From the NCBI RefSeq assembly GCF_025175675.1, contig NZ_JANIOA010000001.1, positions 1 to 64,000 of the forward strand: DNA of 64,000 bases. The letters run 5' to 3'. Positions 1-64,000 of the stretch are shown one piece after another. The stretch comes from Sedimenticola hydrogenitrophicus (GTDB taxonomy: Bacteria; Pseudomonadota; Gammaproteobacteria; Chromatiales; Chromatiaceae). How positions within the stretch are numbered: position 1 is the stretch's first letter; every line of letters starts with the position of its first letter. Under the pieces are notes generated by a model. That model saw nothing but the letters and a program-made list of their open reading frames with translations, made no database searches and was not told the DNA's origin. Made by a program: the position numbers and the translations under genes.

Positions 1-170
1 TTGTTTGAGCGAAGCGAGTTTTGTCCACGGATGGACTTATGCCGCGGAGGCCATGGATGGCCGGGAGCGGCTTGGGCAGGCGCTGAAAAAGGGGCCGGAT
101 TCGAGGAAACAAGCCATCGTGTGAGGCCGGCAAGGCAGGCCAATCACTTACAAACCGGGTGAGTAGTTAC
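1..170. mobile_element. GTAACTA-family MITE, right part only
   Basis: Non-coding palindromic element cut by the window start. Its right end is GTGAGTAGTTAC at 159-170, the inverted terminus shared with the elements at 8523, 8602, 19714 and 33501. Positions 1-21 and 74-150 match the reverse complement of the 19714-19920 element closely. Positions 22-73 are absent there and instead match a separate repeat at about 40677-40726, so this copy carries a nested insertion. The left terminus and target duplication lie outside the window. Confidence 0.8.
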
Positions 171-177
171 CATTCGG

Positions 178-1752
178 TTAATCAGAGTGGGGGCTGCGGC
201 TGTCGATGCCGCGCTCCAGCTCTCCGCTTTTGCGCAGTTCGCGCTTGAGGATCTTGCCGGCGGCATTTTTCGGCAGGGACGGGCGCAGCTCCACCTTTCT
301 CGGTACTTCATGCCGCCCCAGGTTGTCCCGGCAATAATGCCTGATATCGGCGGCGGAGAGCCGCTCACCCTCCTGCAACACCACATAGGCGACGGGGATC
401 TCACCGTGCAGCTCGCTCGGCTCCCCGACCACCGCCGCTTCCAGAATCGCCGGATGGGTGTAGAGCAGCTCCTCAACCATGCGCGGATAGACATTCATGC
501 CGTTGACAATGATCATGTCCTTCTTGCGGTCGACAATATAGATATAGCCGTCTCCATCCTTGTAACCGAGATCGCCCGTTCTCACCCACTCGCCAAAGAA
601 ACTCTCGGCCGTCGCCTCCGGCAGATTCCAGTACCCCTTCATCACGTTGGGTCCTTTGACGCAGATCTCGCCGATGCTGTCGATGCCGAGCGGCCGGCCG
701 TCGTCGTCATAGATCGCCATCTCCACGTCCGGCACCGGCAGCCCGACCGAGGCCGGCTTTCTCACCCCGTCGACCGGGTTGACACAGGTCACCGGCGAAC
801 ACTCGGTCGGCCCGTCCCCTTCACACACCGGCACCCCGAAGCGCTCCTCGAACTGACGCATGATCGCCTCCGGCATGGCGGCGCCCCCGGAGACACAGTA
901 GCGGATGCTCGACCAGCGTCTGACCTGCTCATCCGGCAAACGCAGCAGCACGTTGTACATACTGGGCACGCCGAGAAACACCGTGGCGGCCACCGCCTCG
1001 ATCAACTCCGATACGGCCACCGGATCGAATTTCGCCAGCGGCGCCAGGCTCAACCCATGCAGCAGCGGCGTCAGGGTGCCGACGGTGGCGGCGAAGGAGT
1101 GGAACATGGGCAACACCACCAGCAACCGGTCCTCGCCCGGACGCAACTGCAGGGCGCTCCTGACGCTGCAGGTATTGGAGACCAGATTGCGGTGGGTCAA
1201 CATGGCCCCCTTGGGGTGGCCGGTGGTACCGGAGGTATAGAGGATTGCCGCCAGGTCCTCGGCCGGATCGAACCGCGGCCGGGGCACGGACGCGGTACTC
1301 TCGCAGAGTGCCGTAAAGTCGAGATCCCGCGGACTGGTGGCTTCACCACCGATGCAGACGGCAAAACGCAGCGCCGCCAGTTCGTCGCGGAAGGCCGCGA
1401 CCCCCGCCGCCATCAGCCGATGATAGATCAGGCCACTGATACCGGCATCATTGAGGATATAGAGAATCTCGCGCGGCTTGAGCAGCAGGTTGACCGGCAC
1501 CACCACCGCGCCCGCCTTGACGATGCCGGCATAGGCGATGGCAAACTCGGCGCAGTTGACGCAGTAGAGGGCGATGCGGTCGCCCTTGCCGACACCCTGC
1601 CCGGCCAGCGCTGCGGCCAGCGCATCGGACTGCCGGTCGACCTGGGTGAAGCTGACGTGGCTGTCGGCCGAGAGGATGGCCGGCCGGTCACCAAACCGCT
1701 CGGCGGTGGCGCGCAGCATCTCCGGGATGGAGGGTATCGCTGTTGTTGTCAT
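178..1752 (-). CDS. AMP-dependent acyl-CoA synthetase (long-chain fatty acid-CoA ligase family)
   Basis: Adenylate-forming enzyme expected to activate a fatty or other carboxylic acid to its CoA thioester through an acyl-AMP, in the cytoplasm or at the inner membrane. Visible signatures are the P-loop-like LYTSGTTGHPKGAMLTHRN, the A5-like motif GDGPTECSP, the hinge WVRTGDLGYKDGDGYIYIVDRKKDMI and the C-terminal catalytic lysine context PKNAAGKILKRELR. I chose the ATG that gives MTTTAIPSIPEM (524 aa, usual family size); a longer frame runs 29 codons upstream, but its residues do not resemble the family. There are no pathway neighbours: a MITE abuts the 3' end and palindromic repeats lie upstream. 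Substrate chain length cannot be read from the sequence, so I give no gene symbol. Confidence 0.93.
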   Translation of the reverse strand: MTTTAIPSIPEMLRATAERFGDRPAILSADSHVSFTQVDRQSDALAAALAGQGVGKGDRIALYCVNCAEFAIAYAGIVKAGAVVVPVNLLLKPREILYILNDAGISGLIYHRLMAAGVAAFRDELAALRFAVCIGGEATSPRDLDFTALCESTASVPRPRFDPAEDLAAILYTSGTTGHPKGAMLTHRNLVSNTCSVRSALQLRPGEDRLLVVLPMFHSFAATVGTLTPLLHGLSLAPLAKFDPVAVSELIEAVAATVFLGVPSMYNVLLRLPDEQVRRWSSIRYCVSGGAAMPEAIMRQFEERFGVPVCEGDGPTECSPVTCVNPVDGVRKPASVGLPVPDVEMAIYDDDGRPLGIDSIGEICVKGPNVMKGYWNLPEATAESFFGEWVRTGDLGYKDGDGYIYIVDRKKDMIIVNGMNVYPRMVEELLYTHPAILEAAVVGEPSELHGEIPVAYVVLQEGERLSAADIRHYCRDNLGRHEVPRKVELRPSLPKNAAGKILKRELRKSGELERGIDSRSPHSD

Positions 1753-1886
1753 GTTTGTCACCCGCACAATAGAGATAGCGCAGGATAAAACCTGACATGG
1801 CCCGATGCAATGGAGTCGATTGCCGGGCAGCAATTCCAAGTATGGCTTTCAATAGCCGTTTCGTTGTCCCAGCTCGGTTAGTAGGG

Positions 1887-1964
1887 AACCACGGATGGAC
1901 ACGGATTCACACAGATAGGAGATCAGAATTCTGAATCCGTGTTTATCTGTGTGAATCCGTGGTT
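1887..1964. repeat. ACCACGGATGGACACGG palindrome, copy 1
   Basis: A near-perfect inverted repeat: ACCACGGATGGACACGGATT on the left is answered by AATCCGTG...AATCCGTGGTT on the right around a GAATTC-like centre. Further copies lie at about 20000-20077 (inverted) and 20870-20947. It has no coding capacity and is a dispersed palindromic repeat of unknown mobility. Confidence 0.85.
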
Positions 1965-2040
1965 CTCCTGGGTCCCGCCCATTATGAACTTGTCCATATG
2001 CCTCTCTGGCGCCCACCAAACCACCGGAGAGGTTATAGCG

Positions 2041-2135
2041 TTCATTCCATCCTTAGGCCCGTAAACGGTGCATGGCATCCTCGGCTCCGTAAACGGTACA
2101 TCCCTGTACCACTCCTCTTGCACCACTCCTCGCGG
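2041..2135. repeat. GGTACATCCCTGTACC-type dispersed repeat
   Basis: It contains CCTCGGCTCCGTAAACGG and GTACATCCCTGTACCACTCC. Related copies are at about 10844-10890, 27035-27080, 38680-38760 and 62375-62430. At 38680 and 62375 it sits in the loop of another repeat. Confidence 0.75.
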
Positions 2136-2236
2136 CTAAAAATGAATCCTTGCCAAGAGATGCTGAGGATAAACCTCGCCAAATTTAGAATTGCTGGTTG
2201 CCGGACCCGTCCCTGGGGCCGGACAGCGGATCAGGA

Positions 2237-3622
2237 TCAGATCACCTTGGAGAAGTTTTTCTGCTGCACACCGGCCGACAGATAACGGTCGAAGGCCATG
2301 CAGATATTGCGGATCAGCAGGCGCCCCCGGGGCAGCACCCGGACCCCCTTTTCATCCAGCGAGATCAGGCCGTCGGCCGCCATGCCCGGCAGGCGCGCCA
2401 GCTCGTCGGCGAAGTACTGGTCGAAACGGATACCCCAGGCCTGCTCGACGACGCTGTAGTCGAGCACGAAATTGCAGATCAGACGGGTAATCACGTCGCG
2501 CCGGATGAGATCATCGGACGACAATTCGATACCCCGGAACACCGCCAACCGGCCGGCATCGATGCGGGCGTAATATTCGTCCAGGCCGCGCTCGTTCTGA
2601 CTGTAGGTGCTGCCGACCATGCCAATCGAGGTGACGCCCAGGGCCACCAGATCACAATCGGAGTGGGTAGAGTAGCCCTGAAAATTGCGATACAGGGTGC
2701 CCTCGCGCTGGGCCACGGCCAGCTCATCGTCGGGACGGGCAAAGTGGTCCATACCGATATAGACATAACCGGCGCTGGTGAGGTGGTCGATGGTCATCTG
2801 CAGGATATCGAGCTTCACCTGGGCGGCAGGGAGATCCTCGGCATGGATGCGCCGCTGCGGCTTGAACATCTCCGGCAGATGGGCATAGTTGAACACCGAG
2901 AGCCGGTCCGGCCCCACCTCGATCACCCGGTCCAGGGTCTTGGTGAAGCTCTCGACGGTCTGGAACGGCAGACCGTAGATGAGATCGATACTGACCGAGC
3001 GGAAGTTGTTGTCGCGGGCCGCCTCCAGGACCGCCAGGGTCTCGGCCTCGGACTGGATCCGGTTTACCGCCTTCTGCACCCGGTCATCCAGATCCTGCAC
3101 CCCGAGACTGAGGCGGTTGAAGCCCACCTCGCGCAAGGTGCGAATGGTCTCGGCGGTGGCCTCGCGCGGGTCGATCTCGATCGAATACTCACCCTTGTCG
3201 TCATCCGCCAGGGTGAAGTGCTCGCCGGTGACCCGCATCAGCTCCTGCATCTCCTGGTGGCTGATGAAGGTGGGCGTGCCCCCGCCCCAGTGCAACTGCT
3301 CCACCACCCGGCTGTTGTCGAAGATCGCCCCCTGCATGGCGATCTCCTTGTGCACCCGATCCAGATAGGTGGCCGCCATGCTGCGGTCCTTGGTGGCGAT
3401 CTTGTTGCAGGCGCAATAGAAGCAGATGGTGTCGCAGAACGGGATATGGAAATAGAGCGACAGCGGCCCACCCTGGGCATTGGTCGCCTCGGCCGCCGCC
3501 CGGTACTGCGCCTCGCCGAACCCCTCATGAAACTGGGGTGCGGTCGGATAGGAGGTATATCGCGGTCCGGAATAGTCGTACTTGTTGATCAGCTCCAGAT
3601 CAAATACCAGTGATTGATCCAT
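2237..3622 (-). CDS. hemN: Oxygen-independent coproporphyrinogen III oxidase (HemN)
   Basis: Radical SAM enzyme that decarboxylates two propionates of coproporphyrinogen III to give protoporphyrinogen IX, in cytoplasmic heme synthesis without oxygen. The protein is 461 aa (E. coli HemN is 457). The [4Fe-4S]/SAM motif is C63-x3-C67-x2-C70-x-C72 within FHIPFCDTICFYCACNK, including the extra cysteine typical of HemN. The GGGTPT segment and the HemN C-terminal domain with RGRLLIRNICMAFD are also present. It starts 2 nt after the stop of the small gene at 3625-3942 and follows prmB, so the three are probably one transcript. No regulatory box could be identified. Confidence 0.97.
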   Translation of the reverse strand: MDQSLVFDLELINKYDYSGPRYTSYPTAPQFHEGFGEAQYRAAAEATNAQGGPLSLYFHIPFCDTICFYCACNKIATKDRSMAATYLDRVHKEIAMQGAIFDNSRVVEQLHWGGGTPTFISHQEMQELMRVTGEHFTLADDDKGEYSIEIDPREATAETIRTLREVGFNRLSLGVQDLDDRVQKAVNRIQSEAETLAVLEAARDNNFRSVSIDLIYGLPFQTVESFTKTLDRVIEVGPDRLSVFNYAHLPEMFKPQRRIHAEDLPAAQVKLDILQMTIDHLTSAGYVYIGMDHFARPDDELAVAQREGTLYRNFQGYSTHSDCDLVALGVTSIGMVGSTYSQNERGLDEYYARIDAGRLAVFRGIELSSDDLIRRDVITRLICNFVLDYSVVEQAWGIRFDQYFADELARLPGMAADGLISLDEKGVRVLPRGRLLIRNICMAFDRYLSAGVQQKNFSKVI

Positions 3623-3624
3623 GC

Positions 3625-3942
3625 TCAGTCCTCGTCGACATCGAGTCCCCGGCGATGGGTCTCGTTGATCTGTTGCAGAAGAATATGAAAGGGGATTTCG
3701 TCGCCATGACTATTGGCCACCTCGATGAATGGCAGATCCTCACGCCCGAAGGCGTAGGTGCCGTTGCACATCGCGTCGTAGAGCTGGTCGATGCCGCGCT
3801 CCAGCGGTTCCAGGTAGGCGGGGAATGTGGCCATCTCCTCCATCTCGTAAAGCAGGCACTCCTTCAGATCACCCACTTCGAATTTGGCCTGCTTGACCCA
3901 CTCCGCATACTCCTGCGCGGTGCGTGCACGTTGAATTGCCAT
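3625..3942 (-). CDS. Conserved small protein of unknown function between prmB and hemN
   Basis: A 105-aa soluble, acidic, probably helical protein without signal peptide or membrane segment. It is rich in glutamate and aromatic residues (for example LLYEMEEMATFPAYLEPLERG). The ATG is 8 nt after the prmB stop and the stop is 2 nt before hemN, so it is very probably translated with both. I do not recognise a domain. Its tight position before hemN suggests a link to heme synthesis or low-oxygen physiology, but this is inference from context only. Confidence 0.85.
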   Translation of the reverse strand: MAIQRARTAQEYAEWVKQAKFEVGDLKECLLYEMEEMATFPAYLEPLERGIDQLYDAMCNGTYAFGREDLPFIEVANSHGDEIPFHILLQQINETHRRGLDVDED

Positions 3943-3950
3943 GCTATTGC

Positions 3951-4865
3951 CTATCCTTCATCAAATATATCCTGATACTCATTCAGCTGCTCGGCGGTGA
4001 GCAGAAAAACCCCGTGCCCTCCGCGTTCGAACTCGAGCCAGAGAAACGGGACATCGGGAAAACGTTCGCCCAAGGCATATTCGCTGTTGCCCACTTCGAC
4101 CACCAGGATACCCTCCGGTTCGAGATAATCGGCGGCTTCCCGAAGTATGCGACAGACGATATCCAGGCCGTCCGCCCCGGCCTCCAGCCCCAACGCCGGC
4201 TCCCGGTGATACTCATCCGGCAGGGTCGCCATCTCCTCCACGCTGACGTAGGGGGGGTTACTGACGATAATGTCATAGTGGCGTCCACGCAGTCCGTCAA
4301 ACAGATCAGAACGGATCGCTTCCACCCGGTCCTCCAGGTTGTGGCGCTCGATATTGATCGCCGCCACTTCCAGCGCCTCCGCCGAGATATCCACCGCATC
4401 CACATCCGCCTCTTCGAAGGCGTAGGCGCAGCCGATGGCGATACAACCGCTGCCGGTGCAGAGATCCAGCACCCGGCTCACCGTCTCCGGCTGGATCCAG
4501 GGCTCAAACCGGGCCTCGATCAGCTCGGCGATGGGTGAACGCGGCACCAGCACCTGGTCATTGATATAAAAATCCAGGCCGGCAAAGGTCGCTTCGTGGG
4601 TCAGGTAGGCCGCGGGGATGCGGCGGATGATCCGCTCCTGAAACAGGGCGTGCACCCGCGCCTTCTCGTCCGCGGTCAGGTTGGCGTCGAGGTAGGCCGG
4701 CGGCAAATCCCGCGGCAGATAGAGCGCATGCAGGGTCAGGCTGAGCGCCTCATCAAAGGGATTGTCTGTCCCATGGCCGAAATAGAGGCCGGCCTCGGTG
4801 AACCGACTGGCCCCCCAGCGGATAAAATCCCGCAGGGTATTCAGATTTTCGATCGCATCAGTCAT
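3951..4865 (-). CDS. prmB: Ribosomal protein uL3 glutamine-N5 methyltransferase (PrmB)
   Basis: SAM-dependent methyltransferase that modifies a glutamine of ribosomal protein L3. The 304-aa length, motif I DLCTGSGC (residues 134-141) and the catalytic NPPY (203-206) place it in the PrmB/PrmC family. The segment [10 protein letters not shown] near residue 107 is the PrmB form. I start at the ATG giving [14 protein letters not shown]; the frame stays open for another 70 codons, but that extension overlaps the divergent HDOD gene start and does not resemble the family. It is first in a probable prmB / unknown / hemN operon. Confidence 0.93.
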
Positions 4866-5010
4866 GTATGGACCACCCGAAGAAGAGGGTGAATGATAGC
4901 CTATTTGGATTAGCTCTGGAAACGACAGCGAATCACCGGGCTGCCGCTGAACAGCGGGACATTCCGCGGCAGGGGTGGTTTTTTTCAGGAGCAATCGGTA
5001 TACATAGAGC

Positions 5011-6249
5011 GTGTCCACACTAGCCGCACAAATTCGCCATCTTATCCCGCTACGCGGTCTGCCCGAACCCGTCATCGACTATATCAGTCGGCAGGCGTGG
5101 CTGGAGTGCACCGGACCCGGAGAGGACCTCCAGGCGCCCGAGGCTGGGGAAGCCACCGGTTACCTGCTCAAAGGACGGGTTTCGCTTCGGCTTGAAGACG
5201 GTTCGACCCGCACGCTGGAGGCCGGATCGGTTGCCACCGGCAGCCCGCTGCTCAATCCCGGCCCGCCCGGGGTGGCGGAGGCGCGCTGTGAGGGGTCAGT
5301 GGAACTGCTACGCCTTCCCCGCGATCTGGTGGAAAGCATCTACGCCAGCTGGTGGAACAACCGGCAGCGCAGCGACACCGGTATCGAACTGAAGGAGGAC
5401 GACCTGGAAGACCGGATCTACATGGAGTTCTACCAACAGATCCAGGCAGGCGACTATGAGCTCCCCAGCATGCCGGATATCGCAGTAAAGATCGGCAGCG
5501 CGGTGGAAAACCCCAACAGCAGCAGCGAGGATCTGGCGCGGATCATCTCGGCCGATCCGCCGCTGGCGGCACGCCTGGTACGCACCGCCAACAGTCCGGC
5601 ATTCGGTGGTGAAAGCCGCATCATCCACTGCCGCGATGCGGTCACCCGCCTGGGCCACGGCAACACCCGCAACCTGGTCACCAGTTTTGTCCTGAAAAAC
5701 CTGTTCACCACCGACTCCCCGCTGATCCGGCAACACATGCTACAGCTTTGGCGTCACAGCCGGCGTGTCGCCGCCATCGCCTATGTGCTGGCGCGCCTGT
5801 CACCCGGCCTGGTGGCGGATCAGGCGATGCTGTCGGGCCTGCTGCAGAATATCGGCGCCATCCCCCTGTTCTGCGCCGCCGCGAAATATACCGAGCTGCT
5901 GGAAGACCCGGAGAAGCTGGATCGACTGGTGGATGCGCTCAAACCGGAGGTTGGCGCCCTCATCCTGCGCAATTGGAATTTCCCGCAAAGCGCGATCGAT
6001 ACCGTACTGCAGGGTGATAAGTGGTTTAGACACACGGCGCAGGCCGCCGACTATGGCGATCTGGTGATCGTGGCCCAGCTGTTCTCCTATATCGGCACCC
6101 GCAAGATGCAGCGGTTGCCGGCACCCGATCTCTCTCCGGCATTCCACAAGATCGCCGCCGGCAAGCTCAATCCCCTGCTCTCCATGTCCATCATCAATGA
6201 GGCGGAAACGGAGATCCATGCCATCGAGGAACTGCTTGAAGGCGGCTAA
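5011..6249 (+). CDS. HDOD-domain signalling protein with N-terminal cyclic-nucleotide-binding-like domain
   Basis: A 412-aa protein. Residues 1-125 form a small beta-rich domain ([20 protein letters not shown]) resembling a cNMP-binding/CAP_ED fold. Residues about 145-350 form an HDOD domain, seen in [39 protein letters not shown] and [21 protein letters not shown] is HD-related but lacks an evident catalytic HD pair here, so the role is probably regulatory rather than hydrolytic. It starts at GTG 5011 and is divergent from prmB with 145 nt between. Such proteins often act in c-di-GMP, stress or motility signalling, but its partner is unknown. Confidence 0.88.
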
Positions 6250-6552
6250 TTCGACCTTGTCAGATGCTGGCGCTGTTTCCGATATTGGGCGGATAGCTTC
6301 CGGGTGAAGGGATTCCAAACACGCCGTAAACCCTTTCATGCTACGCATCCTGCTTCGCATGAAAGTCCGGCCCACCCACCCCTGGGGGCTAGACAACGGC
6401 ATGGCATGCGCTGATGCTTATCCACCCTACGAATTCAGCGAGTTGGGCCTTGTGAAATGGACTCCGGAACTTAAGTTTTAACCACGCTGGCCTTTTGCGA
6501 TCTCTGCTGTAAGCTTTATAGACCGTAGGGGAAACAACAAAAGTCGGCCCAG
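6250..6552. other. 303-nt intergenic region
   Basis: It contains one copy of the CTTATCCACCCTACGAA repeat (about 6402-6436) and, at its right end, a candidate promoter for the sensor kinase. Nothing else is recognised. Confidence 0.5.
6495..6522 (+). promoter_or_regulatory. Candidate sigma-70 promoter of the sensor kinase
   Basis: TTGCGA (6495-6500), a 16-nt spacer, then TATAGA (6517-6522), about 30 nt before the ATG. It matches the consensus at most positions but is unsupported by data. Confidence 0.4.
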
Positions 6553-8493
6553 ATGAAACTGTTTAAGACGCTTAAAACCCAGATCGCCGCAGCACTGGTG
6601 CTGATCATGCTGCTGTTCGGGACAATCTTCACCCTGAGCATGATGGCCCTGCAGGAGCAGCAGAGCTACAACACCCTGCTGAACATCACCTCCCGGCTTG
6701 AGCAGACGGCGCAAAGCCTGGTCTCCCTGGGGATGAACTATTCCAGGAATGTCCCCCCGGACAGCAGCAGTTATGCGCGTGATGTCAAACTGTATTACAG
6801 CGCCATGCACGGTCAGGTAGAGATGCTGGACACCATCACCAACAGCTTTATGCTAGCGGACTTCCCTCCGGCGCTTACCGATTACCCCGACCCGTTCCAG
6901 CCCCATCTGACACCGGCCACGGAGCAGGCGGTTTCCGCCGTCGAGGAGGTCTGGAAAGACTTTCGCGGGGGCATCATGGAGGCGCTGGGCAATGACAGCG
7001 GTATGCCGCGCCTGGAGCGCGCCTCGGACTACATCACCCACTACAACGCGCCGCTGATCGCCTCCATCAACATACTGCTCTCCCGGATACAGCAGCAGAC
7101 CGACCAGCGGCTGACTCAGGTTTATCAACTGCATCTGGGCCTGCTGACCGCTGCCGTGATAATCACCCTCGGCGTATTCGCCTGGTTTTTCCTGGTGGTG
7201 CTGAGACCCCTGCGTCTGGCCGTGGACGGCTTCCAGAAGGTCGCCCGCGGGGATTTCGGCTATCAGGTGCCCATCAACAGCGACAACGAACTGGCCTTGA
7301 TGACCCGCTCGTTCAATACCCTCTCATTGCGACTGCATGCCATCTTCCGGCTGATTGACCAGATACAGCAGGGCTCGGACCTGAATGAGACACTCGGTTT
7401 TGTCGCCAAGGAGTTCGCCTCCCTGCTGCCGCTTGACTGGGTCGGTGCACTGTTCGTGGCAGGTGACAACAACACCATTGTGCTGGAAGGCAGTTACCGG
7501 GCCGGACAACCGGAGATCGCCCGGCGCAGCCGCTATCCCCTGGGCAATACCCTGCTCCTGAAGGCCCTGGAATCCGGCGAGCCGCTGCACATACCGAACA
7601 TGTCGGCCACTGGAAGTCAGAACCCCGACTTTCAGTTTCTCAACCATCTGATCAGCGAGGGGGTCCAGGACGCCATATTCCTACCCATAACCGATGCCAG
7701 CCCGATTCCCGGCGTCCTGGCGTTCGGCACCTGCACAGCGGACACCTACACCCCGGAACATCTCGAACTGCTCACCAATATCGCCGGCCTGATCACCCAC
7801 AGTTTCGGTAAGACCGTGAAGCTGGCGGAACACAACCGACTGGCCGCCATCGGCGGCTTCGCCTCGGGTATTGCCCACGAGATACGCAGCCCGCTCTCCA
7901 CCATCAGCATGGCACTGGACTATTTCCAGGACGCCGGACTATCCGATTCCGCCAACAAACGGGCCACGCTGGCCCGACAGGAAGCGGAGCGGATGGCACG
8001 CCTACTGGAAGAGATCCTGCTTTATGCCAAACCGCTCCAGTTGCGGCTTGAGCTTATCGACATCAAACAGCTGCTGACCCAGCTGTTCGAGACACACCGG
8101 AAGATCGCCCAGGAGAAGCAGCAACGTTTCGAGCTGGTGGCACCGGACACCGAGCTGCAAATACTGGGCGACCAGGATCGGTTGATCCAGATTTTCCTGA
8201 ACCTTGCCAAGAATGCCTGTGATGCGGCGCCACTGCATGACCCGATCGTCTGGCGCCTGGAGAAGGACGGCATCGCCCGAATCCTGAAGGTCAGCGTGAC
8301 GAACGGGGGGGATCCGGTCCCGGAAGAGCAGCTGCCACAGCTGTTCAATCCGTTCTTCACCACCAAGGCTCATGGGACCGGCCTTGGGCTCAGTATCGTC
8401 AAGCGTATTGTCGAGGCGCATGGCGGTGAAATAGCCATCGCCTCCAGTCAAGGCCAAGGAACCCGCGTCACACTCCTGCTGCCGCTGGCATGA
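6553..8493 (+). CDS. Membrane sensor histidine kinase (HAMP-GAF-HisKA-HATPase)
   Basis: A 646-aa inner-membrane kinase. TM1 is at about residues 10-32, with a periplasmic four-helix-like sensor of about 165 residues. TM2 is at about 197-218, followed by HAMP (about 217-270) and a GAF domain (about 285-425). The phosphoacceptor box is GIAHEIRSPLS with H442; the N box is NLAKNACDAA and the G boxes are GTGLGLSIVKRIVEAHGG. It carries no receiver domain, and no response regulator gene is adjacent, so it is an orphan whose partner must be elsewhere. The signal is unknown. It is followed directly by nested MITEs. Confidence 0.94.
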   Translation: MKLFKTLKTQIAAALVLIMLLFGTIFTLSMMALQEQQSYNTLLNITSRLEQTAQSLVSLGMNYSRNVPPDSSSYARDVKLYYSAMHGQVEMLDTITNSFMLADFPPALTDYPDPFQPHLTPATEQAVSAVEEVWKDFRGGIMEALGNDSGMPRLERASDYITHYNAPLIASINILLSRIQQQTDQRLTQVYQLHLGLLTAAVIITLGVFAWFFLVVLRPLRLAVDGFQKVARGDFGYQVPINSDNELALMTRSFNTLSLRLHAIFRLIDQIQQGSDLNETLGFVAKEFASLLPLDWVGALFVAGDNNTIVLEGSYRAGQPEIARRSRYPLGNTLLLKALESGEPLHIPNMSATGSQNPDFQFLNHLISEGVQDAIFLPITDASPIPGVLAFGTCTADTYTPEHLELLTNIAGLITHSFGKTVKLAEHNRLAAIGGFASGIAHEIRSPLSTISMALDYFQDAGLSDSANKRATLARQEAERMARLLEEILLYAKPLQLRLELIDIKQLLTQLFETHRKIAQEKQQRFELVAPDTELQILGDQDRLIQIFLNLAKNACDAAPLHDPIVWRLEKDGIARILKVSVTNGGDPVPEEQLPQLFNPFFTTKAHGTGLGLSIVKRIVEAHGGEIAIASSQGQGTRVTLLLPLA

Positions 8494-8514
8494 CTACGCC
8501 GGCAATGTTTGGAA

Positions 8515-8948
8515 CCCTAGGGGTAACTACTCACCCGAGGTGTCCATTAAAGCCGCTCCAATGCACCACGGAGGCACAGAGGACACGGAAGTTAACTGAA
8601 CGTAACTATTCAGCCGGTTCAGCTTAGGGTTCGATGCCGTCGTGGCTACGGGGAATTTGTGCCAAGAGACGCCGTGAATACATCCATGTAGGTCCACTAT
8701 GGCCTCCCTGCCATAGAGGCTCTTTCCACAAATTCCCCGTAGCCACGACCCAGCCTGGATTCTGAATAGTTACAACTGAACAACGTAGCGTGGCGGATAA
8801 TTGGAGCCTTCATTGTACTCAGCCCCCCTTGACCCTGGAATGCACCGCTTTCGGACTTGAGGATGGAACCTGCGGGAGGATCTTGTGGTTTCTCTGTGCT
8901 CTCTGTGTCTCCGTGGTGTGGATAGGGGGCGAATAGTTACCCCTAGGG
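8515..8948. mobile_element. GTAACTA-family MITE (8523-8940) with perfect 8-bp target duplication
   Basis: The element spans 8523-8940 (418 bp). The left end GTAACTACTCACCC and the right end (complement GTAACTATTCGCCC) are imperfect inverted repeats. CCCTAGGG lies immediately outside both ends (8515-8522 and 8941-8948). An inner arm, CACCACGGAGGCACAGAGG, pairs with CTCTGTGTCTCCGTGGTG. It has no coding potential. A second family member sits inside it at 8602-8773; without that insert and its duplicated target the element is about 238 bp. GTAA-starting ends and 8-bp duplications are features of IS66-family elements, so a non-autonomous derivative is a reasonable inference. Confidence 0.9.
8594..8781. 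mobile_element. Nested GTAACTA-family MITE (8602-8773) with 8-bp target duplication
   Basis: The 172-bp element has identical 12-bp termini GTAACTATTCAG / CTGAATAGTTAC and is flanked by AACTGAAC on both sides (8594-8601 and 8774-8781). Inside, a long stem pairs GTCGTGGCTACGGGGAATTT with AAATTCCCCGTAGCCACGAC. It lies wholly within the 8523-8940 element, so it is the younger insertion. Confidence 0.92.
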
Positions 8949-8987
8949 CGGGCCATGCCCGCCGACGGCGCCCATGGGGCGCCCTAT

Positions 8988-9020
8988 GAAAAAAGGCCAC
9001 CCGTACGGGTGGCCTTTCAA
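8988..9020 (-). terminator. Rho-independent terminator of iscR
   Basis: The stem AAAGGCCACCCGTACGGGTGGCCTTT, a perfect palindrome, is followed on the minus strand by a T run (GAAAAAA on the plus strand). It sits just after the iscR stop. Confidence 0.88.
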
Positions 9021-9055
9021 ATTACACACAGCGGGAAATCTTTACTGAGACCGGT

Positions 9056-9535
9056 TCAAGCAGCGGCGGTAGTATCCGCCCGGGGCATGACCGGCTCCTT
9101 GTGCTGCTCCTTGCGGCACCCTTCTTCCTTCAGACCACCCCGTTCAACCAGCTCTGCCAGGGTGATACTCTGCAGGAAGGAGAAAATCTCATTACTGAGG
9201 TCATCCCAGAGATTGTGGGTCAGGCAGCGTTTGCCGTCCTGGCAGTCACGGTTGCCGCCACAGCGGGTAAACTCCACCCACTCATCAACGGCACAGATGA
9301 TATCGGCGATGGAGATCTCATCCGCTTCACGACCCAGATAATAGCCACCACCCGGTCCACGTACGCCTTTGACCAGTTGCTTGCTGCGCAGGGCGGCAAA
9401 CAGCTGCTCCAGGTATGACAACGAAATACCCTGAGTTTCGGAAATCTCAGCCAGTGTCACCGGCCCGTTATTGCCATTGAGGGTAAGATCCAGCATTGCA
9501 GTTACGGCGTAGCGCCCTTTGGTTGATAGTCTCAT
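9056..9535 (-). CDS. iscR: Iron-sulfur cluster regulator IscR (Rrf2 family)
   Basis: A 159-aa winged-helix regulator that senses [2Fe-2S] status and controls cluster biogenesis genes. [20 protein letters not shown] and the [10 protein letters not shown] wing are typical. The cluster ligands C92, C98, C104 and H107 are at the same positions as in E. coli IscR. iscS, iscU or other isc genes would be expected immediately downstream, but a strong terminator follows instead, so the gene is solitary here. A candidate IscR operator lies over its promoter, suggesting autoregulation. The alanine-ended C-terminal tail is a little variable, as is normal. Confidence 0.95.
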
Positions 9536-9554
9536 AATTTCAGTTCCACTTGTT

Positions 9555-9584
9555 GAATAATTACCTACTCCTTTACTTGGTTAT
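9555..9584 (-). promoter_or_regulatory. Candidate IscR-binding site upstream of iscR
   Basis: The minus strand reads ATAACCAAGTAAAGGAGTAG followed by GTAAT, resembling the type-1 IscR site (a GACT-A/T-rich-AGTC core flanked by ATA/TAT). It lies between the probable promoter and the start codon, suiting autorepression. Assignment is by eye. Confidence 0.4.
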
Positions 9585-9590
9585 AAAACT

Positions 9591-9624
9591 ATCATTTCCC
9601 TATGGAAATTGTCAACATTTATTG
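9591..9624 (-). promoter_or_regulatory. Candidate iscR promoter
   Basis: A perfect TTGACA on the minus strand (plus strand TGTCAA in GAAATTGTCAAC) is followed by an AT-rich TAGTTTTATAA stretch at about 18 nt. The -10 hexamer is not ideal. Confidence 0.4.
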
Positions 9625-9720
9625 GATCGACTCCAATAACAAAAAGGCATATGTCCTATTTTTCTTGATTTTCTCTGAAATAACAACAAGTTAAATAAAT
9701 ACATGCGCCCTCTAAGGGCA

Positions 9721-9796
9721 GAGGTCGGAGTCAAATTTGATCATGGAACGGGGGCATTTCATACGACAATGTCCCGCAAATTACACTCCGACCCCT
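9721..9796. repeat. GGTCGGAGTCA palindromic repeat, copy 1
   Basis: GAGGTCGGAGTCA at the left is answered by ACTCCGACCCCT at the right. Related copies are at 22829-22899, 38384-38455, 48254-48437 and 51200-51269, with half copies at about 20849 and 45894. The pattern suggests a REP/REPIN-type element; no mobilising gene is in the window. Confidence 0.8.
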
Positions 9797-9860
9797 AGGG
9801 GAATCCTACAGATTGTATGAAGCTATTGATAAATGAGGGTAAATATGGGTCTGCAGCTCT

Positions 9861-10370
9861 TCAGACAGGGGCGAGGCGTTCCTGGGTCGGAGCCGTCAGG
9901 GCGTGCCGCGGTAGAAAGCAGTGGCCCTGGCGGACTGAATAGGCGAGCCATTTTGAAAGGAACAGACTGAGTTTCCACTTCTGTTCCAGTGTCGGGCGGA
10001 TGAACCCCCTGTTGAGGGGGAGTATATGCTGCTTGAGACTGAGCACCTCGGCCTGGCGGGAGTCATGGTAGATTCTGATGGTGGCGTCGGGATCCGGCGA
10101 CTGCCCCGACTCGTGGGCGAAATAGTAAGTCAGATGCAGCAGGCTGGTGTACGGCGTCTGCTCAAGCACCTCCAGATAGAGATCCATGACCCCATCCAGA
10201 CGGGAAAGGTAGCGTCCCTGCATGGTCCTCATGTCGGGGGCCAGCCGCATCAGATAATGATAATTCTCATCACACAGATCCATCAGCCAACCCACCGTCG
10301 GTTTGCCCGACAGCAGCGTCTTCAGGCTCCAGGGGTAATGCGGACTGCGGCGCACATATTGTCTCTGCAT
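9861..10370 (-). CDS. DUF1249 (YqiB-like) protein
   Basis: A 169-aa cytoplasmic protein. IRIYHDSRQAEVLSLKQHI and EQKWKLSLFLSKWLAYSVRQGH match the pattern of E. coli YqiB and the DUF1249 family, whose function is not established. In other proteobacteria these genes often lie next to nudF and cpdA (yqiB), but here neither is nearby. Start: the ATG giving MQRQYVRRSPHYP; the first 25 residues are less typical and a shorter start is possible. Confidence 0.85.
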   Translation of the reverse strand: MQRQYVRRSPHYPWSLKTLLSGKPTVGWLMDLCDENYHYLMRLAPDMRTMQGRYLSRLDGVMDLYLEVLEQTPYTSLLHLTYYFAHESGQSPDPDATIRIYHDSRQAEVLSLKQHILPLNRGFIRPTLEQKWKLSLFLSKWLAYSVRQGHCFLPRHALTAPTQERLAPV

Positions 10371-10843
10371 TATCTGTGTCTAACATTCATGGTGGGATTT
10401 CCGGGATCCGCCCGACCCACTTGCCTGCCTATCCGTAAACTGCGGAATTTTCGTTCCGCCCGTCTAAAGCTACGTCTGCGACCCGCCTCCATGGCACCGC
10501 TTATCTTGGATAATAGTTATCGGCGTCCCCGTATAATACTGAAGCCGCTCACGGCGGCAATGACACCTTCAAGACACTATAGCAAACGGCCCACGGCGCC
10601 CTCCAGCATAACGGAACAGCCCCAGGGCCATTTCATCTGAACACGCAACTGCTTGTGCGAGTGGATCTGTCTGCTTGACCGCTCCTGGGCATCCCTGCCC
10701 TCGCGGCATTAGTGAATCCATTCACGTCATTGGCGGGTGTCCGCGGCCATGGGTGAGGCAGCGCTTGCGAAGCGTGGCTTCGCGCGCAGCCGAACGCTGA
10801 AGCAGCTGTGCTGCGATGCCGGAACGGCCGCGGCAAGCCCCCG

Positions 10844-10890
10844 GGAGGAGTGGTACAGGGATGTACCGTTTACGGAGCCGAGGATGCAAG
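10844..10890. repeat. GGTACAGGGATGTACC-type dispersed repeat
   Basis: AGGAGTGGTACAGGGATGTA then CCGTTTACGGAGCCGAGGAT, matching the reverse complement of about 2083-2130. Confidence 0.75.
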
Positions 10891-10929
10891 GGTTTACGTC
10901 GTCCTGGAAACGGTCCTGTATTTCCTCCA

Positions 10930-10959
10930 CAAAGCAGAAGGCCGGCATTTCAGCCGGCC
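10930..10959 (-). terminator. Probable terminator of trxA
   Basis: On the minus strand, GGCCGGC-TGAAAT-GCCGGCC is followed by TTCTGCTTTGT. The stem is strong, with a moderate T tract, about 30 nt after the trxA stop. Confidence 0.65.
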
Positions 10960-10986
10960 CCGATTCTGCAGTCTGGAGCGCCCGGA

Positions 10987-11349
10987 TCAGGCGTTCTCTG
11001 CCGCAATCTGCTGATGAACCTCGCTCATATCCAGTTCACCCGCCTTCTGCACCAGATCGCGGAATCCGCCCTCGGGCAGGGCGCCAGCCTGACTGAAGAT
11101 GATTACCTTTTCGCGGAAGATCATCAGGGTGGGAATGGAACGAATCTGAAAATGTCCGGCGATCTCCTGCTCCACCTCCGTGTTCACCTTGGCAAACACG
11201 ACATCCGGATGATCCTCGGACACCTTCTCATAGGTGGGGGCAAACGAGCGGCAGGGACCGCACCAGGGAGCCCAGAAATCGACAATGACAAAATCATTGT
11301 TGGTCACGGTCTCTTCGAAGTTATCTTTGGTCAGTTCTATGACAGCCAC
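10987..11349 (-). CDS. trxA: Thioredoxin
   Basis: A 120-aa cytoplasmic thioredoxin with the canonical active site W29-C30-G-P-C33 in VDFWAPWCGPCRSF and the cis-proline segment IRSIPTLMIF. It reduces protein disulfides using electrons from thioredoxin reductase. It is slightly longer than E. coli TrxA because of a charged C-terminal extension (ELDMSEVHQQIAAENA), and ELTKDNFEETV at the N-terminus is typical. Whether it is the main housekeeping thioredoxin cannot be decided here. It has its own terminator and is unlinked to adk. Confidence 0.93.
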   Translation of the reverse strand: MAVIELTKDNFEETVTNNDFVIVDFWAPWCGPCRSFAPTYEKVSEDHPDVVFAKVNTEVEQEIAGHFQIRSIPTLMIFREKVIIFSQAGALPEGGFRDLVQKAGELDMSEVHQQIAAENA

Positions 11350-11427
11350 GGGAAGATCCTCTTTCGCTAGATACAGTTGCGAAACACTATATCATCATTT
11401 TCTAATGGATTCTAATTTTATCCGCCC

Positions 11428-11459
11428 ATAAAAAAAGCCGGGGGCTACCCGGCTTTTCC
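11428..11459 (-). terminator. Terminator of adk
   Basis: AAAAAAAGCCGGG-GGCTA-CCCGGCTTTT: a strong stem with T runs in both directions, just beyond the adk stop. It may also serve any plus-strand transcription. Confidence 0.85.
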
Positions 11460-11477
11460 GCAACCCTGGTGATGGAC

Positions 11478-12131
<654 letters not shown>

Positions 12132-12317
12132 TCAAATACTCCTTGGTTCTGGATAATAATCATTTTTGAATGGCGGGAGTCTGACACAGGCCACCCCCAA
12201 TCACCATTCGAGTATGCAAATATATGAATATAAAAGACTTATGTTGCAACCGCACATAAGCGTGACAACCCTACCAAATAGTTAAATATCACACAATAAA
12301 TCCGCTCCCGGCCCGCC

Positions 12318-12410
12318 ATGGACAAACCTGTTCCATTGCCAAAAAGGGTAACGCCGGCGGCGGAGTCCAGGGGGACCGAATAGCCGAACTTATTTTTGCG
12401 CGAGCCCTGA
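12318..12410. mobile_element. 161-bp-family MITE, truncated copy
   Basis: Only the right-hand part is recognisable: GCCAAAAAGGGTAACGCCGG, then GACCGAATAGCCGAACTTAT and the terminus TTTTTGCGCGAGCCCT. It is more diverged than the full copies at 14567, 31015, 32867 and 37182, so probably older. Confidence 0.75.
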
Positions 12411-12425
12411 GTCCATCCCTGAATA

Positions 12426-12466
12426 AAAAAACCCGCCACGGCTGAGCCGTGGCGGGTTTTTGCTCG
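12426..12466 (-). terminator. Terminator of htpG
   Basis: AAACCCGCCACGGCTGAGCCGTGGCGGGTTT: a perfect long stem with A/T runs on both sides, ending just before the htpG stop codon region. It also works in the plus direction. Confidence 0.9.
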
Positions 12467-12481
12467 CCGGGCGGTATCGGC

Positions 12482-14392
12482 TCAGGCCGACAGGCTCAGC
12501 ATCAGCTTGTTGAGCCGGTGAACAAAGGCGGCCGGGTCCTCCAGCTGCCCACCCTCGGCCAGGGTTGCCTGATCCAGCAACACCCGGGAGAGATCGGCAA
12601 AACGCTCCTCGTCCGGCTCCTGGTCCATCTTCTCCACCAGCGGATGCTTCAGGTTCAGCTCCAGGATCGGCTTGGTCTGAGGGGCGTCCTGTCCCAGCTG
12701 CTTCAGCACCCGCTGCAGGTTGGCCCCCATATCATGCTCGTCGGCCACCAGGCAGGCGGGCGACTCGGTCAGACGACTGCTGACCCGCACCTCCTTCACA
12801 TCGTCCCCCAGTGCCGCCTTCACCCGATCCAGCAGCCCCTTGTGCTCCTCGGCCTCCTTCTCCAGTGCCTCCTTGTCCTCCATGTCGCCGAGATCCAGCT
12901 GGCCCTTGGCCACCGACTGCAGCGGCTTGCCCTTGTACTCGTTCAGGTGGGAGACCAGCCACTCATCGACCCGGTCGGTGAGCAGCAGCACCTCCACACC
13001 CTTGGTGTTGAACACCTCCAGGTGCGGGCTGTGGCGGGCCGCCGCGTAGCTGTCGGCGGTGATGTAGTAGATCTTTTCCTGCTTCTCCTGCAGCCGCTCG
13101 AGATACTGGTCCAGGGAGACCGTCTCCTCCTTGCCCTCCGACTTGGTGGTGGCAAAACGCAGCAGACCGGCGATTTTTTCCTTGTTGGCGAAATCCTCCG
13201 CCGGCCCCTCCTTCATCACCCGGCCGAACTCCTTCCAGAACTTCTGGTATTTTTCCGCGTCATCCCTGGTCATCTTCTCCAACAGACCGAGGACCCGTTT
13301 GGTGCTGGCGGTGCGGATACTGTCGATCTTCTTGTCATGCTGCAGCAGTTCGCGGGAGACATTCAGCGGCAGGTCATCGGAATCGACCACCCCCTTCACG
13401 AAACGCAGGTAGTGCGGCATCAGTTTCTCCGCCTCATCCATGATGAAGACCCGGCGCACATACAGCTTCACCCCATGCTTCTGGTCGCGTTCCCAGAGAT
13501 CGAAGGGCGCCCGGCCGGGGATGTAGAGCAGCGAGGTGTACTCGTTCTTGCCCTCGACCCGGTTATGCACCTGGTCCAGCGGCTCCTCGAAATCGTGGGC
13601 GATGTGCTTGTAGAATTCGTTATATTCCTCCTGGGTGACATCCGCCTTGTTGCGCATCCACAGTGCGGTCCCCTTGTTGACCTGCTCCCACTCGGGTTCC
13701 GGCGCCGTCTCCTCCTCGTCCGTAGCGAAATGCTCCTTGAGCATCTCGATCGGTATGGAAATGTGGTCGGAGAATTTACTGATGATGCTGCGCAGGCGGT
13801 AGCCCTCCAGGAACTCGCCCTCCTCTTCGTTGAGGTGCAGGGTGATGGAGGTGCCGCGACCCGGCTTTTCGATGGTTTCGATACTGTACGCACCCTCGCC
13901 GGTAGACTCCCAGCGCACCCCGTGCTCAGCCCCCAGGCCGGCCCGGCGGGTCTCCAGGGTCACCTTGTCGGCGACAATGAACGCGGAGTAGAAACCGACA
14001 CCGAACTGTCCGATCAGCTGGCTCTGGCTGGCCCCCGAGTCATCCCCCTTGCCGCCCAGCGCCTCCAGAAACTTCTTGGTGCCGGAACTGGCGATGGTGC
14101 CGATGGTCTCGGTCACCTCCTGACGGCTCATGCCGATGCCGTTGTCCTCGATAGTGACGGTGCGGCGCTCCTTGTCCACAGAGACGCGGATCCGCAGATT
14201 GGGGTCTTCCTCATAGAGCGCATCGTCCGTCAGGGCCTCGAACCGGAGCTTCTCCGCGGCATCCGACGCATTGGAAATCAATTCCCTCAGGAATATCTCC
14301 TTATTACTGTACAGCGAACGAATCACCAGGTTGAGTACCTGGCTCACTTCCGCCTGAAACTCCAATGTCTCTTTATGCGCATCGACTGTCAT
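12482..14392 (-). CDS. htpG: Molecular chaperone HtpG (Hsp90)
   Basis: ATP-dependent dimeric chaperone of 636 aa. The N-terminal GHKL ATPase is seen in [37 protein letters not shown] and [17 protein letters not shown]. The middle domain contains the catalytic-loop region with NVSRELLQ, and the C-terminal dimerisation domain is complete. The start is ATG 14392 with a good GGAGG upstream. Two CTTGAAA boxes 15-40 nt ahead of the ribosome site resemble the -35 of heat-shock (sigma-32) promoters, but I find no matching -10. Confidence 0.98.
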
Positions 14393-14954
14393 GGTGTTGC
14401 CGCCTCCAATAAAATTTCAAGTAGCTCGTATTTCAAGTGGATCGATATTCTCAGTTCCCAGGCCCTAACCCCCTAAAATCCGCAAGGTAATCGGCCATCG
14501 ACAGAAGGTGAGGGTCAACCGGTGAATTTCAAGCCGGCCGACGCGGATAGGAAAGGCGGCGGGCTAAGGGCTCGCGCAAAAATAAGTTCCGGTATTCGGT
14601 CGCCACTGGACCCCGCCGCCGGCGTTACGCTTTTTGGCAAGGGAACAGCCATTGCCTGCAAAGCGTGCCTTGCCGGCGTGGCCCAGTGACGCCCTCGGTA
14701 CTGCGGAATTATTCTTGCGCGAGCCCTGAATCCAGCATACGGTCTTCCGCTTCCTTACCGGCGTAACGCCGAATCGCCCCCTCTCCCCCCATTTTGTTTG
14801 CAAAATATGACAAAATCCGTACACTTCAGCCCCACCTGAAGCGAGTAGCGTTCCGATACTGTGTATAGCCGAATACCGACCACAGATCGACGCCCTGGCG
14901 CCAACTACTGAAGAACGGTCCTGCACCCGACACCCAGGCCGGATCACGACTGCC
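14393..14954. other. 562-nt intergenic region between htpG and 14955
   Basis: It contains the htpG 5' region and a full 161-bp element (14567-14727). Nothing further is recognised in 14728-14954. Confidence 0.55.
14567..14727. mobile_element. 161-bp MITE, full copy
   Basis: The left terminus AGGGCTCGCGCAAAAATAAG and the right terminus TTATTCTTGCGCGAGCCCT are inverted. The centre contains CGTTACGC TTTTTGGCAAGG and GCCTGCAAAGCGTGCCTTGC. It is the same length as the copies at 31015-31175 and 37182-37342. The left flank is TA as in all full copies; the right flank is GA. No transposase is visible. Confidence 0.88.
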
Positions 14955-15554
14955 ATGCTCAAGCGTCTGCTCTTCGTCGTTGTCATCACCTATGGCGCCT
15001 ATGCGACCTACACCTCTCGCTCCATAGAACATGATCCGGGGGTGCTGGTCGAAAACGCACCGAGTCAGCGCGACCCTGACAACTCCAGCCCCTTTACTCA
15101 CAAAGGCTACCGGGTGACACCGCTGGCGGAGTTCAGTCTGGAGGCCAGGATACTGGGCACCAAGCGCTATACGCTGGGGCGAGAGTCGGAACTTTCACCT
15201 GTCGACCTGGCTCTGGGCTGGGGTCCGATGTCCGACAGCGCGGTACTCTCCCAGCTCTCAATCCGTCAGAGTGGCCGATTCTATCACTGGTCCACCGAGA
15301 GATTGCCGATCCCGATACAGGCCATCTCCCGCCACTCGGCAAATATGCATATGGTGCCAGCCGACAAGCAGACCGAGGCCGGGTTAAACAACCTGCGCGA
15401 GGGCGATATTATCCGTTTGGCGGGTTATCTGATCCGCGCGGATGCAGCGGACGGCTGGCACTGGACAAGTTCCCTGACACGGGACGATACCGGCAACGGC
15501 GCCTGCGAACTGGTCTGGGTCAGGGAGATCAGCCGACGCGGGTCAACGCTCTAA
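14955..15554 (+). CDS. Conserved exported protein of unknown function
   Basis: A 199-aa protein with an N-terminal hydrophobic segment ([15 protein letters not shown], residues 5-19) that is a signal anchor or signal peptide, so the rest is likely periplasmic. The core has [50 protein letters not shown] and [12 protein letters not shown] recall this arrangement from conserved hypothetical proteins of proteobacteria but know no function. It ends 35 nt before ppsA on the same strand and could share its transcript. Confidence 0.85.
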
Positions 15555-15589
15555 GATTTTATATTTGCTGCAATTTACCGAGGAAGATC

Positions 15590-17950
15590 ATGAACAACTA
15601 TGTCCAATGGCTGAGCGAACTGGGGATGGACGACGTCGAACATGTCGGCGGCAAAAATGCCTCCCTGGGCGAAATGATCCAGAACCTGTCCAATCTTGGC
15701 GTACAGGTACCGGGTGGTTTTGCCACGACTGCCTTTGCCTATCGGGAATACCTCGCCACCGACGGCCTGGCCGATCGTATCAACGAAGCCCTGGGCGAAC
15801 TGGATGTGGACAATGTGCGGGCGCTGGCCGAGACCGGCGCCCGGATCCGCCAGTGGATCATGGAGACTCCCTTCCAGGCCGCGCTGAACCAGGCCATCGA
15901 CGAGGCCTATGTCGCGCTGATCGAGGAGTATGGCGAGGAGGTGACCTGGGCGGTGCGCTCCTCGGCCACCGCCGAGGATCTGCCGGATGCCTCGTTCGCC
16001 GGCCAGCAGGAGACCTTCCTCAATGTCTCCGGCCTGGACAATATCAAAAAGCAGATCCACGAGGTGTTCGCCTCCCTGTTCAATGACCGGGCCATCGCCT
16101 ATCGCGAACACCAGGGATTTGAACATTCGCTGGTCGCCCTCTCCGCCGGTGTGCAGAAGATGATCCGTTCCGACATCGGCGCCTCCGGCGTGATGTTCAC
16201 CCTGGATACCGAGTCCGGCTTCCGCGACGCAGTCTTCGTCACCTCCAGCTACGGCCTGGGCGAGATGGTGGTGCAGGGGGCGGTCAATCCGGACGAATTC
16301 TATGTCCACAAGCCCACCCTGGCAGCTGGTCGGCCGGCGGTGGTGCGGCGCAATGTCGGCGGCAAGGCGATCAAGATGGTCTACAACCCCGGCGGCAACA
16401 GCCCGGTCAAGATCATCGATGTGGACGAGGCCGAGCGGCACCTGTTCTCCATCACCGACGCCGAGGCCGAGGAGCTGGCGCGTCAGGCGGTCACAATCGA
16501 AAAACACTACCAGCGGCCCATGGATATCGAGTGGGCCCGGGACGGTATCGATGGCCGGTTGTACATCGTCCAGGCCCGGCCCGAGACCGTGCAGAGCCGT
16601 AGCGGCAACATCATGGAGCGTTATGAACTGAAGACCAAGGGCAAGGTGCTGACCGAGGGCCGCTCCATCGGCTCGCGCATCGGTGCCGGCACCGCCAAGG
16701 TGGTGATGAGCCTGGACGACATGGACCATGTGCAGCCGGGCGACGTGCTGGTGACCGACATGACCGATCCGGACTGGGAACCGATCATGAAGCGGGCCGC
16801 CGCCATCGTCACCAACCGCGGCGGGCGCACCTGCCATGCCGCCATTATCGCCCGCGAACTGGGTGTGCCGGCGGTGGTGGGCTGTAATGACGCCACCCAG
16901 CATATCCAGAACGGACAGGAGGTGACCGTCTCCTGTGCCGAAGGCGACACCGGCTTCATCTACGACGGCAAACTCGATTTCGAGTACAAGACCATCGAAC
17001 TGGACGCCATGCCGGAGATCCCCACCAAGATCATGATGAACGTGGGCAATCCCGACCGCGCCTTCGACTTCGCCAGCATTCCCAACGCCGGCATTGGGTT
17101 GGCCCGGCTGGAGTTCATCATCAACAACATGATCGGTATCCATCCCCAGGCACTGCTGGAGTATGACAACCTGCCGGATGAGCTGAAGGCCGAGATCGGG
17201 CCGCGCATCGCCGCCTACAAGAGCCCGACCGACTTCTACATCAGCAAGATCGTCGAGGGCGTCTCCACCCTGGCCGCCGCGTTCCCCGGCCCGGTGATCG
17301 TGCGCATGTCCGATTTCAAATCCAATGAATACGCCAACCTGATCGGCGGCACCCGCTACGAGCCGGAGGAGGAGAACCCGATGATCGGCTTCCGTGGCGC
17401 CTCCCGCTACATCTCCAAGAGCTTCGCCCCCTGCTGGGAGATGGAGTGCAAGGCACTGAAGTATGTGCGCGAGGTGATGGGCTTCAGCAACGTGGAGATC
17501 ATGATCCCGTTCGTGCGCACCCTGAGCGAGGCGAAAGGGGTGGTCGAGGCGCTGGAGGCCAACGGCCTGAAGCGGGGCGAGAACGGCCTGCGCCTGATCA
17601 TGATGTGCGAACTGCCCTCCAATGCCGTGCTGGCGGAGGAGTTCCTGGAGTATTTCGACGGCTTCTCCATCGGCTCCAACGACATGACCCAGCTGACCCT
17701 GGGCCTGGACCGGGATTCCAGCCTGATCGCCCACAGCTTCGATGAGCGCGACCCGGCGGTGATGAAGATGCTCAGCATGGCCATCTCCACCTGCCGCGCC
17801 AAGGGCAAGTACGTCGGCATCTGCGGCCAGGGGCCTTCGGATCACCCGGACCTGGCCAAGTGGCTGCTGGAACAGGGGATCAGCAGTGTGTCGCTGAATC
17901 CGGACACCGTGATCGACACCTGGCTGTTCATGGCGGGGCAGCAGGCCTGA
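15590..17950 (+). CDS. ppsA: Phosphoenolpyruvate synthase (PpsA)
   Basis: Makes PEP from pyruvate, ATP and water for gluconeogenesis. The 786-aa protein has an N-terminal ATP-grasp domain ([32 protein letters not shown]). The phosphohistidine domain has catalytic H416 in [21 protein letters not shown]. The C-terminal PEP/pyruvate barrel has C745 in [11 protein letters not shown]. Length and active-site spacing match E. coli PpsA (792 aa) rather than pyruvate phosphate dikinase, which is about 880 aa. No adjacent PpsR-type regulatory kinase is seen. A strong terminator follows. Confidence 0.97.
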
Positions 17951-17976
17951 CCGGATAGCCGGAAACCGGGCGGTAA

Positions 17977-18012
17977 CGAAACTGGGCGGGGGCAACCCCG
18001 CCCGGTTTTTTA
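17977..18012 (+). terminator. Terminator of ppsA
   Basis: CTGGGCGGGG-GCAA-CCCCGCCCGG followed by TTTTTTATT, 27 nt after the ppsA stop. Confidence 0.92.
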
Positions 18013-18161
18013 TTGCCCGAAACAGTGTCGCCTATCAACCTCGACGACGAAAAACGCCAGAGCCGAGACAACGACTCTTAGCCGACGGTTTATCACCAGA
18101 AAAGGCTCCGGAATTACACAGAACAACCTACGGCACCCTTCAACCATATAAATTTAAAGGC

Positions 18162-18189
18162 TTTGAATCTGCGCCCCAGTGTTTACAAT
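18162..18189 (+). promoter_or_regulatory. Candidate promoter of the dihydrolipoyl dehydrogenase-like gene
   Basis: TTTGAA (18162-18167), a 16-nt spacer, and TACAAT (18184-18189), about 58 nt before the GTG start. The -10 is good and the -35 is weak. Confidence 0.4.
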
Positions 18190-18247
18190 GGGGGCGAATT
18201 TCACAGCGGGCAGAGACCCGTCAGCCGAATAACGGGAGCGTATTACA

Positions 18248-19657
18248 GTGGAAGAGAGAAATGTTGATGTCGCCATTATCGGCGCCGGCAGTGCCGGACT
18301 CTACGCCCTGGGCCGGGTCAAGGCCTCGGGAAAAAGTTTCGTCCTGATCAACGGCGGCGAACAGGGGACCACCTGCGCCCGGGTCGGCTGTATGCCCTCC
18401 AAGGTGCTGATCCAGATCGCCGAGGATTTCCACCGCTGCGGCATCCTCGGGCGCTACGGAGTGGAGGGCCACAAGGCCCTTACCCTGGACGGCGAGGAGG
18501 CGATGGGCCATGTACAGGATCTGCGCGACACCTTTGTCGACCGGGTCGTCAGCAACAGCACGGCGCATATGAGTGAGGAGCTGTTCATCGAGGGCTATGC
18601 CCGCTTCCTCGAACCCCATCTCCTGGAGGTGAACGACATCCGCATCCGCGCGGAGAATATCATCATCGCCACCGGCTCGCGTCCCATCATACCCAAGCCG
18701 TGGCAGGCCTTCGGCGAGCGTATACTGACCACCGACAGCCTGTTCGAGCTGGAGGAGCTGCCGCAATCGCTGGCGGTAATCGGGCTCGGTGTCATCGGCC
18801 TGGAGATCGGCCAGTCCATGGCCCGGCTGGGGGTGGAAACCACCGGCTTCGACCAGCTGGAGACCATCGGCGGGCTGGATGATCCGGCGGTCGCCAAGGC
18901 GGCCGTCGAGATCATCGGGCGGGATTTTCAGCTCCATCTCGGTCATGCCGCGGAGATCAGCGAAGAGGGCGACAAGTTGCGGGTCAGTGCCGGCGAGCAC
19001 TCGGTACTGGTGGACAAAGTGCTGGCCAGCCTGGGGCGACGCCCCAACCTGGACAACCTGCAGATCGAGAATACCGGTATCGACCTGGGGGTGAACGCCA
19101 TCCCCACCTACAACCCCCAGACCATGCAAATCGGCAACAGCCATATCTTCCTGGCCGGCGACGTGGATGCCGAGCGACCGCTGCTGCACGAGGCCGGCGA
19201 CGAGGGGCGGATTGCCGGCCACAACGCCTGCAGCGACCGGGTCCAGGCGTTTCAGCGCAAGACCCCGCTGGCCATCAACTTTGTCGATCCCAATATCTGT
19301 CACGTCGGCCGGCGCTGGTCCGAACTGGACCCGGAACAGAGCGCCATCGGCGAGGTCAATATGGCCCCGGTGGGTCGCGCCCTGATCATGGGCAAAAACA
19401 AGGGCCTGATCCGGGTCTATGCCGACAAGGCCAGCGGCCGGTTGCTGGGCAGCGAGATGATCTGCGCCAAGGGCGAGAACCTGGCCCATCTCCTGGCCTG
19501 GGCTATCCAGCAGCAGCTGACCGTCGGGGATCTGCTGCGTATGCCGTTCTACCACCCGGTGATCGAAGAGGCATTGCAGGCGGCGCTGTATGACCTCTAC
19601 AACAAGGTCGACCGCAAGAACAGCGGGCCGATCACCGAACTGAAGCTGGTGGAGTGA
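18248..19657 (+). CDS. Dihydrolipoyl dehydrogenase-family flavoprotein
   Basis: A 469-aa class I pyridine nucleotide-disulfide oxidoreductase. The FAD-binding motif IIGAGSAGLYAL is at residues 10-21 and the redox-active pair is C43/C48 in GTTCARVGCMPSK. The NAD-binding motif is GLGVIGLEIG, the second FAD motif is IFLAGDVDAERPLLHEAGDEG, and the C-terminal catalytic dyad region is YHPVIEEAL. It is expected to oxidise dihydrolipoamide or a related dithiol with NAD. There are no pyruvate or 2-oxoglutarate dehydrogenase genes beside it, so it may be a stand-alone enzyme with another thiol substrate. It begins at GTG 18248. Confidence 0.9.
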   Translation: MEERNVDVAIIGAGSAGLYALGRVKASGKSFVLINGGEQGTTCARVGCMPSKVLIQIAEDFHRCGILGRYGVEGHKALTLDGEEAMGHVQDLRDTFVDRVVSNSTAHMSEELFIEGYARFLEPHLLEVNDIRIRAENIIIATGSRPIIPKPWQAFGERILTTDSLFELEELPQSLAVIGLGVIGLEIGQSMARLGVETTGFDQLETIGGLDDPAVAKAAVEIIGRDFQLHLGHAAEISEEGDKLRVSAGEHSVLVDKVLASLGRRPNLDNLQIENTGIDLGVNAIPTYNPQTMQIGNSHIFLAGDVDAERPLLHEAGDEGRIAGHNACSDRVQAFQRKTPLAINFVDPNICHVGRRWSELDPEQSAIGEVNMAPVGRALIMGKNKGLIRVYADKASGRLLGSEMICAKGENLAHLLAWAIQQQLTVGDLLRMPFYHPVIEEALQAALYDLYNKVDRKNSGPITELKLVE

Positions 19658-19705
19658 GCGGCTACCGGGGGACAGGAACACCCCAAGGCCTTCCAATTTA
19701 ATATT

Positions 19706-19928
19706 GCCGGGTAGTAACTACTCACGGGGTGATTGGCCTGCCTTGCCGGCCTCACACGATGGCTTATCTCCTCGAATCCGGCCCCATTTTCAGCGCCTGC
19801 CCAAACTCGCTTCGCTCAAACAAGGGCAGGCTTGTATCTGAAAAAGGGGCCGGATTCGAGGCGCCATCGAGATCGCCCGGTAAGGCAAACCAACCACTTA
19901 CAGACCGGGTGAGTAGTTACGCCGGGTA
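19706..19928. mobile_element. GTAACTA-family MITE (19714-19920) with 8-bp duplication and known empty site
   Basis: The 207-bp element has ends GTAACTACTCAC / GTGAGTAGTTAC flanked by GCCGGGTA on both sides (19706-19713, 19921-19928). The inside is a long inverted repeat: CTCGAATCCGGCCCCATTTT pairs with GGGGCCGGATTCGAG. It interrupts a dispersed repeat whose uninterrupted copy at 27003-27155 reads (complement) AATATTGCCGGGTGAAACTG with a single GCCGGGT. The comparison fixes the insertion point and the duplication length. Confidence 0.94.
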
Positions 19929-19999
19929 AAGCTGATTCAGTTTCGTAGGGTGGATAAGCCGGTAGGCGCATCTACCCTACAAAAGCCACACTGGCGCCG

Positions 20000-20077
20000 A
20001 ACCACAGATTCACACAGATAAACACGGATGCAGAATTCTGATCTCCTATCTGTGTGAATCCGTGTCCATCCGTGGTT
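20000..20077. repeat. ACCACGGATGGACACGG palindrome, copy 2 (inverted)
   Basis: Reverse-complement match to 1887-1964; it ends with ATCCGTGTCCATCCGTGGTT. Confidence 0.85.
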
Positions 20078-20170
20078 CCTTCTGATAAATATTTCTTATG
20101 GACTGGATGCAGGTTGGACTTGCATTGGAACAGAGTATCGACAAAAGTACTTTATCAAATTGAAGTAGTA

Positions 20171-20392
20171 CTAGGAGTCTGTTGGGCTTAACGCTGATTT
20201 ACTGCGGAAAAGCCCTACGGACTCCTAGGAGGCTGTCGGGTTTATCCGTTTGAAGCGAAAATCACTGGGGGCGAATCAAATCAGTTTATCGAACGAGGCG
20301 AATAGTGGACCTATTTAACGAGTTCGATAAGCTGAGTTGATCGCCATCCAGGGATTTGCAGCCAAACAGCGTTAAATCCGACAGCCTCCTAG
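20171..20392. mobile_element. Two adjacent CTAG-flanked palindromic MITE-like elements
   Basis: CTAG occurs three times, at 20171-20174, 20225-20228 and 20389-20392. Between the first two lies a 50-bp element with ends GAGTCTGTTGGGCTT / AGCCCTACGGACTC. Between the last two lies a 160-bp element with ends GAGGCTGTCGGGTTTA / TAAATCCGACAGCCTC. The termini of the two are related. The layout fits insertion into CTAG with duplication of that tetramer. The second element stops 2 nt before the lipoprotein stop codon. Confidence 0.75.
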
Positions 20393-20394
20393 CA

Positions 20395-20757
20395 TCAGCC
20401 CTCCGGGGTCCGGCGGAAATGGCTGATCAATGCCTCATCCCTGAACAGCTGCGCCGTGCCGTCCCCCTCCACCCGCAGGTTGAAGCGGATCCGGGTCTCG
20501 GTATCCTCCTGCGTGGTGCAATCCAGCTGAATCTCACCGTCGTTTTTCGCGCCCCAGAAACAGTGGTGACTCTCCGCGCCGCTGGCGGCATCAACAAGTT
20601 CGGCCCGCCCCTCAAAGTGGACCAGTACCTTGGAAAAGGGCGTTGCGGCGGAATCGACCGCCTCCCAGTTGCCGGCTCCGGGATGAGGGGAACAGCCGGC
20701 CAGGCCAGCCGTCAACAGAAATACCAGTCCCGCCATTCCGATCTTTCGCATCATCAA
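20395..20757 (-). CDS. Small lipoprotein of unknown function
   Basis: A 120-aa precursor with a lipoprotein signal: basic start MMMRKIG, hydrophobic core, lipobox LAGC with the lipidated cysteine at residue 22. The mature part is about 99 residues and beta-rich (KVLVHFEGRAELVDA, EIQLDCTTQEDTETRIRFNL), with two further cysteines that could form a disulfide. There is no domain I recognise. The gene stands alone among repeats. The start could be any of the first three methionines. Confidence 0.75.
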   Translation of the reverse strand: MMMRKIGMAGLVFLLTAGLAGCSPHPGAGNWEAVDSAATPFSKVLVHFEGRAELVDAASGAESHHCFWGAKNDGEIQLDCTTQEDTETRIRFNLRVEGDGTAQLFRDEALISHFRRTPEG

Positions 20758-21147
20758 TCCCGTGTTTAACCGTTGCTTGTCGTGGCGGCATTATAATGCA
20801 GAGCCGTTCGGTTTGGTTACCCATAATCTCGGCCGCCCCCCACTAGGGATCGGAGTCAGATTAACAAGGAACCACGGATGGACACGGATTCACACAGATA
20901 GGAGGTCAGAATTGTGAATCCGTGTTTATCTGTGTGAATCCGTGGTTGTCCTAATTGCCAGATACGCGGAACCTTCCACAAGGTCGCCCAGTCGCCGACT
21001 CCAGGATCCGCGCAAAGGCAGATGTGGATGGCCGCCGGATGTGCCACAATAGACGCCGATTTATGACTCCCGGTAATCCGGCCCGCTGACCGAAACGGAT
21101 CTACAGGCGCCGGCAACCCCCACTCTGTCTCAACTAAAAGAAAGGTT
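20758..21147. other. 390-nt intergenic region before ettA
   Basis: It contains a half GATCGGAGTCA repeat (about 20849-20861) and an ACCACGG palindrome (20870-20947). Nothing else is recognised. Confidence 0.55.
20870..20947. repeat. ACCACGGATGGACACGG palindrome, copy 3
   Basis: Same orientation and almost identical to 1887-1964, with GTCAGAATTGTGAATCC at the centre. Confidence 0.85.
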
Positions 21148-22815
<1,668 letters not shown>

Positions 22816-22828
22816 GCGGTTAAGTACA

Positions 22829-22899
22829 GGGGTCGGAGTCAAGCCGCTTGGACGGGGAGGAAGTTGTCGCCGCAGGTGCACGGCTTGACTCCGACCCCT
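22829..22899. repeat. GGGGTCGGAGTCA palindromic repeat
   Basis: GGGGTCGGAGTCAAGCCG ... CGGCTTGACTCCGACCCC, directly after ettA. It could act as a transcription barrier. Confidence 0.85.
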
Positions 22900-22920
22900 C
22901 CCCATCGGCACGGAAAAAAC

Positions 22921-22999
22921 CGTAGGATGCGGTGAGTAAAACGAACCGCATCGATCATTGGGCAAATGATGCGGTTCGCAAGCTCACCGGCATCCTACG
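22921..22999. repeat. GTAGGATGCGGTGAG palindromic repeat, simple copy
   Basis: GTAGGATGCGGTGAGTAAAA, CGAACCGCATC, loop, GATGCGGTTCGCAAGCTCAC, CATCCTAC. The same repeat is at 38634-38794 and 62331-62464 with another repeat in its loop, and at 45918-45998. Confidence 0.85.
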
Positions 23000-23044
23000 C
23001 TGAAAGTTTGTTGGTACGGTCACGATTTCATACAGGTCATCACC

Positions 23045-23917
23045 ATGGACCAGACAGAGCAACTACTTGAGCGCGCACAACGGCTGATCGAACGCCTGGA
23101 GGGGGTCTTTTCGCCCAGGGTTGCGGAACCCGACTGGAGCTGTAGCGCCTATCGCTGGAAGCGCAGCACAGGACTTCAGGCCATCGCCCGGCCGCACAAA
23201 GTGCTGCTGAGCGACATCCTCTGCGTGGACCGGGTCAAGGCGGAGATCACCCGCAATACCCGCCAGTTTGTCGACGGGCGCAGCGCCAACAACACCCTGC
23301 TCTGGGGCTCCCGCGGCACCGGCAAGTCCTCCCTGATCAAGGCACTGCTGAACGAATTCGCCGACCGGGGACTGCGCCTGATAGAGGTGGAGAAACACGA
23401 CCTGATCGACCTGCCGGCCATCGTCGAGCTGATCCAGGACCGGCCGGATCGCTTCCTGCTCTATTGCGACGACCTCTCCTTCGAGGCCGATGACGCCAGC
23501 TACAAATCCCTCAAGGCGATCCTCGACGGCTCGATCTCGGCACCGCCGGAAAACGTGCTGATCTACGCCACCTCCAATCGCCGCCACCTGCTGCCGGAGT
23601 TCAAGCAGGAGAATCAGGACGTACATATCGTGGAGGGGGAGATTCACCAGAACGAGAGCGTCGAGGAGAAGATCTCGCTGTCCGAGCGCTTTGGCCTCTG
23701 GCTCTCCTTCTACCCGTTCAGCCAGGATCAGTACCTGACCATCGTCGACCACTGGCTGACTCGCTTGGGGGCCGCGACAACCGCCGATGAGACGATCCGC
23801 CTGGAGGCGCTGCGTTTCGCCTTGAAACGGGGCTCACGCAGCGGCCGGGTGGCACTGCAGTTTGCCCGCGACTGGGCCGGCCGGCTACCGGAGGAGCGGC
23901 CGGCCAGCGTCGACTAG
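23045..23917 (+). CDS. DUF815-family AAA+ ATPase
   Basis: A 290-aa cytoplasmic ATPase with Walker A LLWGSRGTGKSSLIKALLNE (about residue 90), Walker B FLLYCDDLSFE, a sensor-like YATSNRRHLLPE and the family segment LSERFGLWLSFYPFSQDQYL. It matches the DUF815 family (predicted ATP/GTP-binding, P-loop NTPase). The cellular role is not known. It lies alone between repeats, with no partner gene. Confidence 0.93.
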   Translation: MDQTEQLLERAQRLIERLEGVFSPRVAEPDWSCSAYRWKRSTGLQAIARPHKVLLSDILCVDRVKAEITRNTRQFVDGRSANNTLLWGSRGTGKSSLIKALLNEFADRGLRLIEVEKHDLIDLPAIVELIQDRPDRFLLYCDDLSFEADDASYKSLKAILDGSISAPPENVLIYATSNRRHLLPEFKQENQDVHIVEGEIHQNESVEEKISLSERFGLWLSFYPFSQDQYLTIVDHWLTRLGAATTADETIRLEALRFALKRGSRSGRVALQFARDWAGRLPEERPASVD

Positions 23918-23956
23918 CCACGCCCTTTACCCATAAGTAGGCCGGACTGCATCCAG

Positions 23957-24119
23957 GCGTAGGATGGGTGGAGCGCCGCCATGAACTCTCCGCCGACTCC
24001 CTCTCCGGCGCGCAACCCATCGTGCACCTGCATCCGCATCCGAAGATGGGTTACGGCGCGCCCGACCGCAGCGAACAGCCGTCAACAAGGGGGCCGCGCC
24101 TCCACCCATCCTACACGCG
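23957..24119. repeat. GCGTAGGATGGGTGGAG palindromic repeat
   Basis: The left end GCGTAGGATGGGTGGAGC and right end CTCCACCCATCCTACACGC are inverted, with inner ATGGGTTACGGCGCGCC. It is related to the element at 40452-40655. Confidence 0.75.
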
Positions 24120-24151
24120 TGTTCGCCGGCATTGTGGGTATAAGGGTAGAA

Positions 24152-25558
24152 CTAACCGCGCCGCCAGGTGGTGCCCTGGGGGCTGTCCTCCAGCACCACA
24201 CCCTGCTCCTTGAGCTGCTCCCGAATGCGGTCGGCCTCGGCCCAGTTCTTCTCGGATTTCGCCCTTGCACGCTTCTGGACCAGTGCATCGATTTTTTCAT
24301 CGCTCAACACAATGTGGGCACTAAAACTCGCAGTTAATATTCTAGGTTTACCTTTGAGATAAACTTCCGGGTCATCTTGCAGGATACCCAGCACCCCGCC
24401 CAGCCGGCGCAGTTCCGCCGCCAGCCCCGCCGCCCGGCGCTCATCCTCGGGGCGCACCCGGTTGATCTCCCGCACCAGTTCAAACAGTACCGCCAGTGCT
24501 TCGGGGGTATTGAAGTCATCGTCCATGGCCGCCCGGAAGCGCTCCCCGAAGGCCTCCCCGCCCGCTGCCTCGGCTACCGGCAGGCCGCGCATGGCGGTGT
24601 AGAACCGGGTCAGGGCGCCACGCGCGTTGTCCAGATGTTCATCATCATAGTGGAGCGGACTGCGGTACTGGCTGGTGAGGATGAAATAGCGCACCTCCTC
24701 CGCCTGGTAACGGTCCAGGATCTCCCGCACGGTGAAGAAGTTGCCCAGGGATTTGGACATCTTCTCATCATTGATGCGGACAAAACCGTTGTGCATCCAG
24801 TAGTTGACGAACGGCTTGCCGGTCGCCCCCTCAGACTGGGCAATCTCGTTCTCGTGATGGGGGAAGGTCAGGTCGGCACCACCGCCATGGATATCGAAGG
24901 TATCGCCCAGGCAGCAGGTGGACATGGCCGAGCACTCGATATGCCAGCCGGGCCGCCCCGCGCCCCAGGGGGAGTCCCAGGCCGGCTCACCCGGCTTGGC
25001 GGGCTTCCAGAGCACGAAATCAAGGGGATTGCGCTTCTGATTCTCCACCTCGACCCGGGCCCCCGCCTGCAGGTCCTCCAGCGTCTTTCCTGACAGCTTG
25101 CCGTAGCCCTGAAAACTGTCCACCGCGTAATAGACATCGTCGTTATCGGCCACGTAGGCGTGGCCGTTGGCCAGCAGCCGCTCGATCATGGCGATGATCT
25201 CGGCAATGTGCGCGGTGGCCCGCGGTTCGCTGTCCGGCTCCAGCACGCCCAGTGCCGCGGAGTCGTCGTGCATGGCATGGATGAAGCGTTCCGTCAGCGC
25301 GGCGATCGGCTCGCCATTTTCGTTGGCGCGGTTGATGATCTTGTCGTCGATATCGGTAATGTTGCGGATATAGGTGACGTCATAGCCCTGCGCCTGCAGG
25401 TAGCGATAGACCACATCGAACACCACCATCACCCGGGCGTGCCCCAGATGACAGAGATCGTAGACCGTCATGCCACAGACATACATTTTCACTTTTCCGG
25501 GTTCCAGCGGCACAAACGCCTGTTTCTGGTTGGTAAGATCGTTGTAGATCTTCAGCAT
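24152..25558 (-). CDS. cysS: Cysteine-tRNA ligase (CysS)
   Basis: Charges tRNA-Cys in the cytoplasm. A 468-aa class I synthetase: zinc ligand C28 in [17 protein letters not shown] with the HIGH-like HLGH, the second zinc cluster in [11 protein letters not shown] and [13 protein letters not shown], and KMSKS in [12 protein letters not shown]. The anticodon-binding C-terminal region is complete. It is divergent from the periplasmic cyclophilin with 199 nt between. Confidence 0.98.
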
Positions 25559-25757
25559 AACGACTCCGACAGCTCATCTTGATACGGAAAACCGGCAGCG
25601 GACAGAATCCGATTGCCGCTCCCAGACCGCGCATAGTAAACGAAAGCGCCCGGGCAACAAAGTGGAGCAACAAAGCGGGGGTTTTTCCGCGGGCCGGTAA
25701 CCTATATCATTAAGCACTCGATTGCCCCTGAATCACACTACTACGCGAGCATTGAAT

Positions 25758-26330
25758 ATGAATAGACGCCTTTTTTCGCTCCTGCTACCGCTGGTCATGC
25801 TATTGGGATTCACTTCTCAAGCCAGTGCGGATAGCACCCGGGTACTGATGAAGACCAGCCTGGGAGAGATTGAACTGGAACTGGACGGCGCCAAGGCCCC
25901 CGATACCGTGGAAAATTTTCTACGCTATGTCGATGAGGGCTTCTATAGCGGCACCATTTTCCACCGCGTGATCAACGGCTTCATGATCCAGGGCGGCGGA
26001 TTCACCCCCGAACTCGACCAGAAGCGCGGCCACGCCGCGATCAAGAACGAGGCCAGGAACGGGTTGTCCAACGCACGCGGCAGCATCGCCATGGCCAGGA
26101 CCAATGCCCCGCACTCCGCCACTTCCCAGTTCTTCATCAACCATAAAGACAATGACAATCTCGACTATCCCAGCTTCGACGGCTGGGGTTATGCGGTCTT
26201 TGGCCGGGTCACCCGGGGGATGGACACCGTGGACCGGATCGCCGATGTCGCCACCGCCAACAAGATGGGTATGCAGAATGTGCCCGTCAAGGATGTCGTC
26301 ATTGAAAGCATCACCCGACTCTCAAACTAA
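25758..26330 (+). CDS. Periplasmic peptidyl-prolyl cis-trans isomerase (cyclophilin)
   Basis: A 190-aa cyclophilin with a signal peptide (MNRRLFSLLLPLVMLLGFTS, cleavage after QASA). The catalytic core is [15 protein letters not shown], with the QFFIN and GYAVFGRVTRGMD segments. The start ATG 25758 gives a clean signal peptide; a longer frame adds 12 unlikely residues. It acts on proline folding in the periplasm. It is followed by a cytoplasmic paralogue about 180 nt downstream on the same strand. Confidence 0.93.
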   Translation: MNRRLFSLLLPLVMLLGFTSQASADSTRVLMKTSLGEIELELDGAKAPDTVENFLRYVDEGFYSGTIFHRVINGFMIQGGGFTPELDQKRGHAAIKNEARNGLSNARGSIAMARTNAPHSATSQFFINHKDNDNLDYPSFDGWGYAVFGRVTRGMDTVDRIADVATANKMGMQNVPVKDVVIESITRLSN

Positions 26331-26513
26331 CCCGAAGATTTCATAAATTTGTGCAGAGATCGCGCCGGATATTGTTTTCACAAGGAAATTCCCGAGGGAG
26401 TGGCGTATCAGTGACTACGACCGACCGAGGGAATATTTCTTGTGGAAGCAAGAGACAAGCGAGATCAGTGCAAATTTGTGAAAGATTCGGGTTCAACTAC
26501 AGGAAGCCAGCAC

Positions 26514-27002
26514 ATGATCACTCTCAAGACCAATCGCGGCGATATTGTCATCGAACTGGATGAAGAGAAGGCACCGATCACCAGCGCCAACTTTGCCCAG
26601 TATGTTAAGGACGGCTTTTATAACGGCACCATTTTTCACCGGGTCATCAACAACTTCATGATCCAGGGTGGCGGCTTCGAGGCCGGAATGGCCGAGAAAA
26701 GCACCCGCGCCCCGATCGAGAACGAGGCCAAGAATGGCCTGAGCAACGTCACCGGCTCCATTGCCATGGCACGCACCATGGACCCCCACTCCGCCTCCGC
26801 CCAGTTCTTTATCAATGTGGCGGACAACAAGTTTCTCGATTATCCGGGCCAGGACGGCTGGGGCTACTGTGTCTTCGCCCGGGTGGTCGAGGGCATGGAC
26901 GTGGTCAACCAGATGAAAAGCGTCGACACCACCATGCGCATGGGGCATCAGGATGTGCCGGTGGAGGATCTGATCATCGAAGAGGCCATCATCAGCGACT
27001 AG
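26514..27002 (+). CDS. ppiB: Cytoplasmic peptidyl-prolyl cis-trans isomerase B (PpiB)
   Basis: A 162-aa cyclophilin without signal peptide. [51 protein letters not shown] and [15 protein letters not shown] are canonical. The ATG at 26514 is preceded by AGGAAG; the open frame extends 24 codons upstream without similarity. The order cysS (divergent), ppiB, lpxH recalls E. coli. Confidence 0.95.
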
Positions 27003-27155
27003 TACTTCTTCAAATTGATAAAGTACTTTTGTAGGGTGAGGAGTGGTACAAGGATGTACCGTTTACGGACCTGAGGATGGCATGCGCCTACCGGCTTATC
27101 CACCCTACGAAACCGAAACAGTTTCACCCGGCAATATTAAATTGGAAGACTTCTA
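27003..27155. repeat. Uninterrupted copy of the 19690 host repeat
   Basis: The reverse complement runs CTTCCAATTTAATATTGCCG, GGTGAAACTG, GTAGGGTGGATAAGCCGGTA, GTACATCCTTGTACC and AAAGTACTTTATCAATTTG. It begins immediately after the ppiB stop and ends 17 nt before lpxH. It is the empty target against which the 19714 MITE insertion can be read. Confidence 0.85.
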
Positions 27156-27171
27156 GCGAGGCTCAGCCAGC

Positions 27172-27915
27172 ATGCCGCAAGATAGCCTGCTCATATCGGA
27201 CCTGCACCTGTCCCCGGCACGGCCCGGTACCGTGGAGCTGTTCCTGCGTTTTCTGCGGGAACGGGCCCGCCATGCCGGGGCACTCTACATCCTCGGCGAT
27301 CTGTTCGATGCCTGGATAGGCGACGACAACAGCCTGCCACCGGCACCTGAGGTGATTGAGACCCTGCGCCAGGTGAGCGACGCCGGCTGTCGACTCTCGG
27401 TGATGCACGGCAATCGGGATTTTCTGCTGGGAGAGGATTTTGCCCGGGCCACCGGCGCTCGCCTGTTGCCCGACCCCTGTGTTGTGGAGCTGGGTGTGGG
27501 GGAACCGGGCGGGCAGCCGACCCTGCTGATGCACGGTGACCTGCTGTGCAGTGATGATCTGGAGTATCAGCAGGCACGGCGGCGGCTGCGCAGCCCGGAG
27601 TTCATCCGCGATTTCCTCTCCCGAAGCATCGAGGAGCGGATCCAGCTCGCCGCCGAGTACCGCCGCCGCAGCGGCGAGGTGGTGTCGCTTAAATCGGCCG
27701 ATATCATGGATGTGAACCAGCGGACGGTGGAGCAGTACATGCGCGAGCACCGGGTCAGGCGCCTGATACACGGCCACACCCACCGGCCCGCGTTACATGA
27801 GTTTCAGCTGGACGGCGAACCGGCGCAACGTTATGTGCTGGCGGACTGGCATGAACAGAGCGGTTCCTGTCTCAGGATTCACGATGGGCTGACCCTGCAG
27901 GAAACCTGTGGCTGA
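27172..27915 (+). CDS. lpxH: UDP-2,3-diacylglucosamine diphosphatase (LpxH)
   Basis: Peripheral inner-membrane Mn-dependent phosphoesterase that makes lipid X in lipid A synthesis. The 247-aa protein has the metal-binding motifs ISDLHLS, GDLFDAWIGDD, HGNRDF, MHGDLLCSDD and HGHTHRP, all intact. Its presence indicates an LPS-bearing outer membrane. It converges with fimV with only 5 nt between the stop codons. Confidence 0.96.
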   Translation: MPQDSLLISDLHLSPARPGTVELFLRFLRERARHAGALYILGDLFDAWIGDDNSLPPAPEVIETLRQVSDAGCRLSVMHGNRDFLLGEDFARATGARLLPDPCVVELGVGEPGGQPTLLMHGDLLCSDDLEYQQARRRLRSPEFIRDFLSRSIEERIQLAAEYRRRSGEVVSLKSADIMDVNQRTVEQYMREHRVRRLIHGHTHRPALHEFQLDGEPAQRYVLADWHEQSGSCLRIHDGLTLQETCG

Positions 27916-27920
27916 ATGCC

Positions 27921-30062
27921 CTACTTGTCTCTCGGCAAGTCATCCAGACTATCGAAATCCAGGTCAACATCGATATCGATGGAGGGGATATCGTCCTCCC
28001 CCGCGGGGTATTCCTGCTTGATCAGGTCATCGAAGGAGACCGGTTCACTGTCCCCACTTGAAATTTCCAGATCATCCAACTCGATATCAAGATCGAACGG
28101 GTCCTGCCTGGAAGTTTCCTCCTCGGCCTCCTGACCCAACTCGGCCTCTTGACCCAACTCTTCCGGGTACTCCCCGGGGGTGACCGGCAGGATCACCTCG
28201 GTAGTTGCGTCCGACTGCCAGGCCACATGATCCGGCAGCAGGTGCCGGCCCATCTCCTCCACCTTCTCCCATAGCTCCGGTGCCTGGAGCATCAGAGTGG
28301 GATATACCTGGTCCAGGTAATGTGCAAAGGCCTTCTTGTCGCGCCGGAATGCATAGATCTCAAGACGTTTTGCCTTGAGTTCCAGACTCTCGGGATGCTG
28401 TTCCATCGCCTCCTCCACCAGGGACTCGGCCTGACTGTAGCGGCGATAGGCCAGATAGATATCCGCCTCCATCAATATCGAAGCAGCATCATGCGGTGTA
28501 TCAGGCAGCACCTCGGCATCCAGATGAGCGGTGTCCAGCGGCTCCGTTTGCGGCGCCATCGGTGCGGCGGCCTGCGGTTCACCCCATGCTGCCGGCTGGG
28601 CAGACGCCTTCCCGCCGGGTGCGGCGGCCCCACTGGACATTTCAAACAGTTCCGGTGTTTCAAATCGGGTGTCGCGCTGTCGTCCACGCCGGTTGAGCAG
28701 GAGCAAGGTGGAGAGGATGACGATAATCGCCCCCATCAGCATCATCCAGTACTCGTTCTTCCAGCCGGAGACGAGGGGGGATATCTCCGTGACGGGGGCG
28801 GATACGGCAACATTGCCTTGGGGCGGTGCCGCGGCAGGCGATGTGGCTGCGGCCCCCGTGACCGAACCCGGTTCCGGTATTGCATTTCCCCCGGTGCCTC
28901 CGGCCTCAGCAATCTGCTGTCGCAGGTTTTCGAGTTGGACGTCTTTCTCCGCCAGCGCCTTCTTCAGCGCGTCCACTTTTGATTCGAGTGCTGCCCTCAG
29001 CTCGATAATATCCTTGTTGATCTCCTGAACGGCCACCAGTTCCTGTTCGGAATCCCTGATCGCTTCACGCAGCTTGTCGCTCTCCTGGGCCGGATAGCCT
29101 GCTTCGCTCTTCTCGGAGACCTGCCAATTACGCTCCGGCTCAACCACACGCAGCCGTTGCCGCTCCTCGGCGGTCAGTTCCTGCGCAACCACCGCGGGTG
29201 CGGTCGGTTCCTGCACTGCAGGTGCGGACACGGCCGGCCGGTCAGCGCCCGGCTGTTGTTCGGATGCCGCGGGTTGCCGCTCCGCTACGGGTTGGGTTTC
29301 CCCCGGCCCGGGCCGGGGTGCGGTAGTTGCGGTGCGACGCCCCTCGCGCCACTCCGCCATCTGTTGTCTGACGGCTGCACGCGCCTCCGCCTCGGTAACT
29401 GCCGCCATCTCCCCGGGCGTGGGAATGGTCAGCAACACACCCCGCTTCAACAGGTTGATGTTTCCTCTGTGGAACGCCTCGGGGTTCGCCTCCAACAGGG
29501 CAATCATGACCCGATTACGTGAGACCCCCGCAGCTGCCTGAAGTTTTCCGGCAATCAGCCACAGAGTATCGGTCCGTTGCACCGGACCGTAACTGGTGGC
29601 GGGTGAAGGACGGCTTGGCGCCGATTGCGGCCGCTGCCGTGGTGCCGCGACAGATTCCGCCCGCGGCGGTTGGTATGTGGGCGGATCGAGCAGTATGGTG
29701 AATTCCCGGACCAGGCTTCCCTGCGGCCAGCTGATTTCCAGCAAGAAGTCCAAAAACGGTTCCCTGATGGTCTCCCGCGTGCTGACCCGGATATAGGCTT
29801 CGCCATCCTCCGAAAAAACCGGTTGGAAGCGTAACCTTGACAGCAGAAACGGCCGGTCGATGCCGGCCCGCTTAAAATCATTTGGCGCCGCCAGCCTTAC
29901 CCGGATGTCGTCGATCGCCATCTGTTCGACCGATATCAGTCTCACCCTGGCATCCAGGGGCTCATTGAGGGCGGAGCCAACCTGGATACCACCCAGCCCC
30001 AGAGCATAAGCCGAGGCTGACGGAATCAACAGCAGAAGAGATAAAAGTGGCTTTCTGATCAT
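27921..30062 (-). CDS. fimV: FimV-like polar/peptidoglycan-binding protein
   Basis: A 713-aa inner-membrane protein. The signal peptide (residues 1-20) is followed by the FimV N-terminal domain (LGLGGIQVGSALNEPLDARVRL). A LysM-like region follows at about 160-215 (RTDTLWLIAGKL ... NINLLKRGVLLTIP), then a low-complexity proline/alanine stretch. A coiled coil lies at about 325-382, one transmembrane helix at about 436-455 (YWMMLMGAIIVILSTLLLL), and an acidic cytoplasmic tail with a TPR-like segment (EADIYLAYRRYSQAESLVEEA). FimV proteins organise cell poles and type IV pili and influence motility. The family's C-terminal FimV motif is not obvious, the tail being acidic. Confidence 0.88.
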   Translation of the reverse strand: MIRKPLLSLLLLIPSASAYALGLGGIQVGSALNEPLDARVRLISVEQMAIDDIRVRLAAPNDFKRAGIDRPFLLSRLRFQPVFSEDGEAYIRVSTRETIREPFLDFLLEISWPQGSLVREFTILLDPPTYQPPRAESVAAPRQRPQSAPSRPSPATSYGPVQRTDTLWLIAGKLQAAAGVSRNRVMIALLEANPEAFHRGNINLLKRGVLLTIPTPGEMAAVTEAEARAAVRQQMAEWREGRRTATTAPRPGPGETQPVAERQPAASEQQPGADRPAVSAPAVQEPTAPAVVAQELTAEERQRLRVVEPERNWQVSEKSEAGYPAQESDKLREAIRDSEQELVAVQEINKDIIELRAALESKVDALKKALAEKDVQLENLRQQIAEAGGTGGNAIPEPGSVTGAAATSPAAAPPQGNVAVSAPVTEISPLVSGWKNEYWMMLMGAIIVILSTLLLLNRRGRQRDTRFETPELFEMSSGAAAPGGKASAQPAAWGEPQAAAPMAPQTEPLDTAHLDAEVLPDTPHDAASILMEADIYLAYRRYSQAESLVEEAMEQHPESLELKAKRLEIYAFRRDKKAFAHYLDQVYPTLMLQAPELWEKVEEMGRHLLPDHVAWQSDATTEVILPVTPGEYPEELGQEAELGQEAEEETSRQDPFDLDIELDDLEISSGDSEPVSFDDLIKQEYPAGEDDIPSIDIDVDLDFDSLDDLPRDK

Positions 30063-30228
30063 TATTTTATTTGGATTTTATGCAAATCCATTTCTCTGTT
30101 GGCCAGCGACTTCCCCGGGCCGGAGAGAAGCCCGGTAAATGTTAGGAGTCTCAATATAAAACAATAAGATAACCACGTCACTTAAATCCAGGCACGAATT
30201 CTCTCGGGCGCTGAATTAAAGCGGGCAG

Positions 30229-30993
30229 TCACTCAGGCCCCATCAGTTGCAACATATCACTGTAGGTCGCGTAATTGGCGTAGGTGAGCACCGGCAATAC
30301 TACCAGCAGCAACGGCAAGGCGAACAATACGGTAACAAAGGTCAACCCACCCAGCACGATCGCCCAGAACAACATGAGCCGGGGACTGTGCGAGACAATT
30401 CGGACGCTGAAAGAAACCGCGTCCACCAATCCGCACCGCTTCTGAAAAGCGTAGGGGATGGAAAACACCGTCACGCAAAAGCTGATGAAACTAAGCACAA
30501 AGCCGAGGAAGCTGACGAACAACAGAAATGCCACGGCGTCCGTGCGCAGTACCGGGTCGGCATTGTAAGCCGCCAGGGACGTCGGCACAAAATCAAAGTA
30601 AACGCTATAGATTATGAGCGCATCAGATATCCAGATCAGATAGATCACCAGCGAGACCAGCCCGATCACCAGAATAGAGACCGGGCATTCCCTGAATCCC
30701 TCGGTAATATCGGCAAAGCCGGGTCTGTTACCGCGATGTATCTTTTCCGCCAGATGATAATAAACGGCAACCAGAACTGGAACAACGATAAGAAACCCGC
30801 CGGCGACAATAAAATAGAACAGACTGAAGCCGCGGTACAGAAGCAGCGCGCCGATGGCCAGCCCGATCAACAGAAAAACTCCGGCAAAGATCATATTGAG
30901 AAGCGCAGCCTGCCTGAAATCATGCCAACCGCGCCGCAGCCACTCTCCGGCAATGGTGAACATCATCATTTCCCGCGCGACATTGACACTCAT
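30229..30993 (-). CDS. DUF2189 integral membrane protein
   Basis: A 254-aa protein with about six hydrophobic helices (for example ALLNMIFAGVFLLIGLAIGA, LFYFIVAGGFLIVVPVLVAVY, LLVVLPVLTYANYATY). The N-terminal WLRRGWHDFRQAALLN and the closing Y-x-A-x-Y pattern suit the DUF2189 family, a group of unknown function often found in cytochrome-rich proteobacteria. A 161-bp MITE starts 21 nt upstream of its ATG and must lie in or replace its promoter region. Confidence 0.85.
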   Translation of the reverse strand: MSVNVAREMMMFTIAGEWLRRGWHDFRQAALLNMIFAGVFLLIGLAIGALLLYRGFSLFYFIVAGGFLIVVPVLVAVYYHLAEKIHRGNRPGFADITEGFRECPVSILVIGLVSLVIYLIWISDALIIYSVYFDFVPTSLAAYNADPVLRTDAVAFLLFVSFLGFVLSFISFCVTVFSIPYAFQKRCGLVDAVSFSVRIVSHSPRLMLFWAIVLGGLTFVTVLFALPLLLVVLPVLTYANYATYSDMLQLMGPE

Positions 30994-31353
30994 CTATCCA
31001 CACCCGACTGCTTAAGGGTCCGCGCAAGAATAATTCCGTAGTATCGAGGGCGTTCCTGGGCCACGCTGGCAAGGCACGCTTTGCAGGCAATGGCTGTTCC
31101 CTTGGCAAAAAGCGTAATGCCGCCAGCGGGGTCCAGGGGCGACCGAATACCGGAACTTATTCTTGCGCGGGTCCTTAGTTACTGTTTTGTATAATTCTAG
31201 ACGTCTCAGCGAAAATAACAGGGCTAAACGGGGTGGCGTAAAAAATCAGCCTCGTAACGGCGGGACCACTCCGGAAACTCACGCTGAGCGTGCGGTAACA
31301 GAGCATTCGCGACGGCGGCCTCAGCCGCGCAGCCAGGGAAGCCGAATCCGCCA
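30994..31353. other. 360-nt intergenic region with a full MITE
   Basis: The element occupies 31015-31175. The rest (31176-31353) shows no gene or clear signal. Confidence 0.6.
31015..31175. mobile_element. 161-bp MITE, full copy with flanking TA
   Basis: Termini AGGGTCCGCGCAAGAATAA / TTATTCTTGCGCGGGTCCT, inverted relative to the 14567 copy. It is flanked by TA on both sides (31013-31014 and 31176-31177), the only copy where both flanks agree. It lies in the 5' region of the DUF2189 gene. Confidence 0.9.
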
Positions 31354-31626
31354 CTATTTCAGATCCGGTTTATCATCATGTTCCCGGGTGGATTTTATTT
31401 TCAGATTGGGGAGATCGACCCGACCGATGACGTGCAAAACAATCCCCGCCCCCACGAAAAAGACCACTGCGGCCCCAAAACTGGCCGCCACCGGATGATC
31501 GCCACCCAGCTCGGCGGCATAATAAATGGTCCCAAAAAGGCTGCCGATCGCGGCAATATAAGAGAGGATTGCAACGAAAAACGATACTTTCTGCGCCCTG
31601 CTGGTCTGCTTCACCCGGATTCCCAC
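31354..31626 (-). CDS. Small two-helix membrane protein of unknown function
   Basis: A 90-aa protein with two hydrophobic segments at about residues 14-38 (VSFFVAILSYIAAIGSLFGTIYYA) and 46-66 (AASFGAAVVFFVGAGIVLHVI). It has a basic N-terminus and a charged tail (KIKSTREHDDKPDLK). There is no recognised family. It is not close enough to neighbours for an operon. Confidence 0.7.
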   Translation of the reverse strand: MGIRVKQTSRAQKVSFFVAILSYIAAIGSLFGTIYYAAELGGDHPVAASFGAAVVFFVGAGIVLHVIGRVDLPNLKIKSTREHDDKPDLK

Positions 31627-31805
31627 TGTTCAAGCCAAAAGATCGTTGCAGGGTACGCTAATCACCCATAACTGGCCAACGGTTATCCCCAATACCACCA
31701 TTGATCGCCGCCGGACGGCAGCAAGCGGAATTAGCTTGCCAATAATCAGAAAATTAGTTTATTTTGAACTAATGTTTCCCGCGCTGTTGAACCTATCGGT
31801 AACCC

Positions 31806-32336
31806 ATGTCCGCTGACGAACCCATCACGCTTCAAGTCTCGGCTCACCAGATCGAGCGGTACTGTGCCGAACTCCGTTGCGGTAGCGCCAATACCAATCG
31901 CAAGCACTCGGCGTTGATCGCTCTTGAGGGCTTTGTCATCCGACATGCCACAACCGATAAATATACCAGTGCGTTCAATAACATAGTCAACATCATCCAG
32001 GGCCATGCGGAACAGACACGCCAGGCACTGCTAAACGAGTACGCCGAGAACCTTGAACCGGCGCTGAAAAACAGGGACCGGCATGCACTGGCCGGAATAC
32101 ACCAGTCTGTTTCGCGGAACGGATTCGACCAACTGCTGGAGCAAGTGCTGGCGAGACTATCCCCGGAGCTGCTGCATTCGTTGAAACTCTGGGCTGAAAA
32201 CTGGGTCAATGAGGCAGAGTCCAAGGCGCGTCTGGCAAGCGGCTATCCCGATGCCCTCAATTTCAGAGAGGCGGGCGTTCCGCTTGACCAGTACCGGGCA
32301 CTCAGCGAGCTGAAGAGAAAACTGACACCACTATGA
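31806..32336 (+). CDS. Uncharacterised soluble protein, first of a three-gene set
   Basis: A 176-aa, mainly helical cytoplasmic protein with no signal peptide or membrane helix. Features are LELQ-free helices such as FNNIVNIIQGHAEQTRQALLNEYAE and LLHSLKLWAENWVNEAESKARLA. I do not recognise a domain. Its stop overlaps the start of the next gene (ATGA), which implies translational coupling with the periplasmic thioredoxin-like protein. Confidence 0.75.
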   Translation: MSADEPITLQVSAHQIERYCAELRCGSANTNRKHSALIALEGFVIRHATTDKYTSAFNNIVNIIQGHAEQTRQALLNEYAENLEPALKNRDRHALAGIHQSVSRNGFDQLLEQVLARLSPELLHSLKLWAENWVNEAESKARLASGYPDALNFREAGVPLDQYRALSELKRKLTPL

Positions 32337-32833
32337 AATACCTGACCGCACTCTTTGCTGTATTATTATTCATTGCGCCGTTACATGCCGACGATGATCG
32401 GGAGCACGCCGCGTTGGCATCGGTCACGGTCGCCACCAACCTGCAGGCGGATGGCGAGATCGCCAGAAAAGGACGCAAGGCATTACTGCTGCTGGTATCA
32501 CGAGAAGAATGCAGCTACTGCATACAGATCAAACGCGAAGTGATCGGCCCGATGTTACGCAGCGGCGATTACGACGACCGCCTTTTGATTCGCGAGCTGC
32601 GGCTTGATGGCGTCTCCACAGTGATTGATTTCCAAGGGGTGGCAAGAGACAGCCACAACGTTGCCTACGACTATAAGGCCTCGGTCACCCCGACGCTGCT
32701 GTTTCTGGATGCCGACGGTAAAGAGCTGACCGCCAAAATGGTCGGCATTCAGACCCCCGATATGTACTATTACTACGTTGATCAATCCATCCAGGAAGCT
32801 ATCGAGGCACTCGACAGTCGGACTGAACAATGA
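32333..32833 (+). CDS. Periplasmic thioredoxin-like protein with a CSYC active site
   Basis: A 166-aa precursor with a signal peptide (KYLTALFAVLLFIAPLHA, cleavage near residue 19). The thioredoxin-type motif is ECSYCIQIKREVI (C-x2-C), followed by SVTPTLLFLDADGKEL with the cis-proline. It resembles SoxW/DsbE-like exported thioredoxin folds and may act as a thiol reductant or isomerase. It overlaps its neighbours on both sides by 4 nt, so the three genes are almost certainly co-translated. Confidence 0.85.
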   Translation: MKYLTALFAVLLFIAPLHADDDREHAALASVTVATNLQADGEIARKGRKALLLLVSREECSYCIQIKREVIGPMLRSGDYDDRLLIRELRLDGVSTVIDFQGVARDSHNVAYDYKASVTPTLLFLDADGKELTAKMVGIQTPDMYYYYVDQSIQEAIEALDSRTEQ

Positions 32834-33462
32834 AACTCCGACCAATATGGACTTTAATGACAGTTAAGAACCCGCACAAAAATAAGTTCCTGTATTCGGT
32901 CGCCCCTGGACCCCGCTGGTGGCGTTACGCTTTTTGGCAAGGGAACAGCGTGCCTTGCCAGCGTGGCCCAGGAACGCCCTCGGTACTACGGAATTATTCT
33001 TGCGCGGGTCCTAAATTGAGCACCGCCCGCCGCCTGTTGTTACCCTTGCTCGGTATCGCCCTGACGGCCCACGGCCAGTCCGCCGCAACCGGCGGTCCGG
33101 AAAAAAGCGGCGGCAGCGCCTGCGTCATCGCCAAAAAGCTGGGAAACTCACTCGCCATAGAATGGGCTGTCGGGGAGCCCTCCGTTGCCCACGCCATGGA
33201 AAAGGCGAAGCAGGCACTGCATGCGAAAGGCTATGAGTATGTATTCCCCCAATCCAACAGCAATAACCAACATGGCTGGATGATCATTGTCAAAACCCGC
33301 TACCGCACCAATACCGGCAGGGAACGCACCAGTTATGGCTGCGGTTTCAGCACCCAGTCGCCGGCCACCGCGGAGACCAATGCCCTGCTCAATCTTCGCA
33401 CCTACTCCTGGGGCTGGAAAGAGAGCAGCGGTTACGAAGTGATCGAGAAACAGCAGTACTGA
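32830..33462 (+). CDS. Exported protein of unknown function with a MITE fused in frame at its N-terminus
   Basis: The frame is 210 aa. Residues about 13-61 are encoded by a 161-bp-family element (146-bp copy, 32867-33012). After it comes a typical signal peptide LSTARRLLLPLLGIALTAHG and a mature part of about 125 residues with two cysteines (SACVIAKKLG, SYGCGFSTQSPATAE). The original N-terminus was probably MTV at ATG 32857 running straight into KLSTARRLLL. A TTG at 33016 or the upstream ATGs could be used now. The latter part has a GCGFSTQS-x3-AETNAL pattern loosely like DUF4189, but this is weak. Secretion may be impaired. Confidence 0.65.
   Translation: MKLRPIWTLMTVKNPHKNKFLYSVAPGPRWWRYAFWQGNSVPCQRGPGTPSVLRNYSCAGPKLSTARRLLLPLLGIALTAHGQSAATGGPEKSGGSACVIAKKLGNSLAIEWAVGEPSVAHAMEKAKQALHAKGYEYVFPQSNSNNQHGWMIIVKTRYRTNTGRERTSYGCGFSTQSPATAETNALLNLRTYSWGWKESSGYEVIEKQQY
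32867..33012. mobile_element. 161-bp-family MITE, 146-bp copy inside a coding frame
   Basis: Termini AGAACCCGCACAAAAATAAG / TTATTCTTGCGCGGGTCCT. It lacks about 15 bp of the centre (the GCCATTGCCTGCAAA part) found in full copies. It lies in frame between the first codons and the signal peptide of the gene at 32830-33462. Confidence 0.88.
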
Positions 33463-33492
33463 TATGCCCGGCCGGAGCGGCAGGTATTTAAA

Positions 33493-33616
33493 AATACGGC
33501 GTAACTACTCACCCGGTCTTCAAGTGAATGGCCTGCCTTGTTGGCCGATCTTGATCCAGCCATCGCGGGAGGCCGGCAAGGCAGGCCAATCACCCCGTGA
33601 GTAGTTACAATATGGC
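33493..33616. mobile_element. GTAACTA-family MITE (33501-33608) with near-perfect 8-bp duplication
   Basis: A 108-bp short version: ends GTAACTACTCACCCGG / CCCCGTGAGTAGTTAC, inner arm GGCCTGCCTTGTTGGC pairing with GCCGGCAAGGCAGGCC. It is flanked by AATACGGC (33493-33500) and AATATGGC (33609-33616), 7 of 8 identical. Confidence 0.88.
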
Positions 33617-33728
33617 CACGCCTGCACGCGCTCAACATCAACAGCGCTGCACAGGCCTTTCCCTCCACTTGCGGTTATACTTGCCTTCAGACAAGCACCA
33701 TTCAGACCGACCGAAGGAAGAGAGCGAC

Positions 33729-34331
33729 ATGCCCGCACAATGCTACGACATCTTTTTTTCAGGCAAGACCGTGGAGGGGGCAGACCTGGCGGAAGTGAAG
33801 CAAGAGCTTGCGCGAATCTTCAATACCCGGAGCGAGCAGCTTGAATACCTCTTCTCGGGAGACTCGGTGAAGGTCAAGAGTGGCGTGGATCAGGAGACCG
33901 CCATCAAATACCGGGTCGCCTTCAGAAACGCCGGGGCACTGGTGGAGATCCAGTCCGCGGATCCTGTTACCGACGCCCCCCGGCAGGCCGCGGTTGCGGC
34001 CCCTACGGTGGAGCAGCAAAGTGAAGAGAAAATGACCCTGCTTCCTCCCAGGAGCGGTAGCCTGATCGATTGTGCCCCGGTCGTAACGCCCGCGCCGCTA
34101 CCCGATATCAGCGCCTTATCCCTGGCCAGCCCGGGCGCCATGCTGGACGAGACCCCACCGCCGCCGCCCCGGGGAATCGATACCAGCGGCCTTGAACTGG
34201 CCCCGGCCAACACCGGCACCCTGGAAGAGTGCCAGATCAAAAAGGAGTCCGCCGAACTGCCGGATATCAGCCGACTGGCAATTATTGAGGATGACAACTT
34301 ACCCCCAAAACCATCCCGCACTGAAACCTGA
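33729..34331 (+). CDS. Uncharacterised protein with N-terminal compact domain and proline-rich tail
   Basis: A 200-aa protein starting at MPAQCYDIFFSGKTVEG; the longer open frame upstream runs out of the MITE and is not credible. Residues 1-75 look like a small alpha/beta domain (LAEVKQELARIFNTRSEQLE, YLFSGDSVKVKSGVDQETAI, YRVAFRNAGALVEI) that I have seen in proteobacterial hypothetical proteins. The remainder is disordered, proline-rich and acidic (LDETPPPPPRGIDTSGLELA). There is no known function and no membrane helix. Confidence 0.78.
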   Translation: MPAQCYDIFFSGKTVEGADLAEVKQELARIFNTRSEQLEYLFSGDSVKVKSGVDQETAIKYRVAFRNAGALVEIQSADPVTDAPRQAAVAAPTVEQQSEEKMTLLPPRSGSLIDCAPVVTPAPLPDISALSLASPGAMLDETPPPPPRGIDTSGLELAPANTGTLEECQIKKESAELPDISRLAIIEDDNLPPKPSRTET

Positions 34332-34385
34332 CATCCAGCTTGTCTCGCCGGATTAAGCTGATTCGATCTGCGCTCCGTGATAAAC

Positions 34386-35966
34386 CTAGGGCAGCATCAT
34401 TCCGCGTATCATGAAATAGAGCAGCGCCGCCATCAGTCCGGAGACCGGTACGGTAATAACCCAGGCGGCCGCGATCTTCAGCAGGGCTGAACGCCTCACC
34501 AGCTCATGCCGATAGACCTTGCGCAGACCTTTCCGCTCTTTCTTGGTCAGGGGTGCATCGTGCTCGGTTTTCGCCTGCTCCTTCAACTCCGCCAGCATTT
34601 CACCCTTGCGGCTCAGGGAGGCCTTTTTGAAATCCATCAGGTAGGCCTCGATCGCATCGGGATCATCCTCCTGATGATGCAGCTTGATCTCCGCGACCAT
34701 CTTGGCATAGCTGGTTTTGATGAATTCACGCAGGAAGCCCACACCGAAGATACCGCCGACGGCGATATGGGTGGAGCTGACCGGCAGCCCGAGCTGGGTA
34801 GCCAAAATCACCGTCACTGCCGCGGCCATGGCGATACAGAAGGCCCGCATTTTGTCCAGTTCAGTGATTTCACTGCCCACGGTCTTGATCAGCTTCGGAC
34901 CATACAGGGCGAGGCCCACGGCGATACCCAGCGCCCCCACCATCATCACCCAGAGCGGGATGGCGGCCTTTTGGGCAATGCCGCCATGGACGATGGCATC
35001 ATTGATCGCGGCCAGCGGGCCTACGGCATTCGCCACGTCATTGGCCCCGTGGGCGAAACTGAGCAGGGCGGCGGCGAAAATCAGCGGCAGGGTGAACAGC
35101 TTGTTGATGCTCTGCTTCTCGTTGGGCAATCTGTCGGCCACCCTGGAGATCAGGGGGCGGACCAGATAGATGACCGCGACACCTGCCGCCAGGCCGATCA
35201 GGACGGCGGAACCGAATTCCACTTTCCAGATTTTCTTGAATCCCTTGAGGACGATATAGGTGGTGAAGGCCCAGGTCATAAGCCCTACCAGCAAGGGCAC
35301 CATGCGTTTGGCCGCCGTAATCATATCCACCTGATAGGTGATGGTCCGTTTGATCAACAATAGAAAGGCGGCGGCGATTACCCCCCCCATGACCGGGGAG
35401 ATCACCCAACTGGCGACGATGGCCCCCATCTTGTCCCAGTTGGCGATGCCGACGCCGCCCGCGGCAATACCCGCACCAAGCACCCCGCCGACAATGGAGT
35501 GGGTGGTCGATACCGGCGCACCCAGTGCTGTTGCGATATTCAGCCAGAGTGCACCGGCGAGCAGCGCGGCCATCATCAGCCAGATGAAGGTGTCCGTGTC
35601 GACAATCGCGGAAGGATCGATAATTCCACTTTTGATGGTGCCGACCACATCGCCACCGGCGATCAAGGCGCCGGACGCCTCGAACACAGCGGCAATAACG
35701 ATCGCCCCCCCCAGGGTCAAAGCCTTTGAACCGACCGCGGGACCCACGTTGTTGGCCACATCATTGGCACCGATGTTCATGGCCATGTAGCCGCCGATCA
35801 CCGCGGCGACCAGCATCATCACATGCCCCGGCGTATCCATTCCCCCGCGCATGACGGTGAACAGCATGATACCGACGATAAAGAGCAGGGCTACGCCGAT
35901 CCGGAACAGCTCCTGCCGGCCTTTACTGGTGGCTTTTTCAAGCTCACTTATATTCTGAAGTTCCAT
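34386..35966 (-). CDS. Inorganic phosphate transporter, PiT family
   Basis: A 526-aa inner-membrane low-affinity phosphate (metal-phosphate:H+) symporter. Both family repeats are present: GANDVANNVGPAVGSKALTL near the N-terminus and HGANDVANAVGPLAAIND in the second half. Both are followed by the SSTHxxVG-type signatures (PVSTTHSIVGGVLGAG, PVSSTHIAVGGIFGVG). The predicted helices number about 10-12, with a long hydrophilic segment near the C-terminus (KLHHQEDDPDAIEAYLMDFK) before the last two. No DUF47/PhoU-like partner gene is adjacent, which is less usual. Confidence 0.95.
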   Translation of the reverse strand: MELQNISELEKATSKGRQELFRIGVALLFIVGIMLFTVMRGGMDTPGHVMMLVAAVIGGYMAMNIGANDVANNVGPAVGSKALTLGGAIVIAAVFEASGALIAGGDVVGTIKSGIIDPSAIVDTDTFIWLMMAALLAGALWLNIATALGAPVSTTHSIVGGVLGAGIAAGGVGIANWDKMGAIVASWVISPVMGGVIAAAFLLLIKRTITYQVDMITAAKRMVPLLVGLMTWAFTTYIVLKGFKKIWKVEFGSAVLIGLAAGVAVIYLVRPLISRVADRLPNEKQSINKLFTLPLIFAAALLSFAHGANDVANAVGPLAAINDAIVHGGIAQKAAIPLWVMMVGALGIAVGLALYGPKLIKTVGSEITELDKMRAFCIAMAAAVTVILATQLGLPVSSTHIAVGGIFGVGFLREFIKTSYAKMVAEIKLHHQEDDPDAIEAYLMDFKKASLSRKGEMLAELKEQAKTEHDAPLTKKERKGLRKVYRHELVRRSALLKIAAAWVITVPVSGLMAALLYFMIRGMMLP

Positions 35967-36235
35967 AAAAACTCAGTGTGATTTTGCTTTAGATTTCGGC
36001 ATGGGGATCCAGCACTGAACACACGACATGCCACCCGAAAGTAAAGTGCGCACTGTAACATTTTTGTCATTTAAAAGCCCCATGAAATACCGCTAAAATC
36101 AGTCGCGCAAGCGATCAGCAAGGCTCCGGCAAGCGACAGTCCGGGGTAACCTGGTCCATGTTTTGCTTAACTGGTATCAAGAGGCGTTTAACCGGCGTCC
36201 CGAGTCAGTTAATTGACAGAATCTGGAGAGTAATT

Positions 36236-36577
36236 GTGGTCAGCCCTATTTCAAACGACAAATTATTGCCGCAAAACAACGACAGAAACAGCACCGCGAC
36301 CAGCAAACGGTCCACGGGTGAGCAGCACAGCACCGCGGGTACGGGCGCCAGGCGCCCGACCGATGACACGGTGGAGCTCAGCAGTGCGAGCCGACTGGCC
36401 AACCGGGAGATCGCTTCCAGCAGAAACAGCGGCGCCGTCAACAACGCCACAGAGGCCAGGGAGTTGGTCATCAAGATAAGGGAGCAGATTGAAGCCGCCG
36501 GTCGCCAGGCGCTGAAGAGCCACAACCCGCTGGAGAAAGGTGAGCTGACCGCATTACTGGAATTTTCCGCGGCCTAG
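36236..36577 (+). CDS. Small uncharacterised protein
   Basis: A 113-aa hydrophilic protein beginning at GTG 36236, chosen because GGAGAG lies 8 nt ahead; an upstream ATG at 36158 would add an unlikely basic leader. The first 60 residues are polar and probably disordered (serine/threonine rich). The end is helical: TEARELVIKIREQIEAAGRQ, then LEKGELTALLEFSAA. No family is identified; a regulator-sized or motility-associated protein is possible but unsupported. Its final codons are duplicated 60 bp downstream. Confidence 0.65.
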   Translation: MVSPISNDKLLPQNNDRNSTATSKRSTGEQHSTAGTGARRPTDDTVELSSASRLANREIASSRNSGAVNNATEARELVIKIREQIEAAGRQALKSHNPLEKGELTALLEFSAA

Positions 36578-36666
36578 AACATAGGGTGGGTCATACCCAT
36601 CGAAGGTGCCCTATGAGTGGAATATTCCGCGCCCTGGAACATAGGGCGTGCCGTGCCCACCGACGG
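36559..36666. repeat. Two-copy 60-bp tandem repeat across a stop codon
   Basis: GGAATTTTCCGCGGCCTAGA at 36559 recurs as GGAATATTCCGCGCCCTGGA at 36619, followed in each by ACATAGGG and a hairpin-like CATACCCATCG / CGTGCCCACCG. The first copy contains the end and stop codon of the gene at 36236. Confidence 0.75.
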
Positions 36667-36707
36667 AACTGTGGGTCAACACGGCTCAACCGAACCGCTA
36701 TGCACCG

Positions 36708-37115
36708 TTATTCGGGGCCGATCTCCAATCGCTCTACCTCGGCCAGGGTCACCACCCTGTCGTCAGTGGTGACGAAGGTACGTCCGTCGATATCGCCTTT
36801 ATAGGCCTGGTAGGTGGTCACCCGAGCGCTACGCGTATCGATCACCCGGACGGTGACCACCTGATAGGCATCGCTCCATTGATGGTAGAGATAGAGACCC
36901 GCCCCGACCAACATCAGAACCACCGTCCCAGCCGCCAGGAGTTGAGTTATGCGCCGTCTTCCCTGCCGGACATCCGCGGGTGCATTGAGTACCCGGGCCG
37001 GTGACCTGTAGTGCCGCATATTGCGTTGACTACGCAGCCGCAGGGTCAGGAGTGCCCCGGCAATCACCAATGCGGTCAAAAGAAGTTTCAGGAACATGGG
37101 CGCGTACCTTATCAT
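36708..37115 (-). CDS. Membrane protein of unknown function
   Basis: A 135-aa protein with two hydrophobic helices (FLKLLLTALVIAGALLTLRL, about 8-26, and LLAAGTVVLMLVGAGLYLY, about 59-77) and a C-terminal soluble domain. The latter has TVRVIDTRSARVTTYQAYKG and DGRTFVTTDDRVVTLAEVER, a small beta-rich fold. No family recognised with certainty. It faces the ankyrin lipoprotein gene divergently across 54 nt. Confidence 0.75.
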   Translation of the reverse strand: MIRYAPMFLKLLLTALVIAGALLTLRLRSQRNMRHYRSPARVLNAPADVRQGRRRITQLLAAGTVVLMLVGAGLYLYHQWSDAYQVVTVRVIDTRSARVTTYQAYKGDIDGRTFVTTDDRVVTLAEVERLEIGPE

Positions 37116-37169
37116 GGGCTTGGTAATGGCGCTATTATTTGAACCAGGGAACCGGACTATCAGACAGAC

Positions 37170-37967
37170 ATGAATAAATTAAGGGATCGTGCAAGAATAA
37201 TTTCGCAGTACCGAGGGCGTTCCTGGGCCCCGCCGGCAAGGCACGCTTTGCAGGCAATGGCCGTTCCCTTGGCAAAAAGCGTAACGCCGCCGGCGGGGTC
37301 CAGGGGCGACCGAATACCGAAAGTTATTCTTGCACGAGCCCTCAACCTCTTGGTATTAATAGCATTGCTTTTTGTGGCCGCGTGCAGCGAGCCTGACAAA
37401 CCAAGCATCCCGCTCAGTCTGGCGGTCGAACGTGGCGACATCAATCAGATCGAACGCCATATCCTCTGGGGCAGTGATATCAACCAGCCCAATATCAACG
37501 GTGAGGCGCCCATTCATGTCAGCGCCACTCTGGGTAACTACATCGCAGTCAAACTGCTTGTTGAAAATGGCGCCGATATCAATCTTGCGGATAAAAACGG
37601 GATCAGCGCCCTCGGGCGGGCTGTTATCTCGGGCCGCACACAGATAGCCGAATATCTTCTCAAGCAGGGCGCCAAACAGGCACCCGACCAGTTACTCGAC
37701 CTGCTAGTCAAGACCGGCAACACAAGCCGCGATATCATCCCCCTGCTGATCAGGTGGGGGGCGCAGATCAACCACCAGGATGAGTCGGGCCAGAGCCCGC
37801 TGATGCGCGCCATTGCCGCCGGCAAGCGGGTGCTGGTAAAAAACCTGATCCAGAATGGTGCCGACGTCAATCTGGCGGACAATGCCGGCCGGCGGCCGCT
37901 GGCTGTCGCCAGAGCGCAGGGAGATGAGGATATTATCCGCATGCTGGAACGCAATGGCGCACAGTAA
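37170..37967 (+). CDS. Ankyrin-repeat lipoprotein interrupted in frame by a MITE
   Basis: The frame is 265 aa. Residues 5-58 are encoded by a 161-bp element (37182-37342). Before it is MNKL, after it a normal lipoprotein signal NLLVLIALLFVAAC with lipobox VAAC (C72), so the original precursor began MNKLNLLVLIALL. The mature part (about 190 residues) is ankyrin repeats, with the patterns GEAPIHVSATLGNYIAVKLL, VENGADINLADKNGISALG and GQSPLMRAIAAGKRVLVKNL. It probably binds protein partners at the envelope. With the element in place the signal peptide is internal, and export may depend on a start inside or after the element. Confidence 0.8.
   Translation: MNKLRDRARIISQYRGRSWAPPARHALQAMAVPLAKSVTPPAGSRGDRIPKVILARALNLLVLIALLFVAACSEPDKPSIPLSLAVERGDINQIERHILWGSDINQPNINGEAPIHVSATLGNYIAVKLLVENGADINLADKNGISALGRAVISGRTQIAEYLLKQGAKQAPDQLLDLLVKTGNTSRDIIPLLIRWGAQINHQDESGQSPLMRAIAAGKRVLVKNLIQNGADVNLADNAGRRPLAVARAQGDEDIIRMLERNGAQ
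37182..37342. mobile_element. 161-bp MITE, full copy inside a coding frame
   Basis: Termini AGGGATCGTGCAAGAATAA / TTATTCTTGCACGAGCCCT, the same length as the copies at 14567 and 31015. It is open in the reading frame of the lipoprotein gene and supplies 54 codons without a stop. The left flank is TA, the right flank CA. Confidence 0.9.
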
Positions 37968-38076
37968 GCTCGCCAGATCACTCGTGACGCCGCACCTTTC
38001 TTCTGTTAAGTTTCCGCCTCAATCATTCAGTTATTAGCCATGGGCACACCAGGCTCCGAAAACAGGATTATCCAAA

Positions 38077-38361
38077 ATGGCATCGACCGTTGACGAACTC
38101 ACGATTAACTATTCAGAAGACGGTATAGACGTCGTCAAAGAGCTGGACAAGGTGATCCTCTCCAAGGGGGCCTGGTCAACTGTGATGTTCCGCTACCAGG
38201 AGTGGAACCGCTCCAAAAATGAGTACAGCCCGGACAAATACAGCATCCGCCGTTACCAGAAGCGCAGTGGTGAATATATCCCGAAATCCAAGTTCAACAT
38301 CTCCAGCAAAGCCCAGGCGGAAGCGATCATCGAGGCCCTGAGCAACTGGACCAGGGATTAA
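38077..38361 (+). CDS. Small conserved protein of unknown function
   Basis: A 94-aa soluble protein: DELTINYSEDGIDVVKELDK, LSKGAWSTVMFRYQEWNRSK and YIPKSKFNISSKAQAEAIIE. It has mixed alpha/beta character, is rich in lysine and tyrosine, and has no signal peptide. I cannot assign a function. It is monocistronic, with a GGGGTCGGAGTCA palindrome 22 nt downstream. Confidence 0.78.
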   Translation: MASTVDELTINYSEDGIDVVKELDKVILSKGAWSTVMFRYQEWNRSKNEYSPDKYSIRRYQKRSGEYIPKSKFNISSKAQAEAIIEALSNWTRD

Positions 38362-38383
38362 CTGTAGTGGCGGCTTAGCCACC

Positions 38384-38455
38384 GGGGTCGGAGTCAAGCC
38401 GGATCACGGCCGAGCGCAACAGTCCGTAGGGGCGATCGGCTTGACTCCGACCCCT
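38384..38455. repeat. GGGGTCGGAGTCA palindromic repeat
   Basis: GGGGTCGGAGTCAAGCCG ... CGGCTTGACTCCGACCCCT. Confidence 0.85.
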
Positions 38456-38633
38456 CTCGCATAAACCTAGAAAAAATCAATGCAACCGCTAAGAACGCAA
38501 AGACCACGAAGGAAAACACCGGTCTGGATTCTCCCGATCCGTCACCTGTTGGGTTGGGCCGGAAATGCAGGCAAGCCATTCTATCTCTTTGCTTTCCTGG
38601 CGTTCTTCGCGGTTAAATCAAATTCGTAGTCGC

Positions 38634-38794
38634 GTAGGATGCTGGTGAGCTTGCGAACCGCATCATTCCATCCTCGGTCCGTCAACGGTGCATTGCATCC
38701 TCAGCTCCGTTATCGGTACATCCCTGTACCACTCCTCCTGCACCACTCCTCACGGAAAGGCTTGATGCGGTTCGTGTTACTCACCGCATCCTAC
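38634..38794. repeat. GTAGGATGC palindrome carrying a GGTACATCCCTGTACC repeat in its loop
   Basis: The arms GTGAGCTTGCGAACCGCATC and GATGCGGTTCGTG ... CTCACCGCATCCTAC match the simple element at 22921-22999. The loop contains GTACATCCCTGTACCACTCC. Confidence 0.8.
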
Positions 38795-38799
38795 CGCGC

Positions 38800-38825
38800 T
38801 ACGGAATTATTCTTGCGCAGGCCCT
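38800..38825. mobile_element. 161-bp MITE remnant (right end)
   Basis: ACGGAATTATTCTTGCGCAG then GCCCT: the right terminus only. The rest of the element is missing. Confidence 0.7.
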
Positions 38826-38884
38826 TAGAATGGCCGCATGAATCCCCTTTGGGGTTCGCGGACTCACCCCAACGAGCTACTCAT

Positions 38885-40321
38885 TCACTCCAGCCCGATC
38901 ATCATCGGCCAATCGGCCAGCTCTGAAAGCACCTGCTTGCGGCCGCTGTCGATTGCCGGATCGATCATGAGCCTGGCCAGTTGCTGGCGAAACGCGCTCA
39001 GCGTGATGCTGCCGCCACCCTGCGGATCGGTCAAGCGGTCGATACGATACTCCTGCCAGCGTTCACGCTCGGCCGCGGTCAGGGACTCCGGCCAGTTGCG
39101 TGCCCGATAGCGAAACAGCATCTCCGGCAGGCGGGCATCATCAAACACCGGCGCCATCTCCGCCAGCGACTCCGGGGTAGCGGTCAATACCCGGTCCATC
39201 CGCTTGCGATCATCCGCACTGAAAAAATCCCCGGCATAGAGACTCTGATCCGGATCCGTAATCGGTGCGAACTCCCGCCCCCCGTGAACCGACTGGATCT
39301 TCTCTTCCAGACCCGGCGCACTGTTCAGGCGATCAAGATGACGCAAGCCCTGCGCCTGATCGATCCCCCAGCGCTGGGCCGCCTGCTCGGTCAGGGTTTT
39401 CATCGGTACCACCACCGGGCATTTGTTGAGATGAATGGTTTTCAGCGGGATCCGCTCCACGCCCTCGGGCAGCTGATCTCTCGGGGTAAACAGGCGTGAT
39501 TGAATCTCCTCCACGGCCAGCCCGATCAGCGGACCAGGATCCTGCCCCAGATCATAGACAATCACACCATTGGGATTACCGGGATGCCGGGCTACCGGCA
39601 CCACCATGGCAATACACCCCTTCTCCGCCGGATACATGGAAGAGACATGCAACACCGGTTGCCGGTCGCGAAGGTTGAGCAACTCCGCAACCTTGCGTTT
39701 GTTGCGCATGCCCAGCAGGTAATCGAACAGCCGGGGTTGCCGCTGCCGTATCAATCCGGCCAGGGCGATCGTGGCATGGACATCCGACAAGGCGTCGTGC
39801 GCCGCTTCATGGGCGATGTCATTGGCCGCCGACAACTCCTCCAGCCGGAAGCTGGCGGTACCATCCTCCCGCTTCGCCCAGACGATACCTTCCGGTCGCA
39901 GCGCGTGGGTCAGCCGCACCATATCGATAATATCCCAGCGGGAATTTCCATTCTGCCACTCCCGGGCGTAGGGATCGATAAAATTGCGGAAGAATCCGAA
40001 GCGGGTGAATTCGTCATCAAAACGGATGCTGTTATAGCCCACGCCACAGGTGCCGGGCTGGGCCATCTCCCGATGAATCAGGCGAAAGAACTCCGCTTCG
40101 TCCACCCCCTCGCGCAGCGCCTTTTGCGGCGTCAGGCCGGTAATCAGGCAGGCCTCCGGTTGCGGCAGCAGATCATCGGCCGGCCGGCAATAACAGACCA
40201 GCGGCTGGCCGATAATATTCAGTTCCTCGTCGGTACGGATGCCGGCAAACTGGGCCGCCCGATCCTTACGTGGATCGGCTCCCCAGGTTTCGTAATCATG
40301 CCAGTAAAATGTCAGCGCCAT
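38885..40321 (-). CDS. sbcB: Exodeoxyribonuclease I (SbcB)
   Basis: 3'-5' single-strand DNA exonuclease used in repair and recombination, of 478 aa. The DEDDh core is visible: FYWHDYETWGADPRKDRAAQ (catalytic D/E), NSIRFDDEFTRFGFFRNF and AHDALSDVHATIAL (His and Asp). The SH3-like and C-terminal regions follow (PVVVPMKTL ... FRYRARNWPESLTAAE). It is the usual length for the family, a single gene in a repeat-rich setting. Confidence 0.97.
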   Translation of the reverse strand: MALTFYWHDYETWGADPRKDRAAQFAGIRTDEELNIIGQPLVCYCRPADDLLPQPEACLITGLTPQKALREGVDEAEFFRLIHREMAQPGTCGVGYNSIRFDDEFTRFGFFRNFIDPYAREWQNGNSRWDIIDMVRLTHALRPEGIVWAKREDGTASFRLEELSAANDIAHEAAHDALSDVHATIALAGLIRQRQPRLFDYLLGMRNKRKVAELLNLRDRQPVLHVSSMYPAEKGCIAMVVPVARHPGNPNGVIVYDLGQDPGPLIGLAVEEIQSRLFTPRDQLPEGVERIPLKTIHLNKCPVVVPMKTLTEQAAQRWGIDQAQGLRHLDRLNSAPGLEEKIQSVHGGREFAPITDPDQSLYAGDFFSADDRKRMDRVLTATPESLAEMAPVFDDARLPEMLFRYRARNWPESLTAAERERWQEYRIDRLTDPQGGGSITLSAFRQQLARLMIDPAIDSGRKQVLSELADWPMMIGLE

Positions 40322-40451
40322 TGCACCCTCTACCCGTTGTCCGTCAACAATGCTTCAGCGGTATCTTGGAGGGTTTTGCCTGGGGAGGCAACCGCAAGTC
40401 CGGTAGGGTGGGCACAATTTACCAATCATCTCGCTGCGAATTCGGCGTAGA

Positions 40452-40655
40452 GACGTAGGATGGGTGGAGGAGGAACGACGTAACCCATCAAACAGCCAGC
40501 CACGCCGTGCGCAGGAGATGGCCGGTTGCATTGCGCCATGCGCGCGCCGTAACCCACCGTTTGACGATCGAGGATTCGGTGGGTTACGCGGCGCCCGAGC
40601 GTTGTGACGGCCTGGAAGAACCGTGCCTGTGCGCCGCAAACCCACCCTACATCTA
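40452..40655. repeat. GTAGGATGGGTGG / GGTGGGTTACG palindromic repeat
   Basis: Contains GCGCGCGCCGTAACCCACCG and GGTGGGTTACGCGGCGCCCG as in the tandem copies at 42953-43198 and the inverted copy at 44706-44812. Confidence 0.75.
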
Positions 40656-40676
40656 CGTTGCTGCGAATCCCGCAAA

Positions 40677-40726
40677 GCCGCTCCCGGCCATCCCTGGCCT
40701 TCGCGGCATAAGTCCATCCCTGGATA
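40677..40726. repeat. CCATCCCTGGCCTTCGCGG repeat (counterpart of the 22-73 insert)
   Basis: Close reverse-complement match to positions 22-73 (GCCGCTCCCGGCCATCC, CGCGGCATAAGTCCATCC). A weaker copy is at about 10676-10719. Confidence 0.75.
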
Positions 40727-40757
40727 AAAAAACACCCCGCCGGGGCGGGGTGTTTTC
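40727..40757 (-). terminator. Terminator of the rpsP-rplS operon
   Basis: AAAAAACACCCCGCC-GG-GGCGGGGTGTTTT, a perfect stem with a T run on the minus strand, 26 nt after the rplS stop. Confidence 0.9.
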
Positions 40758-40782
40758 GCTACAGGGCAAGATCAGGCAGGGA

Positions 40783-41127
40783 TCAGATCTTCTCTCTGAT
40801 ACGCGCCGCCTTACCGGTGCGGCCACGCAGGTAATAGAGTTTCGCGCGACGCACATCACCGCGACGCTTGACTTCGATCGCTGCCACGGAGGGGCTGTAG
40901 GTCTGGAAGACACGCTCAACCCCTTCACCATGGGAGAGTTTGCGCACGGTGAAAGAGGAGTTCAAACCGCGATTTTTCTTGGCGATCACCACACCTTCAA
41001 AGGCCTGCAGACGCTCGCGGGTACCTTCGACAACCTTCACCTGAACAACTACGGTGTCGCCTGCGCCAAAAACGGGAACCTCGCGGTTCATCTGCTCGGC
41101 TTCAAGTTCCTGAATGATATTGCTCAC
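40783..41127 (-). CDS. rplS: 50S ribosomal protein bL19
   Basis: A 114-aa ribosomal protein at the subunit interface. [40 protein letters not shown] and [17 protein letters not shown] are canonical. Last gene of rpsP-rimM-trmD-rplS, with a strong terminator behind it. Confidence 0.99.
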
Positions 41128-41146
41128 GGTCGTATGCTCCTGTATT

Positions 41147-41896
41147 TCAATCAGCGCTCGTCTGCGCCTGGATAAACTCGTTTAGTAAAATCTCTTCTTC
41201 CCGGGTGAGAACACGTCCCTCCAGGAGGTCTGGCCGTCTTTGCCAGGTTCTGCCCAATGACTGCTGCAGTCGCCAGCGACGAATCAATTCGTGGTTGCCG
41301 CCCATCAGCACCGCCGGCACGCGGTCACCTTCAAATAGCTCTGGCCGCGTATAGTGCGGATAATCCAGCAAACCATCCGTGAAGGAGTCCTGCTCGGCCG
41401 AATCCTTGTCGCCGAGCACCCCGGGCAGCAACCGGATCACGGCATCCATCAGCACCAGAGCCGGCAATTCGCCGCCACTGAGTACATAATCGCCAATGGA
41501 CCACTCTTCATCCACATAGCGGTTGATCAGCCGCTCATCAATCCCTTCATAGCGTCCGGCAATCAGGATCATGCCGCTGCGCCGCGCCATCCGGCCCGCC
41601 GTGGCCTGGTCGAATCGCTGTCCCTGCGGCGAGAGATAGGCTACCGCCGAATCCGGAGCAACACTCCGGGCCTGGGCGATCGCATCTCGCAGCGGCTCAA
41701 TTTTCATCACCATACCGGGACCGCCCCCGTAGGGTCTGTCATCCACCGTACGGTGCACATCGTGGGTGTAATCCCGCGGATTCCACAACCCCAGGCTGAC
41801 CTGCCCACGGTCCACTGCACGACCGGTCACACCTTCCCCGATCATGGCCCTGAACATCTCGGGGAACAAGGTCACCACGTCAAAGCGCATGGTCAC
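41147..41896 (-). CDS. trmD: tRNA (guanine-N1)-methyltransferase (TrmD)
   Basis: Methylates G37 of tRNAs read by proline, leucine and arginine codons to prevent frameshifting. The 249-aa SPOUT enzyme has the trefoil-knot segments [24 protein letters not shown] and [20 protein letters not shown]. It starts 1 nt before rimM ends and precedes rplS by 19 nt. Confidence 0.99.
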
Positions 41897-41897
41897 C

Positions 41898-42419
41898 TCA
41901 AAAATCCGGATCCCAATCGACGGTGATCAGATCACCGTCCAGATCGACCTCTTTAATCACCTGTGCAATAAACGGCAGCAGGTGCCGGCGGTCGCCCTCG
42001 ACCACCATGACATCGTTCGCCCCCGTCTCGAACAGGTGATCCACCCGTCCAAGCTCGACTCCTTCCAGGGTAACGACCCTTTTTCCCTCGAGGTCACACC
42101 AGTAGTACTCATCCGCCGGAATCGTCGGCAGCTGGTCGCGCGGTATGGCGATTTCGGCCCCATTCAGCGCTGCCGCCTGATCCCGATCGACCACACCTTC
42201 CAGGGCGGCGACTATCCCCTTTCCATGGGTCTTGCCCTGCTTCAGCTTATACTCCCGCCACTGCCCTTCCCGGTATAAATACCAGGAGGGGTGGTTGAGG
42301 ATATTCTCTTTCGGAGCCGTGTGTGAATAAACCTTTATCCATCCACGCACACCGAACAGCCCGGAAACCTGTCCCAGGATGGCCCAATCAGCCGGTTGTT
42401 CTCCCACCGCGACGCTCAT
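41898..42419 (-). CDS. rimM: Ribosome maturation factor RimM
   Basis: A 173-aa 30S assembly factor that binds uS19. The N-terminal domain has [20 protein letters not shown], and the PRC-barrel C-domain has [20 protein letters not shown] and [20 protein letters not shown]. Positioned between rpsP and trmD as usual. Confidence 0.98.
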
Positions 42420-42493
42420 CTCAAGCCACCCGGCAACAGATCTGTTCAGCTACTGGTAACACCCAGGGGGCTTCCAGCCAGTCGCCCGGACAA

Positions 42494-42745
42494 TCAGGCT
42501 GCGGCCTTGGATGCTTCCTTGACCAGCTGTGCAACGCGGTCCGTCGGCTGCGCACCCTGGGACACCCAGTGGCTGATGCGCGCCTGATCCAGGCGCAGAC
42601 GCTCTTCACCGCCGGTCGCAATCGGATTGAAGAAACCCAGTCGCTCAATGTACTTACCATCGCGGGGGTTTCTGCTGTCAGCCACAACGATGTGATAAAA
42701 CGGCCGCCTTTTCGCGCCGGTTCGTGCAAGACGAATTGTTACCAT
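42494..42745 (-). CDS. rpsP: 30S ribosomal protein bS16
   Basis: An 83-aa ribosomal protein beginning [20 protein letters not shown], with [13 protein letters not shown] and [16 protein letters not shown]. First gene of the operon, with a candidate promoter at 42817-42844. Confidence 0.99.
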
Positions 42746-42816
42746 TTCAAACCCTTAAATTAAAAAAATCTGCCACGCACCACCGGCCAACCAATCCGGC
42801 CGGAGTGAAACGGGGC

Positions 42817-42844
42817 ATTCTACCCGTTTCCGGGGAAAAGTGAA
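42817..42844 (-). promoter_or_regulatory. Candidate rpsP promoter
   Basis: Minus strand TTCACT (42839-42844), 16-nt spacer, TAGAAT (42817-42822), about 72 nt before the ATG. A believable sigma-70 promoter that would make the operon independent of ffh. Confidence 0.5.
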
Positions 42845-42952
42845 GTGTTTTGTCGCCTCAATTCAGAACCCCGCATTGGTGGATGCGCCTACCGGTTTAT
42901 CCACCCTACGAAACGGCGTCCCGATCAATTACCCGCCGAGCACCGGACAGAA

Positions 42953-43198
42953 CCGTAGGGTGGGTTAGGCGCGCCCTGCGCAGGGGGTGGCCGCTTGCAT
43001 TGCACCGTGCGCGCGCCGTAACCCACCGCATTCTCAACCCGCCAAATGGCGGGTTACGCGGCGCCCCGGACATAACCGTAGGGTGGGTTAGGCGCGCCCT
43101 GCACAGGGGGAGGTCGTTTGCATTGCACCGTGTGCGCGCCGTAACCCACCGTTTTCTCAACCCGCCAAACGGTGGGTTACGCGGCGCCCGGGTATTGT
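42953..43198. repeat. Two tandem 123-bp GTAGGGTGGGTTAGG repeats
   Basis: CCGTAGGGTGGGTTAGGCGC begins at 42953 and again at 43076. Each unit contains GCGCGCCGTAACCCACCG and GGGTTACGCGGCGCCC, an inverted relation to its start. Divergence between units is small. Confidence 0.85.
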
Positions 43199-43271
43199 CC
43201 TGATCTGGAAGTGTGGTGCCAGTACGCCGCTAACCCACCCTACGAAACGCTCGGCGCGCTGGATGGAAGCC

Positions 43272-44651
43272 TCAGAAGGGAAACCCGCCCCCGGGTGGCA
43301 TCCCGCCGGGACCCAGCTTGGACTTCAGGCCACGCATCATCTTGGCCATGCCCCCACCCTTCATCTTCTTCATCATCTTCTGCATCTGGGCATACTGCTT
43401 GAGCATTTTATTCACTTCCTGCACCTGGGTCCCCGACCCCAGGGCGATCCGGCGCTTTCTTGAGCCCTTGATCAGGTTCGGGAAGCGCCGCTCCTGCGCT
43501 GTCATGGAGTTGATGATGGCGATCGAACGGGTGATCTCCTTGTCATTGACCTGCTTTTTGACATGCTCCGGTACGTTCCCCATCCCCGGAAGCTTGTCCA
43601 TCAGGGAGTTCAGCCCGCCCATATTGGACATCTGCTCCATCTGGTCGCGGAAATCCTCCAGATCGAAGCCCTGCCCTTTATGCAGTTTCCTGGCCAGCTT
43701 CTCGGCCTTGGCCTGGTCCACCTTGCCCTGGACCTGTTCCACCAGGGAGAGCACATCGCCCATACCCAGAATCCGCGACGCCATCCGTTCCGGATGGAAC
43801 GGTTCGAGGGCCGTCGTCTTCTCCCCCACGCCGAGAAACTTGATCGGTTTGCCGGTGATCTGGCGGATTGAGAGCGCCGCGCCCCCCCGGGCATCGCCAT
43901 CGGTCTTGGTGAGGATCACGCCGGTCAGCGGCAGGGCATCATCGAAGGCCTTGGCGGTGTTGGCGGCATCCTGGCCGGTCATGCTGTCGACCACAAACAG
44001 GGTTTCGACCGGGGTTATACCGGCATGCAGCTCCCGGATCTCGTCCATCATGGCCGCGTCCACATGCAGGCGGCCGGCGGTATCGACAATCAGCACATCG
44101 ATGAACTGCTTGCGCGCCCGATCCAGCGCCGCCCTGGCAATGGCCAGGGGCTGCTGCAGCGTGGTGCTGGGGAAAAATTCCGCCTCCACTTCGGCGGACA
44201 GGGTCTTGAGCTGGTCGATGGCGGCGGGTCGGTAGATATCACAGCTGACCACCATGACCGATTTTTTCTGGCTCTGTTTCAGCCAGCGCGCCAGCTTGGC
44301 CACGCTGGTGGTCTTACCGGAGCCCTGCAGGCCGGCCATCAGGATCACCGCCGGCGGTTGCGCCGCCAGATTCAGCCCCTCATTGGCCTCGCCCATGATC
44401 CGGACCAGTTCGTCATTGACGATCTTGATCAGTACCTGGCCGGGGGTGAGGCTTCTCATCACCTCTTCGCCCAGCGCCTGCTGCTTCACCTGCTCGACAA
44501 ACTCCCGAACCACCGGCAACGCGACGTCCGCCTCCAGCAGCGCCATGCGGATCTCGCGCAGGGTCTCCTTGATATTGTCTTCGGTCAGTCGACCCTGACC
44601 GCGCAGCTTGTTCAGTACGCCACCCAGCCGGTCTGTCAGATTGTCAAACAT
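43272..44651 (-). CDS. ffh: Signal recognition particle protein Ffh (SRP54)
   Basis: GTPase that binds 4.5S RNA and delivers signal-bearing ribosomes to FtsY. It has 459 aa: N domain, then G domain with GLQGSGKTTSVAKLA, DTAGRLHVDAAMM and TKTDGDARGGAAL. The methionine-rich M domain has MLKQYAQMQKMMKKMKGGGM. The C-terminus ends in a glycine-proline-rich tail. Divergent from the CcsA-like gene. Confidence 0.99.
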   Translation of the reverse strand: MFDNLTDRLGGVLNKLRGQGRLTEDNIKETLREIRMALLEADVALPVVREFVEQVKQQALGEEVMRSLTPGQVLIKIVNDELVRIMGEANEGLNLAAQPPAVILMAGLQGSGKTTSVAKLARWLKQSQKKSVMVVSCDIYRPAAIDQLKTLSAEVEAEFFPSTTLQQPLAIARAALDRARKQFIDVLIVDTAGRLHVDAAMMDEIRELHAGITPVETLFVVDSMTGQDAANTAKAFDDALPLTGVILTKTDGDARGGAALSIRQITGKPIKFLGVGEKTTALEPFHPERMASRILGMGDVLSLVEQVQGKVDQAKAEKLARKLHKGQGFDLEDFRDQMEQMSNMGGLNSLMDKLPGMGNVPEHVKKQVNDKEITRSIAIINSMTAQERRFPNLIKGSRKRRIALGSGTQVQEVNKMLKQYAQMQKMMKKMKGGGMAKMMRGLKSKLGPGGMPPGGGFPF

Positions 44652-45071
44652 GCTTTAACTCAGCCTCTCGCCATGAATTTGCCGTATTATATATGGAAAC
44701 AGCCGGCGCCGCGTAACCCACCGATCCCCCGATCGCCAAACGGTGGGTTACGGCACGCGCACGATACCATGCAAACGCCCACCCCCTGCGCAAAGCGCGC
44801 CTAACCCACCCACAAAACTTTCCGTACTCACAGCACATATTCAGCCAAAGGATCATTACTCTCGCCAAGACGCCAAGCACGCCAAGGAAAACCCATTCCC
44901 GCTTTAATCTTTGCGCTCTTGGCGTCTTCGCGAGAGTCCATTTGCCACCTGTCATCCGGAGGCACTCGATCCATGCATAGGTCAAGCGTGACAAATACCC
45001 GGCCAAACCGGGGGATTGCTTACTACCCGGGCTAGTCACAACAAGGGTGATATGCGATTATCACGCCCCAT
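44652..45071. other. 420-nt divergent intergenic region between ffh and the CcsA-like gene
   Basis: It contains an inverted GTAACCCACCG repeat (44706-44812) and a hairpin repeat CTCTCGCCAAGACGCCAAGC / GGCGTCTTCGCGAGAG (about 44863-44940). Promoters for both genes must lie here but were not identified. Confidence 0.65.
44706..44812. repeat. GTAACCCACCG / GGTGGGTTACGG palindromic repeat
   Basis: Reverse-complement relative of the 42953-43198 units: CGCGTAACCCACCGATCC ... AACGGTGGGTTACGGCACG ... GCGCGCCTAACCCACCC. Confidence 0.8.
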
Positions 45072-45881
45072 ATGAACCAGACTCTCGTTGCTTTTCTCGC
45101 CATTGCCGGCTATCTCGCCAGCGGGACCATTATCGCCATCCGGCTGTTCTCGGATCGGACGGGGAAAACCCTCCCCCGCTATCCAGGGATCGCCTTGGGC
45201 ATGGCGGGTGCCGCCCTACACGCGCTCCTGCTGTACCAGGGCATGGACAGCGAAGGCGGGCTGAATTTCAATTTCTTCGGTGCCGCTTCCCTGATCGCCT
45301 GGACCATCATCCTGCTGCTGATGCTGTCGGCACTGACCAAGCCGGTGGAAAATCTCGGGATCACCCTGTTACCGCTGGCGGCCCTGACCATCGCCCTGGA
45401 CATGCACTTCCCCGCGGACCATATCCTGGCGGCCGATTCACCCTGGGCACTGCGCATCCATGTGCTGATCTCCCTGCTGGCCTACAGCCTGCTGGCCATG
45501 GCCAGCGTCCAGGCCATCCTGCTGGCGATTCAGGACTATCATCTGCGCCACCGCCACCCCGGGGGGTTCATCCGCGCCTTGCCGCCACTGCAGACCATGG
45601 AAGCCCTGCTGTTCGAGATGATCGGGCTCGGCTTTATCCTGCTCACCGTGGCACTGCTGAGTGGTTTCGTCTTTCTGGATGACCTGTTCGCGCAACATCT
45701 GGCTCACAAGACCATACTCTCCATCGCCGCCTGGCTGGTATTCGGTATGCTGTTGTGGGGACGCCACCGTTCCGGCTGGCGCGGCCCGAAGGCGCTGAGT
45801 TGGACACTGGCGGGGTTCGTGGTGCTGATGCTGGCCTATTTCGGCAGCAAATTCGTGCTGGAGGTGGTTATCCCATCCTGA
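45072..45881 (+). CDS. CcsA/HemX-like cytochrome c assembly-type membrane protein
   Basis: A 269-aa inner-membrane protein with about eight hydrophobic helices. Conserved are the histidine/tryptophan region SPWALRIHVLISLLAYSLLA and the C-terminal AWLVFGMLLWGRHRSGWRGP, typical of the cytochrome c assembly protein (CcsA/YpjD/HemX) family found next to ffh in proteobacteria. The precise role, heme handling or cytochrome assembly, is not settled for this subgroup. Start ATG 45072. Confidence 0.9.
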   Translation: MNQTLVAFLAIAGYLASGTIIAIRLFSDRTGKTLPRYPGIALGMAGAALHALLLYQGMDSEGGLNFNFFGAASLIAWTIILLLMLSALTKPVENLGITLLPLAALTIALDMHFPADHILAADSPWALRIHVLISLLAYSLLAMASVQAILLAIQDYHLRHRHPGGFIRALPPLQTMEALLFEMIGLGFILLTVALLSGFVFLDDLFAQHLAHKTILSIAAWLVFGMLLWGRHRSGWRGPKALSWTLAGFVVLMLAYFGSKFVLEVVIPS

Positions 45882-45917
45882 CCACCGGACACGGGGGTCG
45901 GAGCCTTGTAGTAACGG

Positions 45918-45998
45918 GTAGGATGCGGTGAGAAAAACGAACCGTATCGGTCCGGGCCTACGCAAACGGTGCGGTTCGCAAGCTCACCGGCACCCTGC
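45918..45998. repeat. GTAGGATGCGGTGAG palindromic repeat
   Basis: GTAGGATGCGGTGAGAAAAA ... GGTGCGGTTCGCAAGCTCAC, between the CcsA-like gene and fliT. A half GGGGTCGGAG repeat lies just before it (about 45894). Confidence 0.8.
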
Positions 45999-46050
45999 GA
46001 CTTGTTCCCGGGACACGCAGCGGGCTCGGCCCGCCCTATTGATGGTGGAT

Positions 46051-46380
46051 TTATCCCCGCGAGGTATCCTGGTAGGCCCGGGTGGCTACCCGGCCCTGGT
46101 TCATCTTGCCGAGGATTTTGCCTATCTCCTGCTGCTGCGCCTGGGCCAACTGCATGAGCTGTTTGTCCAGATCCAGAATCACCCGGATCTGCCGGGCGGC
46201 CTCATCCGCAGCCCCAGCCCCCGCTGCCGTAGCCCCCGCAGCCATAACCCCCAGATCCAGCGGAAACGCCTGCTCGATCATCCGTTGGCGCTCAACCTGT
46301 CGCTCGGTCAGCTGCTCCCACTCACCCTGGCGGGCCAGCGACAGCATCTGTTCAGAGAGGCTAACTATTTGACTGAGCAC
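46051..46380 (-). CDS. fliT: FliT-like flagellar chaperone
   Basis: A 109-aa helical protein after fliS. MLSQIVSLSEQMLSLARQGE, WEQLTERQVERQRMIEQAF and DLDKQLMQLAQAQQQEIGKI are typical of FliT, an export chaperone for FliD. An alanine/glycine stretch (AAGATAAGAGAADEAA) interrupts the centre. Last gene of the fliD-fliS-fliT run. Confidence 0.8.
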   Translation of the reverse strand: MLSQIVSLSEQMLSLARQGEWEQLTERQVERQRMIEQAFPLDLGVMAAGATAAGAGAADEAARQIRVILDLDKQLMQLAQAQQQEIGKILGKMNQGRVATRAYQDTSRG

Positions 46381-46389
46381 GGCCGGTTC

Positions 46390-46812
46390 TCAGAGCGCCG
46401 TCTGCCGGTTTTCCGTATCCAACTGCGCCGGGATCACGTCCCAGGCGGATTTTACCTCCAGCAGCAGTGACGACACCTCATCCAGAATCGCCGGGTCATT
46501 CTTGAGTCCGGCCTCTCCCAGGCGGCGCACCATGTAGTCATACAGGTCATCCAGGTTCCGCGACAGCTCGCCACCGGCCTCCATATCCAGACTGCTCTGC
46601 AGACCGCTGATGATGGAGATAGCCCAGCTGATAAAGCGCCCCTTGTCGGCCGGTTCACTTCTCAGCATATGCCCCTTGGCGGCGGCGATCTTGTCCAGCG
46701 CGCCCTCCATCAGCATCTGCACCAGGCGGTGCGGTGTGGCATCCTCGACTCCGGACTTGACGCTGACGCTCTTGTATTGAGACAAGGCACTTTTCATTCT
46801 TGATTTTACCAT
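46390..46812 (-). CDS. fliS: Flagellin export chaperone FliS
   Basis: A 140-aa helical chaperone that binds the flagellin C-terminus. ALSQYKSVSVKSGVEDATPH, LVQMLMEGALDKIAAAKGHM and LDDLYDYMVRRLGEAGLKND match FliS. I start at ATG 46812 because GGTGGAG lies 6 nt ahead; an in-frame GTG four codons upstream is alternative. Confidence 0.93.
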   Translation of the reverse strand: MVKSRMKSALSQYKSVSVKSGVEDATPHRLVQMLMEGALDKIAAAKGHMLRSEPADKGRFISWAISIISGLQSSLDMEAGGELSRNLDDLYDYMVRRLGEAGLKNDPAILDEVSSLLLEVKSAWDVIPAQLDTENRQTAL

Positions 46813-46864
46813 TGGGTACTCCACCTGATTTCGTTATCCTGATGACCCAGCCTTGGGCAAGTTA

Positions 46865-48226
46865 TCATTTCCTGCTGCCACTCAACAGGTTGGACAGGCT
46901 GTCCAACTGGCTTGTTAAATAGTTACTGGTTGTCTGCATGTTTGACATCAAGGTATCCAGCGCCTCGAACTGGCTGCGAATCCGCGCCTCGGTCGATATC
47001 AATCGCTGTTCCAGCAGACTTCTGTTGCGCGCAATCCGGGTAACCTCGCTCTTGGCGCCATCAACAATGCTGTCGATCACGCCGCCACTTTGCAGGAACG
47101 AGTCGAGCATGCCATCCATTTTCGCCGCAAAGCCACTATTTTCATCAGTAAAGAATTGAATAATGCTCTCCGGATCATCCTGCATGGCCGCGGTCAGATC
47201 GGCGCTGGTCAATTTCATCCCCCCGCCCTCTTTGGTGGTAATGCCAAGCTCGGCCACATATGAGAAGTTCCCCAACCCCTTCAGCCCGGTGTTGAGTATG
47301 GAGCTGATCTGGGTCTCGATGCTGCGCATCACGCTACTATTTCCGCTGCCACCGGAGGAGATGGATTTAATCTGCTTCAGCACATCATTCAATGAATTGA
47401 CAAAACTGTTGACCGCACTGGTGGCTTGGGAGGTATCGGCACTGATGGTGATATCCCCGCTTCCCTCTGACTTCAGATCAAGCGAGACACCCGCGATGGC
47501 GTCGCTGATGCTGTTGCTGCTGCGGGTGACGGATACCCCGTCGATGGTCACCGAGGCGTCCAGCGCATTTTCCGTGGCCAGCACGACCCCGTCGCCATCC
47601 CGGTTCAGCATCGAGAAGTTAAATGTTGATGCGTTCAGGGTCCCGCCGAACGAGAGCTGCACGCGATTATCGTATCCCACGCTATCGGAGGTCAGGGTCA
47701 GGGTCTGCAGATCATTGTCCCCGGTGATCAGACCCGCCGTAACGCCGGTGGTATTCAGCTCATCGTTAATGGCCGTCTGAATCTGCTGCAATGTCTTGGC
47801 CGTGGAGAGATCCAGGGTAAAACTCTTCTCACCCACCGTCAGGGTCATCTCGTCGCCGGCGGTGCCGCCGAAAGTGGCCGTATCGGCAAACTCGGAGGAA
47901 CCCGTCTTATGGGCCTGGGCCAGGCGGTTGACCGTCACCGCATAACTGGCGGCCGTGGAACCTGTACTGGATGTCGCCGTGAACACGGCACTGTCGGACG
48001 ACTTGGTCGACATGGCGCGAAAGGTATCTTCCTTACCCAGCGCGGTCAGCGAGGACTGCAGACTGGAAAGCGCGCTTTTGAAGCTCCCCATGGCCGAAAT
48101 ATTGGCCTGAACCTTCGCCTCTTTGGTATTCAATACCGTCAGAGGGCGCTGTTCAATCGCCATCAGCTGGGTCACGATGGAGTTGACATCCAACCCTGAT
48201 CCCAACCCTGGAGATGAAATGGTCAT
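46865..48226 (-). CDS. fliD: Flagellar hook-associated protein 2 (FliD, filament cap)
   Basis: Cap protein that folds flagellin at the filament tip. The 453-aa protein has the N-terminal SPGLGSGLDVNSIVTQLMAI, a middle variable region, and the C-terminal coiled coil LISTEARIRSQFEALDTLMS, NMQTTSNYLTSQLDSLSNLL. It is of normal length. Upstream lies an unusual array of GGGGTCGGAGTCA repeats. Confidence 0.96.
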   Translation of the reverse strand: MTISSPGLGSGLDVNSIVTQLMAIEQRPLTVLNTKEAKVQANISAMGSFKSALSSLQSSLTALGKEDTFRAMSTKSSDSAVFTATSSTGSTAASYAVTVNRLAQAHKTGSSEFADTATFGGTAGDEMTLTVGEKSFTLDLSTAKTLQQIQTAINDELNTTGVTAGLITGDNDLQTLTLTSDSVGYDNRVQLSFGGTLNASTFNFSMLNRDGDGVVLATENALDASVTIDGVSVTRSSNSISDAIAGVSLDLKSEGSGDITISADTSQATSAVNSFVNSLNDVLKQIKSISSGGSGNSSVMRSIETQISSILNTGLKGLGNFSYVAELGITTKEGGGMKLTSADLTAAMQDDPESIIQFFTDENSGFAAKMDGMLDSFLQSGGVIDSIVDGAKSEVTRIARNRSLLEQRLISTEARIRSQFEALDTLMSNMQTTSNYLTSQLDSLSNLLSGSRK

Positions 48227-48501
48227 ACAGGCTTCCTCGATGATTGAGCCACAGGGGTCGGAGTCAATCCGTCCAAACCCATTCTTTCTGCGATGCGACA
48301 GGGGTCGCGACGACAGGGGTCGGAGTCAAGCCGCCTTCCAACCCTGCAAATTTTTCCTCGGTCGGTCGAGCGGCTTGACTCCGACCCCGCCGTCCAAATT
48401 TTTCCTCGGTCGGTCGGGCGGCTTGACTCCGACCCCGCCACACTTTGGGACACCCCGTGGGCGCCGTAATCAGCCGGGACATCCCTGTCACCAGCCTTTG
48501 G
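48227..48501. repeat. Amplified GGGGTCGGAGTCA repeat array between flaG and fliD
   Basis: GGGGTCGGAGTCA at 48254 and 48315 and its complement TGACTCCGACCCC at about 48376 and 48424. A 48-bp unit with TTTTTCCTCGGTCGGTCG, CGGCTTGACTCCGACCCC is duplicated in tandem (48351 and 48399). No gene. Confidence 0.85.
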
Positions 48502-48933
48502 TTATGCCTTGCCCTGGAACAGCCAAGAGACACTTTCATTACTGCCGCTGAAAATGGCCTCACTCGTCTCCTTGAGTCTTTGTTGCATGGCCAGAACCTC
48601 TTCCGAGGGGATACTCCGAATCGTCTGTCCCGACTCCTTGTCTATGACCTTGATCACAGTCTTCCCGCTCTCTTCATCTACGGAAAACTCCAACTGACGC
48701 TGTATGGACTGGGCAAAATCGTTCAGCTCTCCTACTGCCGCGTCGATTGCCTGTCCGTCCACCTTCGAGGATGGTTTTTCGGCCGCCTTCGCCTCATCGC
48801 CGGATCGAGGCTGTCCAACCGGGACCATCGTCTTGATGGCAGAACTCTCCCGCACCACGCCGGTACTCGTTGAAGCTCCTTTGGGCTGGGTAGCGACGCT
48901 ACTCAGCACACTTTGAGAGATTTCATTCACCAT
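48502..48933 (-). CDS. flaG: FlaG family protein
   Basis: A 143-aa protein with a disordered first half and the FlaG core ELNDFAQSIQRQLEFSVDEE, SGKTVIKVIDKESGQTIRSI, PSEEVLAMQQRLKE. FlaG affects filament length in several bacteria. It lies directly after fliC and before fliD, the usual place. Confidence 0.92.
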   Translation of the reverse strand: MVNEISQSVLSSVATQPKGASTSTGVVRESSAIKTMVPVGQPRSGDEAKAAEKPSSKVDGQAIDAAVGELNDFAQSIQRQLEFSVDEESGKTVIKVIDKESGQTIRSIPSEEVLAMQQRLKETSEAIFSGSNESVSWLFQGKA

Positions 48934-48997
48934 GGCGATCTCCTAGTCTACGCGGGGAGCGCCAGGCCTACTTCTCCTGTCGCCCCCCGTGTCCATG

Positions 48998-50833
48998 TTA
49001 CTGGAGAAGTGACAGCACGCTCTGCGGCAGCGCATTCGCCTGGGAAACCATCGCCACACCCGCCTGCTGCAGGATCTGCGCCCGGGTCAGGTTCGCCGTC
49101 TCCGCGGCGAAGTCGGCATCCAGGATACGTGACCGCGCGGCACTGAGGTTCTCCGAGGCGGTGCTCAGGTTCGCCATGGTGGACTCGAAGCGGTTCTGCA
49201 CCGCACCCAGGTCCGCCCGGTTGCTGGAGATCTGGGCCAGGGCGCCGTCGATGACTGCGATCGCCGAGTTGGCCCCAGCAACGGTTGAGACATCTACAGC
49301 GCTCAGTTTTGACAGACCTATAGTCAACGTAGAAAAGCCTGCATCAGTCAGACCGGAGCCCGTCCCAGTGAGTGTAAAGCTCTCAGAAGCGTTCAGGGTC
49401 AGGGTGCCGCCTGTGATATTGGTCAATTGAGCACCAGCAGCCGTATTATCAGCACTCGTGGTAGCGTAAGCAAGGTTAGCGCCGGCTTCGGTAATTACAC
49501 GACCAACGGTGGCAGCTGCACCCGCACGCGTATCAGCGATGGACACAACGCCCGCAAGAGCCGTAGCAGTCAATGGCAATAACGCACTACTTGTTTGAGA
49601 GTCGGCCTTAGCGAGATTGAAGGCGGCAAGAGTGTTGGATGCCAACGTGCCAACTGTGCCTAGGTCACCGGTAGCCACCCCTATAGTCACAGATGTTGCA
49701 GAGTTTACAGCAGTGGTGCCGTTTTCATCGATGTCAAAAGTAATGCCATTTATAACAAACGACTCTCCATCAATCGCAGCCCCACTAAACGTCAGTGTAT
49801 CAGCGACTGTCGTTGCCGCTGTGCCGCCAGAAGTTGCCGTTAACCCAGTGGCATTCAAGACACGGGTTGCAGCCGCGCCACTTGCCGAAACCAGAGAGAT
49901 ATCGCGTCCTTCGCTGGAAGCCAGCGACAGCGCGCCTGTAGCGGCATCAAAAGTAGCTGAAACACCAGTCTGTGAACTCAGCGCATTAATGGCCGTAGCT
50001 ACATTTGAGCCTTGATCTGCGCCAGTCGCTTGAGCTGGAATCGCACCGAGGGAGATGCCGTTAATGCTAAGGTCCCCTGCATCGATGCTTGAGCCCGCAA
50101 TAGGTGCAACACCCGTAACGCTTGTAGAAGCGGTAGCAGTAACGCCGGTGGTGGCAGAAGCAGCATTGATAGCCGCGGCCTTTGAGGCGGCGCTACCCGC
50201 GGTAAAGCCAGGAGACTGAGCGCTACGGTCGGTGGAAGCGCCTATCTGGGTGCCGTTGATGGAAATATAATTGGACGTGCTAAATGCGGTAGTTGAAACA
50301 GCCGTTCCTGCACCACCATAAGAACCAAGAGTATCGGTGGTTGCACCCGCAACACTTACATTAATGGTTTGGTTGGCGTTAGCGCCGACCTGGAACTGTG
50401 ACGCCTGGAAGGAGCCATCGATGATGTTCTGGCCGTTGAACTGGGTGGAAGTGGCGGTACGCTGGATCTCGGAGAGCAGCTGATTCACCTCGGAGTTCAG
50501 GGCCGCGCGGTCGGAGGCCGAGTTGGTGGAGTTGGCCGACTGGATCGCCAGCTCACGGATACGCTGCAGGTTGTTGGACGATTCCGACAGGGCGCCCTCG
50601 GCCGTCTGGGCCAGGGAGATACCGTCGTTGGCGTTACGTACCGCCTGGTTCAGACCGCGGATCTGCGAGGTCATCCGGTCGGTAATGGCCAGGCCGGCCG
50701 CGTCGTCCTTGGCGCTGTTGATGCGCAGGCCGGAGGAGAGACGCTGAATCGCGGTATTCAGTGAGGATTGTGATTTGTTCAGGTTACGCTGTGCGGTCAG
50801 GGACAGCACGTTAGAGTTAATGACCTGTGCCAT
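48998..50833 (-). CDS. fliC: Flagellin (FliC)
   Basis: Filament subunit of 611 aa. Conserved D0/D1 ends: MAQVINSNVLSLTAQRNLNK, SQSSLNTAIQRLSSGLRINS, AKDDAAGLAI, TDRMTSQIRGLNQAVRNAND at the start and ENLSAARSRILDADFAAETA, NLTRAQILQQAGVAMVSQAN, ALPQSVLSLLQ at the end. The middle 300 or so residues are a large variable D2/D3 region rich in A, T, S and G (for example VTATASTSVTGVAPIAGSSI), with less GC-biased codons than the ends. It is larger than many gammaproteobacterial flagellins (about 400-500 aa). A sigma-28-type promoter lies about 110 nt upstream. Confidence 0.98.
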   Translation of the reverse strand: MAQVINSNVLSLTAQRNLNKSQSSLNTAIQRLSSGLRINSAKDDAAGLAITDRMTSQIRGLNQAVRNANDGISLAQTAEGALSESSNNLQRIRELAIQSANSTNSASDRAALNSEVNQLLSEIQRTATSTQFNGQNIIDGSFQASQFQVGANANQTINVSVAGATTDTLGSYGGAGTAVSTTAFSTSNYISINGTQIGASTDRSAQSPGFTAGSAASKAAAINAASATTGVTATASTSVTGVAPIAGSSIDAGDLSINGISLGAIPAQATGADQGSNVATAINALSSQTGVSATFDAATGALSLASSEGRDISLVSASGAAATRVLNATGLTATSGGTAATTVADTLTFSGAAIDGESFVINGITFDIDENGTTAVNSATSVTIGVATGDLGTVGTLASNTLAAFNLAKADSQTSSALLPLTATALAGVVSIADTRAGAAATVGRVITEAGANLAYATTSADNTAAGAQLTNITGGTLTLNASESFTLTGTGSGLTDAGFSTLTIGLSKLSAVDVSTVAGANSAIAVIDGALAQISSNRADLGAVQNRFESTMANLSTASENLSAARSRILDADFAAETANLTRAQILQQAGVAMVSQANALPQSVLSLLQ

Positions 50834-50944
50834 TGTCTTGCTCCTTATTCCCCTTTAGCAACCACGTCGGGTGCCCTCGGGGTCAGGTTGATGATTGGCG
50901 GATATATCTGATTATTGATCTGATATTTACCGCCTCCGATGTCT

Positions 50945-50971
50945 GTAACGGCCATCCCGAGGGATTCTTTA
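50945..50971 (-). promoter_or_regulatory. Candidate sigma-28 (FliA) promoter of fliC
   Basis: The minus strand reads TAAAGAAT (50964-50971), exactly 11 nt, then GCCGTTAC (50945-50952). The consensus is TAAAGTTT-N11-GCCGATAA. Spacing is exact and most positions match, about 112 nt before the fliC ATG. Confidence 0.72.
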
Positions 50972-51089
50972 AGGGAAAAAACAAAAAATCTTGTGAATGC
51001 CATTACAAAAAATACCCGTCTGTTTTTTGTTTAAAAATCAGTTATGTAGATGCGCACGTCTTCTGGAACCAACCTACGGCCTGCCACCT

Positions 51090-51139
51090 GTAGGAGTGGC
51101 GCCCTCGCCGCGATTCGGCCCGGGGGCGGGCCTCCTACA
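51090..51139. repeat. GTAGGAGTGGCGCC REP-like palindrome
   Basis: TGTAGGAGTGGCGCCCTCGC ... GCGGGCCTCCTACA. A second copy, GCAGGAGTGGCGCC ... GGCCTCCTGCA, is at about 51340-51386. Confidence 0.8.
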
Positions 51140-51199
51140 GTGCCCAGTGCGTAGGCTGGGGTGAGCCTGCGAAACTCAACAAATACCCCTTAATCGCCA

Positions 51200-51269
51200 G
51201 GGGTCGGAGTCAGGCTATCCACCCATGCCGGCCTCATCCCGATAATCGCTCCGCCTGACTCCGACCCCG
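51200..51269. repeat. GGGGTCGGAGTCA palindromic repeat
   Basis: GGGGTCGGAGTCAGGC ... GCCTGACTCCGACCCC. Confidence 0.85.
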
Positions 51270-51339
51270 TATTGCTCAATCGGATGGCGGTGGATGCGCA
51301 AGCTTATCCACCCTACAAACACTGCAATCCACCACCTGC

Positions 51340-51386
51340 AGGAGTGGCGCCCCGCCGCGAAATCGGCCCGGGGCCGGCCTCCTGCA
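51340..51386. repeat. GCAGGAGTGGCGCC REP-like palindrome, downstream of flgL
   Basis: Second copy of the 51090 repeat, directly after the flgL stop; it may stabilise or end the transcript. Confidence 0.75.
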
Positions 51387-51394
51387 AGGGGTTG

Positions 51395-52618
51395 TTACAG
51401 GTAATTAAACAGGGAAAGCCCCTTCACCTTCACAAACGCCTGCTGTGCCGCCTGGAGCGCGGTCATCTGGGCCTCGAAGCGGGAGATTGCCGAGGCATAG
51501 TCCAGGTCCTGCTCCTCCGAACGCTGGGTCTCCAGGTTCAGTTTAAGATCCTCGTTCACCGTCTTCTGCTCCTCGATGGCGTTCAGACGCCCGCCCACCG
51601 AGGTTTTTGCCTCGATCACCGCCTCCAGGGCCAGATCCACATCGGTGATATAGCGGGTGACCGAGTCGCCGGCCTCCAGCGTACTGACCAGCTGATCGAG
51701 TGTCTCAAACACGCTGCGCCGGGAGGTTACCGGGGGGGTGGTGCCGGTGGTCAGGCCGGTATTGGCCGTGGTGGCCGTGCCGGCCAGGGTCACATCGATC
51801 CCGGTTCCGCCGATCGAGGTCAGGGTCAGGGTGTTGGCAGGGCCGCTCTCGGCGGTGACGCCGGTCTCACCACTGATCGCATTAATGGCATCCCGCAGCT
51901 GGGTCGCACGTTCGGCCGGATCGGCGGCCAGGGGCAAGGCGCCGATACTGATGGCGCCGTTGCCATTGCCGCCGTCAATGGTGATATCACCCGCGGTGAT
52001 GGCTGCGGGCGCCGGATCGGTCGGGGCCACCACATTGACCGTGGTGACAGGCCCGGTGGCCACGTTCATGAAGAGACCAAAACCGTTGTCGCCGTCGGCC
52101 ACGGTACGGCCCGGGGCAATCTGCAGCTCCCGCTGGCCGTTGTCGCCATTGTAGGTGTAGACGCCCGCGCCATAGGTGAAGGGCCGGGTGCCGGTCTGAT
52201 AGCCGGAAAAGATGTACTCGCCATTGCTGTCCTTGGCATTGGCCATGGAGAACAGTTGATCACGTAATTGCCTGACCTCGACCGCAATGGCGCCCTTGTC
52301 GGTGGGTGACAGTACGTCGTTGTTGCCCTGGACCGTCAACTCCCTGGCCCGTTGCAGCAGGTTGGTTATCCCGTTCAGCGACCCCTCCTCCGTCTCCAGA
52401 CGCGAGGTGAGCCGGTCGATATTATTCTGATACTGGGAGACGGTCTCCACCGCCCCGTTGAGCCCGAGGACCCGGACCGCGCTGGCGGGATCGTCTGCCG
52501 GCGTCAGCACCCGCCGGCCAGTGGAGAGTTGCAGCTGGGTATTGCTCAGATCACTCTGCTGCCTGAGCATGGCGCTGAGGGAGCGTTCGGTGATCATCTG
52601 GGTCGATATGCGTATCAT
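51395..52618 (-). CDS. flgL: Flagellar hook-associated protein 3 (FlgL)
   Basis: Hook-filament junction protein of 407 aa. RISTQMITERSLSAMLRQQS and NTQLQLSTGRRVLTPADDPA at the N-terminus and DYASAISRFEAQMTALQAAQ at the C-terminus are typical. The middle contains a flagellin-like variable insert. Two nt after flgK. Confidence 0.95.
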   Translation of the reverse strand: MIRISTQMITERSLSAMLRQQSDLSNTQLQLSTGRRVLTPADDPASAVRVLGLNGAVETVSQYQNNIDRLTSRLETEEGSLNGITNLLQRARELTVQGNNDVLSPTDKGAIAVEVRQLRDQLFSMANAKDSNGEYIFSGYQTGTRPFTYGAGVYTYNGDNGQRELQIAPGRTVADGDNGFGLFMNVATGPVTTVNVVAPTDPAPAAITAGDITIDGGNGNGAISIGALPLAADPAERATQLRDAINAISGETGVTAESGPANTLTLTSIGGTGIDVTLAGTATTANTGLTTGTTPPVTSRRSVFETLDQLVSTLEAGDSVTRYITDVDLALEAVIEAKTSVGGRLNAIEEQKTVNEDLKLNLETQRSEEQDLDYASAISRFEAQMTALQAAQQAFVKVKGLSLFNYL

Positions 52619-52620
52619 AA

Positions 52621-54606
52621 TTACCTCCTGATCGCACCGATCAGGGTATCAAACAGGGTATTGGCCACGGCGATCACCTGGGCCGCCGCCTGGTAGGCCT
52701 GCTGGAACTTCACCAGGTTGGCCGCCTCCTCGTCCAGGTTGACGCCGCTAAGCGAGAGCAGTGAGTTCCGGTGCCGCTCACGTAGGCCATCGGTGGCGTT
52801 GAAATTCACCTCGGCCTGGTGGGTCTTGGTACCCACATCGGACACCAGTTGGGCGTAGGTCTCCTGGAAGGTGGCACTCTCCTGTCCACCGCCGGTCTGC
52901 CCCAGCAGGGTATCGGTCGACTGCAGGTCCGCCAGCTTGAGGGCATTGCGGTTGTCGCCCACGGCACCGCTGTTGTTTTCAATCACAAACCGGTCACCGG
53001 CCGCGGGGGTGCCGCTCAGGGTGAAGCTCATACCGCCGTAGGCCGCGAAGGTGAAGCTGGCACCGTTGCTCTGGGTCGCGGGATCAAAGGCGATGGTCCC
53101 GCCCGGGCCGCCGGTAACGGTGAACCCGGGTCCACCCAGGTGTGCCGTGGCGCCCCACTCCAGGGTGATGGTGGCCGGTCCGGCCAAGGGAAGATTGGCG
53201 GTACTGCTGAAATCGGGCTGGGAGATAGCCCCGCTACCCTGGTTGGGGCCACCGGCCGAGTTGGTCGAATGGACCGCCCGGATCGGGCCCGCTACCGCTA
53301 TTTTCCGCGGATCGCTGATCAGCAGTTCCATGTTTCTGGCGGCATCCCGGGTCGGCTGAATCAGGTAGCTGTCACCGGCCGCCGCGGCGGCCGATATGGT
53401 CACGGCGATGCCGTCCACTTCCGCGGTCGTATACGGGTAGGTGCCGCCGGTATTGAGGGTGGTGACCTGGCCATCGGAGAGCCGGGTCAGGGTGAACTGG
53501 TCGGCCACTGTGGTCGCCTTCAGTTCATAGTCACTGGCCGTCAGGTTGCCGGTATCGACAAAGGCCGCCGTCACCACGGCCGAGCCGGTATTATTGGCGT
53601 TATCCAGAATGCCCACGCTGTGGGACGCAAAAAACTGCCCGCCAAAGCTGCCATCCAGATCCAGACCCTGCTGGTGCTGGCTGTTGATCTGGTCGGTCAT
53701 ACCGATTGCCACCAAACCCAGTTGATTCATGGCCGGCTGCAATATCTGGTCCCGATAGTTGATCAGTCCACTGATCTCGCCACCACTCAGTTGGGAGGTG
53801 ATCACCTGGGTACCCGAGACATTGGTAAAGGCGATGTCGCGTTGGCTGGGATCACTGCTGCTGTTGACCGATGTCAGCGTGGCACTGGTGCCGCCCATCA
53901 CCAGTGCCTGGCCCTTGCCGATAAAGACATTCCACGCCCCGTTATCCTGCGGCACCACCGAGATGCCCACCAGCTTGGAGAGATCATTGAGCAGCACCTC
54001 CCGCTGATCCAGCAGATCATTGGGCGAACCGCCGCCGGAGGCACCGACGGCCTCCACGATCCCCTGGTTGATCCGGGCGATCGATTGCGCCAGTCCGCTG
54101 ATCTCGTTCGCCAGGTCGCTCATCTCCTTGTTCACGTTATTGTTGGCATCGCTGAACTGGCGACTGAGATCCTGGTAGCGATTGACCATCGCCCCCGCCT
54201 CGGACAGCAGCACCTGCCGGGTGGAGATGGATGAGGGGTCATCCGCCACCACCTGCATGGCATTGAAGAAATCCTGAATGGCGGGATCCAGGCCGATATT
54301 GGGGTCGGCCAGGATATTGTCGATGCGGCTGGCGTGGGTGTGATAGTTCTCCATTTCGGAGGCGGAGGTCTGGGCCGTGCGCATCTGGGTGGCGAGGAAA
54401 TCGTCGTACATGCGCTCGATCTCGATCACCTTGACACCGGAACCGAGGTAGCCGACGCCGGTCAGTTGCGGGATCTGCGTCGCCAGGTTGACCCGTTGCC
54501 GGCTATACCCCTCGGTCTCGGAATTGGCGATATTGTGCCCGGTCGTTGACAGCGAACGCTGAAACGAGAGCAGTGCCGATGTGCCTATGTTGAGTATGCC
54601 TGCCAT
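52621..54606 (-). CDS. flgK: Flagellar hook-associated protein 1 (FlgK)
   Basis: A 661-aa junction protein. N-terminal INIGTSAL-like start (ILNIGTSALLSFQRSLSTTG, HNIANSETEGYSRQRVNLAT) and C-terminal SLSGVNLDEEAANLVKFQQA, YQAAAQVIAVANTLFDTLIG. The large middle domain includes an extra beta-rich module (about residues 460-540). Standard for the family. Confidence 0.97.
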   Translation of the reverse strand: MAGILNIGTSALLSFQRSLSTTGHNIANSETEGYSRQRVNLATQIPQLTGVGYLGSGVKVIEIERMYDDFLATQMRTAQTSASEMENYHTHASRIDNILADPNIGLDPAIQDFFNAMQVVADDPSSISTRQVLLSEAGAMVNRYQDLSRQFSDANNNVNKEMSDLANEISGLAQSIARINQGIVEAVGASGGGSPNDLLDQREVLLNDLSKLVGISVVPQDNGAWNVFIGKGQALVMGGTSATLTSVNSSSDPSQRDIAFTNVSGTQVITSQLSGGEISGLINYRDQILQPAMNQLGLVAIGMTDQINSQHQQGLDLDGSFGGQFFASHSVGILDNANNTGSAVVTAAFVDTGNLTASDYELKATTVADQFTLTRLSDGQVTTLNTGGTYPYTTAEVDGIAVTISAAAAAGDSYLIQPTRDAARNMELLISDPRKIAVAGPIRAVHSTNSAGGPNQGSGAISQPDFSSTANLPLAGPATITLEWGATAHLGGPGFTVTGGPGGTIAFDPATQSNGASFTFAAYGGMSFTLSGTPAAGDRFVIENNSGAVGDNRNALKLADLQSTDTLLGQTGGGQESATFQETYAQLVSDVGTKTHQAEVNFNATDGLRERHRNSLLSLSGVNLDEEAANLVKFQQAYQAAAQVIAVANTLFDTLIGAIRR

Positions 54607-54642
54607 CTGTCTGTCCTGGTTGCGGCTGACGCCGCTCTACGT

Positions 54643-55704
54643 TCATAGCGGCCGTGATGCCTCTGGCTTGAGCCTTTCCAGCGCCCGGGTCATTTCCGAC
54701 CCATTCAGTACCGCGTTGATTTTATTCGCATATTCAGGGTCGGTCGCATAACCGGCCCGCTGCAATTCCGTGAAATAGGTCGCACTGTTTTCAGTGGCGC
54801 CCAGCGCTTCGCTATAGCGCGGGTTCGACTGCAGGAAATCCACATAGTCATGAAAGCTGTCCCGCAACGACGCGTAGGCACGGAAAGAGGCCCGCCGCTT
54901 CACCGCCGTGCCCGCCTCGTACTCCAGGCTACCGACACTCACCCGGTCGCCGTCCCAGCCGCGGTCCGCCTTGATACCGAACAGATTGTTGGCCGGCGCC
55001 CCTTCGGCGGTGCGGATCAGCTTTTTCCCCCAACCGGTCTCGAGCGCGGCCTGGGCCAGCAGTGCCTGGGGCTTGAGCCCGATCAGCCCCGCCGCCTCGC
55101 TGGCCCAGGGCCAGAGGTTTTCGACAAACTCCTCGGGACTCCAGTGGCGCGGATCGGGCTGTTCCGTGGCGTCAAGGCCGGTGAGGCCCGCCCTATCCGC
55201 TGCATCGCTACGGGGTGCCCCTGCAATGCCAGCGGCCGCGGCCTCCTCCTCGAGGCGGCCCGGCCTATCCGCTGCGCCGCTGCCTGCTTCCGCGGCGCTA
55301 TACAGCTTCACCGCCATCGCCAGGCGCCGATAATCCTCGATCGACTTGACCGGCAGGCCGATATCGCTATCAATGTCGCTGCCGGCGCCCTCTTCCCCGT
55401 CCGCCCCGGCGGCACCGCCCAGTTGTCGCTTGATCACCTCGGCCAGTCCCATGCCGCCGCTCTCGGCGAGATGGAGGGAGAGTTGCTGATCATACATGTC
55501 GCGGTAAAACAGGCTCTGATCACTGTCCATCAGCCCTTCACCCAGGCTCGCCTGGCGCATGCTCTTGAGCATCTGCTGCACAAACAGCGATTCGAACTGG
55601 CGCGCCACCTCATCCAGCGAGCCCTTGGCATCCGCGGATGCACGGGCCTTGAGCGCCGTCAGGCCCTCCATATTGGTGTAAATTGCCGCGCTGGCCAGTT
55701 CCAT
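54643..55704 (-). CDS. flgJ: Flagellar rod assembly protein / muramidase FlgJ
   Basis: Rod cap and peptidoglycan hydrolase, 353 aa. The N-terminal rod-binding domain has VARQFESLFVQQMLKSMRQA. A variable linker follows, and the C-terminal glucosaminidase domain (about residues 190-340) has LLAQAALETGWGKK with catalytic Glu, NLFGIKADRGWDGD and FRAYASLRDSFHDYVDFL. Its ATG overlaps the flgI stop. Confidence 0.96.
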   Translation of the reverse strand: MELASAAIYTNMEGLTALKARASADAKGSLDEVARQFESLFVQQMLKSMRQASLGEGLMDSDQSLFYRDMYDQQLSLHLAESGGMGLAEVIKRQLGGAAGADGEEGAGSDIDSDIGLPVKSIEDYRRLAMAVKLYSAAEAGSGAADRPGRLEEEAAAAGIAGAPRSDAADRAGLTGLDATEQPDPRHWSPEEFVENLWPWASEAAGLIGLKPQALLAQAALETGWGKKLIRTAEGAPANNLFGIKADRGWDGDRVSVGSLEYEAGTAVKRRASFRAYASLRDSFHDYVDFLQSNPRYSEALGATENSATYFTELQRAGYATDPEYANKINAVLNGSEMTRALERLKPEASRPL

Positions 55705-56861
55705 CAGATGATCACCAGTTCGGCCTTGAGGGCGCCGGCCTGTTTCAGCGCTTCCAGGATGGCCACCAGATCGGAAGGTGCCGCCCCCACCTGATTCACC
55801 GCCCGGACCACCTCGTTGAGGGTGACGCCGGGGTTGAACAGGAACATCCGGCTGCCGCCTTCGGCCACACTCACGTCCGAGCGCGGCACCACCGTGGTGG
55901 TGCCGCCGGAGAGCGCTTCCGGCTGGGAGACCTCATTGCTCTCGCTGATGGTCACCGTCAGGCTGCCGTGGGAGACGGCGGCGGGCGAGACCTGAACCTG
56001 GTTACTGATCACCACCGTACCGGTGCGGGAGTTGACAATCACCCGTGCCGCCACCTCGCCGGGTTCCACCGGCAGATTCTCGATCAGCGAGACAAAGCTG
56101 ACCCGCTGGCCGGGGTCGATGGGGGTGTTGACCCGGACGGACGTCGCATCCAGCGCCCGTGCGGCACCGGGGCCTATCGCCTGGTTGATCGATTCGACCA
56201 CCCGGTTGGCGGTGGTAAAGTCCCCCTCATGCAGATTGAGGGTGAGGAAGGTCCCCTGATTGAAACCCGAGGTGACGGTGCGCTCCACCGTGGCCCCGTT
56301 GGGAATCCGCCCGACACTGGGAATATTGATGGTGATACTGGAGCCGTCGGCACCCGACGCGCTCAGGCCACCCACCACCATGTTGCCCTGGGCAATGGCA
56401 TAGACCCGGCCATCAGCACCCTTCAGGGGCGACATCAGCAGGGTGCCGCCACGCAGACTCTTGGCATCGCCGATGGAGGAGACGGTGATGTCGATCTTCT
56501 GCCCCGGCTTGGCGAACGCCGGCAGATCGGCATTGATCGATACCGCCGCCACATTTTTCGGATTGATCCGGGTGCCGGGGGGCACCACGATGCCGAGCTG
56601 GGTCAGCATGCTCTTCAGGCTCTGTTCGGTGAACGGCGAGGAGCTGCTCTTGTCTCCGGTCCCGTTCAAGCCCACCACCAGGCCGTAGCCGAGCAGCTGG
56701 TTGGTGCGCACCCCGGCGATGGAGGCGAGATCCTTGATACGCTCGGCCTGGGCGGTGGCGGAAAACAGGAGCAGCAGCGCCAGCAGGCCGATGCCGGCCG
56801 CAAACAGGGACCGGCAAACCGTGGCGAACTTCATGGACCTGAACTCAATAGACTGATTCAT
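55704..56861 (-). CDS. flgI: Flagellar P-ring protein FlgI
   Basis: Periplasmic P-ring subunit, 385 aa from ATG 56861 (AGGTGA is 5 nt ahead; an ATG nine codons later is also possible). The signal peptide is [20 protein letters not shown] ending ATAQA. The core has [40 protein letters not shown] and the C-terminal [20 protein letters not shown]. Assembles around the rod in peptidoglycan. Confidence 0.95.
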
Positions 56862-56870
56862 ACAATTCAC

Positions 56871-57581
56871 CTAAAAGGGGAACAAGGCGCTGATGAAGAA
56901 TCTCCCCAGCCAGCCCATCACGTTGGAGTCGGCCACCGCACCATCACCCACATAGACAATGGTGGGATCGGCCAGGCGGGTGGAGAGCACGGTATTGGTG
57001 GCATCGATATCCGCCGGGCGCACAATACCCGAGACCTTCACATATTCGTTGCCCTGGTTGATGCCGATGCGTTTCTCGCCCCGGACCATCAGGTAGCCGT
57101 TGGGCAGTACCTCGATCACGGTGACGGTGATATCGCCGGTCAGCTCATTGTTCTGTTCACTGTCGCCCTCGCCGGAGAAGTCGTGCTCCGACTCCAGGGA
57201 GAAGTTGAGATTGTTGTCCCGGTTGCTGAGCAGCGGTATCAATCCCGGGGCATTGAACTGGGGCGTGGAGCCGAGCAGGGTCGGATTGGTCACGCTGTTG
57301 CTGTTGGATTTACTGACCTCGGTCGTAGCGCTCTTTTTCGCGTCGGTCTTCTCCGCCAGCTTGATGGTGAGCATGTCGCCGACACGGCGGGCGCGCATAT
57401 CCTCAAACCATGACTGCTCGTACCCGGCCTGATAGATGGAACCGTTACCCACCGGTGCGGGCGGTGCCATCACGGGACGAATCGGCGCGTAGGCCGGGTC
57501 ACGCACCGGGGCGCTTTTGCAGCCGGCCAGACCGGCGGCGACCAGGGCCAGCATCATGAGAGAGAAAAGCCGCTTCGTCAT
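56871..57581 (-). CDS. flgH: Flagellar L-ring lipoprotein FlgH
   Basis: Outer-membrane L-ring subunit, 236 aa from ATG 57581, chosen for AGGTGG just upstream. The lipoprotein signal KRLFSLMMLALVAAGLAGC has lipobox LAGC. Then SWFEDMRARRVGDMLTIKLA, EKTDAKKSATTEVSKSNSNS, and GNEYVKVSGIVRPADIDATN near the end. Confidence 0.96.
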   Translation of the reverse strand: MTKRLFSLMMLALVAAGLAGCKSAPVRDPAYAPIRPVMAPPAPVGNGSIYQAGYEQSWFEDMRARRVGDMLTIKLAEKTDAKKSATTEVSKSNSNSVTNPTLLGSTPQFNAPGLIPLLSNRDNNLNFSLESEHDFSGEGDSEQNNELTGDITVTVIEVLPNGYLMVRGEKRIGINQGNEYVKVSGIVRPADIDATNTVLSTRLADPTIVYVGDGAVADSNVMGWLGRFFISALFPF

Positions 57582-57596
57582 CCCGTCCACCTGTTG

Positions 57597-58382
57597 TTAG
57601 AGCTGGTTGCTCACGTAGGCCAGCATGTCATCGGCGGTGGAGATCGCCTTGGAGTTCATCTCGTAGGCGCGCTGGGTCTCGATCATGTTGACCATCTCCT
57701 CCACCACGTTCACGTTGGAACTCTCCAGGGAGCCCTGCACCACGGTGCCGACCCCGTCAACCCCCGGAGACGCGGTGGTGGGGGAACCGCTGGCCGCGGT
57801 CTCCCGGAACAGGTTCTGTCCCGCCGCCGCCAGACCGGTGGGATTGACAAAATCCGCCAGCTCGATGGTGCCGATCTGGGTCGGCGTGCTGCTGCCGGAG
57901 ACCAGGGCCGAAACCACACCGTCCGAGCCCACCGTGATACTCAGGGTGTTGGCGGGTACGGTGATGGCCGGCTCCATGGCATACCCATTGTTGTCCACGA
58001 TCTGGCCATCCGCGCTCATGCCGAACGAACCGTCGCGGGTGTAGGCGATGGAGCCATCGGGATGCAGTATCTGGAAGAAGCCGCGGCCCTGGATGGCCAC
58101 GTCCAGCGAGTTGCCGGTCTGCATGATATTGCCCTGGGTATGCAGCTTCTGCGTGGCCACGGTGGTGACACCGGTGCCGATAGCCAGGCCCGACGGCAGC
58201 TGGGTATCCTGCGAGGACTGGGCACCGACCTGGCGCACGTTCTGGTAGATCAGGTCCTCGAACGAGGCGCGGTCTCGCTTGAAGCCGGTGGTACTGACGT
58301 TGGACAGGTTATTGGAAATAACCGACATGCGGGTCTGCTGCGCATCCAATCCTGTTTTTGCAATCCAGAGTGCGGGATACAT
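57597..58382 (-). CDS. flgG: Flagellar distal rod protein FlgG
   Basis: 261-aa distal rod subunit. [20 protein letters not shown] and [20 protein letters not shown] at the start, and [40 protein letters not shown] at the end. Exactly the family length. Confidence 0.98.
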
Positions 58383-58454
58383 AAGCTGTCATCCTCTATA
58401 ATGTTGCTGTTAGTTTGCCTGCTAAACGTGAACGCAATCTGCGTGCCAATCACA

Positions 58455-59195
58455 TCAGCCCATGCGCATGATGCTGGCGGATGACTCATCGGTCTGTTCC
58501 GCGGTCTTCATCATCTTCACCTGCATCTCGAAGCGGCGCGAAAAATCGATCATGTCCACCATGGAGTCGACGATGTTGACGTTACTGCTCTCCAGTGCGC
58601 CGGTCGCCAGCTGCACCTCGGCATCGGGCTCCAACGGCTGGCCATCCTGCTGGCGCAGCAGACCATCCTGTCCCTTGCGCATGCCTTCCAGTGACGGCGC
58701 CACCATCTTGATCCGATCGATCTCCGCCAGCTCACCGGCCCCCTGGCCCAGCGGGCGGATGGAGATGGTGCCGTCCGCGGCGATCTCGATCTTCTCCGCC
58801 GGCGGTATGGCAATCGGCCCGCCATTGCCGATCACCGGCAAACCGTTGCCGGTGCTCAACAGGCCGTTGGCATCCACCTTCAGATCGCCGCGTCTCGTAT
58901 ACGCCTCGCTGCCGTCGCGCGACTGCACCGCGAACCAGCCGTCGCCTTTGATGGCCACATCGAGATCCCGGCCGGTATGCACGATGGCGCCATGCTTGAA
59001 ATCCACGCCGGGGTTCTCGCTCATGCCATAGACCCGGGTGGGATAGCCGTCGCCGAACACCGGCATGCTGCGAAACTGTTGCAGATCGGCCAGAAAACCC
59101 GGTGTGCTGGCATTCGCCAGGTTGTTGCTGTTACTGGCCTGGGCCAGCAGGGTCTCCTTGGCGCCACTCATCGCAACAAATACCATGCGATCCAT
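58455..59195 (-). CDS. flgF: Flagellar proximal rod protein FlgF
   Basis: 246 aa from ATG 59195, which has AGGAG 7 nt ahead (a longer frame adds 23 unlike residues). MDRMVFVAMSGAKETLLAQA and SNSNNLANASTPGFLADLQQ, and the closing VNIVDSMVDMIDFSRRFEMQ. Proximal rod. Confidence 0.96.
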   Translation of the reverse strand: MDRMVFVAMSGAKETLLAQASNSNNLANASTPGFLADLQQFRSMPVFGDGYPTRVYGMSENPGVDFKHGAIVHTGRDLDVAIKGDGWFAVQSRDGSEAYTRRGDLKVDANGLLSTGNGLPVIGNGGPIAIPPAEKIEIAADGTISIRPLGQGAGELAEIDRIKMVAPSLEGMRKGQDGLLRQQDGQPLEPDAEVQLATGALESSNVNIVDSMVDMIDFSRRFEMQVKMMKTAEQTDESSASIMRMG

Positions 59196-59280
59196 TGTCT
59201 TCTCCTGTGTCTCTGCTCGTGCATTAAGGGTCACTAAGGGGTCAGAGCCGTTAATGCCCGGCACGCCCCCGCCCTCTGCC

Positions 59281-60567
59281 TTAACGGATATTGATAATCG
59301 TCTGGGTCACTGTGTCGGCGGTGGTGATCACCTGGGCGTTGGCCTGAAAATTACGCTGTGCCGTGATCAGGTTGACCAGCTGCTCGGCGATGTCCACATT
59401 GGAGTTCTCCAACCCGCCCGACTGGATCAGGCCGAAGCTGGAGGTTCCCGCCTCACCCATCTGCACATTGCCCGAGGAAAATGTCTCCGCCCAGCTGGTG
59501 TCGCCCAGCTGACGCAGACCCTGCGGATTGTTGAACTTGGCCAGGGCCACCTTACCCAGACCGGTTGACTGTCCATTGGTGAAGCGGGCAAACACCACAC
59601 CCGAGTTATCGATATCGACACCGCTCAGGCGACCCGTCGCATAGCCGTCCTGGGTCAGGTTATTGACCGCGAAGGCCGAGCCGAACTGGGTGGTGTTGTT
59701 GTAATCGAAAGTCAGATTCAGCGCCGCCGCACCCGTAACCGGGAAGGCGTTATAGGCCACGGTGCCGGTAGCGGAGACGCTGCCGGATCCGGTGGTCAAG
59801 GAACCCCCGGTGCTGAAATTCAGGGTGGCGCTGGGATAGGTCGCCGAGGAAGGTGCGGCGGTACTGTTGGTGGTCGGGGTCACGATACTGCCATCGACCG
59901 TGGTATAGACATGCCACTGATTGGCCACCGTATCGGACTCCCGATAGAACATGGTCATGGTGTGGGGCGATCCCAGCGAATCGTATACCGTGGTGGAGGT
60001 GGAGCTGTCGTAGGAGGTGGCTATCGTGGGATCAAACAGCGTCGCGGCCGCGGTCGCCGTACCGCTCACATCCAGATTCACCGCCACATTGGCCGACGTG
60101 GTGGCGGAAGGCGCGCCTGAGAGGGTGGGCAACTGCAGATCCGTGGTGGAGCCGGTGTTGAAATTGGTGGTGCTGCTACCGATCGGGGAGAACACCTGCA
60201 GTCGGTCATTGGCGTGATTGACCACGTAACCATCCCGGTCCACGGTATAGGCGCCGGCCCGGCTGTAAGAGACGTTGCCTGCCGCATCCTCAAGGGTAAA
60301 GAAACCCTCACCATTCAGCGCCAGGTCCAGATTGCTGGAGGTGAAGTTAATGTTGCCCTGGCTGAACTGCTGTGCCACCCGGCTGACCCGCACACCGCGG
60401 CCCGCCGCGGTAGCGCTGACGTCCTGGATGGATGTCGCATAGATGTCGGCAAACTCGGCGCGCGACTGCTTGAAGCCGTTGGTGGCGGCGTTGGCGATGT
60501 TATGACCGGTGACCTGCAGGTCGGTGGAAGCGGCATCAAGTCCGCTCAATGCAATGCGAAAAGGCAT
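59281..60567 (-). CDS. flgE: Flagellar hook protein FlgE
   Basis: 428-aa hook subunit. MPFRIALSGLDAASTDLQVT, GHNIANAATNGFKQSRAEFA, and the C-terminal ENSNVDIAEQLVNLITAQRN, FQANAQVITTADTVTQTIIN. Middle threonine/serine-rich variable domain. Confidence 0.97.
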   Translation of the reverse strand: MPFRIALSGLDAASTDLQVTGHNIANAATNGFKQSRAEFADIYATSIQDVSATAAGRGVRVSRVAQQFSQGNINFTSSNLDLALNGEGFFTLEDAAGNVSYSRAGAYTVDRDGYVVNHANDRLQVFSPIGSSTTNFNTGSTTDLQLPTLSGAPSATTSANVAVNLDVSGTATAAATLFDPTIATSYDSSTSTTVYDSLGSPHTMTMFYRESDTVANQWHVYTTVDGSIVTPTTNSTAAPSSATYPSATLNFSTGGSLTTGSGSVSATGTVAYNAFPVTGAAALNLTFDYNNTTQFGSAFAVNNLTQDGYATGRLSGVDIDNSGVVFARFTNGQSTGLGKVALAKFNNPQGLRQLGDTSWAETFSSGNVQMGEAGTSSFGLIQSGGLENSNVDIAEQLVNLITAQRNFQANAQVITTADTVTQTIINIR

Positions 60568-60589
60568 ACTCTATCTCCTCGAAAAATAA

Positions 60590-61270
60590 TCAGCGGATTT
60601 CTGCAACGGAATCGAATGATACGGGACCCAAACCGGCCAGGTTGACCGTCAGCCCCTGGCCGACGCCACCGATGCTGACACTGTTCACCCTGGCTTCCAG
60701 CAAGGTGTAGGGTGTGACCGTCTCGCCATCCACCTTGGCCGACGCTTCTACCTTGTACTGCCCGGGCGCAACGGCTTCGCCGCTCTCATCCAGGCCGTCC
60801 CAGGAGAAGTTAACCTCGCCCTTGGATTGGGTTCCCAGTTGAATCTCCCTGATCAGGGCACCGGAGGCATCGGAGATCCGCACCGTGACATCGCTGGCCG
60901 GTTCGCTGATCCCCACCACGCCGTTGATCGAACCACCCGCCTCCAGGTTGCCGGTGTTGACCGGCACCAGCACATTGCGCCCCACGATATTGGTCGCCTT
61001 CAGCGCCTGGTCGGAGATCATGCTATCGGCAAATCCCGAGAAAGAGCTGTTCAGTTCATCGATGCCGGAGACCGTGGCAAACTGGGAGATCTGGCTGGCC
61101 AGCTCGCTGTTTTCCATCGGCTTGAACGGATCCTGGTGGGTCAGCTCGGTCACCATCAGTTCGAGAAAATCCTCCAGCTGAAGGGAGTTATCCTTTTTTG
61201 TCTCAAGCTCCCGCGAGAGGCCCAGCGCCTGGTATAGCTGCTCGGTGCCGGCGGCATTGACTGTACTCAT
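60590..61270 (-). CDS. flgD: Flagellar hook-capping protein FlgD
   Basis: 226-aa scaffold for hook assembly. LQLEDFLELMVTELTHQDPF, KPMENSELASQISQFATVSG, then the Ig/tudor-like domain with VNFSWDGLDESGEAVAPGQY. Confidence 0.97.
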   Translation of the reverse strand: MSTVNAAGTEQLYQALGLSRELETKKDNSLQLEDFLELMVTELTHQDPFKPMENSELASQISQFATVSGIDELNSSFSGFADSMISDQALKATNIVGRNVLVPVNTGNLEAGGSINGVVGISEPASDVTVRISDASGALIREIQLGTQSKGEVNFSWDGLDESGEAVAPGQYKVEASAKVDGETVTPYTLLEARVNSVSIGGVGQGLTVNLAGLGPVSFDSVAEIR

Positions 61271-61346
61271 TTGCTTGCTCCTTTATTGTTCGACGCGTCC
61301 CTGCGCCTTACCCCTTCGGGGCTGCGCAAAAATCGCTCCTGGCGAT

Positions 61347-61760
61347 TTATTCACCTAAACGCAATGTGGCAACCATCAACTGCTTGGCGGTATTGACCAC
61401 TTCCACATTGCTTTGATACGAGCGGGAGGCGGAGATCATATTGGCCATCTCCTCCATGACGTTGACATTGGGGCGGAAGATAAAGCCCTCTTCATTGGCC
61501 TTGGGATGGTTTGGGGCATACTCCCTATTGAGGGGTGCCTGACTCTCCACGACCCCCTTGACCTGCACGCCCACGGCCGGCTCGTCCGGATTCAACTGGT
61601 TCAGCAGCGCGCTGAATACCGGCTGACGGGCCCGGTAGGTCTCCTCGATACTACTGCTGACGCTGTCCACATTGGCCATGTTGCTGGCCACGGTATTCAA
61701 GCGCAGGGATTGGGCACTCATGCCGGAGGCGGCGGTGTCGAATATCTTGAACATTGACAT
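61347..61760 (-). CDS. flgC: Flagellar proximal rod protein FlgC
   Basis: 137 aa. SMFKIFDTAASGMSAQSLRL, NTVASNMANVDSVSSS, and NVMEEMANMISASRSYQSNV, EVVNTAKQLMVATLRLGE. It starts 2 nt after flgB. Confidence 0.97.
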   Translation of the reverse strand: MSMFKIFDTAASGMSAQSLRLNTVASNMANVDSVSSSIEETYRARQPVFSALLNQLNPDEPAVGVQVKGVVESQAPLNREYAPNHPKANEEGFIFRPNVNVMEEMANMISASRSYQSNVEVVNTAKQLMVATLRLGE

Positions 61761-61762
61761 GA

Positions 61763-62152
61763 TTATTGTCCCGTAATTGCTTTCTTAAGGGTTTGGATAG
61801 TGCCGCTGAGGAAGCGCAGACTGGTCTGATACTGGATGGCGTTTTCCGCGTAGGCGGTATGCTCGAGCTGACTGTCCACGGTGTTGCCGTCCAGACTCGC
61901 CTGACTGGGTATGCGATAGGCCATCTCACTGGGGGAGATGACGCCGTTGTCCGGGGCTATGTGGTTCGTTTGGGTGGTCCGCAGGGTTACCGCCTGCGGC
62001 ATCTCCTGGCGCAACATCTCGCGGAAATCAAAATCCCGGGCCTTGTATCCCGGGGTATCCGCATTGGCGATATTACCGGCCAGCACCTCGGCACGCCGCG
62101 CATGCAGCTGCAGGGATTGGGCATGGATTCCAAGTATCTTGTCGAAACTCAT
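61763..62152 (-). CDS. flgB: Flagellar proximal rod protein FlgB
   Basis: 129 aa from ATG 62152 (GGAAGC 9 nt ahead; an open extension of 17 residues is not family-like). MSFDKILGIHAQSLQLHARR, AEVLAGNIANADTPGYKARD, ending SLRFLSGTIQTLKKAITG. First rod gene, behind a sigma-54-type promoter. Confidence 0.96.
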   Translation of the reverse strand: MSFDKILGIHAQSLQLHARRAEVLAGNIANADTPGYKARDFDFREMLRQEMPQAVTLRTTQTNHIAPDNGVISPSEMAYRIPSQASLDGNTVDSQLEHTAYAENAIQYQTSLRFLSGTIQTLKKAITGQ

Positions 62153-62185
62153 CGGTCTGCTTCCTGGTTTTACCTGTAAGGCCAG

Positions 62186-62202
62186 TAGCAGACAATGTGC
62201 CA
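62186..62202 (-). promoter_or_regulatory. Candidate sigma-54 promoter of flgB operon
   Basis: The minus strand reads TGGCACATTGTCTGCTA: the invariant GG and GC are exactly 10 nt apart, and only one position of the core (TTGC to CTGC) departs from TGGCAC-N5-TTGC. It lies about 35 nt before the flgB ATG, as expected for class II/III flagellar operons under FleQ/FleR-type activators. Confidence 0.78.
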
Positions 62203-62330
62203 AAATTATATCTATTTGTTTTTAATGGATTTACAGCATGCCCGGCAGCAAAACCACACGGAAGCGGCAAGGTGAGGCCGCCACAGCGGCAAGCCTTGAC
62301 CGGAAATGGATAGATTAAGAGATTAGTGCG

Positions 62331-62464
62331 GTAGGATGCGGTGAGTAACACGAACCGCATCAAGCCTTTCCGCGAGGAGTGGTGCAGGAGGAGTGGTACA
62401 GGGATGTACCGATAACGGAGCCGAGGATGGAATGATGCGGTTCGCAAGCTCACCAGCATCCTAC
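62331..62464. repeat. GTAGGATGCGGTGAG palindrome with nested repeat
   Basis: GTAGGATGCGGTGAGTAACA ... GATGCGGTTCGCAAGCTCAC ... CATCCTAC, carrying GGTACAGGGATGTACCG in its loop, as at 38634-38794. Confidence 0.8.
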
Positions 62465-62526
62465 ATTCGAACCAATAGACGGCGCCCACGGGGCGCCCTG
62501 TGACAGTGATAAACCCGTCGCGCCAG

Positions 62527-63345
62527 TTATTTCAACCGGTAGGCAATGCCACCCAGCTTGCTGACCATCTCGAAACGGTCGGTGTGGGCTGAGAGCGACT
62601 CGGTGGAACCCAGGAACAGGTAGCCGCCCGGGTTGAGTGACCGGGCCATGCGATTGATAATGTCGCGTTTCTGTTCACTGGAGAAGTAGATCAGGACATT
62701 GCGGCAGAAGATGACGTCGAATCGCCCCAGAATCTCGTAACCCTTGGTCAGGTTGAGTTCGCGGAAACTGACCCGCTGACGGATCTCCGGCCTGACTTCC
62801 AGACAGTCGCCATTGACTTTGAAATAGCGGTTCTGCTGATCCAGACTCAGGCCACGGGAAGAGGACATGCCGCAATAGATCCCCTTCTTGGCCTCGGTCA
62901 GGACAGTTGCAGAGATATCGGTGGCGACCACCTCGGCCCCGCCCGGCAGCGCACCGGGATTGGCCCGCTGATAGTCCTGCACCACCATGCTCAGGTTGTA
63001 GGGCTCCTGACCATAGGAACAGGCGGCGGACCAGAGCCGGATAGAGCGACTCGAGCGGGCCTTTATCTCCGGACAGATCATCTCCTGGAGCAGGCGAAAG
63101 TGGGACATATCGCGAAACCAGAAGGTCTCGTTGGTGGTCATCGCATCTATGATACTGGTCCTGAGCCGTGGATTTCGGCCGCTGCCGAGCTGGTTCAGCA
63201 GCTCGCCCACCGTGGCGATCCCGTACTCGCGCATCAAGCCGCCGAGGCGACTTGAGACCAGGTACTCCTTTCCCGCACCCAACACTACCCCGCAGGCGTC
63301 CTCGAGAAACCTCTGAAACGCCTCGTAATCACCGTGTGACAGCAT
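62527..63345 (-). CDS. cheR: Chemotaxis protein methyltransferase CheR
   Basis: 272 aa; methylates glutamates of chemoreceptors with SAM. FWFRDMSHFRLLQEMICPEI, LWSAACSYGQEPYNLSMVVQ, FDVIFCRNVLIYFSSEQKRD and LNPGGYLFLGSTESLS are canonical. It follows cheV by 64 nt, as in Pseudomonas and Vibrio. Confidence 0.97.
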   Translation of the reverse strand: MLSHGDYEAFQRFLEDACGVVLGAGKEYLVSSRLGGLMREYGIATVGELLNQLGSGRNPRLRTSIIDAMTTNETFWFRDMSHFRLLQEMICPEIKARSSRSIRLWSAACSYGQEPYNLSMVVQDYQRANPGALPGGAEVVATDISATVLTEAKKGIYCGMSSSRGLSLDQQNRYFKVNGDCLEVRPEIRQRVSFRELNLTKGYEILGRFDVIFCRNVLIYFSSEQKRDIINRMARSLNPGGYLFLGSTESLSAHTDRFEMVSKLGGIAYRLK

Positions 63346-63409
63346 ATTCCGGCTCGCTGGGCTCTATTATATTGTCTTCCATTCTTTTCGGTTTGCCGAT
63401 CTGTCCGTA

Positions 63410-64000
63410 TCAGGAGGCCAGCGCCTTGACTTCCAGTTTGTGCTGCTTGAGCCGGGTCTGCACCACTCGGGCCAGCTCGTCCGGCGCAAATTTGGCCAGG
63501 AAGGCGTTAGCCCCGACCTTTTCGATCATGTTCTGGTTGAACACGCCGCTCAGGGAAGTATGGAGGATTACATGCAGATTGGCGAGCGCCGGATCCTTGC
63601 GTATTTCGGTCGTCAGAGTGTAGCCGTCCATCACCGGCATCTCCACATCCGAGATCACCAGCGAGAGGAATTTCGAGACGTTTCTCCCCTCATTGGTCCA
63701 CGCCTTCAGCTGATCAAGTGCCTGTTTGCCGTCATTGCAGACCGTGGTCATCACCCCGAGCCTGTCCAGTACGCGCTTGACCTGATTACGCGCCACCGAG
63801 GAGTCGTCGGCGACCAGTACATGCTGCGTCTCGTCGATCTCTTCCTCTTCGATAATCCCCTCGGAGACATCCTCCGCTACCCTGACAATCTCGCTAAGCA
63901 CCTTCTCCACATCGATAATTTCCACCAATTCATCATCGACACGGGTGACCGCCGTCATGTAGCTGCCCTTGGCCGCACCCTTGGGCGGCGGCAGGATATC
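63410..64000 (-). CDS. cheV: Chemotaxis coupling protein CheV, 5' end missing
   Basis: The open frame continues past the window edge with no start. The visible 196 residues cover the end of the CheW-like domain (GSYMTAVTRVDDELVEIIDV, EKVLSEI) and a full receiver domain with DDSSVARNQVKRVL, phosphoacceptor Asp in LVISDVEMPVMDGYTL, and LHTSLSG and AKFAPDEL. CheV couples receptors to CheA and can be phosphorylated. In related genomes flgA and flgM lie further upstream. Confidence 0.95.
   Translation of the reverse strand, partial: DILPPPKGAAKGSYMTAVTRVDDELVEIIDVEKVLSEIVRVAEDVSEGIIEEEEIDETQHVLVADDSSVARNQVKRVLDRLGVMTTVCNDGKQALDQLKAWTNEGRNVSKFLSLVISDVEMPVMDGYTLTTEIRKDPALANLHVILHTSLSGVFNQNMIEKVGANAFLAKFAPDELARVVQTRLKQHKLEVKALAS

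Follow-up and report, generated by a model that had tools for sequence, protein, structure and literature searches.

Ankyrin Lipoprotein Gene Carrying a Palindromic Element

The window analyzed here is a 64,000-nt stretch of a Sedimenticola genome (G000). At positions 37170–37967 it holds a single ORF for an ankyrin-repeat lipoprotein, which reads through the whole of a palindromic element lying a few codons after the start. The features of this locus are as follows.

37170–37967, plus strand: ankyrin-repeat lipoprotein ORF with the insertion, 265 aa, stop codon included (Pfam Ank_2, E = 1.5e-26, residues 82–169)
37170–37172, plus strand: original ATG start; the Sedimenticola orthologues have their starts at the corresponding position of the alignment
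37180–37182, plus strand: left target duplication TAA (TNA type)
37183–37341, plus strand: 159-bp palindromic MITE with terminal inverted repeats GGGATCGTGCAAGAATAA / TTATTCTTGCACGAGCCC
37257–37259, plus strand: in-frame ATG inside the element (residue 30), candidate alternative start
37342–37344, plus strand: right target duplication TCA, its middle base unlike that of the left copy
37344–37385, plus strand: hydrophobic core and lipobox NLLVLIALLFVAAC, with the Cys codon at 37383–37385

The element body (GGG...CCC, 159 bp) lies between a left-hand TAA and a right-hand TCA, and the extra DNA relative to the orthologues is 37182–37343, i.e., 162 nt or 54 codons between MNKL and NLLVLIALLFVAAC. 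The ankyrin ORF survived the insertion because 159 + 3 makes 162 nt and because this copy has no stop in the frame concerned; it has no frameshift either, and the hydrophobic core and lipobox are intact behind it. A sequence-only reading of this locus had described an in-frame MITE, open throughout in the ankyrin frame, that adds 54 residues ahead of a lipoprotein signal peptide, and had stated that removal of 162 nt restores an ordinary lipoprotein start with the frame kept. The ORF and the orthologue comparison bear out all of these points; the size of 161 bp given for the element counts one flanking base on each side of the 159-bp repeat body. As RNA, the palindrome folds with a predicted −96.5 kcal/mol (z = −8.7), and none of 200 shuffled sequences folds equally well. 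The maximum Kyte-Doolittle value over 11 residues is 3.48 in the filled ankyrin protein vs. 2.92 in the empty orthologue of G006.

Orthologues lacking the element are found in seven of the seven other Sedimenticola genomes that have an orthologue (G001, G002, G003, G005, G006, G007, and G008). They begin directly with a short lipoprotein signal, such as MNRLNLFVLTALLFVAAC in G006, so that none of the seven bears the naturally long N-terminal extension that would have spoken against an insertion. The junction is ATGAACAGATTAAACCTC in G006 and ATGAATAAATTAA-element-TCAACCTC in the window. G004 has no more than weak ankyrin matches (best E 2e-18), and 17 more distant homologues with N-termini of their own are left outside this count. 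Of the named relatives, the best are S. hydrogenitrophicus SN1189 (G006), at 89% protein identity, and S. selenatireducens DSM 17993 (G002), at 76%. The insertion in the ankyrin lipoprotein gene is thus confirmed. NCBIfam models of a Dot/Icm ankyrin effector and of MzaA also match the window protein, with scores far below their cut-offs (e.g., 68.8 vs. 600); we dismissed these matches because they reflect generic ankyrin repeats, and the protein is not regarded here as an effector.

A Multicopy MITE Family in Sedimenticola

To delimit the family, seven Sedimenticola genomes were searched with a 27-base core of the element, allowing up to 3 mismatches. The core has 79 matches in the window genome, 76 in G006 (S. 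hydrogenitrophicus), 1 in G002 (S. selenatireducens), and none in G001, G003, G005, and G008; the reversed core, as a control, has 0 matches in the window genome vs. 79 for the true core. All 79 matches of G000 and 72 of G006 (71 listed plus one already known) were fetched, which gave 132 full copies, 64 in G000, 67 in G006, and 1 in G002. The usual length is 159 bp (109 of 132 copies), and smaller classes lie near 171 and 211 bp. The target is CTNAG with duplication of TNA, the flanking pair being TTA/TTA in 70 and TAA/TAA in 20 of the 132 copies; the two sides are identical at the three positions in 121, 116, and 119 of 132 copies, vs. 26–45 of 132 at offsets outside CTNAG. Twenty loci are common to G000 and G006 with matching flanks, which leaves 112 distinct loci. 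In its length of 159 bp, terminal inverted repeats, target duplication, empty sites in relatives, and dispersed multiple copies, the family is that of a MITE, and empty orthologous sites were seen at all eight coding loci for which orthologues were fetched.

At 159 bp the element is too short to contain a transposase gene. A TNA duplication is typical of the IS1031 group of IS5. In a search for an autonomous parent, no transposase was found by Pfam in 18 ORFs from 13 stretches around unpaired or unusual ends, chosen among the 100 listed of 197 end-like sites. The sole Rfam match is to MIR918, with 33.3 and 28 bits where the gathering score is 268, and we put it down to a long inverted repeat matching by chance.

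G000 and G006 are both draft genomes, with 132 and about 120 contigs, respectively, and an assembly or species-specific artefact might be suspected at the ankyrin gene. However, the copy lies inside a 407-kb contig with a 3-bp target duplication and private substitutions, and the same site is occupied in both assemblies at the 20 shared loci; we consider such an artefact very improbable.

Several further observations concern the history of the family. At L103/L133 and L087/L132 the flanks agree between the two genomes, but the element measures 211 bp in G000 and 159 bp in G006, from which it follows that the size classes interconvert in place. Across the 20 shared pairs, the elements are about 97.9% alike vs. 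about 94% for the 150-bp flanks (hand-summed), hinting at homogenisation among copies. The flanks of L007/L131 and L025/L176 are identical at 150 of 150 bases on both sides, compared with an average near 94% over the 20 pairs, and these two loci may represent recent transfer or contamination. Two other family copies lie in the window, one at 14567–14731 upstream of an ORF whose start we take to be HtpG-like, and one at 31012–31175, about 20 bp upstream of a minus-strand ORF. Shorter elements of 80–121 bp with the same ends also occur (L257 1138–1234, L258 1124–1203, and L248 2848–2968). In the more distant genera G016, G027, G047, and G048 (L064–L067, L070), only the central stretch is present (37–67 bp, 78–84% identity); the family core may be older, or common to another repeat family.

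In-Frame Copies at the N-Termini of Other Genes

In-frame copies were sought with a codon-usage screen trained on 27 window ORFs, followed by orthologue comparison; the screen covered the full copies and left out 14 split or partial G000 loci, L124 (no element match), 5 split or partial G006 loci, and 5 G006 matches. Antisense or chance open frames through the element were dropped by the codon-usage screen. When each of the 20 shared pairs is counted once, the 132 full copies represent 112 distinct loci, of which eight are in frame inside a gene and have an empty site in relatives.

Ankyrin lipoprotein: N-terminal in-frame insertion, G000
M16 peptidase: N-terminal in-frame insertion, G000 and G006
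Cytochrome c-d1 protein: N-terminal, inside the hydrophobic core, G000 and G006
Exported-looking protein without family match (L082/L134): N-terminal in-frame insertion, G000 and G006
Exported-looking protein without family match (L099): N-terminal in-frame insertion, G000
MscK-like channel, start GTG: N-terminal in-frame insertion, G006
LptA: N-terminal in-frame insertion, G006
APH-AAA protein (L030 1504–1662): internal, mid-domain, in another open frame, between HGDLHLGNIALDG and LLIFDGIEFN, G000; seven relatives empty

In seven of the eight, the element stands 3–11 codons into the gene, just before the hydrophobic core of a signal-like N-terminus or, in cytochrome c-d1, within it. No further copy was seen at these thresholds to split an ORF into flanks of 40 or more coding codons each; L113 overlaps the 3′ end of an ORF. 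Two more in-frame copies, which fell outside the thresholds, are not counted among the eight, these being restricted to loci compared with orthologues. One of these, L014 (1326–2507), lies in a multihaem cytochrome gene (Pfam Cytochrome_C7), where a GTG stands 3 codons ahead of the element and the signal-like KPLLAAMLFIAPLLAWG follows it, and is a probable eighth signal-peptide case; it was found on rechecking 40 open frames below the codon-usage threshold, and the screen is therefore incomplete. In the other, L012 (469–1680), an SLT_2 lytic transglycosylase gains 53 residues close to its C-terminus, and 6 more codons precede the stop. Together with the internal copy of L030, L012 makes clear that not every in-frame case sits at an n-region.

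A hydrophobic N-terminal segment is present in 10 of 44 window ORFs, and on this rough window baseline the chance that all seven checked N-terminal cases would fall in such targets is near 3e-5. This figure of 7/7 would change if some of the copies counted as upstream insertions on sequence alone were N-terminal (e.g., L003, L007, L023, L024, L079, L083, L128, L136, L155, L166, and L191), at which an ATG, GTG, or TTG occurs soon after the element, with no plausible coding start ahead of it. The excess at hydrophobic N-termini is likely due to survival after selection rather than to target choice.

The insertions in the M16 peptidase, cytochrome c-d1, and L082 genes are common to the two species, and the ORFs are open in both. 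Their element codons differ by 3 synonymous and 8 nonsynonymous changes, and the remainder of the three genes by 72 synonymous and 41 nonsynonymous codon differences. The host genes are constrained and the insert behaves as a spacer, a pattern that fits a tolerated n-region and an untranslated leader alike.

At L150 1025–1183 (lptC) and L082 968–1126, the CTNAG target holds the stop codon of an overlapping upstream gene. In the lptC-lptA pair, lptC keeps its end because its stop TAA is the left TNA copy, and the ORF upstream of L082 (weak NUDIX-type matches, below cut-off) likewise keeps its stop.

Element Sequence at the Cytochrome c-d1 Junction

In the cytochrome c-d1 gene the element entered the hydrophobic core, and the junction reads MAQGRPLYYGIILSLALSLLTTPLIAA. 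Both species carry ILSLAL in place of the family's usual ILARAL; this end sequence is found at 2 of 264 element ends, both at the cytochrome c-d1 locus. The maximum junction hydrophobicity is 2.53, vs. 2.01 with the family residues in the same place. At a site where the 91 scored copies have GTG (57), GGG (21), ATG (9), or GGA (4), the cytochrome c-d1 copy has ATG, and this ATG alone is not special because seven of the nine ATGs lie elsewhere. These features give no more than a hint that the element has been domesticated in this gene. On a wider reading, n-regions would form a general safe harbour for MITEs entering bacterial coding DNA, and the element could become incorporated in the signal. 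It would contribute positive charges beside the core, and in cytochrome c-d1 hydrophobic residues together with a start codon, so that a transposon end would have come to serve in a working signal peptide; we hold this wider reading to be rather doubtful.

Which Start Codon Is Used

Two possibilities had been offered for the ankyrin gene from its sequence, namely that export is lost or that translation now starts inside the element. This either/or is not exhaustive, and the LptA copy without an internal ATG, GTG, or TTG, together with the three shared open ORFs, adds a third option, in which the element is read through from the original start and the longer precursor is still exported.

The lptA gene of G006 has 54 added codons, with the element in a frame different from that of the window gene, and from the original Met to beyond the signal peptide it has no ATG, GTG, or TTG. 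The gene is single-copy, with one match per genome in eight of eight genomes, and its product is above the cut-off of the NCBIfam LptA equivalog. LptA is an LPS carrier that is usually essential, and its loss is lethal in E. coli, the species on which its presumed essentiality in Sedimenticola rests. If LptA is exported, as it must be if essential, then either its hydrophobic core would come after about 68 residues, or initiation would make use of a rare start codon. Only LptA rules out internal ATG, GTG, or TTG starts because six of the seven checked N-terminal cases offer one within the element; for LptA itself, CTG or a rarer codon could still serve.

The second explanation that we considered is that translation moved into the element, whose ATG at 37257 would give a shorter n-region, so that the MITE acts as a mobile 5′ module bringing its own start. 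The in-frame codons of the six genes would allow this (the window element offers TTG, ATG, and TTG at residues 27, 30, and 34), as would the cytochrome c-d1 copy with its ATG and ILSLAL common to two species, and the element codons look unconstrained. The LptA copy argues against it. Moreover, about 28 residues would still lie ahead of the hydrophobic core if translation began at ATG 37257, and this ATG has a weak Shine-Dalgarno (−3.0 kcal/mol, just the median value among the 836 plus-strand ATGs), with 11 of the 15 upstream nucleotides and two of its own three bases predicted to be paired. The original ATG is hardly better in pairing (−3.2 kcal/mol; 40 window ORF starts have a median of −4.0) and has 10 of 15 preceding nucleotides predicted paired, and in the filled mRNA the ATG itself is predicted unpaired. 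Given the weak pairing and the upstream structure at both starts, the RNA evidence alone decides little. Because of the LptA case, we rank read-through first and internal initiation, which we judge fairly unlikely, second.

It is also conceivable that the insertion inactivates or strongly silences the gene, either because the hairpin blocks initiation or because export fails, and that the open frame is merely a sign of a recent event. The hairpin is very stable and begins at about +14 (the A of ATG being +1), and among the eight Sedimenticola loci compared, the insertion is found only in the window lineage. On the other hand, the gene has no stops or frameshifts, and its omega between G000 and G006 is 0.25 (mature part, 192 codons). 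The nonsynonymous differences to G002 are 62.7 for the inserted window gene vs. 63.2 for the empty G006 orthologue; with the distances to G002 equal, the lineage bearing the insertion shows neither relaxation nor an excess of amino-acid change. In addition, the same arrangement outlasted the split of two species in three other genes, and lptA carries it. Inactivation or silencing is, in our view, less likely than a start within the element.

We therefore favour, with moderate confidence, an account in which a non-autonomous MITE inserted in the ankyrin gene and is read through from the original ATG as an over-long but working n-region, n-regions being able to tolerate such landings. In one Sedimenticola lineage, the 159-bp element entered the gene at a TNA target that lies between codon 4 and codon 5. 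Translation most likely still begins at the original ATG, which would give a precursor with an n-region of about 58 residues, and the untouched hydrophobic core and lipobox would still direct export and lipidation. The yield is perhaps lower because the strong mRNA hairpin begins so close to the start. N-regions would tolerate a MITE without killing the gene because extra length is tolerated there and because the n-region is cut off the mature protein. Some observations weigh against read-through: the neutral-looking element codons (3 synonymous, 8 nonsynonymous) would also arise if the insert were not translated, the Shine-Dalgarno at the original start is weak, and the predicted hairpin may cut initiation strongly.

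Comparison with Known Systems and Significance

Mobile DNA seems to be tolerated where it lands at the front end of export signals. The copies described here amount to a natural, replicated experiment on the permissible length of the Sec n-region, LptA included, and suggest a simple rule for the places in a coding sequence at which an in-frame MITE can persist. For annotation, a gene start followed by a MITE should lead neither to a reflex re-annotation to a downstream start nor to calling the gene broken. No literature on MITEs ahead of signal peptides was found, as judged by titles and the beginnings of abstracts, subscription papers being outside the scope.

Among prokaryotic MITEs, ERIC, NEMIS, Nezha, and others share with the Sedimenticola element a short length, no transposase, terminal inverted repeats, a target duplication, tens of copies, and a long hairpin. 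They differ in that no autonomous parent with the ends of the Sedimenticola element was found in the stretches examined.

GTAG/CGTC REPs are likewise palindromic repeats that occur at the N-terminal end of ORFs, and their ends often supply the stop of a flanking ORF (PMC3733652), just as two targets of the Sedimenticola MITE contain the stop of the upstream gene. REPs are, however, tagged sequences of 20–40 bp, and the Sedimenticola element is a 159-bp TIR/TSD element. The REP survey suspects that many N-terminal cases are untranslated (PMC3733652), whereas lptA cannot start at an ATG, GTG, or TTG downstream of the element before its signal peptide ends.

Autotransporter signal peptides of the ESPR type, a precedent for long n-regions, also carry extra residues ahead of an otherwise normal Sec signal (PMC2805444). 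Their extension is about 25 residues and partly conserved, whereas the Sedimenticola extension has 54 residues and is of transposon origin; its length exceeds this precedent, which counts against a working n-region.

The closest description is that of the Rickettsia palindromic elements (RPEs), palindromes inserted in frame in unrelated ORFs, N-termini included (PMC10969869; PMC3733652). RPEs, especially RPE-1, resemble the Sedimenticola element in being palindromes of about 150 bp with many copies and an open frame, inserted in frame and also at N-termini, and RPE-1-decorated N-termini are expressed in vivo (PMC3733652). The host is different, and the likeness is one of description. Furthermore, the RPE targets are described as unrelated metabolic genes, whereas seven of the eight checked coding cases of the Sedimenticola MITE lie ahead of or in signal peptides. 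In-frame palindromic insertions are thus already known from RPEs, and the repeated use of signal-peptide n-regions appears to be new.
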